NCBI RefSeq assembly: GCF_007845675.1 | Contig: NZ_VOBR01000020.1 | Coordinates: 1-64,000, forward strand | Reading direction: 5' to 3' | From: Lentzea tibetensis | Lineage (GTDB): Bacteria > Actinomycetota > Actinomycetes > Mycobacteriales > Pseudonocardiaceae | Length of the DNA: 64,000 nt | Shown here: one piece after another, positions 1 through 64,000 of the stretch | How the letters are laid out: every line of letters starts with the position of its first letter | Position numbering within the stretch: the stretch's first letter is position 1 | Notes under the pieces: model-generated | What the model was told of the DNA's origin: nothing | The model's input: the letters and a program-made list of their open reading frames with translations, nothing else | Databases searched by the model: none | Translations under genes and position numbers: made by a program

Positions 1-110
1 AGGTTCGCGGATCAGGCGCAGCCTTGCCATATTTTCAGGTCGGGGTCAAGACGTCTTTTTGTCTTGACCCCGACCTGAAAATATGGCCACCTCTGGTGAT
101 CCGCGAACCT
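1..110. repeat. Nested inverted repeat (large hairpin)
   Basis: Two perfect inverted repeats are nested. The outer arms are 14 bp (1-14 and 97-110). The inner arms are 27 bp (26-52 and 61-87) around an 8-nt loop. The short unpaired spacers are 15-25 and 88-96. The inner stem is more AT-rich than the surroundings. It lies just past the 3' end of the minus-strand hydrolase gene, so it could be a bidirectional terminator, but it is far longer than usual. A small palindromic mobile element is the alternative. It may extend left of the window. Confidence 0.9.
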
Positions 111-133
111 CTCCCCACCCCACCACGAACCCC

Positions 134-973
134 CTACCCGAGGAACGTGGCAACCTGCTTCACCAGCCACTCCGGGTCGTCCACCCACGCGTAATGCCCG
201 GCACCCTCGTGCACGATGAGCTGCGCGTTGGGGAACAACTCCACCAACTCGGCACACCGCCGCACCGGCGAAATAGGATCAGCCGAAGCGCAATAGACCA
301 GCACGGGATGCGAGAAATCAGCCAACGCACGCCGCAAAACGCCAGGCGTGAAAGCGCCTTCCGCGTTGTACCCGAGCCCGACCTCGTACTTCCACTCCTG
401 CAACTCGGCCGCAGCGTGTTCCTGGGCCCGCGAGCTCCACGTCCCGTAGAGCATCGGAGACGCGGCCACGCGGTTCTCCACCGAGTTGTCGCCCGCCTTG
501 TCCTTCGCCAAAGCGCCCACGACCTGCGCGAACCACGGCTCGCCCGACCGCGCCGCCAGGAAGCTGTCCCAGTCGCTCTGCTCGGGCGACAACCCGACGG
601 ACCGCAGAGCCGGGGTCAGCAGCACGAGCTTGCCGATGCGCTGCGGGAAGTCCTGCGCGTACCCCATCGCGATGCCCGCACCGGCCGAGTGCCCCAGCAC
701 GTCGACCACGTCGAGACCGAGGTGGGCGCGCAGGGCCTCGACGTCGCGGACCAGGAAGTCACGGCGGTAGGTGATCGGGTGCTCGGGTGAGTCGGACGAA
801 CCGGTGCCGCGGTTGTCCAGCACCACGAGCTGCCGGTGAGCGGACAGACCGCCCAGGTCACCCAGGTAGCTCGACGCTCTGCCGGGACCACCCGCGAGGC
901 AGATCAGGGGCTCACCCGACCCCTCGATGCGATATGCGAGTTCCGTGCCGTCGTACGAGGTGAACCGTGCCAT
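134..973 (-). CDS. Alpha/beta hydrolase (proline iminopeptidase-like)
   Basis: A 279-aa single-domain alpha/beta hydrolase. It has an oxyanion-loop GGPG motif near residue 30, the DNRGTGSS strand typical of proline iminopeptidase-like hydrolases, the nucleophile elbow GHSAGAG near residue 98 and a C-terminal catalytic His in EGAGHYAW. No signal peptide is seen, so it is probably cytoplasmic. The ATG at 973 is chosen because family homology begins right after it (MARFTSYDG); upstream codons look non-coding. The start sits back to back with the divergent oxidoreductase gene, leaving almost no room for two separate promoters. The substrate cannot be told from sequence. Confidence 0.85.
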   Translation of the reverse strand: MARFTSYDGTELAYRIEGSGEPLICLAGGPGRASSYLGDLGGLSAHRQLVVLDNRGTGSSDSPEHPITYRRDFLVRDVEALRAHLGLDVVDVLGHSAGAGIAMGYAQDFPQRIGKLVLLTPALRSVGLSPEQSDWDSFLAARSGEPWFAQVVGALAKDKAGDNSVENRVAASPMLYGTWSSRAQEHAAAELQEWKYEVGLGYNAEGAFTPGVLRRALADFSHPVLVYCASADPISPVRRCAELVELFPNAQLIVHEGAGHYAWVDDPEWLVKQVATFLG

Positions 974-983
974 GCTGCACATC

Positions 984-1445
984 ATGCCGAAGATCGCCAC
1001 GGCCGACGTCGTCGACCGCGCCCAGCTGCTGGAGTTCCTCCGCACCCGCCACCGCGGCCTGATCATCACCAAGCGCGCGGACGGCCGGCCGCAGGTGTCG
1101 CCCGTCGCGTGCGGCGTCGACACCGAGGGGCGCATCGTCGTCTCCACCTACCCGCAGCGCGCCAAGACCACCAACGCCCGGCGCGACGCCGACGTCACCA
1201 TGTGCGTGCTCTCCGACGACTGGGACGGGCCCTACGTCCAGGTCGACGGACAAGCCGAGGTGCTCGACCTGCCCGAGGCGCTCGAACCGCTCGTCGAGTA
1301 CTTCCGGTGCATCGCGGGCGAGCACCCCGACTGGGACGAGTACCGCGAAGCCATGCGACGTCAGGGCAAGTCGCTCATCCGCATCACCATCGAACGATGG
1401 GGCCCCATCGCCACCGGCGGCTTCCCGCCCGAGCTCGCTAGCTAG
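984..1445 (+). CDS. PPOX-class F420-dependent oxidoreductase
   Basis: A 153-aa split-barrel (pyridoxamine-phosphate-oxidase fold) protein of the Rv1155-like actinobacterial class. Hallmarks are the N-terminal LRTRHRGLIITKRADGRPQ strand pair, the STYPQRAKTTNARRD cofactor-phosphate region and a C-terminal RITIERWGPI strand. Such proteins usually bind F420 or flavin and reduce small molecules. An in-frame ATG at 972 would add four residues and overlap the divergent hydrolase start; 984 is preferred. No clear ribosome binding site is present, so the transcript may be leaderless. The 3' end overlaps the convergent VOC gene by 8 bp. Confidence 0.85.
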   Translation: MPKIATADVVDRAQLLEFLRTRHRGLIITKRADGRPQVSPVACGVDTEGRIVVSTYPQRAKTTNARRDADVTMCVLSDDWDGPYVQVDGQAEVLDLPEALEPLVEYFRCIAGEHPDWDEYREAMRRQGKSLIRITIERWGPIATGGFPPELAS

Positions 1446-2106
1446 ACCACGCACCGCCCCAGCCCGACGGCGAGTCCAGCAACGCGCACACCCCGCCCGC
1501 CGGATCGGCGATCGACGCCACCAAACCAGTGGGCACCGCGGTGGGCGGCATCAGCACGGTGCCGCCCAGCTCCGCCACCGACGCACACGCCTCGGACACC
1601 GAATCCACGGCGAAGTACACCATCCACCCCGACACCGGCGGCTCTACCGTGCACAACCGGCCCGCCACCGCGCGACGGTCACCACGACGCGACGACTCGT
1701 ACAGCGAGAACTCCGCCGACTCCGGCCGGACCTCCCAGCCCAGCTGACCCGACCAGTACGAGTCATCGGCCGACGAGCACATCAGCTCCGCCCAGCACGG
1801 CTCACCACCACGCGGCTCCGGCGCCCACGGCCCGTGCAGCACGCGACCGTCGTCCACTGCGGCGTCCACATCGGACGCATCGCGCAACGACCGCGCGACC
1901 GGACCACCGAAAACCACGCGCCAGCAAGGAGAACCACCCGCGTGCACGGCGACCGCCAGCCGGTCGCCAACCCATCCCGTGAAGGAACCGTCCGGGTCCG
2001 CGATCACCGACCAGCCGAGCACGGCGGCGTAGAAGTCGACCACTCGTTCTGGTTCGGGCGTGAACAACTCGATACGGCGAAGGCCGCACGATCCGTCGTA
2101 TGGCAC
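1438..2106 (-). CDS. VOC (glyoxalase/dioxygenase) family protein, two-module
   Basis: A 222-aa protein with two tandem vicinal-oxygen-chelate modules. The first begins LRRIELFTPEPERVVDFYAA and the second follows WAELMCSSADDSYWSGQLGW. Each has the beta-alpha-beta pattern with FY and LGW signatures. The second ends with IADPAGGVCALLDSPSGWG, as in the antibiotic-resistance or glyoxalase-like VOC subgroup. It starts at GTG 2106. Substrate and metal use are unknown. It overlaps the convergent oxidoreductase by 8 bp and lies 24 bp downstream of the GGDEF-EAL gene on the same strand, so it may be co-transcribed with it. Confidence 0.8.
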   Translation of the reverse strand: MPYDGSCGLRRIELFTPEPERVVDFYAAVLGWSVIADPDGSFTGWVGDRLAVAVHAGGSPCWRVVFGGPVARSLRDASDVDAAVDDGRVLHGPWAPEPRGGEPCWAELMCSSADDSYWSGQLGWEVRPESAEFSLYESSRRGDRRAVAGRLCTVEPPVSGWMVYFAVDSVSEACASVAELGGTVLMPPTAVPTGLVASIADPAGGVCALLDSPSGWGGAWSS

Positions 2107-2130
2107 GAAGGGCTTCCCATCAGGCGGTGA

Positions 2131-4152
2131 TCAGGAGCGCGCACCATCCTCGGCTCCAACCACCTGAGACGACAATGCGCCATCCGCACCAACCAGCTGC
2201 GCCGAAAGGACCTGCTCGAGCGGAACCGGCCGGCCCAGGTGGAACCCCTGCCCCACCTTGACACCCAAGCGCCGCAACGCATCCACCTGCGCCGGGCGCT
2301 CCACCCACTCGGCCACCGCCGACAGGCCGAGCCCGCGCGCGATTTCCATGATGCCCGCGACGAGCACCGCGTCGGCCGGGTTGCCGTCGATGTTCTTCAC
2401 GAACTCGCCGTCGATCTTGATGCCGGTGATCGGCAGGTGTTTCAAGTGGACGAACGAACCGAAACCGGAACCGAAGTCGTCCAGCGTGATCCGGCAGCCG
2501 AACCCGCGCAGCTGCCGCGCCAGCGTCCGCGCCGCGTCCAGGTTCGTCACCGCCGCCGTCTCGGTGATCTCCAACCCCAACCGGCCCGGCGCCACCCCCG
2601 CCGAACCCAGCCGGTCCAGCACGAAGTCACCGAAGTCGCTGTCCTCCAGCGTCCGGCCCGAGATGTTCACGTTGAACCGCAGCTCCGGCGACGGCTGCGC
2701 CACCAGCGCGTCGATCGCCCGCGACAGCACCCACCGGTCGATGTCGAAGATCAGGTTCGACCGCTCGGCCACCGGCAGGAAGTCCGCAGGGCCCAGATAC
2801 GGCTCCTGGCCGTCCTCCAGCCTCAACAGCAGCTCGTGCCCCAGCACCCGGCCGTCCACCAGCGACACCATCGGCATCCCGTGCAACGCCAGGCCACCAT
2901 CGGCCAGCGCACCCCGCAACCGATCCAGCACCGACACCCGCTTCACCGTGTCCGCGTAGTGCCCCGGCTCGTACACCGTCACCCGGTTCCGGCCCGCCGC
3001 CTTCGACGCGTACAACGCCAGGTCCGCGTTCGCCAGCACCAGCTCCCACGAGTCACCCGGACCGAACGCCGCCAGCCCCGTCGACACCGTGATGTGCGCC
3101 GGCGTCCCGCACCCCACCAGCGGCAACGCCGCCACCGCGTCACGCAGCCCGTCAGCGACCGCCGACGCGTCCGCCATCGAACACCCCGGCAGCACCACCG
3201 CGAACTCGTCACCACCGAGCCGCCCGATCACCTGCCGCTCGGACAGCCTGCCCTCCAGCGCCGACGCCAGCATCCGCATCACCCGGTCACCCACACCGTG
3301 CCCGCGCAGATCGTTGACGTCCTTGAAGTTGTCCAGATCCAGCACCAGCAACGCACCCGAACCACCGGTCGCCAGCTCGCGCTCCAGCTCCCGCGTCAAC
3401 GCACGCCGGTTCGGCAACCCCGTCAACGGGTCCTGCTCGGCCATCCGCACGAGCTCGTCGCGCACCCGGCTCGCCTGCGTCACGTCGTGCGCCGTCCCCA
3501 GCGCCCGCACCGGGGTCCCGTGCTCGTCGACGACCACCTCGCCGAAGCACTCGAACACCCGCTCCGTCCGCCGGTCCGCCAGCAGCATCCGGTGCGTGTA
3601 GGTGAACACCGAACCCGTCCGCATCGCCTCCTCGAGCGTCCGCTCGATGACCGGCAGATCCTCGGCGTGCACCAGCTGGGAATAACGCTCGAAGTCGAAC
3701 TCCGTGCCCGGCGCGAACCCGAACATCTCCAGCAACGTGTCCGACCACGTCACCCGATCCTCGGTGATGTGCCACTCCCAGGTACCCATCCGGCCCAGCA
3801 CCTGCGCCCGCCGCAACGCGTCCGCCTCCTGCGTCACCGCCAGCTCCCGGTCACGCCACGCCGTTACGTCAACGAGCTGGTACAGCAGCTCCTCGCCCAG
3901 CGGTGTGCAGGTGATCTCCAGCCACCGGTGGCTGTCGGCCGCGGCCGCCAGCGCGAACCCCGAACCAGGGCGTTCGGGCACACCGGGCAGCAGCGCGGGC
4001 AGCGAACGCCCCGCCGCCGAGTCCGCGGGCACCCCGAGGAAATCCCCCAGGGCGCGGTTCACCCAGCGCAGCGTCCCGAGCGCATCCGTCACACCGAACC
4101 CGACGTCCGCTCGGTCCATCGCTGTGCGGCAATAGGACGTCACGCGGGTCAT
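2131..4152 (-). CDS. PAS-PAS-GGDEF-EAL cyclic-di-GMP enzyme
   Basis: A 673-aa cytoplasmic signalling protein. Two PAS sensor regions cover roughly residues 1-110 and 115-240. The GGDEF domain (about 245-405) has DPLTGLPNRR and an intact RLGGDEFAVV active site. The EAL domain (about 420-660) has the signature as ELL in GHELLLRLE, then EITET, DDFGSGFGS and KIDGEFVKNI, so most phosphodiesterase residues are present. It could make and/or degrade c-di-GMP. The ATG at 4152 is used; a longer frame to 4299 has no recognisable sequence. The upstream gap (4153-4299) holds a 33-nt motif also found before the thymidine kinase gene. Confidence 0.9.
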   Translation of the reverse strand: MTRVTSYCRTAMDRADVGFGVTDALGTLRWVNRALGDFLGVPADSAAGRSLPALLPGVPERPGSGFALAAAADSHRWLEITCTPLGEELLYQLVDVTAWRDRELAVTQEADALRRAQVLGRMGTWEWHITEDRVTWSDTLLEMFGFAPGTEFDFERYSQLVHAEDLPVIERTLEEAMRTGSVFTYTHRMLLADRRTERVFECFGEVVVDEHGTPVRALGTAHDVTQASRVRDELVRMAEQDPLTGLPNRRALTRELERELATGGSGALLVLDLDNFKDVNDLRGHGVGDRVMRMLASALEGRLSERQVIGRLGGDEFAVVLPGCSMADASAVADGLRDAVAALPLVGCGTPAHITVSTGLAAFGPGDSWELVLANADLALYASKAAGRNRVTVYEPGHYADTVKRVSVLDRLRGALADGGLALHGMPMVSLVDGRVLGHELLLRLEDGQEPYLGPADFLPVAERSNLIFDIDRWVLSRAIDALVAQPSPELRFNVNISGRTLEDSDFGDFVLDRLGSAGVAPGRLGLEITETAAVTNLDAARTLARQLRGFGCRITLDDFGSGFGSFVHLKHLPITGIKIDGEFVKNIDGNPADAVLVAGIMEIARGLGLSAVAEWVERPAQVDALRRLGVKVGQGFHLGRPVPLEQVLSAQLVGADGALSSQVVGAEDGARS

Positions 4153-4256
4153 GATCGTCCGATTACTGCGGGTAGGCAAGCCGCTACGACAGCCGGGTTT
4201 CTCCCGGTCTTTGCGGGTGTGCCTTGAGTTGGGCGTGTACCGGTGGTGCGGAGAGC

Positions 4257-4289
4257 GCTGATTTAAGTCAGCACTGAAATCATCGAACT
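4257..4289. promoter_or_regulatory. 33-nt motif shared with 8984-9016
   Basis: This segment matches 8984-9016 at 26 of 33 positions, with the core CAcACTGAA-like block preserved (GCACTGAA here, ACACTGAA there). It lies between the zinc-ribbon gene and the start of the c-di-GMP gene in locally AT-richer DNA. Repetition in two unrelated intergenic regions suggests a regulator site or a shared promoter architecture. Confidence 0.5.
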
Positions 4290-4299
4290 GACTGACCAA

Positions 4300-4659
4300 T
4301 CACCGGAGCCGCTCGAGGCTCTTCGCCGTCTCCACCATCTCCGCCGCCAGCTTCCGCAGCTCATCGGGGTCAGCCCCGTCCGAAGCCGCCGTGAACACGT
4401 CCTCCGCCGCACACCGCAACTGGAACAACCGGTCCTGCAGATCGGCGAGCTCCGCCGTCGACAACACCACCGCGTCCTCCGGCAACCCTCCCCGCTGCAA
4501 CGCCGCCCGCCGCTCGTAGGCCCGCTGCCGGCACGGCTGCGCGCAATAACGCCGCGGCCTGCCGATCCGCCCACTCCCCGGCAACCTGCGTCCACACCAC
4601 GCGCAGTGCCTCGGCTCATCCGGCCTCAGCCCCTCAGGGCCCCGGATCTCGACCTCCAT
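4300..4659 (-). CDS. Small zinc-ribbon-like protein
   Basis: A 119-aa protein with an N-terminal cysteine cluster (CAWCGRRLPGSGRIGRPRRY, then C-x3-C in CAQPCRQRAYERR). This resembles the zinc-ribbon of uncharacterised actinobacterial proteins. Basic residues follow, then a charged helical half (LSTAELADLQDRLFQLRCAA) that may form a coiled coil. The function is not known. Nucleic-acid binding is plausible from the zinc ribbon and basic patch. The start is ATG 4659. Confidence 0.65.
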   Translation of the reverse strand: MEVEIRGPEGLRPDEPRHCAWCGRRLPGSGRIGRPRRYCAQPCRQRAYERRAALQRGGLPEDAVVLSTAELADLQDRLFQLRCAAEDVFTAASDGADPDELRKLAAEMVETAKSLERLR

Positions 4660-4726
4660 GGCGCGCGACGGTATCCGGCCACCCCACCTTCACTCCAGCG
4701 CCACGCCGCCAAGGCACACTCCACTC

Positions 4727-5488
4727 GTGACACACCCCTACCTCACCGGGCCGCACCCCCGCGCGTTCGCCCACCGCGGCTGGCACGTCGACGACCTCAC
4801 CGGCATGGAGAACTCCATGAGCTCCTTCCGCCGGGCCGTGAGTGAGGGCTACCGCTACCTCGAGACCGACGTCCACGCCACCAGCGACGGACACGTCGTC
4901 GTCCACCACGACACCACCCTCGACCGCACCACCGACGCCACCGGCGTCGTCAGCGACCTGCCGTGGGCCGAGGTCCAGCGCGCCCGCATCGGCGGCCGCG
5001 AACCGATCTCCCGCCTCGCCGACGTACTCGAAGAGCTCCCCGACACGCTCTTCAACATCGACGTCAAGACCGAACGCGCCGTCGAACCCGTCCTCGCCCT
5101 GCTGCGCAAGGCGAAGGCACTCCACCGCGTCTGCCTCGCGTCGTTCTCCGACAGCCGACTCGCCCGCCTGCGCAAGCGCGGCGGCCCCGAGCTCCTCACC
5201 TCCATGGGCCCCCGCAGCGCGGGCGCGCTCTGGGCATCCGGACGCATCCCGCTCGCCGGACTCGCCGTGCGCGGCCAGGTCGCCCAGGTCCCCGTCAGCC
5301 AGGGCCGGCTCACCGTCGTCGACCAGCGCTTCGTCGACGCCGCCCACAAACGGTCACTCGAAGTTCACGTCTGGACCATCGACGACGCCACCGAAATGCG
5401 CCACCTGCTCGACATCGGCGTCGACGGACTCGTCACCGACCGGCCCGACGTCCTGCGCGACGTACTCCGGTCGCGCGGTACCTGGTAA
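4727..5488 (+). CDS. Glycerophosphodiester phosphodiesterase
   Basis: A 253-aa GDPD-family TIM barrel that hydrolyses glycerophosphodiesters to glycerol-3-phosphate and an alcohol. The active-site segments are visible: FAHRGWH near residue 14, GYRYLETDVHATSDGHVVV with the Glu and Asp metal ligands, then HHD, and a late VHVWTIDD and GVDGLVTDRPD. No export signal is seen, so it is probably cytosolic. GTG 4727 is chosen because homology (RAFAHRG) begins a few residues later; the upstream extension is low-complexity. Confidence 0.9.
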   Translation: MTHPYLTGPHPRAFAHRGWHVDDLTGMENSMSSFRRAVSEGYRYLETDVHATSDGHVVVHHDTTLDRTTDATGVVSDLPWAEVQRARIGGREPISRLADVLEELPDTLFNIDVKTERAVEPVLALLRKAKALHRVCLASFSDSRLARLRKRGGPELLTSMGPRSAGALWASGRIPLAGLAVRGQVAQVPVSQGRLTVVDQRFVDAAHKRSLEVHVWTIDDATEMRHLLDIGVDGLVTDRPDVLRDVLRSRGTW

Positions 5489-5542
5489 CAGCTTGGGCAG
5501 ACGATCAACGCGAGATAGTTCGGACAAGTACAGTCCCGCGCC

Positions 5543-6946
5543 ATGAGTGTGGTGGAAGACAGCAACGCGGCGGTCAAGAAGCGCCGCCGCGAGCAATGGG
5601 GCTGGTGCTGGTACGACTGGGCGAACTCGGTTTTCCCCACCTCGGTGACAACGGTGTTCCTGTCGCTCTACCTCACCGCCGTCGCACAGGAAGCCGCCAA
5701 GGCGGACACCGCCCGCAACGGCGCCAACGGCTGCCCCGGTGACGACGCGTTCCAGAGCTGCGACGTCTCCATCCTCGGCCTCACCTTCCCCGCGGGCTCG
5801 CTCTGGGGCTACCTGCTGTCCGCCGCGACCGTGGTCCAGGTGATCGTCCTGCCGATCATGGGCGCCATCGCCGACCGCACCCAGAACAAGAAGCGCATGC
5901 TCGCCTTCTTCGCCTTCACCGGCGCGGCGATGACCGCGCTGCTCGGCTTCGTCGAGGGCACCAACTGGCAGCTCGGCGTGCTGCTCTTCATCCTCGCCAA
6001 CATCTGCTACGGATCATCCGTGGTCGTGTACTACGCCTTCCTCCCCGAGATCGCGAACCCCGACGAACGCGACGGCGTCTCCTCGCGCGGCTGGGCGTTC
6101 GGCTACCTCGGCGGCGGAATCGCTCTCATCATCCAGCTCGGCATCACCCTCAAGGCTGACTCGCTCGGCCTCACCGCGAGCGACGCGGCCCGGATCGCCT
6201 TCGTCATCTCCGGCGTCTGGTGGGCGCTGTTCACCATCGTCCCGCTGCGCGCGCTCACCCAGCACCAGGCTCCGCACGGCGCCGAGTCCGGCGCGTCCGT
6301 CGTCACCGCCGGCTTCAAGGAGCTGGGCCAGACCTTCAAGGCAGCCAAGGCGTTCCCGCTCACGCTGGCGTTCCTCGGCACCTACCTGATCTACACCGAC
6401 GGCATCTCCACCGTCGCGAACGTCTCCGCCCAGTACGGCAGCGTGGAGCTCAAGCTCGACCGCACCACGCTGATCGCCACGATCCTCATCGTCCAGTTCG
6501 TCGCGTTCATCGGCGGCGTCGTGCACGGCATGATCGCCCGCCGCTTCGGCGCCAAGAAGACCATCATGGGCTCGCTGTGCGTCTGGATCGTCGTCATCAC
6601 CGCGGCGTTCTTCGTCCGCGCGGGCGACCAGGTCCAGTTCTACCTCGTCGCCGCGGGCATCGGCATCGTCCTCGGCGGCACCAACGCGCTGTCCCGGTCG
6701 CTGTTCAGCCAGATGGTGCCGCCCGGACGCGAAGCCCAGTACTTCTCGCTCTACGAGGTCGGCGAGCGGTCCACGTCGTGGCTCGGCCCGCTGGTGTTCG
6801 CCGCCGTCGGCCAGGCCACCGGCAGCCTGCGGCCCGCGATCATCTCGCTGATCATCTTCTTCGTGATCGGCTTCGTGCTGCTGATCTTCGTGCCCGTCCG
6901 CCGCGCCATCAAGGCCGTCGGAAACCCGGAACCGAAGCTCGTCTGA
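5543..6946 (+). CDS. UMF1-type MFS transporter
   Basis: A 467-aa integral membrane protein with about 11-12 hydrophobic helices. Its N-terminus QWGWCWYDWANSVFPT is characteristic of the UMF1 (Atg22-like) branch of the major facilitator superfamily. A loop GAIADRTQNKKRML follows the first MFS helices and another, MIARRFGAKKTIMG, occurs in the second half. UMF1 proteins are putative amino-acid or metabolite effluxers; the substrate is unknown. Its 3' end overlaps the convergent membrane gene by 38 bp. Confidence 0.85.
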   Translation: MSVVEDSNAAVKKRRREQWGWCWYDWANSVFPTSVTTVFLSLYLTAVAQEAAKADTARNGANGCPGDDAFQSCDVSILGLTFPAGSLWGYLLSAATVVQVIVLPIMGAIADRTQNKKRMLAFFAFTGAAMTALLGFVEGTNWQLGVLLFILANICYGSSVVVYYAFLPEIANPDERDGVSSRGWAFGYLGGGIALIIQLGITLKADSLGLTASDAARIAFVISGVWWALFTIVPLRALTQHQAPHGAESGASVVTAGFKELGQTFKAAKAFPLTLAFLGTYLIYTDGISTVANVSAQYGSVELKLDRTTLIATILIVQFVAFIGGVVHGMIARRFGAKKTIMGSLCVWIVVITAAFFVRAGDQVQFYLVAAGIGIVLGGTNALSRSLFSQMVPPGREAQYFSLYEVGERSTSWLGPLVFAAVGQATGSLRPAIISLIIFFVIGFVLLIFVPVRRAIKAVGNPEPKLV

Positions 6947-7826
6947 CCATCGCAGCCACAAGAGGAACGAGCGTGCCGGCGGTCAGCAACACGATCGCCG
7001 CCACGTAGACCGAGCGCGGATCCTGCATGACCACGACCATGAAGTTGGCCTCCGGCAACAACACCGCCGACCCCGCGGCCACCGCCCACGTCGTCACCGG
7101 ATCACGCCACCGCCGCACCAGCAGCACCACCAACGCGAGGGCCATCGGCAGTACGAGGCCAACCTGGAACCACGTCGCCACCGCCCCGACCACCCCGGCG
7201 ACCGCGCCCGCGACGAGCCACGGCTTCACGGAGGGCAGCCGCGCCTCGCGGTGGAAACCCAGGCACAGGCACGCCAGCGCCAACCACGACGGCAGCAGGA
7301 ACGACGCCTGAGTCGCCCACTGCAACGCCCCACCTTGCGACAGGCTCAGCGACAACCCGACCAGACCACCGCACACCTGCAACGCGACGAACGCCTTCGC
7401 CAACGTGCGCCACCCGAACGCCAGAGCCGCGAGCGCCGCAACCGGCGCCAACTCCACCACCGTCCACGGCGTCACCCGCACCGCCTCGAACCCGTGCACC
7501 AGGCCGAACACGATCGACGCGACGAACGCACCGGACCACATCACCCCGGCTACCAGGCCCAGCAACGCGATCCGCCGCGTCACGTCCCCCAGCGTCACCG
7601 CGTGCGCGGGCGCATCGTCGGCCGCGAACCTCGTCCGCACCGCCAGGCTCAGCGTCGACCGCGTCTCCGGCCACCCCGGCCAGCCGTACTCGCCGTCCAG
7701 ATCGTCGTAGCCCTCCCCCGCGCGACTTTCGAGGAAGATCCCGACCATCTCCTCCTCGCGATCCGTCCGGTACCACGACGGCAACACCTTCAACAGCAAC
7801 CGGTACCTGCGCTCCAACGTGCTCAC
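6909..7826 (-). CDS. PadR-linked integral membrane protein
   Basis: A 305-aa protein with a short cytoplasmic N-terminal domain (STLERRYRLLLKVLPSWYR, then DREEEMVGIFL) followed by about seven transmembrane helices. The N-terminal block recurs in the upstream neighbour, so the two are paralogues. GTG 7826 is chosen because it gives this paralogous N-terminus and overlaps the upstream stop by 4 bp. It is the last gene of the PadR-led operon. PadR-associated membrane proteins often act in envelope stress or drug response, but no specific function can be assigned. Confidence 0.75.
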   Translation of the reverse strand: MSTLERRYRLLLKVLPSWYRTDREEEMVGIFLESRAGEGYDDLDGEYGWPGWPETRSTLSLAVRTRFAADDAPAHAVTLGDVTRRIALLGLVAGVMWSGAFVASIVFGLVHGFEAVRVTPWTVVELAPVAALAALAFGWRTLAKAFVALQVCGGLVGLSLSLSQGGALQWATQASFLLPSWLALACLCLGFHREARLPSVKPWLVAGAVAGVVGAVATWFQVGLVLPMALALVVLLVRRWRDPVTTWAVAAGSAVLLPEANFMVVVMQDPRSVYVAAIVLLTAGTLVPLVAAMVRRASVPGFRRP

Positions 7827-8560
7827 GCCTGCGCCCCCCTCGATCCCATCGTCACCGTCCGCGCGGCCAGCACCACCACGCTCACCACGACCATCCCGAT
7901 CGTGATCAGGTACGTCTCCAGCGTGCCGACCACCACGACGCTGAGCGCACCGGCGACGAACGCCACGCCGGCCGCCGACCACCACCGCATGACTGACGGC
8001 GCCGCTGCCTCACGGTGGAAACCCAGGCACAGCAACAGGAAACCCAGCCACCACGGCGCCAGGAACCACACCAACGGCCAATTGGGCTCGCTCACCAGCG
8101 TGAGGACGCCGGGCACGAGCACCAGCCCGGTGAGCACCTTCGCCCACCCGTAGCGCCCCCGCAGCAACAGGGCGAACGCCACCAGCGGCACCACCTCGAA
8201 CGCGAGCCCCAACCACGACCGCGTCGTCGTCAGATCGTCGTCGACCGCGAGCAGGACCGACTGCACCACCCCACCACCGAGCATCGCGACCCCGGCCACC
8301 GCCCCCACCAGCGCGACCGACCGCACCACGTCGCCCAGCGCCACCGCACGGGCCAGACCTCCGGACGCCCCCATCCGCACGCGGCACGCCAGCGCCAGCA
8401 CCGCCCAGGTCTCCATCCAGCCCGGCCAGCCGTGCTCGAGATCCAGCTCGTCGGTCCGCCCGGCCAGGAAGATCCCGACCATCTCGTCCTCGCGATCGGC
8501 CCGGTACCAGCGCGGCAACGTCCTCAACAGCCACCGATACCTGCGCTCCAGCTGGTTCAC
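7823..8560 (-). CDS. PadR-linked integral membrane protein (paralogue)
   Basis: A 245-aa paralogue of the downstream gene, with the same start pattern (NQLERRYRWLLRTLPRWYR, DREDEMVGIFL) and five to six membrane helices. It shares the LCLGFHREA motif before the last helices with its partner. It starts at GTG 8560, overlapping the PadR stop, and its own stop overlaps the next start. The whole set is translationally coupled and probably forms a membrane complex controlled by PadR. Confidence 0.75.
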   Translation of the reverse strand: MNQLERRYRWLLRTLPRWYRADREDEMVGIFLAGRTDELDLEHGWPGWMETWAVLALACRVRMGASGGLARAVALGDVVRSVALVGAVAGVAMLGGGVVQSVLLAVDDDLTTTRSWLGLAFEVVPLVAFALLLRGRYGWAKVLTGLVLVPGVLTLVSEPNWPLVWFLAPWWLGFLLLCLGFHREAAAPSVMRWWSAAGVAFVAGALSVVVVGTLETYLITIGMVVVSVVVLAARTVTMGSRGAQA

Positions 8561-8883
8561 GCCTCAGACCCCCTCGCCCGCAGCACCGCCGACGCCGCCC
8601 GCACGTTCGCGCTCATCCGCGCGACCTCCGCCTGCAGCGTCCGCACTCCCCCATCGGTGAGCCGGTAGTACCGGCGCAGCCGCCCCTGGTGCACCTCCTC
8701 GCGGTCGCGCTCGGCGAGGCCGTCCGCGACCAGCCGGTCGAGCACCCCGTACAGCGTGCCGACCCGCAGCCGCATCCGCCCGTCCGACAACGCCTCCACC
8801 GACTGCACGATCGCGTACCCGTGCAACGGCTCCTCCGCCAGTGCGGTCAGCACCAGGAACGTCTGCTCCGACACACCCCTCAT
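8557..8883 (-). CDS. PadR-family transcriptional regulator
   Basis: A 108-aa winged-helix protein. The PadR signature is clear: TFLVLTALAEEPLHGYAIVQ, then RVGTLYGVLDRLVADGLAE and RRYYRLTDGG, followed by a short dimerisation helix. It leads an operon with two membrane proteins. A near-perfect palindrome at 8892-8912 directly upstream is the likely operator and implies autoregulation. Confidence 0.9.
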   Translation of the reverse strand: MRGVSEQTFLVLTALAEEPLHGYAIVQSVEALSDGRMRLRVGTLYGVLDRLVADGLAERDREEVHQGRLRRYYRLTDGGVRTLQAEVARMSANVRAASAVLRARGSEA

Positions 8884-8891
8884 ACAGCTAA

Positions 8892-8912
8892 ATATATCGC
8901 TAAGCGGTATAT
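8892..8912. promoter_or_regulatory. Putative PadR operator
   Basis: Arms ATATATCGC (8892-8900) and GCGGTATAT (8904-8912) are complementary at 8 of 9 positions around a 3-nt centre. The site is AT-rich in GC-rich DNA and ends 9 bp before the padR start codon, where an autorepressor site and -10 region would lie. Confidence 0.65.
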
Positions 8913-8972
8913 ACCGCCAGAGCGAATCGGGACCGTTGCCCTGGTCGCGTCGTGGCGGTTTTGGGTCTGCTG

Positions 8973-8999
8973 GTTGACTGAAGGCTGAGTTCAGTCAAC
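8973..8999. promoter_or_regulatory. Perfect 10-bp inverted repeat upstream of thymidine kinase gene
   Basis: Arms GTTGACTGAA (8973-8982) and TTCAGTCAAC (8990-8999) enclose 7 nt. The right arm runs into the 33-nt motif shared with 4257-4289. It lies about 50 bp before the kinase start and could be an operator or a leader hairpin. Confidence 0.5.
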
Positions 9000-9016
9000 A
9001 CTGAAGTAATAGAGCT
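8984..9016. promoter_or_regulatory. 33-nt motif shared with 4257-4289
   Basis: Second copy of the motif (26 of 33 identical), overlapping the right arm of the inverted repeat at 8973-8999 and ending 35 bp before the thymidine kinase GTG. Position and base composition suggest a promoter element or regulator site. Confidence 0.5.
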
Positions 9017-9051
9017 TAGTGAGTTTTGGAGGGCGGCTAGGGTGTCGGCCC

Positions 9052-9768
9052 GTGGACGCTCTTCCCGCAACATCAACAGACCCCACTGACGCCCTCTCCT
9101 CCGTTCCGGCCGCCGGCGCGCGGCGCGGACTCGGCGTGCCGGGCAGGCTGAGGTTCTTCTACGGCCCCATGGACTGCGGGAAGTCGACGCTCGCGCTGCA
9201 GATCGACCACAACCAGGCCCGGCAGGGCCGCTGCGGCCTCCTGCTGGTGCGCCACGACCGGTCCGGCACCCCGACGATCTCCAGCCGCATGGGCATCGCC
9301 CGCGGCGCGCTCGAGGTGCACGAGACCATCGACATCCGCGCTCTCGTGCGCTCCCACTGGGCCCAAGGCATCCGGGTCGACTACCTGATCGTCGACGAAG
9401 CCCAGTTCCTCTCCCCCACCCAGGTCGACCAACTGGCCGAGCTGGCCGACGACTCGCAGATCGACGTCTACGCGTTCGGTCTCGCCACCGACTTCCGCAG
9501 CTGCCTCTTCCCCGGCGCCGCACGGCTCTTCGAGCTCGCCGACGAGCTCAACGCCATCCAGGTCGAGGTGCTGTGCTGGTGCGGGCTCCCCGGCCGCTTC
9601 AACTCCCGCATCCACGACGACCAGATCGTCCGCGACGGCGACACCGTCCTCGTCGCCGACACGATCCCCGGCGACGACGTCCGCTACCAAGTCCTGTGCC
9701 GCAAGCACTACCGCACCGGCGACCTCGGCCCGACGGACGTGGATCCAGGACAACTCCGCCTGGCATAG
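9052..9768 (+). CDS. tdk: Thymidine kinase (type II)
   Basis: A 238-aa enzyme that phosphorylates thymidine to dTMP in nucleotide salvage. It has the P-loop GPMDCGKSTLAL near residue 38, the VDEAQFL Walker B with the catalytic Glu, the LATDFRSCLFPGA lasso region and a zinc site from CWCG and CRKH. The N-terminus is about 25 residues longer than most homologues, so a later start is possible. GTG 9052 is a compromise; an in-frame GTG at 9019 also exists, with a GGAGGG sequence lying between the two. It converges on the downstream membrane-protein gene. Confidence 0.9.
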   Translation: MDALPATSTDPTDALSSVPAAGARRGLGVPGRLRFFYGPMDCGKSTLALQIDHNQARQGRCGLLLVRHDRSGTPTISSRMGIARGALEVHETIDIRALVRSHWAQGIRVDYLIVDEAQFLSPTQVDQLAELADDSQIDVYAFGLATDFRSCLFPGAARLFELADELNAIQVEVLCWCGLPGRFNSRIHDDQIVRDGDTVLVADTIPGDDVRYQVLCRKHYRTGDLGPTDVDPGQLRLA

Positions 9769-9792
9769 CCACCGGACCGGAATGTGCGGGAC

Positions 9793-10302
9793 TCAGCTGA
9801 GCAACTCCGCGATGTGCACCACGTGATGGTGAGCCCACGACTGGTGCTCGCCACCGTGAAAAGTCACCCGGACGTCCTCGTCGAACGTCACCAGGGTCAC
9901 CTGACCGATCGGGCCGATCGAGCCGTGCAGCCGGACGAGGTCGCCCGGCACCAGCTCGTTCGCCTGTTTCGTCCCGATGTTGCGCGCTGAGGACGCGGGC
10001 CTCAGCCGCGTGGTGAAGAGCCACCACGACGCACCGCACAGCGCCGGAACCGTGAGGACCAGGACACCCGCGGCGACGGGAAACGTGCTCACCAGCGAGG
10101 CCGCGCCGACCGACGCCCACAGCAGACCCGCCATCGCGGCGATGTGCGCCGAGCTCACGGGATGGTCGCCGAACTGGAGCCAGCCCGTCGTGCGCACCCA
10201 GCCGTCCGAGGTCAGACCGCGCGGCGGCCTGCCGTCCGCGAGGCCGGGTTCCGCGGTGTGGACCGGTTTGCTGAACAGGTCGACGTGATCCTCAGTCCGC
10301 AC
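9793..10302 (-). CDS. Hypothetical membrane protein
   Basis: A 169-aa protein with a hydrophilic N-terminal 50 residues, two adjacent transmembrane helices (around IAAMAGLLWASVGAASLV and VAAGVLVLTVPALCGASWWL) and a cytoplasmic-type C-terminal domain of about 70 residues with strands such as GDLVRLHGSIGPIGQVTLVT. I do not recognise a family. Its start overlaps the stop of the upstream exported protein by 11 bp, so the two form a transcriptional unit. Confidence 0.6.
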   Translation of the reverse strand: MRTEDHVDLFSKPVHTAEPGLADGRPPRGLTSDGWVRTTGWLQFGDHPVSSAHIAAMAGLLWASVGAASLVSTFPVAAGVLVLTVPALCGASWWLFTTRLRPASSARNIGTKQANELVPGDLVRLHGSIGPIGQVTLVTFDEDVRVTFHGGEHQSWAHHHVVHIAELLS

Positions 10303-11134
10303 GCCGCCACCTCAGCTGATTCTTGCCGTTGCGGCCGCAGACCACGACGTTGCCCTTCGGGGACCTCTTCCGCACACCTTCGAAGAAGCACCTCTTGCCC
10401 ACCACGAAGCGGACCCATGCGTCGTCGGCCGGTGGTCGTGAGGTGGCCGTGGCCGGCTCTGAGGATGGTGGCGGTGCGGAAGACTCCGTCGTGGTCGTGG
10501 TCGTGGTCGTTGTGGTCACGGTCGGGCTCGGCGCGGACGACGATGGCGCGCTGGTGGCCGTCGCCGTCGCTGCGTCGGGAGCGCAGCCTGCCGCCCACAG
10601 GCCGCGGTGTTCCTGCCTGGCGGCGGACTCGACCGGCGCGAGCTCCTCGCGGGCCGACAGGTCCGCCGACGCCGCACCTTCGTGCACGATGGTCCGCGCG
10701 TAGTCCGCTCCGTCCGGCAGTCGCACGTCGACCGCGATCCGATCGTTTCCGGACACGTCGTCACTCTTGACGACGAGCCACACGTTCTTGCCTCGCAACA
10801 GGCTCTGAGCGACCGAGCGAGACTCCGCCGGCCCGCAGTCCGCGATCTGCCGCAACCCGGCGACGCGGGCGCGGAAGGCGAGCCCGGTGGCGGGCTCCAC
10901 GCCTTCGAACAAGTCCACATCGGACACGGTGTGAACAGTCACCTCGAGGGAGTCACCTCTGTGCATGGCCTCTTCGAGCCCGGCGCTCTCGCGTTCCTGC
11001 GGGACCACCTCGCCGCCGAAGCCGACCGTTCCGGTGGTGACGAGCGCGGTCAGGATCCCGAGGCACGCGACCGCGAGCCTCGCGCGCTGGTTGATGCGCC
11101 ACCAGAAGCGGCGGACGATCCCTGTGCTCGGCAA
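10292..11134 (-). CDS. Exported nuclease-like protein with Thr-rich linker
   Basis: A 280-aa protein with an N-terminal membrane anchor or signal (LAVACLGILTALVTTGTVGF). The next 150 residues resemble a staphylococcal-nuclease (OB-fold) domain: RARVAGLRQIADCGPAESRS, SLLRGKNVWLVV, VRLPDGADYARTIVHEGAAS and HRGLWAAGC. The usual catalytic Arg/Glu pattern is only partly evident, so activity is doubtful. A low-complexity Ser/Thr/Pro linker contains a ten-Thr run, and a Cys-containing C-terminal tail follows. The start is TTG 11134, which is uncertain. The DNA of the Thr tract is a GTGGTC-type microsatellite near 10490-10520. Confidence 0.55.
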   Translation of the reverse strand: MPSTGIVRRFWWRINQRARLAVACLGILTALVTTGTVGFGGEVVPQERESAGLEEAMHRGDSLEVTVHTVSDVDLFEGVEPATGLAFRARVAGLRQIADCGPAESRSVAQSLLRGKNVWLVVKSDDVSGNDRIAVDVRLPDGADYARTIVHEGAASADLSAREELAPVESAARQEHRGLWAAGCAPDAATATATSAPSSSAPSPTVTTTTTTTTTTESSAPPPSSEPATATSRPPADDAWVRFVVGKRCFFEGVRKRSPKGNVVVCGRNGKNQLRWRRAD

Positions 11135-11309
11135 TGGCAGTCCCCGACTTGGTCGAACAATTCATGACACGTGCGTTCACCGTTGTCGGAGCAGCGTCAT
11201 CGCTGAAAACTTCACCGTCAAGAACGAAAAAGGTTCAATCGAATAGTGCTTCGTCATTCACAGAATTGACCACTGTGAACGCTCCTGCGCGCTACCGGCT
11301 GATCGCTCT
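11135..11309. other. AT-richer intergenic region upstream of the exported nuclease-like gene
   Basis: This 175-bp gap separates the minus-strand nuclease-like gene from the 3' end of the GH2 gene. It is distinctly less GC-rich than its flanks and presumably carries the promoter for 11134. I see no convincing operator or RNA structure. Confidence 0.4.
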
Positions 11310-13382
11310 TCAGAGCGTCCACGTGGCCGTGTCGGTGTAGGTCCGGCCATCGCGCGTGCCGGTGATGGTCACCGTGTTGACGCCGGGCCGCAGCGTGATC
11401 GGCCAAGCGCAGATGTGGTCTGCCGCGGGCGGTTTCGGAGCACCGACGGCCTGGCCGTTCAGGATCAGCTGCACGGTGTCGGTGGTGCCGTAGGCGCGGA
11501 CCGTGGTGGCCGCGGTGGTGCGCTGCACCCAGCGGGCGCTGTTGAGGTGCACGAAGGGCGTGGTCGTCCAGTTGGCCTTGTAGAGGTAGAAGGCGTCCTT
11601 GCGCGTCGCGCGGTCGTAGGTGACCAGGCCTTTGTCGTTGCGCCCCAGGGTGTCTCCCTCGGAGCGGCTGTCCACGGCGAAGTCGAACATGTTCCACACG
11701 AACGTGCCCCAGAGGTACTCGCGGGTCCGCAGCTGTGCCCACGAATTCTCGTGCACCAGGGTCTGGTACTCCTCCGGGTGCCAGCGCGACGTCGTCACGG
11801 GCGGGCGCGGGTTCTCCTCGTGCTGGTTGATGCTGCCGCCCGCGCCGTACTCGCTCAGTGCGATCTTGCGCGCCGGATCGCTCGCGTGCAGCCGGTCCGC
11901 CCAGCCGCCGGGGCCGGTGCTGCTGTTGTTGTACCAGCCGAAGTACTTGTTGTAGGCCGCGAGCTCCGTGTGGCTCGACACCGCGTCGAGGTCGCCGAGG
12001 TGGCTGGCGTACGTCGAGTGCCTGCCCGAGTCCTCCGCCCGCACGGCCGCCGCGAGGTCGCGGAGCAGGTTGTTGGTCGCGGCGTTGCTGGTCTTCTGCT
12101 CGTTGCCGACGCCCCAGAACGCGATCGACGGGTGGTTGAAGTTCTGGCGGATCATCTCGAGCAGTTGCTGCTGGGCGTTCGCGCGGAACGCCGCGCTGTC
12201 GGTCACCTCGTTGACCAGCGGGATCTCCGTCCACACCACGTAACCGCGTTCGTCGGCGAGGTCGTACACGTCCTCGGACTGCTGGTAGTGCGCGGTGCGC
12301 AGGGCGTTGACGCCCATCTCGTCCATCAGATCGAAGTCCTGGCGCTGCTGTGCGGGCGTGACGGCCCAGCCCTGGTTCAGCCGGTCCTGGTGCGCGTTGA
12401 CGCCGTGCAGGCGCACCGATCGGCCGTTCAACGAGAAGCCGGTGTTCGCGTCGACCGCGGTCGTGCGCAGGCCGAGTGGTTGGGTGACGACGTCGGTCAC
12501 GTCGCCGATGTCGGCGTCGATGATCTCCACGCTCGCGCGGTAGCGGTACGGGTCCGTCTTGCCGTGCCAGCGGTGCGGGCGTGGGATCGTGATCGTCTGC
12601 GCGGTGTCGAAGCCGGTGGCGGCGTTCACCGAACGGGTCGCCGCCGTGGTCTCACCGACGATCGTGCCCGTCTGATCGGCGACGACCGTGCGCACCTCGA
12701 CCCGCTTGGTGGTCGCGTTGTTGTTCCACGCCTTGGTGGTGACCTCGACACGTGCCGACTCGTCGGACAGGGCTCGCTGCCGCAGATACACGCCGGGACC
12801 GCCGAAGTCGCCCATGCGGATGCCCAGCGGGTCGACCGCGGTGAGCGACACGGAGCGGTAGATCCCGCCGAAGAACGTGAAGTCGGCGGAGAGCGGCGCC
12901 ACGTCGGGCTTCGCGGCGTTGTCCGCCTTCACCGCGATCACGTTGTCCTGCCCCGGTTTCACCGCACTCGTCGCGTCGAAGCGAAACGCCGCGAAGCCGC
13001 CGCGGTGCTGACCCAGCCGGACGCCGTTCACCCACACGTCCGCGACCTGGTTCACGCCGTCGAACTGCAGCCACAGCCGCTTGCCGGCCAGCGACGACGG
13101 CGGCGTGAAGTGCTTGCGGTACCAACCGATTCCCCGGTGGTAGTTCGAGCCGCCGTCCTGGCCGTCCGACGCGTTCCAGGTGTGCGGCACGGTCACCGGC
13201 GTCCACGCCGAGTCGTTGAAACCCGGTGTCTCGGCTCCCGCGACGTCGCTGCGGACGAACCGCCAGCCCGCGTCGAGGCCCACGTGCTGGCGTGTCGCGG
13301 GCGGCTCGTACGCCGAGGCGGCAGGCGCTCCCACGAGCATCGTCGACAGCAGCAACAACACCGACAGGCGAGTCCGAGCCAT
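11310..13382 (-). CDS. Secreted glycoside hydrolase family 2 (beta-galactosidase-like)
   Basis: A 690-aa secreted enzyme. A Sec signal (LSVLLLLSTMLVGAPAASA) is followed by the GH2 sugar-binding domain (WYRKHF, DGVNQVADVWVNG), the immunoglobulin-like domain and a TIM barrel. The acid/base Glu lies in WGVGNEQ near residue 415 and the nucleophile Glu in LSEYGAGG near residue 500. A C-terminal DUF4982-like beta domain ends with GRTYTDTATWTL. It probably cleaves beta-galactosides or related beta-glycosides outside the cell. The ATG at 13382 places the signal peptide correctly. It is divergent from the Tat-exported glycosidase, and the pair may act on one polysaccharide. Confidence 0.9.
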   Translation of the reverse strand: MARTRLSVLLLLSTMLVGAPAASAYEPPATRQHVGLDAGWRFVRSDVAGAETPGFNDSAWTPVTVPHTWNASDGQDGGSNYHRGIGWYRKHFTPPSSLAGKRLWLQFDGVNQVADVWVNGVRLGQHRGGFAAFRFDATSAVKPGQDNVIAVKADNAAKPDVAPLSADFTFFGGIYRSVSLTAVDPLGIRMGDFGGPGVYLRQRALSDESARVEVTTKAWNNNATTKRVEVRTVVADQTGTIVGETTAATRSVNAATGFDTAQTITIPRPHRWHGKTDPYRYRASVEIIDADIGDVTDVVTQPLGLRTTAVDANTGFSLNGRSVRLHGVNAHQDRLNQGWAVTPAQQRQDFDLMDEMGVNALRTAHYQQSEDVYDLADERGYVVWTEIPLVNEVTDSAAFRANAQQQLLEMIRQNFNHPSIAFWGVGNEQKTSNAATNNLLRDLAAAVRAEDSGRHSTYASHLGDLDAVSSHTELAAYNKYFGWYNNSSTGPGGWADRLHASDPARKIALSEYGAGGSINQHEENPRPPVTTSRWHPEEYQTLVHENSWAQLRTREYLWGTFVWNMFDFAVDSRSEGDTLGRNDKGLVTYDRATRKDAFYLYKANWTTTPFVHLNSARWVQRTTAATTVRAYGTTDTVQLILNGQAVGAPKPPAADHICAWPITLRPGVNTVTITGTRDGRTYTDTATWTL

Positions 13383-13593
13383 GAAATCACTCCACTGTTC
13401 GCCCACGTGAACACCGGGGTTGAACGATTTAGAACGCTATTGGTGGCGGGAAATCCGCGTCAACACCACGGGCGAGTTCCGGTACAAGCGATTCGGCGAT
13501 GCGTGATCCGACTGCGATCTTGACGCCGCCCGCGCGGACGGGCACGGTCGGTGGTGACCGCTGCCATCACGTTCGACATCGAAGGAGCGGTCG

Positions 13594-15054
13594 TTGACAC
13601 CCCAGCCAGGTTCCTACCCCGGCCTGACCCGCCGCACCCTGCTCGTCTCGGCGGTGGCCGCCGCGGGCACCGCCTTCGCGGGCAACGGCAGCGCCACCGC
13701 GGCACCCGCACTGGCACTGCGCTCCGGTAGCAACACCCTCAACGCGGACTTCGCGTGGGCCCGCAAGCGCGCACTGGACTGGGTCCAGACCGGCAAGCCC
13801 GGCACCATCCCGTCGTACTGGGCTGGTCTCACGAACCGTCCCGCGTTCTACTCCCGCGACGTGGCGCACCAGATGCTCGGCGCGCACCTGCTCGGCCTCG
13901 ACGCCGAGAACATCAGCATGCTCAAGGTGTTCGCCACGTCGGCGACCGAGCGTCGGCGCTGGTACCCGTTGTGGGCGTTCCAGTTCGACGGCGGCATCTA
14001 CCGCACGGACTACAAGAGCGACGACAACTTCGTCCGCGAGGTCCCCGCGGTGTTCGAGCTGACCGAGAAGGGCGTGCGGCAGTACCTGTGGACCGGCAAC
14101 CGCGCCTACGTCGACGACGCGGCGCTGTGGAAGTACTACACGAACTCGGTCACCTACTTCATCGGCGCTCACGACGACAACCGCAACGGCGTCGCCGACG
14201 AGGACGGCACCGGGAAGATCTTCCAGGGCGTCGCCAGCTACAACGAGAACGGCGAGGGCCTGCTCGAAGCAGGCGACGGCATCGCATCGCAGTACCAGGC
14301 GCTGCTCGCCTACAGCATCGCCCAGCAGGCGCGCGGCGATGAGGCCGGCGCGCAAGCGTCCGCCAGGAAAGCGGCCAACCTGCGCGCGCACTTCGAGAAG
14401 AACTGGTGGTCGGCGAGCGCCAACAGGTACATCCGCGGCTTCACCAAGGCGGGTGCGCGCACGAACTTCGGCAAGGAGAACTCCTGGTTCCTGCCGATGA
14501 AGGGCCTCACCGCGCCCGGCCCGCGCACCGACGCCTACCTGGACTTCGTGCACAAGTCGGTGTCGGACCTGCCGCCGTTCAACATCGAGGCCTACACCTA
14601 CCTGCCCGAGACGTTCTTCCGCTGGGGCCGCGTCGACCAGGCGTGGAAGTGGTTCCGCTACGTCGCGGACAGCCGCGCCGCCTACCCCGAGGTCTCGTAC
14701 ACCACGATCGGCAACATCGCCGAGGGCCTGCTGGGCATCGAGCCGAACGCACCCGCGTCGGCGCTGTCCACGGTGCCGCAGCTGCCCTCCGCGGTGCCGT
14801 GGCTGGAGCTGGACCACGTCCCGCTGGGTGCGCACGACCTCGCGGTCCGGCACGACGGCAACAAGACCAGCGCGCTGACCCACCACGCGGGGCCGCGGCC
14901 GCTCGCGTGGACCGCGCAGTTCGCCGGACGGTACGAGTCGGTGCTCGTGAACGGACAGCGGCAGCCCGCCAAGGTCAGCGTCGTGGAGGGCCGCACCCTC
15001 TCGTCGGTGACGATCACGGTGGCGCCGGGAGCGAAGGCCACGGCCGCCGTCTGA
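13594..15054 (+). CDS. Tat-exported six-hairpin-type glycosidase
   Basis: A 486-aa protein with a twin-arginine signal (LTRRTLLVSAVAAAGTAFA). The body looks like an (alpha/alpha)6 toroid: WYPLWAFQFDGGIYRTDYKS, YFIGAHDDNRNG, YNENGEGLLEAGDGIASQYQ, FNIEAYTYLPETFFRWG and YTTIGNIAEGLLG. Acidic residues in those motifs are candidate catalysts. It ends in a small beta-domain. It is related to alpha-rhamnosidase or trehalase-like folds, but I cannot name the family firmly. The TTG start follows a good AAGGAG site. It is divergent from the GH2 enzyme. Confidence 0.65.
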   Translation: MTPQPGSYPGLTRRTLLVSAVAAAGTAFAGNGSATAAPALALRSGSNTLNADFAWARKRALDWVQTGKPGTIPSYWAGLTNRPAFYSRDVAHQMLGAHLLGLDAENISMLKVFATSATERRRWYPLWAFQFDGGIYRTDYKSDDNFVREVPAVFELTEKGVRQYLWTGNRAYVDDAALWKYYTNSVTYFIGAHDDNRNGVADEDGTGKIFQGVASYNENGEGLLEAGDGIASQYQALLAYSIAQQARGDEAGAQASARKAANLRAHFEKNWWSASANRYIRGFTKAGARTNFGKENSWFLPMKGLTAPGPRTDAYLDFVHKSVSDLPPFNIEAYTYLPETFFRWGRVDQAWKWFRYVADSRAAYPEVSYTTIGNIAEGLLGIEPNAPASALSTVPQLPSAVPWLELDHVPLGAHDLAVRHDGNKTSALTHHAGPRPLAWTAQFAGRYESVLVNGQRQPAKVSVVEGRTLSSVTITVAPGAKATAAV

Positions 15055-15096
15055 CTCTCTCGCCCAGCGGTGGGGACAGTGGGAGCATCTCGGCCC

Positions 15097-16050
15097 ATGA
15101 CGCCGCTGCCGCGATTGCTCACGCGCGTCGTGACTGCCTTGACCGTCACGACAGCCGCCGTCGGATGTTCCGACGGCGGCAGGACCGATGCGGGCGAAAC
15201 CGGCCTGCGAAAAGCGCTCGCCCGTGTGGCGGCGACCGACCAGCTGCGGGACTACGTGGAGTACGCCGACGGCGAGGGCATCGCCGTCGTGGCGGGCCGG
15301 ACGGGCGCACCGGAAGGGCCGTGGCGACGGTTGCGCGGCTACGAGGGCGGCAAGATCGCGGCCTACTCCAGGACGCTCGCGGACGTGACGGGCATCGAGC
15401 TGGGAGCGGTGCGGTACCGGATCGCCGCGGGCGCGCCGCCCTACGACGTGGCGCTGCTCGTCGGTGGTCAGGACGCCGGGCAGATCACCGGCCGGTTGCG
15501 GGCCAGCGGCTGGCAGGACGGCGCGAACGGCGAGCTCACGGCCCCGTCACTCGACGCGTCCGGGGCTCCCGACGTGCGCGTGCTCAGTCTCTCGCTGGCG
15601 AAGGTGAAGCCGACGGGCGCCGACCTCGCGCACGGGTCCGCGGACGCGTCACTCGACCCCGTTCTCGCGCCCGGCGAGAAGACGCTCGCCGCCGACGCGG
15701 GCACGGTCGCGCTCGCCGACTGCCTCGGCGACGTCATCGTGGCGTTGATGACGCGCACCAAGGACACCGGCGAGGGACCGGACGCGGTGGCGGTCGGCGT
15801 CCGGCGCACCGCGGACAAGGCGAGTGCGCCGCGGGCGATCGTGTGCAGCGAGTGGCGGTCCGCGGGCGCGGCTGACCGCGCAGCCGGCGAGCAGCGCGAC
15901 GCGCTCGCTTCCGGACCGTTCGCGGACACCTACCGCAACGGCAAGGCGGAGCGCGCGGGCGGCAACCTCGTCCGGCTGGAGGCCGACACCCCCGACGACG
16001 CGGCCGCCGTGCTGGCCGGTTTCCTCGAACGGCGGCTGCCCGGCATGTGA
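15097..16050 (+). CDS. Hypothetical lipoprotein
   Basis: A 317-aa lipoprotein with the lipobox TAAVGC at about residue 27 after a hydrophobic signal (VVTALTVTTAAVGC). The mature part is soluble, rich in Ala, Gly and Asp, with no recognised catalytic motif. Two Cys residues late in the protein (DCLG and IVCSEWR) could pair. The ATG at 15097 is preferred over an upstream GTG at 15070 because it gives a standard-length signal peptide. Function unknown. Confidence 0.7.
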   Translation: MTPLPRLLTRVVTALTVTTAAVGCSDGGRTDAGETGLRKALARVAATDQLRDYVEYADGEGIAVVAGRTGAPEGPWRRLRGYEGGKIAAYSRTLADVTGIELGAVRYRIAAGAPPYDVALLVGGQDAGQITGRLRASGWQDGANGELTAPSLDASGAPDVRVLSLSLAKVKPTGADLAHGSADASLDPVLAPGEKTLAADAGTVALADCLGDVIVALMTRTKDTGEGPDAVAVGVRRTADKASAPRAIVCSEWRSAGAADRAAGEQRDALASGPFADTYRNGKAERAGGNLVRLEADTPDDAAAVLAGFLERRLPGM

Positions 16051-16089
16051 CAACCTGGACAGCACCGGGTTCGAGGACAGGCGGCGCCG

Positions 16090-16533
16090 ATGGACCACGT
16101 CGTGGAGCTGATCACCGTCGCGGCGCACCCGACCGCTGTTGTCCGGGCGGCGACCACGTGGCACGACTTCCCGTCGCTGTGGAAGGGCATGCTGGACGAG
16201 GTCTGGGCGTGCGTGCACGCCGCGGGGATCAGCCGGGGCTGTCGCAACGTGATGCTGTACCTGGACGACGTGCCGACCGTCGAGGTCGGCGTCGAGCTCC
16301 CGGAGTCCTGTCGGCTCACCGGCCGGGTCGTGGCGTCGGCGTTGCCCGCGGGGCGGGTTGCGATGACCGTGCACCGCGGTGGGTACGCGGGTCTGGCGTC
16401 GGCGCACGAGGCCGTGGTGCGGTGGTGTGCCGCGCACGGACAGCCGTTGGCGGGGCCGCGGTGGGAGGTCTACGGGCCTCATCGCGACGATCCCGCCGAG
16501 GTGACGACCGAGGTGTTCCACCTGCTGGCATGA
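16090..16533 (+). CDS. GyrI-like / AraC effector-binding domain protein
   Basis: A 147-aa stand-alone protein of the GyrI-like small-molecule-binding fold. It has an N-terminal VVELITVAAHPTAVVRA strand, a central DDVPTVEVGVELPE, GRVAMTVHRGGYAGLASAHE and the closing RWEVYGPHRDDPAEVTTEVF. Members bind hydrophobic or cationic ligands as drug sensors or hydrolases. It lies 39 bp after the lipoprotein gene. Confidence 0.8.
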   Translation: MDHVVELITVAAHPTAVVRAATTWHDFPSLWKGMLDEVWACVHAAGISRGCRNVMLYLDDVPTVEVGVELPESCRLTGRVVASALPAGRVAMTVHRGGYAGLASAHEAVVRWCAAHGQPLAGPRWEVYGPHRDDPAEVTTEVFHLLA

Positions 16534-16573
16534 CCTGCCGGAGTTCGAGAAACCGGCGGGCTGCATGCGCGAA

Positions 16574-16614
16574 AAGGGCGTCGCCGTGCCCGATCCGGCG
16601 GTGGGCACGCCCTT
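16574..16614. terminator. Imperfect hairpin after the GyrI-like gene
   Basis: AAGGGCG (16574-16580) and the following GTGCCC pair with GGGCAC and GCCCTT (to 16614), with a small bulge. It sits between the GyrI-like and WYL genes and has no obvious T-run. This is a plausible actinomycete terminator. Confidence 0.45.
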
Positions 16615-16675
16615 CGAGACGGGTGGGCTGAACTGTCAGCGCCGAATTGTCGGTGCTCGCCCCTACTCTGCGGGC

Positions 16676-17380
16676 ATGAACCGGACCGACCGGCTGTACG
16701 CGATCGTCGAGACACTGCGGGCCATCGCCCCTCGCACCCGGAGCGCCCGCGTGCTGGCCCAGCAGTACGAGGTCAGCGTGCGCACCATCGAGCGCGACAT
16801 CAGCGCGTTGCAGCAGGCGAGCGTGCCGATCTACGCGGACACCGGCCGCACCGGCGGCTACGCGCTGGACACGTCGATGTCGTTGCCACCGCTGAACTTC
16901 ACGCCCGCCGAGGCGGTCGCGGTGGCGGTGGCGCTGCGCGGCGTCGACCACACGCCGTTCGGCCGGTCGGCGCGCAGTGCGCTGCGCAAGATCATGGCCG
17001 CGATGCCGTCGCGTGACGCCGGCACCGTGAACGAGCTGGCCACCCGAGTCCGGTTCTTCACCGCGGCCGAGGCGCAGGCCGCCCCCGCCGTGCCCGCGGT
17101 GCTGTCGGACGCACTGGTCCACCGGCACGTGCTGCACCTCGTCTACCAGGACAAGCAGGGCGAGCTGACCGAACGCGAGGTCGAGCCCCTGATGTTCCTG
17201 GCCGGCCAGCAGGGCTGGTACCTGCACGGCTACTGCCGGCTGCGGCAGAACCAGCGGGTGTTCCGGCTGGACCGGATCGTGGCCGCGCGCGACCGCGGCG
17301 AGCCCGCGCCCCACCGGCCGGACCTGCGACCGCCATCGGACGTGCCGCACAACATCGCGCTGCTCTCGACGTTCGACTGA
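16676..17380 (+). CDS. WYL-domain transcriptional regulator (YafY-type)
   Basis: A 234-aa regulator. The N-terminal HTH_11 includes TRSARVLAQQYEVSVRTIER and the wing SVPIYADTGRTGGYAL. A WYL-type sensor follows, with YQDKQGELTEREVEPLMFLA and GWYLHGYCRLRQNQRVFRLD. WYL domains bind oligonucleotide or nucleotide ligands. The downstream VOC gene is a common partner of this regulator class and is its probable target. The ATG at 16676 matches the family N-terminus (MNRTDRLYAIVETL). Confidence 0.9.
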   Translation: MNRTDRLYAIVETLRAIAPRTRSARVLAQQYEVSVRTIERDISALQQASVPIYADTGRTGGYALDTSMSLPPLNFTPAEAVAVAVALRGVDHTPFGRSARSALRKIMAAMPSRDAGTVNELATRVRFFTAAEAQAAPAVPAVLSDALVHRHVLHLVYQDKQGELTEREVEPLMFLAGQQGWYLHGYCRLRQNQRVFRLDRIVAARDRGEPAPHRPDLRPPSDVPHNIALLSTFD

Positions 17381-17470
17381 GAAAGGCCGGCTGAGAAAGG
17401 CGGAAAACACCGACAGGGGGTTGTCGCGGACGGGCCGCATCGTGGGTGCACACCGAACGAGGAGGCATCC

Positions 17471-17836
17471 GTGACTGCACACGGCACCATCAACTGGGTC
17501 CAGATCGGCACCGACGCGCCCGAGGACGCGAAGAAGTTCTACGGCGAGCTCTTCGGCTGGACGTACGCCGACGACCCCCACTCCCCCGGCTACGACCTGA
17601 TCACGACGCCCGGAGGCGCCGGACCCAGCGGCGGCTTGTCCGACACCAAGGGCGAGGCACCGAACCACGCGGTCTTCTTCGTCGTCGTGTCGGACGTGGC
17701 GGCCGCTGCCGCCGAGGCCGAACGCCTCGGCGGCAAGGTCGTGGTCCCGCTGACCACCACGCCGGACGGTCTGGCGTTCGCCCACCTGGTCGACCCGTCG
17801 GGCAACCACTTCGGCGTCTACACGCCGGCAGGCTGA
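17471..17836 (+). CDS. VOC family protein
   Basis: A 121-aa single-module vicinal-oxygen-chelate protein (NWVQIGTDAPEDAKKFYGEL, FGWTY, then LVDPSGNHFGVYTPAG). It is preceded by a strong GAGGAGG site and GTG start and sits 90 bp after the WYL regulator, suggesting regulated expression. The family includes glyoxalase, fosfomycin-resistance and dioxygenase proteins; the substrate is not evident. Confidence 0.85.
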   Translation: MTAHGTINWVQIGTDAPEDAKKFYGELFGWTYADDPHSPGYDLITTPGGAGPSGGLSDTKGEAPNHAVFFVVVSDVAAAAAEAERLGGKVVVPLTTTPDGLAFAHLVDPSGNHFGVYTPAG

Positions 17837-17849
17837 GCGGCGCCCGGAC

Positions 17850-17883
17850 GCTAGCACTGCTAGATCTGTCTAGCAGTGCTAGC
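17850..17883. promoter_or_regulatory. Perfect 34-bp palindromic TetR operator
   Basis: Arms of 15 bp (17850-17864 and 17869-17883) are perfect inverted repeats around a 4-nt spacer. The site ends 9 bp before the tetR-type GTG start. Size, symmetry and position match a TetR-family autoregulatory operator. Confidence 0.8.
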
Positions 17884-17892
17884 TTCCGGGTC

Positions 17893-18465
17893 GTGTCCAC
17901 CCGGGATCGCCGTGAGCGGGAACGCGCGGAACGCGAGCAGCTGATCATCGACGTGGCGCAGGACCTCGCCGAAGCCGAGGGCTGGGACGCGGTCACCACC
18001 CGCAGGCTCGCCGAGCGCGTCGAGTACAGCCAGCCAGTGCTGTACAGCCACTTCACCAGCAAGGACGCCATCGTGCGTGCCGTCGCACTGCGCGGTTTCG
18101 GCATGCTGGCGGACGAGCTGCACGCCGCGCGCACGTCCTACCCGAAGACGATGGACTCGTTGCGCGCGGTCGCCGACGCGTACCTGAGGTTCGCCAAGGC
18201 GAGGCCCGCGTTGTACGAGGCGATGTTCGTGCGGGACGTCGCCATCGCGTTCGGCACCGACGACGCGCCGCCCGAGCCGCGTGCCGCGTTCGGCGAGATC
18301 GTCGCCGCGCTCGAGCCCGTCGCGATCCCCAGCGCGCTGGAGACCTACGCCGAGGTGTTCTGGAGCGCGCTGCACGGCACGGCGTCACTGGCACGCCGGA
18401 AACGGCTGCGGCCCGAGTACCACCTGGCGCGGATGGACCTGATGATGACGAAGTTGTTCCGGTAG
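17893..18465 (+). CDS. TetR-family transcriptional regulator
   Basis: A 190-aa regulator. The N-terminal HTH is clear: LIIDVAQDLAEAEGWDAVTT, RRLAERVEYSQPVLYSHFTS, KDAIVRAVALRGF. The C-terminal half is a TetR_C-type (WHG-like) ligand domain with LRAVADAYLRFAKARPALYE. GTG 17893 follows the 34-bp palindrome, giving strong autoregulation evidence. Downstream is the SMP-30 gene, a possible target. Confidence 0.9.
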   Translation: MSTRDRRERERAEREQLIIDVAQDLAEAEGWDAVTTRRLAERVEYSQPVLYSHFTSKDAIVRAVALRGFGMLADELHAARTSYPKTMDSLRAVADAYLRFAKARPALYEAMFVRDVAIAFGTDDAPPEPRAAFGEIVAALEPVAIPSALETYAEVFWSALHGTASLARRKRLRPEYHLARMDLMMTKLFR

Positions 18466-18530
18466 TCGATTCCGGCGCACCCCGTTCGTGTAGCTGGTGA
18501 CAGGTGGGTCGCGTGGAACGGAGGACGGCG

Positions 18531-19355
18531 ATGGAAGAGCTGCTGACCGGTCTGGTGGTGGGCGAGTCCCCGCGGTGGCACGAGGGCAGGCTGTGGTTCT
18601 CGAACTGGGGCGCGCCGGAGATCGTGGCCGTCGACGTCGACGGCAAGTCCGAGGTGATCGCGCCCGGACCCAAGTTCGCCGGGTACTGCCTCGACTGGCT
18701 GGCCGACGGCAGGCTGCTCGTCACCGGTGAGACCGAGGTGCTGCGCCAGGAGCCGGACGGGTCGTTCGTCACCCACGCCGACCTCAGCGAGCTGGGCGAG
18801 GGCTGGAACGAGATCGTCGTCGACGGCAGGCAGAACATCTACGTCAACAACATCGGCTTCCGGTTCGGCGAGGAGGACTTCAAACCGGGCTTCATCGCGC
18901 TCGTCACGCCGGACGGCGCGGTGCGCAAGGTCGCCGACGACATCGCGTTCCCCAACGGCATGGTCGTCACGCCGGACAACAAGACCCTGATCATCGCCGA
19001 GTCGTGGTCGGCGAAGCTCACCGCGTTCGACATCGAGCCCGACGGCGGCCTCACCCACCGCCGAGTGTGGGCGGACGTCGGCGGCGACGGCATCTGCCTC
19101 GACGCCGAGGGCGCGATCTGGTGCGCGGACATGACCGAGTCCGGGTCGGTGGCGATGCGTGTCCGCGAGGGCGGTGAGGTGGTGGAACGGATCCCGCTCG
19201 ACGCCGCGTGCTTCGCGTGCGCGCTCGGCGGTGACGACGGCAGGACGTTGTTCCTGATGGTCGCCGAGTGGCGCGGCATCGAGCGGATGGGCGAGCTCTT
19301 CCAGTCTCGGACCGGCCGCGTGCTGACGGCGTCGGTCGCGGTCGGCGCGCACTGA
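18531..19355 (+). CDS. SMP-30/gluconolactonase family protein
   Basis: A 274-aa six-bladed beta-propeller of the SMP-30/Gnl/RE family, which hydrolyses lactones with a divalent metal. Motifs are the N-terminal GESPRWHEGRLWFSNW with the metal-ligand Glu, ELGEGWNEIVVDGRQNIYV, IAFPNGMVVTPDNKTLIIAE and GGDGICLDAEGAIWCAD. The ATG at 18531 follows GGAGG. A strong hairpin after the stop separates it from the biosynthetic cluster, so it probably lies outside it. Confidence 0.85.
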   Translation: MEELLTGLVVGESPRWHEGRLWFSNWGAPEIVAVDVDGKSEVIAPGPKFAGYCLDWLADGRLLVTGETEVLRQEPDGSFVTHADLSELGEGWNEIVVDGRQNIYVNNIGFRFGEEDFKPGFIALVTPDGAVRKVADDIAFPNGMVVTPDNKTLIIAESWSAKLTAFDIEPDGGLTHRRVWADVGGDGICLDAEGAIWCADMTESGSVAMRVREGGEVVERIPLDAACFACALGGDDGRTLFLMVAEWRGIERMGELFQSRTGRVLTASVAVGAH

Positions 19356-19365
19356 ATCGGGGGGA

Positions 19366-19398
19366 TGGTCCTGGCCACGTGCCGCGCGGCCAGGACCA
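19366..19398. terminator. Bidirectional terminator hairpin
   Basis: A perfect 11-bp stem (19366-19376 with 19388-19398) around an 11-nt loop lies between the convergent SMP-30 and monooxygenase genes. It marks the left end of the NRPS arm. Confidence 0.8.
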
Positions 19399-19403
19399 CG
19401 TCC

Positions 19404-20432
19404 TCAGCACACCTGGCGGAGCTCGTCCAGGTGCTTCAGCCCGCCGAGCACGGCGTCCGCGTCACCGACGAAGTCGATCAGGCAGGCGACCTCGTCGATG
19501 CCGACCTCCTTCAGCCGTTCGACGACCCGCACGCCGTCGGCGACCGTGCCGAAGAGCCCGCCGGTGTCGAAGTAGCGGTCGAACGACCGCTCCACCAGGA
19601 ACTCCACGTCCTCCGGGTCCATGTCGTCCGGGTTCACCCCCGGCATCAGGTCGCCGGACGCCTGCACGATCAGGCCGATGGAGCTGCGCAGGTAGTCGCT
19701 GAACGGCTTGCGCACGATCTCCCTGACCTCCTCGCGGTCGGCGCCGAGGAACGTGTGCAGCATCAGCGCGACGTGCCCGTCACCGGAGTGCCCGGCCGTC
19801 CGGTACGCGTCCCGGTAGAGCCGCACCTTCGCGGTCAGGTCGTCGAGGTCCTGGCCGAGCAGGTGGGTGAGCACGCCGACGCCCATCTCCCCCGCCTGCC
19901 GGAACGTGTCCGGCGTGCCCGCGCTGGTGAGCCACACGGGCAGCGACGGCCGCACCGGCGGCGGGTAGATGCCGACGGACGCGGCGTTCCCCGCGCCGTC
20001 GACGACCTCGACCTGCTCACCCCGCCACGCCCGCCGCACGGTGTCCACAGTGGAGGCGAGCACCTCCTTGCGGCGCGGGTAGTTCTCCGGCCTCAGTGCG
20101 AAGTCCACCGCGTGCCAGCCCGACGCGAACGACACGCCGACCCGGCCACCCGAGAGGTTGTCCACGACGGACCACTCCTCGGCGATCCGCAGCGGGTGGT
20201 GCAGCGGCGCGACGACGCTGCCCGCCCTGATCTGGACCCGCGAGGTCACCATCGCCACGGCGGCGCCGGTGACGGCCGGGTTCGGGTAGCGGCCGCCGAA
20301 CGGGTGGAAGTGCCGTTCCGGCGTCCACACCGAGGCGAACCCGTGCGCGTCGGCGAACCTGGCGCCCTCGATCAGCAGCCGGTAGTCGCCCTGGCCGCCG
20401 TCGTCGGCGAAGTAGAACAGGCCGAAGTCCAT
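19404..20432 (-). CDS. Luciferase-like flavin monooxygenase (natural-product type)
   Basis: A 342-aa luciferase-like (LLM) TIM-barrel enzyme using reduced FMN and O2. The N-terminus MDFGLFYFADDG and the motifs SVWTPERHFHPFGGRYPNPA, GSVVAPLHHPLRIAEEWSVV, GVSFASGWHAVDF and VWLTSAGTPDTFRQAGEMG are those of the secondary-metabolite LLM subgroup often found inside or beside NRPS clusters. The ATG at 20432 follows GGGGGAGG. It is the last gene of the NRPS operon, 8 bp from the binding-protein gene. Likely role: hydroxylation of an amino acid or of the peptide. Confidence 0.8.
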   Translation of the reverse strand: MDFGLFYFADDGGQGDYRLLIEGARFADAHGFASVWTPERHFHPFGGRYPNPAVTGAAVAMVTSRVQIRAGSVVAPLHHPLRIAEEWSVVDNLSGGRVGVSFASGWHAVDFALRPENYPRRKEVLASTVDTVRRAWRGEQVEVVDGAGNAASVGIYPPPVRPSLPVWLTSAGTPDTFRQAGEMGVGVLTHLLGQDLDDLTAKVRLYRDAYRTAGHSGDGHVALMLHTFLGADREEVREIVRKPFSDYLRSSIGLIVQASGDLMPGVNPDDMDPEDVEFLVERSFDRYFDTGGLFGTVADGVRVVERLKEVGIDEVACLIDFVGDADAVLGGLKHLDELRQVC

Positions 20433-20440
20433 GCCTCCCC

Positions 20441-22063
20441 CTAGCGGTCGCAGGGTTCGACGACCCTGACCTTGAAGATGTCGATGTCGGTCAGGACGCT
20501 GACCTTCACGTTGCGCAGCCGGGGCGACCAGCCGACGGCCGACCACTCCTGCCACAGCGGCACGACCGGCATGTCCTGCACCAGCAGGCGCTCCGCGTCG
20601 CGGTACAGCCCGAGCGCGGCCTCCTTGCTCGGTGCCCGGTCGGCCTTGTCGAGCGCGGCGTCGAACGCCGGGTTCGAGTAGCCGTAGTCGTTCGAGGACG
20701 CCCCCGTCTTGTACAACGGGGTCAGGAAGTTCTCGATCGACGGGTAGTCGGCGCGCCAGTCCGAGCGGTAGGCGCCGGTCATCCGCTTGCCCACGATCGC
20801 CTCGCGGAACTCGCGGAACGACATGGTCTCCTTGGTGACGCAGTCGACGCCGAGCGTGGTCTTGATGCTCTCGCACACCGGCCCGAGCCACGTGCGCGCG
20901 CCGGACTCGACGTTGGTGTGCAGCTCGATCGGACCCTGGAAACCGGTGCGGGCGAACAGCTCCCGCGCCTTGGCCGGGTTGTACGTGCACAGCTCACCGC
21001 ACTGCCCCGGCGCGTAGCCCTCCAGTCCGGGGATGGTGAACCCGTCCGCCGCCTTCTGCCCGCCACCGACCTTCTTGATCAGCTCGGCGCGGTCGATCGA
21101 CATCGACACCGCCTTGCGCAGGTCGGGGTTGTCGTAGCCGGGCTTGTAGCTCGGGAACGCCAGGTTCTGCATCAGCAGGAAGTTGCGGTCGGTGAAGCGG
21201 CCGGGCAGGTCCTTCTTGTACTGGCCGCTGGTGATCTTCTCGTACGGCATGGCCTCCATGAAGTCGAGCTCACCGCGCACCAGCGCGTCGTAGGCCACCG
21301 ACGTGTTCGGATAGACCGTGTAGTGCAGGTCCTTGATGCGCGGCTTCTCCTCGCCCTTGAAGCCCTTGAACGCGGTGAGCTTCTGGTGCCCGTTCGGCAC
21401 GGCCTCGACGAACTTGTACGGCCCGTTGCCGACCGGCTTGCGCTTCCAGGCCTCCTGGTCGCGGAAGAACGAGTCCGGCAGCGGGTAGAACGCCCAGTAG
21501 CCGACCATCGTCGGGAAGATCGACAACGGGACGCTGAGCGTCACCTGGAACTCGTAGTCGTTGATGATCTTCAAACCGGACAGCTTGTCCGTGGTGGGCG
21601 TCCCGCTGGCCGGGTTGAGGTCGGCATAGCCCTGGATGCGCTCCATGAACGTGTTGTTGCGCAGCTTGTTCGGCCCGTACGCGACGTGGTTCCAGGCGTT
21701 GACGAAGTTGCGCGCCTTCACCTCGCTGCCGTCGTGGAACTTCCAGCCGCGGTGGATCTTGATGCGGAAGACCTTGGAGTCCTTGGTCTCGATCGACTTC
21801 GCCATCGCGTTGTACGGCGCGGCGTCCTCCAGCCGGTAGCCGACGAGTCCGGTGAACATCATGCTGATCAGCCGGCCGCCACCCCACTCGTTGGTGTCCC
21901 CCGGCAGCAGCGGGCGGAACGGCTCGGTGTTGAACATGCGGACGACCGTGTTCTGAAACCCGTGCTGATCCGCCACCGCCGCGGTCTGCACGGCTGGCGC
22001 CACGAGCCCCGTGGCGACCAGCGTCGCTCCAGCGAGCGTCAGCAGTTTCCTGACGAACGACAT
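20441..22063 (-). CDS. Oligopeptide-type ABC substrate-binding protein
   Basis: A 540-aa SBP_bac_5 (OppA/DppA-like) protein. It has a Sec signal (LAGATLVATGLVAPAVQTAA) without a clear lipobox Cys, then the binding-protein core: RIKIHRGWKFHDGSEVKARN, KPVGNGPYKFVEAVPNGHQK, DLRKAVSMSIDRAELI and VLWQEWS-like ending (VVPLWQEWSAVGW). No permease or ATPase genes accompany it. In NRPS clusters such orphan binding proteins may take part in peptide handling outside the cell. The ATG at 22063 is used; a GTG at 22066 directly precedes it. Confidence 0.8.
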   Translation of the reverse strand: MSFVRKLLTLAGATLVATGLVAPAVQTAAVADQHGFQNTVVRMFNTEPFRPLLPGDTNEWGGGRLISMMFTGLVGYRLEDAAPYNAMAKSIETKDSKVFRIKIHRGWKFHDGSEVKARNFVNAWNHVAYGPNKLRNNTFMERIQGYADLNPASGTPTTDKLSGLKIINDYEFQVTLSVPLSIFPTMVGYWAFYPLPDSFFRDQEAWKRKPVGNGPYKFVEAVPNGHQKLTAFKGFKGEEKPRIKDLHYTVYPNTSVAYDALVRGELDFMEAMPYEKITSGQYKKDLPGRFTDRNFLLMQNLAFPSYKPGYDNPDLRKAVSMSIDRAELIKKVGGGQKAADGFTIPGLEGYAPGQCGELCTYNPAKARELFARTGFQGPIELHTNVESGARTWLGPVCESIKTTLGVDCVTKETMSFREFREAIVGKRMTGAYRSDWRADYPSIENFLTPLYKTGASSNDYGYSNPAFDAALDKADRAPSKEAALGLYRDAERLLVQDMPVVPLWQEWSAVGWSPRLRNVKVSVLTDIDIFKVRVVEPCDR

Positions 22064-22072
22064 CACTCCCCC

Positions 22073-23494
22073 TTAGTTGACAACGGATTCCCGTGCGCGC
22101 ACCCCGAGCGTCAGCAGGACGCCCAGCACCAGCGCGGCGACGGGGAGCAGGTAGGCGAAACGCAGCGCGTCGGCGAAGCCCTCGCGCAGTGCGGGCGGGA
22201 CCACCCCGGACTTGAGCAGGTCCGGGTGGACGCCCTCGGCGGTCAGTCTGGCCTGCAGCAGCGCGCCCACCGCCGCGCTGCCGAGCAGGCTGCCGCACAA
22301 CCTGGTGGTGTTGAACAGACCTGACGCGGCACCGGACATCGACTGGTCGACGTCGCGCATGGCGATGATCGCCGCGGGTGACCCGCCGACGCCCATGCCG
22401 AACCCGAGCACCACCAGCCCCGGCAGCAGGTGCCACCATTGGCCGTCCGCGCGGACGGCGAACGCGATGCCCACGATGCCCGCCGCGAACAACGCGAACC
22501 CGGCCATCAGCACCGGTTTGCCGCCGTAGCGGTCGATCATCGCGCCGGACTTCGGTGCGACGACCGCGGAGAGCAGCGGCGCGACCGCGATGGTCAGCCC
22601 CGCGTCGCGCGCGCTCAACCCCGCCACCGACTGCAGGTGCAGCAGCGTGAGGAACAGCATCGCGCCGAGCCCGAGCGGCAACGCGGCGACCACGACGGCC
22701 ATCAGCGAGAAGTTCCGGTCGCGCACCACCGCGAACGGCAGCAGCGGCTCCCGGTCCTGCCTGCCCCGTTCGGCCAGCACGAACAGCGCCAGCACGAGCA
22801 CACCCGCGACCAGCACCAGCTGGATCGTGCCGTCCCAGCCGTGCCGCTCCCCCTCGATCAGCCCGTACGTCAGCAGGAACAGCCCGGTGGTGACGAGCAC
22901 CGTGCCCAGCACGTCCAGCCTGCGCCTGCCGTTCGACGCGTGCTCGGGCAGCCACAGCAGGCCGAGCACGGCCGCGGCGATGCCGAGCGGGACGTTGAGG
23001 TAGAAGATCCACCGCCAGCCGAGCGTGTCGACGAGCAGCCCGCCGACCGTCGGGCCGACCGCGGCACCCAGCCCGCCGACCGCACCCCACACGCCGAACG
23101 CGGCGCCGCGCTTCTCCTCCGGGAACACGATCGTCAGCAGCGACAGCGTCTGCGGCACCAGCATCGCGGCACCGATGCCCTGCACGACCCGCGCGGCGAC
23201 CAGCTGTCCCGGTGACTGGGCCGCTCCGCACACCACCGACGCGAGGGTGAACAGCGTGACGCCGAGGACGAACATCCGGCGCTGTCCGAACAGGTCGCCG
23301 AGGCGGCCGCCGGTCACCAGCAGCACGGTGAACGCGAGCACGTAGGCGTTGATCACCCACAGCACCGAGTCGAGCCCGGCGCCCAGGTCCGCGGCGAGCG
23401 TCGGCACCGCGACGTTGACGACCGTCGTGTCGAGCAGTGTGGCGACCTGGCCGAGCACGAGCGCGACCAGCACCAGCCACGGGTTTCGGTTCAC
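22073..23494 (-). CDS. DHA2-family MFS exporter (EmrB/QacA type)
   Basis: A 473-aa, 14-helix drug:H+ antiporter. Motif C-type [18 protein letters not shown] lies in helix 1, motif [18 protein letters not shown] follows helix 2, and [13 protein letters not shown] lies near helix 6. The GTG start overlaps the mbtH stop by 3 bp, coupling it to the NRPS. It is the likely exporter and self-resistance pump for the peptide. Confidence 0.9.
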
Positions 23495-23699
23495 GACCGG
23501 CCCATCTGCTCGACGAGGCTGCGCGGGCGCATGTCAGCCCAGTGCTCGTCGACGTGGTCGAGGCACGCCTGTCTGGAGTCCGGGCCGTGCGCGACGGTCC
23601 ACCCGGCGGGGACGTCGATGTGCTCGGGCCACAGCGAGTACTGGCCCTCGGCGTTGGTGAGGACGAGGTAGGTGCCGTCGGCGTTCTCGAACGGGTTGG

Positions 23700-23703
<4 letters not shown>
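23491..23703 (-). CDS. mbtH-like: MbtH-like protein
   Basis: A 70-aa MbtH-family chaperone that binds and activates NRPS adenylation domains. Conserved residues are NPFEN at the start, [14 protein letters not shown] with the invariant SLWP and PxGW elements, and LDHVDEHW. It overlaps the NRPS stop by 4 bp (ATGA) and is the expected partner of the A domains of this cluster. Confidence 0.95.
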
Positions 23704-38120
<14,417 letters not shown>

Positions 38121-38233
38121 GAACCCGCCCCGTCCGATTCCCCCGCGTCCGGCGAAACGCCCCCGATGCACCGGACTGATGCGCTAGCTTGGCCCGGCAC
38201 GTTTCCAGTCCACCAGTGCCAATGGAGCGAGAA
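38121..38233. promoter_or_regulatory. Divergent promoter region between NRPS and MocR regulator
   Basis: A 113-bp spacer between divergent start codons must hold the NRPS-arm promoter and that of the regulator. A 9-bp direct repeat CGTTTCCAG occurs at 38200-38208 and 38240-38248, with the second copy inside the regulator's first codons; MocR proteins often bind direct repeats. GGAG at 38224-38227 is the regulator's ribosome binding site. Confidence 0.5.
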
Positions 38234-39703
38234 ATGGACCGTTTCCAGGACCCGGCAGAACTGGTCGAGCTCCTCGGTGACTGGTCGACGGCGCGCGGAC
38301 CGCTGTACCGGAGGCTGGCGGCCGCGCTCACCAAGGCGATGCGCGCGGGCGACCTGCCGCACGGCGAACGGCTGCCGTCCGAACGGGACCTCGCCAGGAT
38401 GTTGCAGGTCAGCAGGGCGACCGTGGTCGCGGCGTACGACGAGCTGCGCAGCGCGGGCATGGTCGACAGCAGGCGCGGCAGCGGCACCAGGGTCACCACC
38501 GAGGCGCCGAAGCGCAGGCCGGGCGCGGACGGCCGGGTGCCGGGTGGTCGCGCGACGTCGATCTTCCAGCGGCTCGTGGACGGACCGGGCGAGCTGATCT
38601 CGCTGGCGTTCGCGGTCGAACCGGCCGCACCCGAGCTCGCGGACGTGGTGCGCGAGCTCGTCGACGAGGAGCTGCCGGAGCTGCTGGCCGACGTCGGTTA
38701 CCACCCGCGCGGGTTCCCGCCGCTGCGCGAGACGATCTCCGCGTACTACAAGGAGATGCAGCTCCCGACGGTCCCGGACCAGGTGCTCGTGACGACCGGC
38801 GCGCAGCAGGCGCTCGGCCTGGTCGGTCAGATGTACCTGCGGCCGGGCTCGACCGTCGTCGTCGAGTCGCCGAGCTGGCCCGGCTGCCTCGACGTGTTCC
38901 GCGCTGCGGGCGCGAAGATGATCTCCGTGCCGCTGGACGACGAGGGTATCTCCGCCGACGGCCTCGCGCAGGCGTTCGGCGAGCACCGGCCGGCACTGCT
39001 GTACGTGATGCCGACGTTCCACAACCCGACGGGCACCCTCATGTCCGCGCACCGGCGGAGCAGGGTCGCCGAGATCGCCGCCCGCCACGAGGTCCCCGTG
39101 CTGGAGGACAACGCCTACACCTCGTCGGACTCGGCGTGCGTGCCACCGATCGCGGCGTTCGCGCCACCGGGCGCCGAGGTGCTGACGGTCGGCTCGCTCG
39201 CCAAGGCGGTATGGGGCGGCCTGCGGATCGGCTGGGTGCGCGCGCCCGGCGAGATCACCGAACGCCTCGCTCGGTACAAGGTGCGCGCGGACCTCGCGAG
39301 CCCGGTGCTCGACCAGGCGCTGGCCGCGCGCGTCCTGCCGCGGCTCGACGAGATCGCCGACGGCCGCGCCGCGGTGATGAACGCGCGGCTCGACCTGCTG
39401 TGCGACCTGCTCACCGAGCACCTGCCGGACTGGCGGTGGCGCAGGCCGGACGGCGGCTCCGCGCTGTGGACCGAGCTGCCGGACACCGACGCGCGGGTCT
39501 TCGCCCAACTCGCGCTGCGCCAGGGCGTCGAGGTCGTGCCCGGCGCGGTCAACGACCCGACCGGCGGACACGACAACCACATTCGCCTGCCGTTCACCTT
39601 CCCCGAGGAGACGCTGACCGAACTGGTCCGCAGGCTCCACCGGGCGTGGCTCGAACTAAAGCGCCACGGCCCGGAAAACCCGACCCACCACCCGTCGGTG
39701 TAA
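38234..39703 (+). CDS. MocR-type (GntR + aminotransferase) transcriptional regulator
   Basis: A 489-aa regulator. An N-terminal GntR winged helix (LYRRLAAALTKAMRAGDLPH, RLPSERDLARMLQVSRATVV, RRGSGTRVT) is linked to a fold-type I aminotransferase domain. The PLP-binding lysine is apparent in VGSLAKAVWGGLRIGW near residue 325, and MPTFHNPTGTLM and LEDNAYTSSDS mark the cofactor pocket. MocR proteins sense PLP, an amino acid or their adduct. ATG 38234 is chosen because GGAG precedes it at proper spacing; in-frame ATG 38222 lacks one. It sits between the two arms and is the obvious cluster regulator. Confidence 0.9.
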   Translation: MDRFQDPAELVELLGDWSTARGPLYRRLAAALTKAMRAGDLPHGERLPSERDLARMLQVSRATVVAAYDELRSAGMVDSRRGSGTRVTTEAPKRRPGADGRVPGGRATSIFQRLVDGPGELISLAFAVEPAAPELADVVRELVDEELPELLADVGYHPRGFPPLRETISAYYKEMQLPTVPDQVLVTTGAQQALGLVGQMYLRPGSTVVVESPSWPGCLDVFRAAGAKMISVPLDDEGISADGLAQAFGEHRPALLYVMPTFHNPTGTLMSAHRRSRVAEIAARHEVPVLEDNAYTSSDSACVPPIAAFAPPGAEVLTVGSLAKAVWGGLRIGWVRAPGEITERLARYKVRADLASPVLDQALAARVLPRLDEIADGRAAVMNARLDLLCDLLTEHLPDWRWRRPDGGSALWTELPDTDARVFAQLALRQGVEVVPGAVNDPTGGHDNHIRLPFTFPEETLTELVRRLHRAWLELKRHGPENPTHHPSV

Positions 39704-40243
39704 TCAACCGGTCACGGGTCGTGCATCACGGTCTGGTCTATTCCATTCAGCACTGTCAACGGCGCTCCGTAGTCACCCGATCACGCATTCTGTGACGGCC
39801 ATCCTGACTGGGGAGCGCATTTTGCTGCGTCTCCGTAAAGCGATCCAATTTCACCCCGCCCAGCGGTCCAACCTAGCCCGAAGAGACTAGCGGATTACCA
39901 CCAACAACCTTATTGCCCCGGCGACATGGAGCAACATATGGTTGCGCGAGAACAGTGGCCGTGGGGAGACGCCACTTTTCCCGCGAACATCCCGATCAGT
40001 GGACCGAATGTATCGGAATCGGAGTTGTCCACTCCGTTCCTACGTGGGTTCCGCGCCGTGGGGATCGCGGAGAAGGGGGATGCAAGAGGGGGTAAGACAC
40101 GAATGTGTACCGGCCGAGGGGGAGACTTGGCTCGCGTACGACTTCTCGTCGAACGTTCGAGGCGATAGCCGGCAGATAGCGCTCCTCCCTTTCCTGATCA
40201 CACCGCACCCGCATGCGGACGACAATCTGGAATGGGTTAATTC
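39704..40243 (+). other. 540-bp non-coding leader before the trp-like operon
   Basis: The longest gene-free stretch inside the cluster. Base composition is lower in GC than the neighbours and no frame shows typical GC3 bias. It presumably holds the promoter of the eleven-gene operon. A small inverted repeat CGGAGT-TGTCC-ACTCCG lies at 40020-40036. A frame from ATG 39926 (80 codons) has a short W-P-W stretch early on, but its codon use is not gene-like. I see no clear riboswitch. Confidence 0.5.
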
Positions 40244-41905
40244 GTGCTGCACGAAAACGAGACTTCACGGTCCCTTGTGGACTGCTTCGTCACCGTTGCC
40301 AGACGCAGGCCGGACGCACCGGCGCTGGTCTGGCGCGACACCACCACCAGCTACGGCGAACTGCACTGGAAAGCGCTGCGCGCACAGGAGCACGTCGCCA
40401 CCCTGCCCGACGGGCCGATCGGTCTCGTCGCACCGAAGTCCCCGGACTCGATCGCGCTCGTGCTCGGCTGCCTGCTGGCGGGCAGGCGATTCCTGCTGCC
40501 GTCGGCCGCGCTGGCCGAGCCGGTGCGCGCGGAACTGTTCTCCGTCAGCGGATGCACGACCGTGCTCTCCGCGAAGAACGTTCACGTCAGCGGCGCCACC
40601 ACGCCCTTCCGTCCTGATCCGGACCGCGTCACGTTCATGCTGACCACGTCCGGCTCGACCGGGATGCCGAAGGTCGTGCCGCTCACCGAGGGCGCGGTCG
40701 ACCGGTTCACCGACTGGGCGGGCGAGACGTTCGGGCTGCGCCGCGTGCTCAACTACAGCCCGCTCAACTTCGACCTGTGCCTGCTCGACGTCTGGGCGAC
40801 GCTCAAGCACGGCGGCACCGTCGTGCTCGTCGACCCGGACCGCGCGACGAACGCCGGGCACCTCAGCGAACTCGTGCACGACATCGAGGTCGTGCAGGCG
40901 GTGCCGATGCTGTTCGCGCTGCTCGCCGAGCGGACCGACTGCTACCCGCGGGTGCGGCACGTGATCGTCACCGGCGACACCGTCGCCGGCCGCCTGCTGG
41001 CCAGGCTGCCGGAGCTGTTCCCGAACGCCAGGCTGCACAACCTCTACGGCTGCACCGAGACCAACGACAGCCTGCTGCACGAGCTCGACCCGGCGCACCT
41101 GAGCAGCCCGGTCCCGCTGGGCACACCGCTGCCCGGCGTCGACATCAGGGTCGTCGCGGACGGCGTGGAGCTCACCGGGCCGGGGACGGGCGAGCTGCAC
41201 GCGCGCACGCCGTTCCAGACCACCGGCTACCTCGACCCCGCGCTCAACGCGGGCAGGTTCACCGGCGACGGCTTCTACCGCACCGGCGACCTCGTCCGGG
41301 TCAGCCAGGACGGCGTGCTGACCCTGGTGGGGCGCAACGACTTCCAGGTCAAGGTGCGCGGCGTGCGCACGAACGTCCAGGAGGTCGAACAGGTGCTGCT
41401 CGCGCACCAGGAGGTCACCGAGGCCGTGGTCGTCGCGATTCCGGACGCGCTCGCCGGGCACCTGCTGCACGCCGAGCTGCGGCACGCGCCCGGCTCGCGG
41501 CTGAACTCGCTGGAGCTGCGGCGGTTCTGCGCCGACCGGCTGCCCGCGACGTCGATCCCCTCCACCTTCCGCGTCTCCGGCGACCCGCTGCCGAGGACCT
41601 CGACCGGCAAACCGGACCGCCAACGACTCATTCAGGGAAGGCTCATCATGGACCGCACCAAGGAGATCACGAAGTTCGTCGTCGAGGAGTTCCTGCCCGA
41701 CGTGGCGCCGGGCTCGCTCGCCGCCGACTACGACCTGCTCGCCGGTGGCGTGATCGACAGCCTCGGTCTGCTGAAGGTCATCGCGTGGCTGGAGGACCGC
41801 TACGACCTCGCCGTCGACGACGTCGAGCTGGAGCCGGACAGCTTCCGCACGGTCGACGCCATCAACGACTTCATCGACCGAGCACAACAACCGGTGTCCG
41901 GATGA
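40244..41905 (+). CDS. Adenylation-carrier protein fusion (pyrrole-loading type)
   Basis: A 553-aa stand-alone A domain (residues 1-465) fused to a carrier domain (470-553). ATP-binding [33 protein letters not shown] and the A10 Lys in TSTGKPDRQR are present. The carrier begins MDRTKEITKFVVEEFLPDVA and has GGVIDSLGLLK with the phosphopantetheine Ser. It resembles separate CloN4/CloN5-type prolyl ligase and PCP pairs of pyrrole pathways. The pocket code by eye is DLLQITLDSK; Asp235 is kept, so an alpha-amino or imino acid is expected, but the code differs from the usual proline code DLLYLALVCK. First gene of the operon; GTG start, stop overlapped by trpD. Confidence 0.85.
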   Translation: MLHENETSRSLVDCFVTVARRRPDAPALVWRDTTTSYGELHWKALRAQEHVATLPDGPIGLVAPKSPDSIALVLGCLLAGRRFLLPSAALAEPVRAELFSVSGCTTVLSAKNVHVSGATTPFRPDPDRVTFMLTTSGSTGMPKVVPLTEGAVDRFTDWAGETFGLRRVLNYSPLNFDLCLLDVWATLKHGGTVVLVDPDRATNAGHLSELVHDIEVVQAVPMLFALLAERTDCYPRVRHVIVTGDTVAGRLLARLPELFPNARLHNLYGCTETNDSLLHELDPAHLSSPVPLGTPLPGVDIRVVADGVELTGPGTGELHARTPFQTTGYLDPALNAGRFTGDGFYRTGDLVRVSQDGVLTLVGRNDFQVKVRGVRTNVQEVEQVLLAHQEVTEAVVVAIPDALAGHLLHAELRHAPGSRLNSLELRRFCADRLPATSIPSTFRVSGDPLPRTSTGKPDRQRLIQGRLIMDRTKEITKFVVEEFLPDVAPGSLAADYDLLAGGVIDSLGLLKVIAWLEDRYDLAVDDVELEPDSFRTVDAINDFIDRAQQPVSG

Positions 41906-42903
41906 AGACCTCGCATCAGCTGCTGGACGCCGTCGTCAACCGCAGGCGGCCGGTCGAACCCGGGATGTGCCGGGAGTTCTGGGACCGGCTCGGTGACCGG
42001 CAGGTCGACGCGGCCGAAGCCGCCGCACTGCTCGCCGCTCTCTCGGCCCGCATGCCGGACCCCGCCGCCGTCGCCACGCTCGTCGAGTCGCTGCTGGAAC
42101 GCAGGCCGCGGCACGGGCACCGGTTCCCCGGTGCGGTGAACGTCGTCGGCACCGGCGGCGGTCCCAGCACCGCCAACATCTCCACCGCCGCGGCGTTCGT
42201 CGCCGCTGCCGCCGGTGTGCCGGTCGTCAAGACCGGGTCGCGCGCCAGCTCCGGCGGCGTCGGGTCGATCAACCTGCTGGACCGGCTGGGCGTGTCGCTC
42301 ACCCGGTCCTACGAGCGGACCGGGGAGCACCTGGCCCGGTTCGGCATCGCGTTCGCCGGCTACTTCGTCTACCCGGTCGAGCTGACCCGGCTGGCGCGGA
42401 CGGTGCTGCCGCTGGACATGCGCACCATCGGCCGCTGGGTCAACACGATCGGGCCGTTCCTGGCCGACGTGCCGGTGTCCGCGCAGCTCACCGGCGTGTC
42501 CGACGTCGCGCACCTGCCCGCGTTGCGACGGCTTGCCGACGGCAGGCGGATCTGGTTGTGCACCAACGACCTCGGCGCCGACGAGCTGGTCAGCGTCGCG
42601 GTCAACACCGTCCACGGCGACAGCACGTTTACGGTCGACCCGCGTGAGCTCGGCATCGACGGCGGCTCGCTCGACGACCTGCGCGGCCCGTCCGACGACG
42701 CGGAGGTCGTCACCCACTTCCTGGACCTGCTGGCGGGCAGGGCCTCGTCGACGGCGGTGGCGACGGTGTGCCTGAACGCGGCCGCGCTCGCGGTGGCCGG
42801 CGGACACCAGCCGAACCTGACGTCCGGTCTGCGCGCGGCGTTCTCGGCCGTCGCGGACGGTGCCGCGCGAGCACTGGCGGAGCGGGTGATGAGCCGTGGC
42901 TGA
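41902..42903 (+). CDS. trpD-like: TrpD-like phosphoribosyltransferase with altered anthranilate site
   Basis: A 333-aa homologue of anthranilate phosphoribosyltransferase, which joins PRPP to the amine of anthranilate. PRPP-loop GTGGGPSTANISTAAAF, the Mg-binding NDLGADELV and MRTIGRWVNTIGP are visible. Two features differ from TrpD: canonical GTGGDG is GTGGGP, and the anthranilate-contacting KHGNR motif is KTGSR, so the His and Asn that hold anthranilate are replaced. I infer an amino-heteroaryl substrate other than anthranilate. ATGA overlap with the upstream gene. Confidence 0.85.
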   Translation: MKTSHQLLDAVVNRRRPVEPGMCREFWDRLGDRQVDAAEAAALLAALSARMPDPAAVATLVESLLERRPRHGHRFPGAVNVVGTGGGPSTANISTAAAFVAAAAGVPVVKTGSRASSGGVGSINLLDRLGVSLTRSYERTGEHLARFGIAFAGYFVYPVELTRLARTVLPLDMRTIGRWVNTIGPFLADVPVSAQLTGVSDVAHLPALRRLADGRRIWLCTNDLGADELVSVAVNTVHGDSTFTVDPRELGIDGGSLDDLRGPSDDAEVVTHFLDLLAGRASSTAVATVCLNAAALAVAGGHQPNLTSGLRAAFSAVADGAARALAERVMSRG

Positions 42904-43660
42904 CCGGTTCTTCGACGGCGCCGATCCGGGCCTGGTGCTGTTCCTCAACGCAGGCGACCCGCCGCTTCCCGTGCTGCGCGACGTGGTCCAGATGCTCGAC
43001 GACCAGCGCGTCGACTGCCTGGAGCTGGCCGTGCCGTTCCCCGACTCGTTCACCGACGGCCCGGTCGTGCGGCGCTCCGCGCAACGGGCGCTCGACCAGG
43101 GTGTCGACCTGCCCGCGGTGCTGGAGTTCCTCGACGCGACACCGAGGAAGCACCTGAGAATCGCGTTGCTGGCCGACTGGAGCCACACCGTGAAGCCGAC
43201 GCCGATCGGCGACTTCGTGGCACGCGTCGCCGACTCGGCCGCCGACGCGCTGCTGGTGCACGGACTGCCGCCACGCCTGCGGTCCGGGTACTACGCGCAA
43301 GCCGCCGAGCACGCGGTACCGCTGGTCACCACGTGCTATCCGGGTTCGTCGGACGAGGTGCGGCGCGAGTCGGCGCACCACGCGTCCGCCTACCTGTACC
43401 TGGTCGCGCACTACGGCCGCAGCGGATCCCGTCCCGCAACGGGGTTCGACGCGTTGCGCGACCCGATCGCGAAGCTGCGCACCGAGACCACCGCACCGAT
43501 CGCGGTCGGCTTCGGGGCACGCACGCGTCAGGACGTCGTCGCGATCCACGCGGCAGGCGCGGACGCGGTCGTCATCGGCAGCGGAGCCGTCGAGCAGGTC
43601 GAAAGCGACCCGGTCGGCAACCTCTCCCGCTTCGTCCACACCACCAAGGAGGAAAGATGA
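42896..43660 (+). CDS. trpA-like: TrpA-like tryptophan synthase alpha homologue
   Basis: A 254-aa TIM-barrel homologue of TrpA, which splits indole-3-glycerol phosphate to indole and glyceraldehyde-3-phosphate. The catalytic pair appears kept: Glu in LELAVPFPDSF and Asp in TDGPVVRRS. The phosphate end GVGFGxR-like part is IAVGFGARTRQDVVAI. The usual LVSRAGVTG loop is LVAHYGRSGS, and PFSDPLADGP is PFPDSFTDGP, so the indole-binding region is remodelled. GTG 42896 overlaps trpD by 8 bp. Confidence 0.85.
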   Translation: MADRFFDGADPGLVLFLNAGDPPLPVLRDVVQMLDDQRVDCLELAVPFPDSFTDGPVVRRSAQRALDQGVDLPAVLEFLDATPRKHLRIALLADWSHTVKPTPIGDFVARVADSAADALLVHGLPPRLRSGYYAQAAEHAVPLVTTCYPGSSDEVRRESAHHASAYLYLVAHYGRSGSRPATGFDALRDPIAKLRTETTAPIAVGFGARTRQDVVAIHAAGADAVVIGSGAVEQVESDPVGNLSRFVHTTKEER

Positions 43661-44031
43661 TCATTCGCTCGATCGAGGAGGTCCCGTCCGTCGAGTGGGG
43701 CAACGGCCTGAGCAGACGGTTCCTGCTCGACTCCGACGGCATGGGCTACACCGTGACCGACACGGTCGTCCGCGCGGGCACCAAGTCGCGCCTGGAGTAC
43801 CGCAACCACCTCGAGGCCTGCTACTGCATCGAGGGCAGGGGCGAGGTCGTCGACATGGACGGGCGATCGCACCCGATCACACCGGGGACGCTCTACGCGC
43901 TCGACGAGAACGACGCGCACTTCCTGATCGCCGCACCGGACACCGACCTGCGGCTCGTGTGCGTCTTCTCCCCCGCGTTGCGCGGGCACGAAAGACACAG
44001 TCTCGACTCGGGCGAGTTCTCGCACTACTGA
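43657..44031 (+). CDS. ectC-like: Ectoine synthase (EctC) homologue
   Basis: A 124-aa cupin closely resembling EctC, which cyclises gamma-N-acetyl-diaminobutyrate to ectoine. The metal ligands by alignment from memory are kept: Glu in NHLEACYCIEG, Tyr in GTLYALDEND and His in AHFL. The CVF of VCVFSPAL is also kept. Substrate-pocket strand DTVVRAGTKSRLEYRNH differs from EctC (DTTIYAGTETHIHYKNH). No ectA, ectB or ectD is nearby, so ectoine is not expected. EctC is known in vitro to cyclise glutamine to 5-amino-3,4-dihydro-2H-pyrrole-2-carboxylate. AAGGAGG precedes the ATG. Confidence 0.9.
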   Translation: MIIRSIEEVPSVEWGNGLSRRFLLDSDGMGYTVTDTVVRAGTKSRLEYRNHLEACYCIEGRGEVVDMDGRSHPITPGTLYALDENDAHFLIAAPDTDLRLVCVFSPALRGHERHSLDSGEFSHY

Positions 44032-44048
44032 GCGACCGGAGCACGAAC

Positions 44049-45191
44049 GTGATCACCTGGAACTCCGACCAGCGGGCCTTGCGCGCCGGGCTGGCCGAGT
44101 GGTCGGCGAAGCTCAGTGCCGACCACGTCGAACGCGACGCCGAAGGCGGCTTCTCCTGGGACAAGTGGGAACTCGTCCGGGGGTGCGGCCTGCTGCGGCT
44201 GCCGTTCGACGAACGCTGGGGCGGGCTCGGCCAAGACCTGCTCACCACGATGTACCTGCTGGAAGGACTCGGCTACGACTGTCGTGACGGCGGACTGAAC
44301 TTCGCCGTCTCGACGCACGTCGTCAGCACCGGGATCCCGTTGCAGCGCTACGGTTCCGCCGCTCTGAAGGACCGCTACCTCCCCGCCGTCTGCGACGGCT
44401 CCAAGATCGGCGCGCACGCCATCACCGAGCCGGGAGGCGGCTCGGACGCACTGGCGATGCGCACTCGGGCGGTCCGCGACGGCGACTCCTACGTGCTGAA
44501 CGGCAGCAAGACGTTCGTGAGCAACGGCCCGGTGGCCGACCTCTTCGTCGTGTACGCGCGGACGCATCCGGACGGCGGTCCTCTGGGGACGACCGCCTTC
44601 CTGGTCGAACGCGGCACGCCGGGGTTCAGCGTCGGCAACCCGATCGCGAAGATGGGCCTGCGGACCGCACCGCTGGCCGAGCTGTACTTCGACGAGTGCC
44701 GGATCCCGGCAGGCAACGTCGTCGGACGGCCGGGCGCCGGGTTCCTGGTGCTCGACTTCGTGATGAAGTGGGAGATCCTCTGCTCGTTCGTGATCAACCT
44801 GGGCGAGATGCAGCACCGGCTCGAGCGGTGCGTCGCCTACGCGGGCCAGCGCACCCAGTTCGGCGCTTCCATCGGCACCTACCAGGCCGTCTCGCACAAG
44901 ATCGCGGACATGAAGGTCGGCGTCGAGACGACGCGGAAGTGGTTGTACGACACGGCGGTCAAGGTCGCGGCCGGCGAGAACGTCACCACCGACATGGCGA
45001 TCACGAAGCTCGTGGCGAGCGAGCAGAACGTCGCGTCCGCCATGTCGGCGGTGCAGATCTTCGGCGGCAACGGCTACATGGCCGAGTACGGCCTGGAGAA
45101 GGACCTGCGCAACGCCGTCGCCGGAACCATCTACTCGGGCACGTCCGAGATCCAGCGCAACCGGATCTCGTCGATGCTCGGGCTCGGATAG
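44049..45191 (+). CDS. Acyl-CoA-dehydrogenase-like flavoenzyme (carrier-bound substrate)
   Basis: A 380-aa acyl-CoA dehydrogenase family protein with FAD. Motifs are HAITEPGGGSDALAM, FVSNGPVADLFVV, AYAGQRTQFGASIGTYQAV and QIFGGNGYMAEYGLEKDLR. The medium-chain catalytic Glu in IYEGT is replaced by Ser (IYSGTSEIQRNR), as in family branches that take the base from another helix. With the A-PCP fusion it resembles the prolyl-PCP to pyrrolyl-PCP oxidases (CloN3, PltE, RedW). Likely role: aromatising a carrier-bound pyrroline. GTG 44049 gives the normal family length. Confidence 0.85.
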   Translation: MITWNSDQRALRAGLAEWSAKLSADHVERDAEGGFSWDKWELVRGCGLLRLPFDERWGGLGQDLLTTMYLLEGLGYDCRDGGLNFAVSTHVVSTGIPLQRYGSAALKDRYLPAVCDGSKIGAHAITEPGGGSDALAMRTRAVRDGDSYVLNGSKTFVSNGPVADLFVVYARTHPDGGPLGTTAFLVERGTPGFSVGNPIAKMGLRTAPLAELYFDECRIPAGNVVGRPGAGFLVLDFVMKWEILCSFVINLGEMQHRLERCVAYAGQRTQFGASIGTYQAVSHKIADMKVGVETTRKWLYDTAVKVAAGENVTTDMAITKLVASEQNVASAMSAVQIFGGNGYMAEYGLEKDLRNAVAGTIYSGTSEIQRNRISSMLGLG

Positions 45192-45198
45192 GAGCGCC

Positions 45199-45843
45199 GT
45201 GGAGTTCATCGACCACACCTCGCCCGAGGTCAGGGACTTCGTGGCGCGGACCGTGTCCACGGTGGAAGGACGGGTCGCGCAGACCGTCGCGCTGTACCGG
45301 GCGGTTCGGGACGAGATCAGGTACGAGGTCTACGACGCGGACCTGTCCCGGACCGGCCTGCGCGCGAGCCAGGTGCTGCGCGCCGGCGCCGGCATGTGCA
45401 TCCACAAGTCGATCGCCTACGCGGCCTGCCTGCGTGCGATCGGCGTGCCGAGCAGGCTGGTGCTCACCGACGTGCGCAACCACCTGTCGTCACCGCGGCT
45501 GCGCGAGCTCGTCGGCGGCGACGTGTTCCGCTTCCACTGCCTTACGTCCGTCCACACCGGACAGCGCTGGGTGCGCGCGACCCCGGTGTTCAACAAGAAC
45601 CTCTGCCGTCTCTACGGAATCACCCCGCTCGACTTCGACGGCACGTCCGACAGCGTGTACCACCCGTTCGACCAGCAGGGCCGCGCGCACATGGAGTTCC
45701 TGCACGAGCACGGCGAGTTCGACGACCTGCCGTACGACCTCGTGCTCACCGGCCTGCGCGCCGCACACCCCCGCATCTTCGCCGACGCCGACCGGTTCGC
45801 CACGGGCTCGCTGGTCGCCGACGCCCAAGGAGGCCTCTCATGA
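45199..45843 (+). CDS. Transglutaminase-like cysteine enzyme
   Basis: A 214-aa transglutaminase-core protein. The nucleophile Cys is in AGAGMCIHKSIAYAACLRAI, followed by GVPSRLVLTDVRNHL; a His is available in HMEFLHEHGEF and an Asp in DDLPYD. Such folds in antibiotic clusters act as acyltransferases or hydrolases on carrier thioesters. Here a plausible job is release or transfer of the aromatic acid from the PCP. It starts at GTG 45199, 7 bp after the dehydrogenase, and overlaps trpB. Confidence 0.8.
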   Translation: MEFIDHTSPEVRDFVARTVSTVEGRVAQTVALYRAVRDEIRYEVYDADLSRTGLRASQVLRAGAGMCIHKSIAYAACLRAIGVPSRLVLTDVRNHLSSPRLRELVGGDVFRFHCLTSVHTGQRWVRATPVFNKNLCRLYGITPLDFDGTSDSVYHPFDQQGRAHMEFLHEHGEFDDLPYDLVLTGLRAAHPRIFADADRFATGSLVADAQGGLS

Positions 45844-47204
45844 CGGAACAGATCAAGTACCTGCTCGACGAGAAGGACATCCCCACCACCTGGTACAACA
45901 TCGCCGCCGACCTGCCGGACCTGGCGCCGTTGATGCACCCCGGCACCGGTGCGCCGATCACGGTCGACGACCTGGTGCCGATCATGCCGGAGGCCGTGGC
46001 GCGGCAGGAGCTGAGCCGCGAGCGGGAGATCGAGATCCCCGAGCCGGTGCGGCAGATCTACGCGCAGTGGCGGCCGTCGCCGCTGTTCCGCGCCAGACGG
46101 CTGGAACGGCTGCTCGACACCCCCGCGCGCATCTACTACAAGTACGAGGGCGGCAGCCCGGCAGGCAGCCACAAGCCGAACACCGCGATCGCGCAGGCGT
46201 TCTACAACCACGAGGCGAGGATCAGAAAGCTCGCCACGGAGACCGGCGCCGGCCAGTGGGGTTCGTCGTTGTCGCTGGCCGGGGCGCTGTTCGGCCTGCA
46301 GGTGCAGGTCTACATGGTCATGGTCAGCTTCCACCAGAAGCCGTACCGGCGGCTGCTGATGGAGACCTACGGCGCGCGGTGCGTCGCGAGCCCGTCGCTC
46401 GAGACCGCGGCCGGTCGCGCGATTCTCGCCGCCGATCCGGAGTGCACGGGCAGCCTCGGCATCGCGACGTCCGAGGCGCTCGAGGTCGCGATGAACGACC
46501 CGGAGACCAACTACGCGGGCGGCAGCGTGCTCAACCACGTGCTGCTGCACCAGAGCGTGATCGGCCAGGAGGCGCTGGCGCAGTTCGCCATGGCGCAGGA
46601 CTACCCGGACGTCGTGGTCGGCTGCGCGGGCGGTGGTTCGAACCTGGGCGGGCTGACGTTCCCGTTCCTCGGCGAGAAGCTGCGCGGTGGCCGGGACGTG
46701 CGCGTGGTCGCGGCCGAGCCCGCCGCTTGCCCCACGCTGACCAGGGGCAAGCTGGCGTACGACTTCGGTGACACGGCCGGGCTGACGCCGTTGCTGCGCA
46801 TGCACACCCTGGGCCACTCGTTCGTGCCGCCGTCGTTCCACGCGGGCGGGCTGCGCTACCACGGCATGGCACCACTGGTCAGCGCCGCGCTCGACGCGAA
46901 CCTGCTGGAGGCGGTGGCCGTCGAGCAGTCGCGGTGCTTCGCGGCGGGAATCCAGTTCGCGCGTGCCGAGGGCATCGTGCCCGCACCCGAGTCGACGCAC
47001 GCGATCTCGGTCGCCGTGCAGGAGGCGTTGCGCTGCAAGGAGGAGGGCCGTTCGGAGGCGATCCTGTTCGGACTGTCCGGGCACGGGCACTTCGACCTGT
47101 CCGCCTACGAGGCGCACCTCGGCGGCGCGCTGCGCGACGAGGGCGTCGACCAGACGCGCCTGGACGCGGCGCTGGCCCAGCTGCCCGCGCTGGCCGATGC
47201 CTGA
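45840..47204 (+). CDS. trpB2-like: TrpB2-type tryptophan synthase beta homologue
   Basis: A 454-aa PLP enzyme of the TrpB2 branch (longer, with an N-terminal extension including WYNIAADLP). PLP Lys lies in GSHKPNTA, catalytic Glu in ETGAGQWGSSL, and the phosphate loop is GCAGGGSNLGG. HSFVPPSFHAGGLRYHG and the C-terminal LFGLSGHGHFD are TrpB2 hallmarks. It should join an indole-like ring with serine or phosphoserine. TrpB2 normally works without tight TrpA contact, yet a TrpA homologue is in the same operon. Confidence 0.9.
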   Translation: MTEQIKYLLDEKDIPTTWYNIAADLPDLAPLMHPGTGAPITVDDLVPIMPEAVARQELSREREIEIPEPVRQIYAQWRPSPLFRARRLERLLDTPARIYYKYEGGSPAGSHKPNTAIAQAFYNHEARIRKLATETGAGQWGSSLSLAGALFGLQVQVYMVMVSFHQKPYRRLLMETYGARCVASPSLETAAGRAILAADPECTGSLGIATSEALEVAMNDPETNYAGGSVLNHVLLHQSVIGQEALAQFAMAQDYPDVVVGCAGGGSNLGGLTFPFLGEKLRGGRDVRVVAAEPAACPTLTRGKLAYDFGDTAGLTPLLRMHTLGHSFVPPSFHAGGLRYHGMAPLVSAALDANLLEAVAVEQSRCFAAGIQFARAEGIVPAPESTHAISVAVQEALRCKEEGRSEAILFGLSGHGHFDLSAYEAHLGGALRDEGVDQTRLDAALAQLPALADA

Positions 47205-47850
47205 GCTCAAGGTCTGCGGCGTCACCAGCACCGCTGACCTCAACCTGCTCGCGACGTCCGGCGCGGACATGGCCGGGCTGTGGCACGGCGTTCCCGGCGG
47301 ACACGCCGACCTGACCATCGGCAGGCTGACCTCGCTGGCCGCGGCGGCGCACCTGGTCACGCCGGTGCTGGTGACGCTGGCCGCCGAGGTGCGCGACGTG
47401 CTCGCCGTGTCCGGGATCCGGGTGGTGCAGCTGCACGGCTACCAGGCGCCCGGTGTGGTGCGCGCGTTGAAGCGCGACGGCGTGCACGTGATCAAGGTGC
47501 TGCACGTCGCGGGTTCGGTGTGCCCGGAGCGGCCGTTGATCCGCGCGTACGAACGGGCGGGTGTCGACTCGTTCCTGATCGACGCGGTCGGGGACGACGG
47601 GCGGATCGGGAGCACCGGGCAGTCGCTGGCTCCGGCCGCTGTGCTGTCGCTGGCGGCCTCGTTGTCGCGGCCGTTCCTGCTCGCCGGCGGGATCACCGCG
47701 GACAACGCGCCCGCGTTCGCCGAGGTCGCGGCGCATCCGGGGTTCCTCGGGGTCGACGTGGACACCGGGGCGCGGGATTCCCTGGGGTGCATCGACGCCG
47801 GACGTGTCCGTGCCCTGCGGCGGGCGTGGGACGGGCGGGTGGCCGCGTGA
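47197..47850 (+). CDS. trpF-like: TrpF-like phosphoribosyl-amine isomerase
   Basis: A 217-aa TIM barrel related to phosphoribosylanthranilate isomerase, which does an Amadori rearrangement. The general base Cys is in LKVCGVTS; the general acid Asp is in SFLIDAVGDDG; VVQLHGYQAPGVV and LLAGGITADNAPAF are conserved. The usual SPR motif near residue 35 is missing (LWHGVPGGHADL), removing the Arg that contacts the anthranilate carboxylate. ATG 47197 overlaps trpB by 8 bp and gives the family N-terminus. Confidence 0.85.
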   Translation: MPELKVCGVTSTADLNLLATSGADMAGLWHGVPGGHADLTIGRLTSLAAAAHLVTPVLVTLAAEVRDVLAVSGIRVVQLHGYQAPGVVRALKRDGVHVIKVLHVAGSVCPERPLIRAYERAGVDSFLIDAVGDDGRIGSTGQSLAPAAVLSLAASLSRPFLLAGGITADNAPAFAEVAAHPGFLGVDVDTGARDSLGCIDAGRVRALRRAWDGRVAA

Positions 47851-48536
47851 GCCCGTTCGTCGAGGCGATCACCGGGGCCCTCGCCCCGGTGATCGCCGAG
47901 GTGAAGCTGCGGTCGGCCGACGGCCACGACCTGCTGCGCGGCCGTTCCGTGGCGTCGGTGGTCGCGGCGTACCGGGAAGCCGGTGCGCCGTGCGTGTCCG
48001 TGGTGACCGGGCGGTGGTTCGGTGGCACTCCCGCGCTGCTGCGCGAGGTGGCGTCACTGGTTGACGTTCCGGTGCTGCAGAAGGACTTCATCACGCGGGA
48101 GAGCCAGCTTCGGCAGGCTCGCTCACTGGGTGCGTCCGCTGTGCTGCTGACCGCCGCGTTGCTGCCCGCGGGTGTGCTGCGTTCGTTGGCCGATCGTGCT
48201 TTGGGGCTCGGGCTCACGCCGTTCATCGAGGTGGCATCCGCCGGGGAGCTGCCTGCTGACGCGTCGGGCTGCGTGGTCGCGGTGAACAACAAGGACATCG
48301 CAACGCGTGAGCGCACCGGTGGTTCCGTCGAACGCGGGCTTTCGTTGTTGCCCGCGGTGCTGGCGACCGGCACGCCCTGCCCGGTGAGCGCCAGCGGCAT
48401 CTCCCCCGCCGCCGGAGCCCGTCTGGTGCACGCCGGTTTCGCCGGACTGTTGGTAGGGACCGATCTGCTGCGGGCTTCCTCCCCCGCCGCGTGGTTCGAC
48501 GAGTTCACGCGTCATCGTCTGGAGGACACCGCATGA
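47847..48536 (+). CDS. trpC-like: TrpC-like indole-3-glycerol-phosphate synthase homologue
   Basis: A 229-aa homologue, shorter than the usual about 260 because the N-terminal helical cap is missing. Catalytic residues are kept: Glu and Lys in IAEVKLRS, Lys in VPVLQKDFI, Glu in PFIEVAS, Asn in VAVNNKDIAT and Ser in VSASGIS. The SPSKG segment is SADGHD, and the Arg of NNRDL that holds the anthranilate carboxylate is Lys (NNKDI). This favours ring closure on a different aminoaryl substrate. GTG 47847 overlaps trpF by 4 bp. Confidence 0.85.
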   Translation: MSPFVEAITGALAPVIAEVKLRSADGHDLLRGRSVASVVAAYREAGAPCVSVVTGRWFGGTPALLREVASLVDVPVLQKDFITRESQLRQARSLGASAVLLTAALLPAGVLRSLADRALGLGLTPFIEVASAGELPADASGCVVAVNNKDIATRERTGGSVERGLSLLPAVLATGTPCPVSASGISPAAGARLVHAGFAGLLVGTDLLRASSPAAWFDEFTRHRLEDTA

Positions 48537-49792
48537 CCGGGCTCCGCTCCCTGCTGCCGGATCTGCTGGTCCACTCCGCGCCGCTGCCCGTCGACCGGAT
48601 CGGTGCGGACTTCGCCGCCCGGTTCGCCGGCGTGCCCGCGACTTCTTCGGCGTGCGCGGAACCTGCCGTGCTGTATCCCGTGACCGGCTCGGACATCCCG
48701 GTGCTGCTGGGCATGTACGGCTGCGAGGAGCGGGTGCGCGGCTGGCTGCCCGGTGGTGCCGCGGACTTGGTGGAAAGGGCCGTCGCGCCGGAGCACGTGG
48801 TCGATCCGCCGTGCCAGCAGGCGAAGTCGCAGCTCTCCGCGCTCCCCGTGCTGCGCACGACCCCGCGTGACGCCGGGCCGTACATCACGATGGGCGTGGT
48901 GCACGCGCACGATCCGGAGACCGGCGAGAGCGCGCTGTCCGTGCACCGGATGCTGGTGCTGAGCGCCGATCGGCTGGCCATCTGGATGGTGCCGGGCCGC
49001 CAGCTGCTCGCGATGCACCGGCGGCTCGGCAGGCTGCCGGTGTCGGTCAACATCGGCGCTCCCCCGGCCGCGATGGTCGCGTCCGCGTTGTCCAGCGCCG
49101 TGCTGCCGGACGGCGTCGGCAAGCTCGACGTGGCCGGAGCGCTCGCCGGGGCGCCGTTGACTGTCGCCGATGGGATCAGCCAGCCGGTGCGGGTGCTGGC
49201 TTCGGCCGAGATCGTGCTGGAGGGCTACCTGTCCGACGAGGTCGCGGACGAGGGTGCCGGTGTGTCGCTGCCCGAGTTCCTCGGCTACGACGGCGACACC
49301 CGCTCGGGCCTCCCGGTGCTGACCGTCACCGCGGTGACGACCCGGCGGGATCCCGTCTACCAGGCGGTGATCGGTCCGGGCCGCGAGCAGTCGGTGATAC
49401 TCGGCCTGGCGGGCGCGCTGTCCGTCGCGCTGTGCGGCGACCCGGCTCTCGCCGACCTGCACTTCCCCGCCGCCGGTGGCGGGATGCTCACCCTGTTCGC
49501 CTCGGTGCGGCCGAACTCCGACCTGGCCTCCGCAGCGCGGCGGATCTTCGACCGGCACCGGTTCGTCAAACTGATCGTCTTCACCGACACCGACGTGGAC
49601 ATCCGCTGTGCCGAGGACGTGTGGTGGGCGGTGACCACCCGCGCGAACCTGGGCGCCGACTGCACCACGTTCGACGGGTACCAGCCGCTGGCGATGGACC
49701 CGTCGCAGGCGCCGGGCTGGCGTCCCGGCGGCACCGGTCGCACGTTCATCGACGCCACCTCGGCGCACCCCGTTCGCCGGAGCTTCGCATGA
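48533..49792 (+). CDS. ubiD-like: UbiD-family decarboxylase
   Basis: A 419-aa member of the prenylated-FMN-dependent UbiD family. Recognisable segments are YITMGVVHAHDPETGESALS, LPVSVNIGAPPAAMVAS and AEIVLEGYLSDEVADEGAGV with the acidic residues of the active site, then GYDGDTRSGLPVLTVTAV. Members act on aromatic and heteroaromatic acids, including pyrrole-2-carboxylate. Here it probably removes or adds a ring carboxylate during building of the amino acid. ATGA overlaps with trpC and ubiX. Confidence 0.85.
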   Translation: MTGLRSLLPDLLVHSAPLPVDRIGADFAARFAGVPATSSACAEPAVLYPVTGSDIPVLLGMYGCEERVRGWLPGGAADLVERAVAPEHVVDPPCQQAKSQLSALPVLRTTPRDAGPYITMGVVHAHDPETGESALSVHRMLVLSADRLAIWMVPGRQLLAMHRRLGRLPVSVNIGAPPAAMVASALSSAVLPDGVGKLDVAGALAGAPLTVADGISQPVRVLASAEIVLEGYLSDEVADEGAGVSLPEFLGYDGDTRSGLPVLTVTAVTTRRDPVYQAVIGPGREQSVILGLAGALSVALCGDPALADLHFPAAGGGMLTLFASVRPNSDLASAARRIFDRHRFVKLIVFTDTDVDIRCAEDVWWAVTTRANLGADCTTFDGYQPLAMDPSQAPGWRPGGTGRTFIDATSAHPVRRSFA

Positions 49793-50355
49793 AGCTCGTC
49801 GTGGGCATCACCGGCGCGACCGGGTCGATCATCGGCATCCGGCTCCTGCAGGCGTTGCGCTCGCTCGAGGTCGAGACGCACCTGGTGCTCAGCAGGTGGG
49901 GCCGGGCGACGTTGGAGATGGAGACCGACTTCACCGCCGCCGAGGTCCGCTCGCTCGCGGACGTGTCGTACGGGCCGGGCGACGCGTCCGCGGCGATCGC
50001 CAGCGGCTCGTTCCGCACCGACGGCATGATCATCGCGCCGTGCAGCATGAAGACCTTGGCGGCCGTGCGCACCGGTTACGGCGACGGGCTCATCCCGCGT
50101 GCCGCCGACGTGGCGTTGAAGGAGCGGCGCAAGCTCGTGCTCGTGCCGCGTGAGCTGCCGCTGTCCGAGATCCACCTGGAGAACATGTTGGCGCTCACCA
50201 GGATGGGGGCGGTGATCGCGCCGCCCGTGCCCGCCTTCTACACGCGGCCTGCGTCGATCGACGAGCTCGTGACGCACATCGTGGCTCGGGTGCTGGACCA
50301 GTTCGGTCTCGACGTCGGCGCGCCGCGGTGGACCGGGTCTGGGACGTTCGAGTGA
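49789..50355 (+). CDS. ubiX-like: UbiX-like flavin prenyltransferase
   Basis: A 188-aa flavoprotein that makes prenyl-FMN for UbiD. Motifs are KLVVGITGATGSIIGIRLLQ, the APCSMKTLAAVRTGYGDGLI segment, DVALKERRKLVLVPRELPLS, IHLENMLALTRMGAVIAPPV and PAFYTRP. Its ATG overlaps the ubiD stop. As last gene of the operon it supplies the cofactor of its neighbour, which supports the pair being active. Confidence 0.95.
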   Translation: MKLVVGITGATGSIIGIRLLQALRSLEVETHLVLSRWGRATLEMETDFTAAEVRSLADVSYGPGDASAAIASGSFRTDGMIIAPCSMKTLAAVRTGYGDGLIPRAADVALKERRKLVLVPRELPLSEIHLENMLALTRMGAVIAPPVPAFYTRPASIDELVTHIVARVLDQFGLDVGAPRWTGSGTFE

Positions 50356-50594
50356 GGGTTGCCGGGCTTCGCCCGGACCACGAGTGATGCCTCCTTCGTC
50401 GGCCTCACCCGTACTGGATTCTTGGGTGGCTTGGCACCGTGGTCCGGTCCGGTGGTCGGCTTTCGTTGTTCTGGTTGCGCTGGCTCCGTGGTCGCCGGTC
50501 GGTGGCTGGGCTTGGCCTTGCTTCCTCGTGACCCCGCTTGCCGTTGTGGTTCTTTCCCTGCTCGCTGCGGGTTGGGGGTTGCCGGGCTTCGCGA
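50356..50594. repeat. 17-nt direct repeats in the convergent spacer
   Basis: The same 17 bases occur at 50356-50372 (immediately after the ubiX stop) and at 50576-50592 (immediately before the response-regulator stop). They flank about 203 bp that lack a supported gene. The frames here show hydrophobic but non-homologous translations. This may be a duplication or excision scar at the right cluster edge. Confidence 0.55.
50362..50376. terminator. Short hairpin after ubiX
   Basis: CCGGGC (50362-50367) pairs perfectly with GCCCGG (50371-50376) around a 3-nt loop, 7 bp after the ubiX stop codon. It is a likely terminator of the operon although short and lacking a T-run. Confidence 0.5.
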
Positions 50595-51266
50595 CTAGTG
50601 CGCGGCCTCGCGGAGGAACGCCAGCACGGCGGCCACCCTGCGGTGCACCGGCTCGTCGGCCAGCCCGAGCTTGCCGAAGATCGCGTTGACGTGCTTCTCG
50701 ACGGTCGACGACGACAGGTGCAGCGCCTGCTCGATCCCCGCGTTCGTCTTGCCCTGCGCCATCTCCCGCAGCACGTCGAGCTCGCGGGCGGTGAGCGCGG
50801 CCAGTGGTGAACCGGCCGTGCGCGTCCGCCTGCCGACCAGCGCCTCGACGACCAGGGGGTCGATCACCGAACCGCCGCGCGCCACCTCGCGCAGCGCGCG
50901 GACCAGGTCCTCGAGGTCGCCGAGCCGGTCCTTGAGCAGGTAGGCGAGCCCGGCTGTGCCGTTGCGCAGCAGTGCGAAGGCGTAGCTCTCGTCGGTGTGC
51001 TGGGACAGCACGGCGACGCCGATGCCGGGGTGCTCGGCGCGGATGGCGTGCGCGGCGTCGATGCCCTCCATGTGGTGACCTGGCGGCATGCGGATGTCGG
51101 TCAGCACCGCCTGCGGGCTCAGCCTGCGCACCGCGTCGCGCAGGTCGTCCGCGTCACCGACCGCGGCCAGCACGTCGATCTCGCCGGAGTCCTCCAGCAG
51201 TCGGCGGGTGCCCTCGCGGACCAGGTAGTTGTCCTCCGCGATCACCACGCGCAGCCGGTCAGCCAC
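50595..51266 (-). CDS. NarL/LuxR-type response regulator
   Basis: A 223-aa response regulator. The receiver domain has VVIAEDNYLVREG, the phospho-Asp in AVLTDIRMPP and Lys in AYLLKDRLGD. The C-terminal LuxR HTH is LTARELDVLREMAQGKTNAG, SSSTVEKHVNAIFGKLGL. It overlaps the partner kinase gene by 8 bp. As it converges on ubiX, it need not belong to the cluster. Confidence 0.95.
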   Translation of the reverse strand: MADRLRVVIAEDNYLVREGTRRLLEDSGEIDVLAAVGDADDLRDAVRRLSPQAVLTDIRMPPGHHMEGIDAAHAIRAEHPGIGVAVLSQHTDESYAFALLRNGTAGLAYLLKDRLGDLEDLVRALREVARGGSVIDPLVVEALVGRRTRTAGSPLAALTARELDVLREMAQGKTNAGIEQALHLSSSTVEKHVNAIFGKLGLADEPVHRRVAAVLAFLREAAH

Positions 51267-53301
51267 GGCTCGCTCCCGTGGGCAGGTCCGCGTGCACCCG
51301 CGTCCCCGCGCCCGGCTCGCCGGACACGCTCAGCCTGCCGCCCAGCGCCTCCACCCGGTCGCGCAGGTTCGTCAGCCCCTGGCCGTTGCCTGCTCCCAGG
51401 CCGACACCCGAGTCGCACACCTCGACCTCCAGCCGCCCGTCCACCGCGGCCAGCGACACCCGCGCCGACGCGGCCGCGGAGTGCTTGACCACGTTCGTCA
51501 GAGCCTCGCAGACCACGAAGTAGGCGGCACCTTCGACCTCGGTGCCGAGCCGCTGCTCGCGCAGGCCCGGTGAGGCGTGCACGGTGACCGCGAGGGGCAG
51601 CCGGTCGGCTCTGGCCTCCACCGCGGCGACCAGGCCGCGGTCGCTGAGCACCGGCGGGTGGATGCCGTGCGCGAGCTCGCGCAGGTCCGCGAGCAGCTCC
51701 CGCGTGTCGGACTGCAGCTCGTCCAGCACCTCGGCCGCCTCCCGTTCGCCGCGGCCGACCTGGTTGCGCGCCAGCCGCATCTTCATGATCAGGGCGACGA
51801 CCTGCTGCTGCGCGCCGTCGTGGATGTCGCGCTCGATGCGCCGCCGCTCGTCGTCCTGCGCGGCGACGATCCTGGTGCGCGACGTCGCCAGCTCGTCGAC
51901 CTGCTCGGCCAGCCTGGCGGTCAGCTGGACGTTCGCGATGGCGGTCGCCGCCTGCCCGGCCAGCGTGGCCAGCAGCTCGCGGTCGGCCGCGCTGTAGCCG
52001 CCTTCCTTCGGACCGCACTCGATCACGCCGATCGTCGAACCCGCGCGTTCCAGCGGCACGGTCAGCTCCGGCTCGCCTTCGGGGTGCCCGGCGACGGCAC
52101 GCGCGCTCGGCAGCGTCACCCGCACCCAGCCCGCGTCCAGTCCCTTGTGGACGGTCTCGGTCAGTCGCGGCAGGAGGTCCGCGAGCTCGACGGTCTGCTC
52201 GAGGCCCGCGCCGAACCTGGTGACGAGCTCGTAGCGGTTGACCCGCTCGCCGAACACGAGGCGGTCAGCCAGTCGCTCGAGCCGTCTGCGCAGCGGCTGG
52301 AACACGGCGGCCGCGGCGATGGTCAGCACCACCGCCACCTCGACCGGGATCTGGTCGCCGAGCGCCAGCCCCGGCGCAACGCTCAGTCCGATGTAGACGG
52401 CCGCGATACCGAGCGACAGCACGCCGAACGTCACCGACCGGCGGACCGCGACGTCGATGTCGTACAGCCGGTGCCGGAGGATCCCGATGACCACGCTCAC
52501 CGGCACCATCAGCAGGAACACGACCGACGCGCCGCGCACCAGCTGCACCCAGGCGGGCGGCTCGGGGAACCGGTTCTCGAGCACGGTCAGCAGCGCGGTG
52601 GCCACGACCAGACCGATCGTCGCGTACATCAGCAGCCGCATGCGCGCCCGTTGCCCGGCGTCCGCCTGGACGAACCGCACGAACAGCACCGTGATCAGCA
52701 CGAGCGCGCCGTAGTAGCTCAGGTACAGGTTCGCCAGCAGCCCGCCGAGCGGCTGCAACCACGCCACGGCGAGCGGGCTCGGCACCACCGGCGCCGGGTC
52801 GAGCAGGTACGCGTCGATCACCAGGTTCGGCCGGGTCAGCAGCAACAGCGGCGGCAGCGCGAGGTGCGCCCACACGGCGTTCAGCGCCCAGCGCTGCCAG
52901 GTCCGCTCCACGACACCGTCCGGGAAGGACGCCAGCAGCAGCACGGCCGCGATCAACGCCGCCACGCCGGTGTACTGGTAGACCAGGTTCGCCCACCAGA
53001 ACCACCGGCCGGGCCCGTTCGCCTCGAACGCCTGCCGGACCGGGATCTCCATGCCCGCGTTGACCGCCAGCGCCGAGCTCATCAGCAGCATCCGGCGCGC
53101 CTGGGGGTGTTCCGGGCGCTCGTGCATCAGCCACACCGCGACCCCGTACATCGGCGCGATGCCGAGCATCACCCAGCCGAGTCCGCCGATCGTGCCGTGC
53201 CCGCCCGGCGCACCCAGCACCCGGTAGCCGATGGCGACCGCCAGCCCGGCACCGCCGAGCGCGGTGCCTGCGTACCACGCGATCCGAGGCCAGGAGGGCA
53301 C
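51259..53301 (-). CDS. Membrane sensor histidine kinase (HisKA_3)
   Basis: A 680-aa kinase. About seven to nine transmembrane helices (residues 1-290) are followed by a GAF-like region (about 320-460), the dimerisation/phosphoacceptor segment RRRIERDIHDGAQQQVVALI and a HATPase_c domain (VCEALTNVVKHS, GQGLTNLRDRVEALGGRLSV). It pairs with the downstream response regulator. GTG 53301 is chosen because the hydrophobic region begins just after it; no strong ribosome binding site is visible, so the exact start is uncertain. Confidence 0.9.
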   Translation of the reverse strand: MPSWPRIAWYAGTALGGAGLAVAIGYRVLGAPGGHGTIGGLGWVMLGIAPMYGVAVWLMHERPEHPQARRMLLMSSALAVNAGMEIPVRQAFEANGPGRWFWWANLVYQYTGVAALIAAVLLLASFPDGVVERTWQRWALNAVWAHLALPPLLLLTRPNLVIDAYLLDPAPVVPSPLAVAWLQPLGGLLANLYLSYYGALVLITVLFVRFVQADAGQRARMRLLMYATIGLVVATALLTVLENRFPEPPAWVQLVRGASVVFLLMVPVSVVIGILRHRLYDIDVAVRRSVTFGVLSLGIAAVYIGLSVAPGLALGDQIPVEVAVVLTIAAAAVFQPLRRRLERLADRLVFGERVNRYELVTRFGAGLEQTVELADLLPRLTETVHKGLDAGWVRVTLPSARAVAGHPEGEPELTVPLERAGSTIGVIECGPKEGGYSAADRELLATLAGQAATAIANVQLTARLAEQVDELATSRTRIVAAQDDERRRIERDIHDGAQQQVVALIMKMRLARNQVGRGEREAAEVLDELQSDTRELLADLRELAHGIHPPVLSDRGLVAAVEARADRLPLAVTVHASPGLREQRLGTEVEGAAYFVVCEALTNVVKHSAAASARVSLAAVDGRLEVEVCDSGVGLGAGNGQGLTNLRDRVEALGGRLSVSGEPGAGTRVHADLPTGASRG

Positions 53302-53454
53302 ACCGGCATTGTGTGCCCGCGGCGATCGGCGGCGCCACGGGGAGAACCCCGCCCGCACCCCGCGGCTGTCCTCCACCTCGACTCTGCTGCCTGACCGCGT
53401 TCCGGCGCGCGTCGGGGCGAACGAGCATGGCTCCGGCGCGAAAGGAGCCTGATC

Positions 53455-53883
53455 ATGGCCACGCAGCTGATGCGCAACCTCATGCGACTGGGCAACTCGC
53501 TCGGCGTCTCGCTCTACCGGCGGTCCCACGGCCGCATCGGCGGTGGCGCCAAGGGACTCCAGGTGTGCTTGCTGACGGTGCCCGGCCGCCGGACCGGGCA
53601 GCCGCACACGGTCGCGGTCGCCTTCATGGAACACGACGGCGCCCACCTCGTCATGGGATCGGGAGGCGGGCAGAAACCGGAACCGCAGTGGATGAGGAAC
53701 CTCCGGGTCGCGTCCCGTGCCACGATCCAGATCGGCGACGAGGTCCGCGAGGTCACGCCGCGCATCACGGCCGGAGAGGAACGCGACCGGCTGTGGCACG
53801 ACGTCGTGCTCGCCCGCGCGCCGTTCTTCGTGAAGTACGAGGAGCGGTCCGGCCGCACGATCCCGATCGCGGTGCTCCGATGA
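53455..53883 (+). CDS. Deazaflavin (F420)-dependent nitroreductase family protein
   Basis: A 142-aa protein of the Ddn/DUF385 family. Motifs are VCLLTVPGRRTGQPHTVAVA, GSGGGQKPEPQWMRNLRVAS and a C-terminal YEERSGRTIPIAVL. These split-barrel proteins bind F420 and reduce quinones or nitro compounds. First gene of a four-gene operon in which every junction is a 4-bp ATGA overlap, ending with a multicopper oxidase. Confidence 0.9.
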   Translation: MATQLMRNLMRLGNSLGVSLYRRSHGRIGGGAKGLQVCLLTVPGRRTGQPHTVAVAFMEHDGAHLVMGSGGGQKPEPQWMRNLRVASRATIQIGDEVREVTPRITAGEERDRLWHDVVLARAPFFVKYEERSGRTIPIAVLR

Positions 53884-54425
53884 CCGCCACCCGCGGGTGG
53901 GCGCTCGCGGCGGGAGTCGCCGGCGTGATCGCCAACGTCCTGCTGGTCCTGTTCTTCGCCGTCGACCAGCCGTGGCGGCCGCAGCCGCACGGAACCGGGT
54001 GGCTCGGCCCGGCCAACGACGTCGTGGTGGCACTGCAGTTCGCGGCACTGGTCCCGCTGGCCGTCGCGCTGCGCCGCGGCTCGCTGGTCGGCGTGCCCGC
54101 CATGATCGCGGTGGTCGTGCTGCAGCTGCTGCTGGTCGCGGACGTGCTCCCGTTCGACGTGCAGGTGTTCTTCGTGACCGCGGGCATCGCCGTCGTGCTC
54201 GGCTGGCTGCTCGTCGTGAGCAGGCGGGCGGACCTGCCGCGGGCGGCCGCCCGGCTCGGCACTGCCGTGTCGCTCAGCTACTTCGCGGGCATCGCGCTGG
54301 TGCTCGTCTCGCTGCTGCTGCCGTCCGGCTCAGTGCTCCAGTGGGCCGGCCTCGCACTGGGCGCGGCCGGGTTCCTGGCGTTCGGCGCGTGGCCGCTCTG
54401 GTTGGCGTTCGAGGAGGAGAGATGA
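53880..54425 (+). CDS. Six-helix integral membrane protein
   Basis: A 181-aa protein with about six transmembrane helices (for example GVAGVIANVLLVLFFAV near the start and WAGLALGAAGFLAFGAWPLW at the end). No family recognised. It lies between the Ddn-like gene and a smaller membrane protein and probably forms part of the same membrane redox system. Confidence 0.75.
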   Translation: MTATRGWALAAGVAGVIANVLLVLFFAVDQPWRPQPHGTGWLGPANDVVVALQFAALVPLAVALRRGSLVGVPAMIAVVVLQLLLVADVLPFDVQVFFVTAGIAVVLGWLLVVSRRADLPRAAARLGTAVSLSYFAGIALVLVSLLLPSGSVLQWAGLALGAAGFLAFGAWPLWLAFEEER

Positions 54426-54814
54426 TCACCGAGACCCAGGTCGAAGCACCGCGGAAGTCGTTGCGGGCGTTGCGAATCATCGTCGCGCTGCACACGACGT
54501 GCGTGCTCGCCCAGCCCGCGCTCGCCGGGCTCTACCTCAGCGGCGTGGTCGACGCGTTGTTCTTCCACGGCCGCACCGGCGACACGATCAGCGTGCTCGG
54601 CCTCGCCCAGCTGATCGCCGCGATCGTCTTCGTGTGGCGCGGCAAGGGCCACAAGCCCGCGCTGTGGGCGGCGATCGGCATCTTCCTCGCCGAGATGGTG
54701 CAGATGCCGCTGGGCATCGAAGGCGTCGTGGCACTGCACGTCCCGCTCGGCGTGTCGATCGTCGTCGGGCAGATCCTGTTCACCGTCTGGCTGTTCAGGG
54801 AGGGACGGTCATGA
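54422..54814 (+). CDS. Small four-helix membrane protein
   Basis: A 130-aa protein with four likely transmembrane helices (IIVALHTTCVLAQPALAGLY, LGLAQLIAAIVFVW, ALWAAIGIFLAEMVQ, LGVSIVVGQILFTVWLF). Conserved-looking His residues at helix ends might bind metal or haem, which is speculation. Translationally coupled to both neighbours. Confidence 0.75.
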   Translation: MITETQVEAPRKSLRALRIIVALHTTCVLAQPALAGLYLSGVVDALFFHGRTGDTISVLGLAQLIAAIVFVWRGKGHKPALWAAIGIFLAEMVQMPLGIEGVVALHVPLGVSIVVGQILFTVWLFREGRS

Positions 54815-56310
54815 CCGTCACCCGGCGCGGGTTCCTCGGCGCGCTCGGCATCACGGCACTGGGCGTGACGAGCTTCGGTGGCGCACTGCTGCCCGCCGGT
54901 CAGACCGCCGAGCTGCTGCGCAGCCGGGTGCGGCTGCCCGAACCGTTCACCGTTCCGCTGCCCGTGCCGCCGCTCGCCAGGGAGATCGCACCCGGCCACT
55001 TCGAGATCGTGCAGCGGCACGCCGACGTCGAGATCCTGCCCGGACTGCGCACGCCGGTGCTGTCCTACGACGGATGCTTCCCCGGCCCCACCGTGGTGAG
55101 CCGCCGCGGCCGGACCACGACCGTGACGCACCGCAACGAGCTCGACGTGCCGACCGTCGTGCACCTGCACGGCGGCCACACGCCGGCCGACAGCGACGGC
55201 TATCCGACCGACCTGCTGCTCCCGGCGTCCGGCTGGACGCCGAGCGGGCATCACGCGATGCACGGCTCACTGACGCACGGCTCCCGCGACTACGTCTACC
55301 CGTGCGACCAGCCCGCGGCGACTCTCTGGTACCACGACCACCGCATGGACTTCACCGGTCCGCAGGTCTATCGCGGCCTCGCGGGTTTCCACCTCGTGCA
55401 CGACGACGAGGAGGACGCGCTGCCGCTGCCCCGCGATCACCGCGACATCCCACTGATGATCACCGACCGATCGTTCGAGGAGGACGGCGCACTGCTCTAC
55501 CCGGCCCGCGGCCACGACGAGCCCGGTGTGCTCGACGATTTCGCGGAGGGCGTGCTCGGCGACGTGATCCTGGTCAACGGCAAGCCCTGGCCGGTGCTCG
55601 AGGTCGAGACCGCGCGCTACCGGCTGCGCATCCTCAACGCCTCGAACGCCCGCCGCTACCGGCTGACCGGGCTGCCGTTCGTGCAGATCGGCTCCGACGG
55701 CGGCCTGCTCGAACACCCCGTCGGGCACGCCGAGCTGCTCGTCGCGCCGGGCGAGCGGTTCGACGTCGTCGTGGACTTCTCGGCTCTCGCCCCCGGCACG
55801 GAGATCATCGTCCACAACGGACTCGGCAGCGGAACCACCGCCGCGGTCATGAAGTTCCGCGTCACCCGGCGCACTCGCGACGACAGCGCGATCCCCGCCG
55901 TGCTGACCCGGTTCGAACGGCTGGAGCCCGCGAAAGCCGCGCGCACCCGCGAATGGCGCTTCAGCCGCGGCCGCCACCACGGCGAGCGCATGTGGCTGGT
56001 CAACGGCCTGCCGTTCGACCCGCTCCGCGCCGACGCGACGGTGCGGCTGGGTGAGCTGGAGATCTGGCGCTTCAGCACCGACCTGCACCACCCGATCCAC
56101 CTGCACCTCAACCAGTTCCAGGTGGTGTCGCGCGAGGACGCCGCTCCGGACCCGCTCGACGCCGGGTGGAAGGACACGGTCAACCTCGGCCCGTCCGACC
56201 ACGTCGACGTCGCCGTGCGGTTCACCGACCACGCGGGTCGCTTCATGCTGCACTGCCACGCACTGGAACACGAGGACATGGCGATGATGGCCGCATTCGA
56301 CACCGCGTGA
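54811..56310 (+). CDS. Tat-exported multicopper oxidase
   Basis: A 499-aa three-domain multicopper oxidase with a Tat signal (TVTRRGFLGALGITALGVTS). The four copper-binding motifs are intact: HLHGGH, WYHDH, HPIHLH and HCHALEHEDMAM. It is a CueO/bilirubin-oxidase-like exported enzyme that oxidises Cu(I), phenols or other donors with O2. It ends an operon with an F420-type reductase and two membrane proteins, suggesting copper tolerance or oxidative modification in the envelope. Confidence 0.95.
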   Translation: MTVTRRGFLGALGITALGVTSFGGALLPAGQTAELLRSRVRLPEPFTVPLPVPPLAREIAPGHFEIVQRHADVEILPGLRTPVLSYDGCFPGPTVVSRRGRTTTVTHRNELDVPTVVHLHGGHTPADSDGYPTDLLLPASGWTPSGHHAMHGSLTHGSRDYVYPCDQPAATLWYHDHRMDFTGPQVYRGLAGFHLVHDDEEDALPLPRDHRDIPLMITDRSFEEDGALLYPARGHDEPGVLDDFAEGVLGDVILVNGKPWPVLEVETARYRLRILNASNARRYRLTGLPFVQIGSDGGLLEHPVGHAELLVAPGERFDVVVDFSALAPGTEIIVHNGLGSGTTAAVMKFRVTRRTRDDSAIPAVLTRFERLEPAKAARTREWRFSRGRHHGERMWLVNGLPFDPLRADATVRLGELEIWRFSTDLHHPIHLHLNQFQVVSREDAAPDPLDAGWKDTVNLGPSDHVDVAVRFTDHAGRFMLHCHALEHEDMAMMAAFDTA

Positions 56311-56354
56311 TCGTCCGGCCCGATATCCTGGCGGCCTCTTGGGGGAGGTCGATC

Positions 56355-57185
56355 ATGTTCAAGCTGTCTGCTGTTCTCGTCGCGCTCGCGATGATGAGTC
56401 CGGTTCCGGCGCTGGCCGCGTCCGACGACCAGGCGGACGTGTCCATCGAGGTCACCGCACCGCGCAACATCCTGGCCACCGACGGCTGGACGCGCGTGGC
56501 GGCGACCGTGCGCAACACGGGCGAGCTGCCCGCGTCGGACGTGCGGTTCACGTACACGATCCCGCAGGAACTGCTGCCGTCCGGCACCGAGACGTCGAGT
56601 GAGTGGGACTGCCAGCACGGCTGGCGCACCGTGACGTGCACGCACGACGGCGACCTCGCGCCCGGCGCGACCGCGTACCCGTTCTACTTCACCGCGTCCG
56701 CACAGGGCGCGACGGTCGGGCAGACGATCACGGCGGTCGCCGACGTCACCACCGCCTCACCGGAGCACTCGGCGGCGAACAACCACGGGTCGCGCGACAT
56801 CCAGTTCGTCGGCAAGGGCAACGTGCGCGGCAGGTTGTGGCACGACCTCAACGCGAACGGCGCGCGCGAGGAAGGCGAGCCGCCGGTCGACAGCGTCGGC
56901 CTCAGCGTGCTGGCCGTGGACGACGAGGACCAGTACGGCTACGCGAACCACCACGGCGGCACGTTCGACCACCGGGTGCCCGCGAAGCGCTTCTACGGCC
57001 GGGTGACGCTCGCCAGCTGGTCCGGCTGGGCGTTCACGACGCCGAACGCCGGCGACGACACGACCGACTCCGACTTCGTCCAGGTGTCGGACAACCACGG
57101 CTACCTGGAAGGCCGCACGGACGTCTTCACCGTCGAGCCGGACGGCTCCGTGACGATCGACGTGGGACTGGTGACCCGCTCCTGA
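56355..57185 (+). CDS. Secreted beta-sandwich protein (DUF11/CARDB-like with SdrD B-like repeat)
   Basis: A 276-aa exported protein. A Sec signal (LSAVLVALAMMSPVPALA) is followed by an immunoglobulin-like domain (VAATVRNTGELPASDVRFTY) and a second module with the SdrD/Cna-B type opening GRLWHDLNANGAREEGEP. It has no membrane anchor. It is probably an extracellular structural or adhesive protein. GGGGGAGG precedes the ATG. Confidence 0.7.
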   Translation: MFKLSAVLVALAMMSPVPALAASDDQADVSIEVTAPRNILATDGWTRVAATVRNTGELPASDVRFTYTIPQELLPSGTETSSEWDCQHGWRTVTCTHDGDLAPGATAYPFYFTASAQGATVGQTITAVADVTTASPEHSAANNHGSRDIQFVGKGNVRGRLWHDLNANGAREEGEPPVDSVGLSVLAVDDEDQYGYANHHGGTFDHRVPAKRFYGRVTLASWSGWAFTTPNAGDDTTDSDFVQVSDNHGYLEGRTDVFTVEPDGSVTIDVGLVTRS

Positions 57186-57194
57186 TCCCCCGCG

Positions 57195-57228
57195 ACGGCC
57201 CGCCTGCCAACGGCACGGCGGGCCGTCA
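57195..57228. terminator. Strong bidirectional terminator hairpin
   Basis: A perfect 11-bp GC-rich stem (57195-57205 with 57218-57228), extended by inner TGCC/GGCA pairing, lies between the convergent secreted-protein and ligA genes. Confidence 0.85.
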
Positions 57229-57233
57229 GGGTC

Positions 57234-59225
57234 TCAGGCGACGCCGGCCGCGATCAGCTGCCGCCAGATCTCGCCCTGGTCCACGACCTCCACGCCGAGC
57301 TTCTCGGCCTTGGTCAGCTTGCTCGCACCGACGTCCGCACCGGTGATGAGCAGGTCGGTGCTCGCCGAGACCGAGGACGCGATGGCCGCGCCCGCCTTCT
57401 CGCACAGCCGCTGGAAGGTGGGGCGGGCGACCTTCTCGCCGGAACGCGGGTCGCTGATCGCACCGGTGATCACCACCGTCTTACCCGCCAGTGGCGCGTC
57501 GGACACGACGACCGGTGGGAGGTCCTCCTCGCGCACGTCCAGTGAGACACCGCGCTCCCGCAGTCGTTCGAGCTCGGGGCGCAGCCGGGTGAGGTGCTCG
57601 ATCAGCGAGCTGGCGACCTTGGGTCCGATGTCCTCGACGGCCACGAGCGCGTCGACACCCGCGTCCGCGACTTCCTCGAGTGAGCCGAACCCCGCGCGGC
57701 ACAGCCGGGTGGCGGTGCCTTCCGATGCCATCGGGATCGCAAGGCCGATCACCGCGCGGCGCAGGCCGACCTGGCGGCTGACCGCGATCGAGTCGATCAT
57801 GCGCACGGCCGAGACCTCGCCGATGCGGTCGAACTCCAGCAGCTTCTCCTTGGTGAGGCTGTAGAAGTCCGACGGGTTCACGAGAATCCCGGCCTCGGCG
57901 AGCCGTTCGATCCACACCGGACCGACCGCCTCGATGTCCGCCGCCGCACGCGACGCCCAGTGGATCAGCCGTCGCACGGTCTGGGCGGGGCAGGCGACGT
58001 TGGTGCAGAACAGTTCGCGGCTGTTGCCCTGCTCGGTCAGCGGCTGCGCGCACGACGGGCACTCGGTGGGCGGCACGATCTCCCGTTCCGCGCCCGTGCG
58101 CTTGGCCGCGTCGAGCACGCCTGCGACGAACGGGATCACGTCGCCCGCGCGGCGGACCAGCACCGTGTCACCGATCTTGATGCCGCGGGCGCGGATCACC
58201 TCCTGGTTCGCGAGCGTCGCGCGGGTCACCGTCGTCCCGCCCACGAACACCGGCTCCAACCAGGCGACCGGGGCGATCTTGCCCGTCTTGCCGACGTCCC
58301 AGACCACGTCGGACAGCACGGTGGTCTTCTCCTCGGCGGCGAACTTGAACGCCAGCGCCCCGCGCGGTGAGTTCGACCGGGTGCCCGCGGCGGCGTAGGC
58401 GGCACGGTCCGCCAGCCGCAGCACGGCGCCGTCCAGGTCGTAGTCCAGCTCGTTGCGCTGCTGCTCGATCGACCCGATCACCTCCTGCGCCGCGTCCGCG
58501 TCGGCGCAGTGCCGCATGTCGGCGACGCTGAACCCGAGCGTGCGCAGCCCGCGGTCCAGGTCGGACTCGCCGCTGTCGGGGTCGGTGTCCAGGTCGAAGG
58601 CGAAGAACCGCAGGCGTCGCTCGGCGACCGTGGCCGGGTCCTTCGCGCGCAGGGTGCCCGCGGCGGCGTTGCGCGGGTTGATCAGCGGCTTGTCCGGGTG
58701 CGCGGTGTTGTAGGCGGCGAACGTGGAACGCAGCATCACCGCCTCGCCGCGCACCTCGACGCGGCCCGGTGCGTCGACCCGCTCCGGCACCCCGTCGGTC
58801 AGCGCCCGCACCAGCGGGGTCACGTCGTCGCCGGTCGTGCCGTCGCCGCGGGTGACCGCTCGCGCCAGCCGCCCGTTCTCGTAGACCAGCGCCAGCGACA
58901 GCCCGTCCAGCTTCGGCATGACCACCACCGGCTGGCCGGGGAAGCGGCCGAAGAACGCCGCGACCTGCTCGGGCCGGTTCGCCTTCTCCAGGGACAGCAT
59001 CGGCCGCGAATGCCGGATCGGTGCGTGCAGCACGGCGGGCGCGCCCACCTGTTCCAACGGGTTCGGATCGGGCGCCAGCTCCGGGTTCGCCTCGATCAGC
59101 CCGCGCAGCTCGTCCTCGATCACGTCGTACTCGGCGTCCGCGACCAGCGGAGCGCCCTGGTAGTACGCGTCGCGCAGCTCCGTGATCCGGTCCGCCAGTT
59201 CCTGAATCCGTTCCCCAGCTTTCAC
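57234..59225 (-). CDS. ligA: NAD+-dependent DNA ligase
   Basis: A 663-aa LigA. The order is the N-terminal Ia region (YYQGAPLVADAEYD), adenylation domain with catalytic Lys in PKLDGLSLAL near residue 108 and GRVEVRGEAVM, then OB-fold, a zinc finger CPSC...CTNVAC, helix-hairpin-helix repeats and a C-terminal BRCT domain (LAGKTVVITGAISDPRSGEK). It seals nicks using NAD+. GTG 59225 matches the family start. A second ligA elsewhere is possible, since several actinomycetes have more than one. Confidence 0.95.
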   Translation of the reverse strand: MKAGERIQELADRITELRDAYYQGAPLVADAEYDVIEDELRGLIEANPELAPDPNPLEQVGAPAVLHAPIRHSRPMLSLEKANRPEQVAAFFGRFPGQPVVVMPKLDGLSLALVYENGRLARAVTRGDGTTGDDVTPLVRALTDGVPERVDAPGRVEVRGEAVMLRSTFAAYNTAHPDKPLINPRNAAAGTLRAKDPATVAERRLRFFAFDLDTDPDSGESDLDRGLRTLGFSVADMRHCADADAAQEVIGSIEQQRNELDYDLDGAVLRLADRAAYAAAGTRSNSPRGALAFKFAAEEKTTVLSDVVWDVGKTGKIAPVAWLEPVFVGGTTVTRATLANQEVIRARGIKIGDTVLVRRAGDVIPFVAGVLDAAKRTGAEREIVPPTECPSCAQPLTEQGNSRELFCTNVACPAQTVRRLIHWASRAAADIEAVGPVWIERLAEAGILVNPSDFYSLTKEKLLEFDRIGEVSAVRMIDSIAVSRQVGLRRAVIGLAIPMASEGTATRLCRAGFGSLEEVADAGVDALVAVEDIGPKVASSLIEHLTRLRPELERLRERGVSLDVREEDLPPVVVSDAPLAGKTVVITGAISDPRSGEKVARPTFQRLCEKAGAAIASSVSASTDLLITGADVGASKLTKAEKLGVEVVDQGEIWRQLIAAGVA

Positions 59226-59308
59226 GGGGCACCACGCTACCCGTGACCACTGACACTTCCACCGCACGTCAACGCGGGTCGAACCGGGATTTCAGTACTG
59301 TCGAACGC

Positions 59309-59893
59309 ATGTCCAGCGCAACCAGACGCGTCGTGATCGGCGCGCTACTCACCGTGAGCATCGCAATGGGCGCTGCGGCAGCATTGGGATACCTCGGCCG
59401 TCTGACGCTGGTGTACGACCGGCATCCGGGACAGCCGCTGGCCATCCGCCAGGAGGTGCCGGGTCCGCCGAGCGGCCCGCCGTGCCCGATCGACGCCCGC
59501 TACCTCGACGAGCAGCCGGAAGGCCTGCGACCGGACGTGCTCAGCGCGTGGAACCAGTTGGTGGGCAAGGCGCGCGAGCAGGGTGTTCGGCTGTGCCTGA
59601 ACGACGGCAAGCGGAGCAGGCAACAGCAGCAGGCCGAGTTCGACGAGGCGGTCCGGAAGTTCGGCACGGAGGAACTGGCAGCGCGGTACGTGCTGCCGCC
59701 CGACAAGTCGATGCACGTGCACGGCATCGCGGTGGACGTGCAGCCGATCGAGTCCGCGCAGTGGATCGAGAAGAACGGCGGCTCGATCGGCTGGTGCCGC
59801 CGTTACGACAACGAGCAGTGGCACTTCGAGTACGACCTCGGCTACGCCTCCGCCGGGTGCCCTGCGCTGCTGCCGAGCGCGAGCGGCAGCTGA
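59309..59893 (+). CDS. VanY-type D-Ala-D-Ala carboxypeptidase-like protein
   Basis: A 194-aa membrane-anchored peptidase M15B-like protein. It has an N-terminal signal anchor (VVIGALLTVSIAMGAAAALG), then LCLNDGKRSRQQQQAEFDEA, zinc-site SMHVHGIAVDV and the C-terminal EQWHFEYDLG with the second zinc His. It probably trims peptidoglycan stem peptides outside the membrane. The ATG at 59309 gives a normal signal; the divergent ligA starts 84 bp away. Confidence 0.85.
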   Translation: MSSATRRVVIGALLTVSIAMGAAAALGYLGRLTLVYDRHPGQPLAIRQEVPGPPSGPPCPIDARYLDEQPEGLRPDVLSAWNQLVGKAREQGVRLCLNDGKRSRQQQQAEFDEAVRKFGTEELAARYVLPPDKSMHVHGIAVDVQPIESAQWIEKNGGSIGWCRRYDNEQWHFEYDLGYASAGCPALLPSASGS

Positions 59894-59894
59894 G

Positions 59895-59926
59895 CCCTGG
59901 ACCGCCGGATGCGTTGCGGTCCAGGG
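59895..59926. terminator. Bidirectional terminator hairpin
   Basis: A perfect 10-bp stem (59895-59904 with 59917-59926) around a 12-nt loop lies between the convergent VanY-like and PPOX-fold genes. Confidence 0.8.
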
Positions 59927-59934
59927 ACTTCGGG

Positions 59935-60366
59935 TCAGACCGCGGCCAGCTCCCTGCCGGGCAGCATGCCGTTGGGGATGTCGGTGACGCGCCACGAGTC
60001 CACGTGCAGCCGCACGGTCTCGATGGGCGTGTCGAGGAACGGCGTGGCGTACGGCACCTTCGCCACCAGCAGGTCGCGGGCGGCTTGCGCTTCGTCGCCG
60101 TCCAGGATCTCGACGCGGACCGACGCCTGGAGGAACGGGTCGGCGGGCGAGCCGGTGGAGACGATCACCGAGGCCACCGGGTTCTCGCGGATCGCGGCGA
60201 GGGTGCGGCCCCGCTGCTCCAGCACGAGCACGAGGGTGAACAGGTCGGCCTCGGCGAAGAACACGCCGTTCACCCAGGGGCCGGACGCACCGGCGGTGGC
60301 GAGGTAGAGCGACTGGTGCGCGGCAAGCGTGGTCCGCGCGAGGGCGGACACAGCGGTCTCGGACAT
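59935..60366 (-). CDS. Pyridoxamine-5'-phosphate-oxidase-fold protein
   Basis: A 143-aa split-barrel flavin/F420-binding-fold protein: LAAHQSLYLATAGASGPWVN, LVLVLEQRGRTLAAIRENPV and ETVRLHVDSWRVTDIP. It begins at ATG 60366. It lies next to PPK2, GerW-like and stress-protein genes, a neighbourhood that suggests stress or dormancy metabolism. Substrate unknown. Confidence 0.75.
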   Translation of the reverse strand: MSETAVSALARTTLAAHQSLYLATAGASGPWVNGVFFAEADLFTLVLVLEQRGRTLAAIRENPVASVIVSTGSPADPFLQASVRVEILDGDEAQAARDLLVAKVPYATPFLDTPIETVRLHVDSWRVTDIPNGMLPGRELAAV

Positions 60367-60459
60367 GGCGATCACTCATACCCGCCGGGTCCGGTTCGAC
60401 CAAGCCGCATCAGCCCATCGGGCGATTCTTTGGCCACATCGCGGCAAGCCGGGCACCGT

Positions 60460-61260
60460 TCACTCGAGTCGAGCCGCGTGGTCCGGTACCTCGGTCTGCA
60501 GGCTCCGCGACGGACGCTGGTAGCCGGACGACGGCGGCCGGTCGGGCAACGTGACGGCCGGCGCCTCGACGTCCTGGTAGTCGATGGTGCTGAGCAGGTG
60601 CGCGATCATGTTGACCCTGGCGCGGCGTTTGTCGTCGCCTTCGACCACGTGCCACGGTGATTCGGCGATGTCGGTGTGGACCAGCATGTCGTCCTTGGCG
60701 CGGGAGTAGTCCTCCCAGCGGGTCAGCGACTCGAGGTCCATCGGCGAGAGCTTCCACCGCTTCAGCGGATCGTCGAGTCGCTTGCGGAAGCGCCGCTGCT
60801 GCTCGGCATCGCTCACCGAGAACCAGTACTTGCGCAACAGGATCCCGTCCTCGACCAGCATCCGTTCGAACACCGGGCACTGGCGCAGGAACAGCCGATG
60901 CTCCTCGGGAGTGCAGTACCCCATCACGCGCTCGACGCCCGCGCGGTTGTACCAGCTCCGATCGAGCAACACGATCTCGCCGGCGGCGGGCAGATGGGCG
61001 ACGTAGCGCTGGAAGTACCACTGGGTGCGCTCGCGTTCGTTCGGCGCGGGCAACGCCACGATCCGGGCGGCCCGAGGGTTGAGGTGCTCGGTGATCCGCT
61101 TGATCGCGCTGCCCTTGCCCGCCGCGTCACGACCTTCGAACACGACCACGAGCCTGGCGCCCTCGGCGCGGACCCACTCCTGCAGCTTCACGAGCTCCAC
61201 CTGCAGGCGGAACAACTCGTCCTCGTACAGCGCTCGCCCCAGCCGCTTCCCGGCCTTCAT
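60460..61260 (-). CDS. ppk2: Polyphosphate kinase 2
   Basis: A 266-aa PPK2-family enzyme that transfers phosphate between polyphosphate and nucleotides. The Walker A is FEGRDAAGKGSAIKRITEHL near residue 44; the Walker B/lid is VLLDRSWYNRAGVERVMGYC; DPLKRWKLSPMDLESLTRW and AESPWHVVEGDDKRRARVN follow. It is a one-domain (class I or III-like) enzyme. The last 30 residues are a variable tail. Confidence 0.95.
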   Translation of the reverse strand: MKAGKRLGRALYEDELFRLQVELVKLQEWVRAEGARLVVVFEGRDAAGKGSAIKRITEHLNPRAARIVALPAPNERERTQWYFQRYVAHLPAAGEIVLLDRSWYNRAGVERVMGYCTPEEHRLFLRQCPVFERMLVEDGILLRKYWFSVSDAEQQRRFRKRLDDPLKRWKLSPMDLESLTRWEDYSRAKDDMLVHTDIAESPWHVVEGDDKRRARVNMIAHLLSTIDYQDVEAPAVTLPDRPPSSGYQRPSRSLQTEVPDHAARLE

Positions 61261-61312
61261 GTCACCAGAGTTCCCCGAGCCCGGCCCCGGACACAGGGAC
61301 CTTCGGCCCTCG

Positions 61313-61672
61313 TCACCGGGCCTGCGTGCCCTTCGTGCCCTTCGCCCGGATCCTCGCGATGCGCACGCGGGTGACCAGGTACACGATCAGCACCGCCGCG
61401 ATCGTGCCGAGCATCCGGTTCACGTCGATCGCCGGCTGCCAGGTCACCTCGCCGTGCTTGATGACGTAGGCGCCGACGGGTCGTCCACCGACACCGATGC
61501 CGCCACCTTCGCCCTCCTGCCCGCGCTCGTCCTTGCCGCCGCCTCCTCCCCCGCCTCCGCTGACGGCGGCAGCCGGGATCACGGTGACACCGTCCTTCTC
61601 GTAGGGCTCCGCGTACACCCGCTTCACCGAGATGGCGTCCCGTGCTGTCGTGACCAGTTCCTGCAGTTTCAC
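61313..61672 (-). CDS. GerW/YtfJ-family protein
   Basis: A 119-aa protein of the spore-germination GerW (YtfJ) family: ELVTTARDAISVKRVYAEPY, then GVTVIPAAAVSGGGGGGGG, a Gly/charged linker and GGRPVGAYVIKHGEVTWQPA, ending in a membrane helix (LGTIAAVLIVYLVTRVRI) with a basic tail. The family is common in actinomycetes outside sporulation. Function not established. Confidence 0.8.
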   Translation of the reverse strand: MKLQELVTTARDAISVKRVYAEPYEKDGVTVIPAAAVSGGGGGGGGKDERGQEGEGGGIGVGGRPVGAYVIKHGEVTWQPAIDVNRMLGTIAAVLIVYLVTRVRIARIRAKGTKGTQAR

Positions 61673-61799
61673 GCGAGCTCCTCAGCATCGGCCGCGGCGA
61701 CGCACAGGGCGTGACGACCCAGTCGGGTCAGGACCAACGCCCGCGTCCAAGCCTTCGGCGTCCCAAGACACTCGGTATACCAGAACAAAGGAGTGCACG

Positions 61800-61974
61800 A
61801 TGTCCGCTCTGAAGAGCCGGGTGGCGGCCCGCGCCGACGTTCCACGACTGGGCAGGCGCCTGGTGGGCGGACGCGCTCGTAGTGCTCGCCACCACCGCCG
61901 CGGGTGCTGTGTGGGGCCTGGGCCGCTGGTGGTCCGGCCTGCCGGTCGTGCGCGCGAACCCGTGGCTGCGGTAA
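61800..61974 (+). pseudogene. Small membrane protein gene with a frameshift
   Basis: An AAAGGAG site precedes ATG 61800. The first 13 codons (SALKSRVAARAD) run in one frame, but from about 61840 the coding signal moves one frame over. It then encodes FHDWAGAWWADALVVLATTA, a membrane helix and a tail PVVRANPWLR ending at TAA 61974, with strong GC3 bias. A one-base change near 61838 explains this. It could be real decay or a sequencing error. Family not recognised with confidence. Confidence 0.55.
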
Positions 61975-62071
61975 CCACGGGATGAGAAGGCGCCGTGGTC
62001 ACGACGCCTTCCTCATGGCGCTCGAGCGTCCACGCGCAGCGCGAGGCAGTGCCCAATGGGGCGGAGTCCAA

Positions 62072-62442
62072 ATGCCCTGTCCGCGCGCGATCGGCGAACG
62101 TGTCCGTGCGGCGGCCACGACGTCGCCCTGCTGCCCGCGGACGAGGTGGGTTCGGTCGAGCCGTACCACGCGGTCGTCATCGGCAGCGCGCTCTACATGG
62201 GACGGTGGCGGCCGGACGCCGTGCGCTTGCTGAAGCGTCAACAGGAACTTCTCGCTCTGCGACCGGTGTGGCTGTTCCACAGCGGGGAACCGGACGTCTG
62301 CCACACCGGCGACCGCCCGCGCGAGCACCTCGACGACGTGCCGATCCGCGACATCGTCCACCTTGTCCACAATGGACACGAATCCCCTCGTCACCGACAC
62401 GCTCCACCGGTGCGGATCGCCAGGACTCGAAGTCGCTCATGA
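62072..62442 (+). pseudogene. Flavodoxin-domain protein remnant
   Basis: RAIGERVRA (62084-62110) is in one frame; from 62110 the match continues in another with GGHDVALLPADEVGSVEPYH, AVVIGSALYMGRWRPDAVRL and ALRPVWLFHSGEP. This is the core of an actinobacterial flavodoxin-domain (HemG-like) protein. The N-terminal FMN-loop strand is missing, one frameshift is visible, and sequence after about 62295 does not match the family. The gene is non-functional as read. Confidence 0.65.
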
Positions 62443-62513
62443 CTTCAGCCTCGCGTTCACCTTCGTGAACGGTCAGTGGCCGCAGTCCCTCAGGCCATGG
62501 GACTTTCGTCCCG

Positions 62514-63746
62514 TCACCACCAGGCCATCCCGGCGGCGACGGCCGCGATGACGGGCAGCAGCCATGCGCCGAGGTGCAGTGCGAACCGCGGTCCTCCTGC
62601 GATCGTCGCGAGCACGAGCTTCACCACTGTGTTGGCGGCCAGTGCCGCACCGCACGCGAACACCGCCGTGGACACCGAGATCGACTGCGGGGCGAGGGAA
62701 GCGGCCGCGATCGCGGAGGCATGCGCGTCGGCCAGCCCGCCGAGCGCACCCGCGGCGACGACTCCTCCGCCCCCGAGCCAGTCCGCGGCCGCGCGGGTGA
62801 GCACGAGGAACACGACCAGGATCAGCGTCAGCGTCAGCGCGGCCCGAAGTGACATCGGCCGGGCGACCGCGGGTTCGGAGTTCACCGCTTCTGGTGTCTC
62901 GGTCCGCCACACCAGCCAGGCGACCTCCAGGCTCACCACGAGAGCGCCCGCGATGGCGGCGGGCAGCAGCCGGACCGCGACCGGCGGGCTCGCGACAGCC
63001 GTGACCGCGACGACCTGGATCAGGGTTGCGAGGTTGACCGCCACCGCACCTGGAAGCGCGGCCATGCCGACCGTTCGGTACTTGCGCGCCATCACCGCCG
63101 TGGTCGCCGAGCCCGACACGAAACCACCCGCGAAGCCGGCGACGAGCAGCCCCCAGCGTTGTCCGAGCGCGCGGGCCGCGACGTAACCGGCCCACCCGAT
63201 CAACGTCACCGCGACGACCAGCCACCAGACGCGCGCCGGGTTCAGCACGCCGTACGGGCCGAGCGGACGGTTGGGCAGCAGCGGAAGCACCACGAACGCC
63301 ACGACGAACAGCGTCATCGCGTCCTTCACGTCCTGGTTGCTCACCACGTTGGTCGCGAACCGGTGCAACGGCCGTTTCGCGGCGAGCAACACGGCGACCA
63401 CCACGCCGGCGGGCACCGCGAGCTCGGGACGCTGCCACGCCAGCGCGCCCAGCAGGAACGCGGCGATCGCCGCGACCTCGGTCGTGGCGCCCGCGTCGGC
63501 TTCCTCCGTCCTCGTGCTCCGCCAGTACCAGGCGACGACGAGTGCGGACACCGCACCGAGGCCGACCCCGAGTGCGACCGGGGACAGCGCGGCGGCGACG
63601 GCTCCGGCGAGCGAGATCAGTGGAAAGGTCCGCGATCCGGCAGGCCGGACACTCTCACCAGCGGTGTCGTGCTCGCGTTCCACGCCGAGCAGCAGTCCGA
63701 TCGCGAGCGCTGTCGCGAGGTGCGCGAGCGCGACGGTGGTCTCCAC
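62514..63746 (-). CDS. MgtC/SapB-DUF4010 membrane protein
   Basis: A 410-aa integral membrane protein with about 12 helices. The N-terminal MgtC-like part is LATALAIGLLLGVEREHDTA followed by AGSRTFPLISLAGAVAAAL. The C-terminal DUF4010 region has GFAGGFVSGSATTAVMARKY and LADAHASAIAAASLA. MgtC proteins affect Mg2+ and acid stress, and DUF4010 members are uncharacterised transporters. GTG 63746 gives the usual N-terminus. Confidence 0.85.
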   Translation of the reverse strand: METTVALAHLATALAIGLLLGVEREHDTAGESVRPAGSRTFPLISLAGAVAAALSPVALGVGLGAVSALVVAWYWRSTRTEEADAGATTEVAAIAAFLLGALAWQRPELAVPAGVVVAVLLAAKRPLHRFATNVVSNQDVKDAMTLFVVAFVVLPLLPNRPLGPYGVLNPARVWWLVVAVTLIGWAGYVAARALGQRWGLLVAGFAGGFVSGSATTAVMARKYRTVGMAALPGAVAVNLATLIQVVAVTAVASPPVAVRLLPAAIAGALVVSLEVAWLVWRTETPEAVNSEPAVARPMSLRAALTLTLILVVFLVLTRAAADWLGGGGVVAAGALGGLADAHASAIAAASLAPQSISVSTAVFACGAALAANTVVKLVLATIAGGPRFALHLGAWLLPVIAAVAAGMAWW

Positions 63747-63829
63747 GGGTCACCCGGCACGCGGCCGGGCAGCCCCGTGGCCTGCGGTCCTGACCGGGGC
63801 GACTGGTCGGCTCATCACGTCAGCGGCTT

Positions 63830-64000
63830 TCAGCTCGTCGGGCGGACGATCGCGAGTGGGCACACCGCGTGGTGGACCAGCGCCTGGCTCGTCGAGCCGA
63901 GCAGCATCCCGGTGAACCCGCCGTGACCGCGGCTCCCGACGACCAGCAGCTGCGCGTCGGCCGCGAGCCTCATCATCGCGCGCACGGGGCGATCCCGCAC
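63830..64000 (-). CDS. Universal stress protein, C-terminal part (cut by window edge)
   Basis: The last 56 residues of a UspA-domain protein are present: DAQLLVVGSRGHGGFTGMLL, GSTSQALVHHAVCPLAIVRP. The ATP-binding G-x2-G-x9-G-S/T signature is complete here. The start lies beyond the right edge. It fits the nearby PPK2 and PPOX-fold genes as a stress group. Confidence 0.85.
   Translation of the reverse strand: MRDRPVRAMMRLAADAQLLVVGSRGHGGFTGMLLGSTSQALVHHAVCPLAIVRPTS

Follow-up and report, generated by a model that had tools for sequence, protein, structure and literature searches.

A tryptophan-like operon of Lentzea tibetensis proposed to make a (dihydropyrrolopyrrolyl)alanine by a carrier-bound route

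The operon and its surroundings

The window, that is the whole stretch of 64,000 nucleotides analysed (Lentzea tibetensis contig NZ_VOBR01000020.1, positions 1 to 64,000), contains a run of eleven genes lying on the plus strand and exactly within 40244-50355. Neighbouring genes overlap by 4 or 8 bases at eight of the ten junctions, the other two being gaps of 17 and 7 bases, so that the same-strand, mostly overlapping arrangement described in an earlier sequence-only reading was found again. Protein families were assigned with Pfam and NCBIfam models and their equivalog cut-offs. The genes and two neighbours are:

23700..38171, minus strand: five-module NRPS (5 A, 4 C, 5 PCP, TE; Pfam)
38189..39703, plus strand: MocR-type (GntR-aminotransferase) regulator, upstream of the operon (NCBIfam MocR_like_YczR, 465 bits, slightly below the cut-off of 487)
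40244..41905, plus strand: A-PCP fusion (adenylation and carrier domain, DSL serine motif; Pfam AMP-binding), proposed to load glutamine
41902..42903, plus strand: TrpD-like phosphoribosyltransferase with altered acceptor site (Pfam Glycos_transf_3)
42896..43660, plus strand: TrpA-like aldolase (TIGR00262), proposed to release glyceraldehyde 3-phosphate by a retro-aldol reaction
43657..44031, plus strand: EctC-like cupin (Ectoine_synth; PRK13290 above cut-off), proposed to cyclodehydrate Gln-S-PCP to a cyclic amidine
44049..45191, plus strand: ACAD, a flavoenzyme of the acyl-CoA dehydrogenase type that resembles prolyl-PCP dehydrogenases (NCBIfam PigA/RedW), proposed to aromatise to the aminopyrrolyl thioester
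45199..45843, plus strand: TGL, a transglutaminase-like protein (Transglut_core), proposed thioesterase freeing the carboxylate from the PCP
45840..47204, plus strand: TrpB2-type PLP enzyme (PRK12391/TIGR01415), proposed to carry out serine beta-substitution with the heteroaromatic ring
47197..47850, plus strand: TrpF-like isomerase (Pfam PRAI)
47847..48536, plus strand: TrpC/IGPS-like ring-closing enzyme with shortened N-terminus (Pfam IGPS)
48533..49792, plus strand: UbiD-family decarboxylase (UbiD and UbiD_C)
49789..50355, plus strand: UbiX flavin prenyltransferase, which makes the UbiD cofactor (TIGR00421, 258.7 bits, above cut-off)

The NRPS adjoins the operon also in two other Lentzea, where it is 74% identical and the set and order of its five A domains are unchanged, and it is the likely user of the amino acid product. 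Two Lentzea and an Actinokineospora variant likewise have the MocR-type regulator next to the operon.

Neither TrpE nor TrpG was detected among the eleven genes with Pfam and NCBIfam, which confirms the claim of an operon without anthranilate synthase. Elsewhere the genome carries seven chorismate-binding genes and a separate trp locus (C15, with a chorismate-binding gene at 207996, TrpC at 209341 and TrpA at 211425). The NCBIfam equivalog cut-offs were missed by the operon TrpD (144.6 against 199 bits), TrpF (64.6 against 215) and TrpC (125.1 against 284), and that of TIGR00262 was passed by TrpA (130.7 against 102). The TrpB2 protein scores above both PRK12391 (687 bits) and TIGR01415, and its motif GSHKPN, which we take to be the one with the PLP lysine, is invariant in 13 aligned rows. 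The PDB relatives of UbiD include 7p9q (AnInD) and 4ip2 (PA0254), enzymes that act on pyrrole- or indole-carboxylates. As in such systems a UbiD and a prenyl-FMN synthase UbiX are both present, whereas here they form only a late and optional part.

Conservation and modularity of related loci

In a sample of 100 distinct loci carrying a relative of the divergent TrpC, the full core of seven genes (A-domain/PCP, TrpD, TrpA, EctC, the prolyl-PCP-dehydrogenase-like ACAD, TrpF and TrpC) was matched in 81, or in 80 if L131 is left out, since its sole ACAD match is 33% identical and on the other strand. The order APCP-TrpD-TrpA-EctC-ACAD-TrpF-TrpC on one strand is kept in 77 of these 81 complete loci. 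A grouping present in 81 loci is not due to chance, and the operon is a dedicated, conserved pathway. Moreover, the core proteins diverge together (r 0.72-0.94) and, among 298 genomes of the family, the specialised EctC occurs in 24 of the 26 that have the TrpC compared with 26 of the 272 others. TrpB2 and UbiD are missing from most relatives; UbiD/UbiX and TrpB2 are optional additions. For this reason the conserved core probably makes a heteroaromatic acyl thioester, the amino acid being one elaboration of it. Some loci count against the pathway proposed below: Actinokineospora auranticolor (L118/L045) has all other genes and lacks the specialised EctC in both locus and genome, and within the stretches covered L060 has no TrpA, L096 no TrpF, L056 only ACAD, TrpF and TrpC, and L101 and L120 only TrpC.

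A further 32 loci have A-PCP, EctC, ACAD and TGL and no matches to TrpF, TrpC or TrpA; 17 of them have TrpB2 and one (L169) has UbiD/UbiX. The A-PCP/EctC/ACAD set is therefore a separable upstream module. Given its presence in these 17 loci, TrpB2 may act on an aminopyrrole instead, a point against the pathway proposed below. These loci also favour an explanation in which the operon combines two half-pathways, one of them (A-PCP/EctC/ACAD/TGL, with TrpB2) giving an aminopyrrole-type amino acid and the other (TrpD/F/C/A) making its own heterocycle from another amine, and in which the NRPS uses both products. The halves are indeed separate operons in Actinokineospora, but the second of these (PCP-TrpD-TrpB2-TrpF-TrpC-UbiD) keeps a free PCP of its own directly before TrpD. 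As the two sets are, moreover, interleaved on one strand in the 77 ordered loci and their proteins diverge together, we consider this explanation unlikely and prefer a single pathway.

The end of that single pathway seems to vary between loci. A ketosynthase is present in 49 of the 63 complete loci without TGL and in only one of the 18 with it, so the two tend to exclude each other, and where TGL is missing the thioester seems to be passed to ketosynthases. TGL, which had been left without a role in the first reading, is proposed to fit as the release enzyme (thioesterase); its Cys67 and His113 are found in 22/22 sequences, and no PDB relative was obtained at E up to 1.

Substrate contacts of the operon enzymes

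The operon EctC is the sole EctC-family match in the genome and its AlphaFold model matches 5onm. With ectoine synthase it shares the cupin fold, the full Fe site (E57/Y84/H92 in 88/88 rows) and the amide and amine contacts; it differs in its place next to A-PCP, in having no EctA or EctB homologue beside it (Pfam and NCBIfam, operon proteins only) and in the carboxylate contact. This contact, N38 (PMC6344544), is replaced by T, A or C in 88/88 core rows and is also lost in 40/40 further loci, as would be expected if the substrate is a thioester. A second difference, Gly in place of Trp21 in 88/88 rows, is not taken as evidence for an altered enzyme, because three residues upstream there is an invariant Trp and a shifted Trp is described for orphan EctC (PMC6344544). 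The possibility of an osmolyte gene was rejected as the main reading, as EctA and EctB are absent from the operon proteins and the specialised group stands apart in score (157-249 bits, with three places at 123-129 and the remaining matches listed at 105 or less, in a list reaching down to 88 bits).

The pyrrolyl-PCP trio of the prodigiosin/pyoluteorin type is present in full, with A, PCP and ACAD all homologous. A-PCP has among its PDB relatives the prolyl ligase 6o6e and, in its PCP part, the carrier protein 2my5; the best match of ACAD is the prolyl-ACP dehydrogenase 4irn (E 1.2e-89), and in NCBIfam it scores best with PigA (361 bits) and then with the prolyl-PCP dehydrogenase RedW (358), both below cut-off. 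In contrast to the known trio, EctC is added, the product would go on into TrpD/F/C and not straight to a PKS or NRPS, and the A-domain pocket is nearly constant and polar (Q278, T301, D330, S331). The specificity positions, presumably in GrsA numbering, were mapped by motif as DLLQITLDSK in the window, and across the family 235 is D in 88/88 rows, 278 Q in 86/88, 330 D in 87/88 and 331 S in 86/88. To our knowledge this code has no exact match, and glutamine is proposed as the substrate from the presence of EctC and the polar pocket. The unmatched code would also suit a pathway of the same logic in which another amino acid is loaded, or another amidine is made by EctC, and which ends in a bicycle other than pyrrolo[2,3-b]pyrrole. 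The native EctC reaction, a six-membered ring formed from acylated diaminobutyrate, points the same way (PMC6344544). A side reaction of the Halomonas elongata enzyme turns glutamine into the 5-aminopyrroline acid (PMC6344544), which favours the pathway proposed below. As glutamine requires no additional gene, no EctA/EctB accompanies the operon and an ACAD of the prolyl-PCP kind suits a five-membered ring, a different ring appears quite improbable.

The TrpD family keeps its PRPP/Mg residues. The two residues that hold the anthranilate carboxylate in M. tuberculosis, N138 and R193 (PMC9835598), are Ser in 91/91 rows and Arg in 0/91, respectively, so that the grip on anthranilate is lost, and both are present in the other TrpD of the genome (C20). 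A plain duplication of the tryptophan pathway was rejected on account of these missing contacts. Antibiotic clusters commonly carry extra trp genes, and this might have been the explanation here, with TrpD/F/C/A/B turning anthranilate from another source into tryptophan or a simple indole, next to unrelated genes. In its favour, TrpC and TrpA of the window retain their main catalytic residues and the seven chorismate-binding genes could provide the anthranilate. However, besides the TrpD contacts and the failed cut-offs of TrpD, TrpF and TrpC, EctC, A-PCP and ACAD are near-constant companions and most loci gave no match in a search that covered the TrpB2 type of beta subunit, so a supply operon is very improbable. 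With the canonical tryptophan pathway the operon shares the enzyme families and likely the order of reactions (phosphoribosylation, Amadori, ring closure, retro-aldol, serine beta-substitution). It differs in that TrpE/TrpG are missing, the TrpD acceptor site is changed, TrpC is shortened at the N-terminus and carries K for R182 and A for E210, the beta subunit is of TrpB2 type or none, and a carrier protein is present.

In TrpA the E49 equivalent is found in 87/87 rows; that of D60 is present in the window and in 56/87 rows, and its loss in the other 31 weighs against the proposed pathway. TrpC retains E51, K53, K110, E159 and N180 in 101/101 rows, and R182 is replaced by K, and E210 by A, each in 100/101. 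The latter change also tells against the pathway, as the equivalent Glu219Ala left the M. tuberculosis IGPS without detectable activity (PMC10591298). A P. aeruginosa IGPS can close the ring when the carboxylate is missing, which favours the pathway, but this reaction is 2,500-fold slower with the benzene substrate, which counts against it (PMC7681013). The AlphaFold model of TrpC (pLDDT 94.8) has IGPS structures as its best PDB matches and a short helix still precedes strand 1. The N-terminus is about 33 residues shorter than in SsIGPS, and 16-24 residues precede the E51 equivalent in 98/100 loci, a length that in the relatives is partly imposed, since their start codons were chosen by a script as nearest to that of the window. 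It is only a possibility that this forms an 'open lid' admitting the PCP.

Proposed pathway and its significance

On balance we find it somewhat probable that the operon encodes a tryptophan-like pathway which is tethered to a carrier protein and leads to a (dihydropyrrolopyrrolyl)alanine for the adjacent NRPS. The sequence itself shows which genes are present, how they are conserved, that the modules can part and which residues have changed; all substrates, the order of steps and the product are inferred. L-glutamine would be loaded on the PCP by the A domain, and EctC would close it to a 5-amino-pyrroline thioester by condensing the alpha-amine and the side-chain amide. From this thioester ACAD would take two hydrogens to give 5-aminopyrrole-2-carboxyl-S-PCP. 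TrpD would then put phosphoribose on the exocyclic amine, TrpF would carry out the Amadori step and TrpC would close the second pyrrole onto ring C4 with loss of water and a proton, not of CO2. Removal of glyceraldehyde 3-phosphate by TrpA would leave 1,6-dihydropyrrolo[2,3-b]pyrrole-carboxyl-S-PCP. In operons of this type TGL would hydrolyse the thioester, UbiD with UbiX-made prenyl-FMN would decarboxylate the acid, and TrpB2 would join ring and serine to 1,6-dihydropyrrolo[2,3-b]pyrrolyl-alanine. That glutamine is loaded first, with the chemistry on the carrier protein, is suggested by the lost EctC carboxylate contact and by the free PCP before TrpD in the reduced variant. The EctC, A-PCP/ACAD, TrpD/F/C/A, UbiD and TrpB2 steps of the first pathway idea are thus largely supported and their order is changed; the EctC cyclisation is retained, with Gln-S-PCP in place of free glutamine.

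An ectoine-synthase-like gene has reportedly been discussed for anthelvencin. The open-licence literature gave no match for ectoine synthase with anthelvencin, pyrrolamide or kikumycin, nor for the combination of EctC, TrpD, TrpC and UbiD. The phrase pyrrolo[2,3-b]pyrrole was absent among the matches listed from it, a search for a pyrrolopyrrole/tryptophan gene cluster gave only a species description, and no cluster of ectoine synthase with tryptophan synthase and anthranilate phosphoribosyltransferase was recognised as such a pathway from titles. We see about an even chance that the loci form an undescribed, widespread and modular platform, in which trp-pathway enzymes convert an aminopyrrole, derived from glutamine and bound to a carrier, to a pyrrolo[2,3-b]pyrrole acyl unit that is handed to ketosynthases (mainly in Streptomyces) or, as in this Lentzea, released, decarboxylated and converted by TrpB2 to a tryptophan isostere for an NRPS.

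If true, the tryptophan pathway would have a second use that needs no anthranilate and takes place on a carrier protein, and it would show cleanly how primary-metabolism enzymes are re-aimed through lost substrate contacts. The operon would then yield a tryptophan isostere as well as a new bicyclic starter unit, and Streptomyces plasmid genes annotated 'trpA', 'ectoine synthase' and 'indole-3-glycerol-phosphate synthase' would gain a function. Each step should change the mass of the carrier protein by a predictable amount, which makes the pathway directly testable, and for the predicted product, C9H11N3O2, the computed [M+H]+ is 194.0924.

Genes of the operon

The operon of eleven same-strand genes recognised in the sequence-only reading was borne out, as the genes are real and contiguous (40244-50355) and overlap at eight of the ten gene junctions.

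Genes of the operon (positions in the window, strand, family assignment)
40244-41905, + strand, A-PCP (adenylation/carrier fusion)
41902-42903, + strand, TrpD
42896-43660, + strand, TrpA
43657-44031, + strand, EctC
44049-45191, + strand, ACAD (prolyl-PCP-dehydrogenase-like flavoenzyme)
45199-45843, + strand, TGL (transglutaminase-like protein)
45840-47204, + strand, TrpB2
47197-47850, + strand, TrpF
47847-48536, + strand, TrpC
48533-49792, + strand, UbiD
49789-50355, + strand, UbiX

TrpD, TrpF and TrpC score well under the curated equivalog cut-offs; TrpA, TrpB2, EctC and UbiX pass theirs. The same genome carries a separate tryptophan locus on contig C15 (chorismate-binding gene at 207996, TrpC at 209341, TrpA at 211425) and an additional TrpD on contig C20, and the window's EctC is its sole match to that family. 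The TrpC model has a pLDDT of 94.8 and the top 50 structure matches listed are IGPS or proteins engineered on or resembling IGPS. The EctC model (pLDDT 86.5, below 50 for the last 12 residues) first matches ectoine synthases.

At gene and residue level there is good support for a dedicated, conserved and anthranilate-free tryptophan-like pathway, probably carrier-bound, and the dihydropyrrolopyrrolyl-alanine named as its product is plausible. Compared with the open-licence literature the pathway is, in our judgement, of a new kind though all its enzyme families are known, because the operon fails the defining tests of both the tryptophan operon and ectoine synthesis and goes further than the pyrrolyl-PCP trio.

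Distribution and conservation of the seven-gene core

With the window's TrpC as query, relatives were found in 26 of 298 genomes sampled from its family. In a collection of 84,980 species 173 stretches matched, and 98 were confirmed as relatives. Among the 80 listed of these 98, four have record titles that place them outside Actinomycetota (Roseomonas, Azospirillum, an Acetobacteraceae MAG and a Dormiibacterota MAG). Moreover 23 plasmid records matched, the weakest reaching TrpC of Bacteroides and Neisseria, and seven stretches from these were taken into the comparison. The 117 loci collected, less 17 repeats, gave 100 distinct loci. The sequence-only reading had proposed a search of genomes for the co-occurrence of these genes, and the full combination does recur, in six loci.

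Types among the 100 distinct loci (window uncounted)
Core alone: 62
Core, TGL: 9
Core, TGL, TrpB2, UbiD, UbiX (the window's type): 6
Core, TGL, UbiD, UbiX: 2
Core, TGL, TrpB2, UbiD: 1
Core, UbiD: 1
Incomplete core: 19

All seven core genes were found in 81 loci, and in 77 of these they lie on one strand in the order A-PCP (or A plus PCP), TrpD, TrpA, EctC, ACAD, TrpF, TrpC. The exceptions are L097, L129, L130 and L131, the last being included solely through an ACAD match of 33% identity on the opposite strand. Protein distances over the 81 loci are correlated in all 21 protein pairs (r 0.72-0.94, shared species history included). Where the core is incomplete, the contig or stretch ends in L068, L072, L073, L091, L128, L086, L098 and L123. 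True exceptions are the split Actinokineospora loci (L053, L054, L133, L135), L118 without EctC, L060 without TrpA, L096 without TrpF, L141 without both TrpA and TrpF, L056, which has ACAD, TrpF and TrpC, and L101 and L120, which have TrpC, the other core genes being absent in the stretches seen of these three. Like the other true exceptions, the case of Actinokineospora auranticolor (L118/L045) counts against the scheme, since its operon is of the window's type minus EctC and the genome's only EctC match belongs to the lower-scoring group.

In two Streptomyces loci (L101, L120) a TrpC 61-64% identical to the query was seen with no other operon genes within about 20 kb. L141, on a plasmid of Aliiroseovarius crassostreae, is a distant version with TGL, EctC, two ketosynthase-type genes, ACAD, A, ACP and TrpD, and its TrpC (43% identity) is annotated as hypothetical.

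Active-site residues and the proposed route

Residues of TrpD and TrpC were numbered by motif matching, with the other TrpD and TrpC of the genome as intermediaries, and those of EctC by way of the printed P. lautus sequence. In TrpD the GTGG glycine and the equivalents of N117, S119, K135, D251 and E252 are kept in 91/91 rows. The anthranilate carboxylate is bound by R193 and N138 in M. tuberculosis TrpD (PMC9835598); the N138 position is Ser in all 91 rows, and no row has Arg at the R193 position (L 50, T 13, V 10, M 9, others 9). The H136 position is T in 75 and S in 16. A point against the scheme is the absence of D60 from TrpA in 31 of 87 rows, though the window's TrpA keeps it. The A-domain specificity positions are near-constant (88 rows: D235 88, L236 85, L239 84, Q278 86, T301 83, D330 87, S331 86, K517 86), which probably means a common substrate for almost every locus. 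Iron ligands, S23, R25, T40, Y52 and F106 of EctC are kept in 88/88 core rows; N38, through which the carboxylate of the substrate is contacted, is replaced by T (84), A (2) or C (2). The position is again T, A or C in 40 further loci, and His in three lower-scoring, presumably canonical EctC taken as control. ACAD keeps, in 90/91 rows, the Glu at the isovaleryl-CoA-dehydrogenase-like position, and TGL has Cys67 and His113 in 22/22.

In the proposed route Gln-S-PCP would be converted by EctC and then ACAD to 5-aminopyrrole-2-carboxyl-S-PCP, for which a single two-electron oxidation of the cyclic amidine would suffice. Free 2-aminopyrroles are reactive, so that tethering to a carrier would be sensible. 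As the acid is not adjacent to the amine, TrpC would have to close the ring onto an unsubstituted carbon; the carboxyl left after closure would explain UbiD. Apart from the enzymes' own cofactors, the whole ten-step scheme would need Gln, ATP, PRPP and Ser only.

TrpC keeps E51, K53, K110, E159 and N180 in 101/101 rows, with R182 replaced by K and E210 by A in 100/101 each. The latter change is troubling for the scheme, because no activity could be detected for the Glu219Ala variant of the M. tuberculosis IGPS (PMC10591298). P. aeruginosa IGPS also closes the ring of a decarboxylated substrate, 2,500-fold slower (PMC7681013). For a closure onto an unsubstituted carbon, that of an aminopyrrole would be expected to be more nucleophilic.

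Separable modules, a possible branch point and neighbouring genes

Across the 298 genomes a specialised EctC forms a distinct group (157-249 bits), with three places at 123-129 and the other homologues listed at 105 or less. Using E at most 1e-40, a limit chosen after this score gap was seen, it was found in 24 of 26 TrpC-bearing genomes whereas only 26 of 272 others have it (Fisher p 2e-19). Forty further EctC loci were added to the comparison, and 32 of them (L161-L185, L187-L192, L196) have A-domain, PCP, EctC, ACAD and TGL with no match to TrpF, TrpC or TrpA. TrpB2 is present in 17 of these, UbiD with UbiX in one (L169) and weak TrpD-like matches (72-84 bits) in L188, L190 and L191. Their A-domain specificity positions read DLxQxTxD[ST]K, as in the core loci. 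These cassettes probably make aminopyrrole-type acids or amino acids and would constitute a second undescribed family. As TrpB2 often goes with this upstream module alone, its partner may be the aminopyrrole. The other eight loci have EctC, ACAD and TrpF (L186) or EctC (L193, L194, L195, L197, L198, L199, L200); in L193, L194, L198 and L199 an EctC of the specialised or intermediate group lies beside weak NRPS-like A-domain matches without ACAD, and these are perhaps makers of a non-aromatised aminopyrroline acid.

In Actinokineospora (four genomes, one genus) the pathway lies in two places. The first is A-PCP-EctC-ACAD-TGL-TrpB2 (L161-L164) and the second MocR-PCP-TrpD-TrpB2-TrpF-TrpC-UbiD (L053, L054, L133), of which L135 shows MocR, TrpB2, TrpC and UbiD only; no A domain, EctC, ACAD or TrpA was found in this second operon. 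The free PCP ahead of TrpD (read in L053, a PCP-sized match in L133 and L054) is the clearest hint that TrpD, TrpF and TrpC act on a carrier-bound substrate. The sequence-only reading had EctC act on free glutamine. Cyclisation of Gln is a known EctC side reaction (PMC6344544), and the free PCP, together with the carboxylate contact lost in EctC, suggests Gln-S-PCP rather than the free substrate.

Four annotated Streptomyces plasmids (L138, L139, L143, L144) carry a TGL-less core accompanied by KASIII, a KASII-type synthase, MaoC, SDR, an aminotransferase-fold enzyme and a methyltransferase; an alpha/beta hydrolase is added in two cases. These gene sets resemble a chain-extension pathway on a heteroaromatic starter. 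A fifth annotated plasmid, TGL-bearing, has none of these synthases adjoining the core. Among complete loci an L138-like ketosynthase lies in the stretch in 49 of 63 without TGL (three of the remaining 14, L137, L065 and L080, show less than 2.2 kb upstream) whereas it does in one of 18 with TGL (Fisher p 2.9e-8, inflated by relatedness). Our reading is that the acyl thioester would have one of two fates, transfer to a ketosynthase or hydrolysis by TGL.

Divergent from the operon is an NRPS (23700-38171) with five A, four C and five PCP domains and a TE. Two other Lentzea have a 74% identical NRPS, with the same A domains in the same order, adjoining the same operon, and in L136 an NRPS directly follows the operon. 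Neither an NRPS nor a LanM-like gene was found in the stretch seen of TrpB2-bearing L048. L036 has an NRPS module in addition to a LanM-like gene. Such a LanM-like gene (DUF4135), for an enzyme of lanthipeptide type and divergently transcribed, adjoins the operon in four TrpB2-bearing loci of Pseudonocardiaceae (L105, L118, L036, L042), with LANC_like seen in those of L036 and L042.
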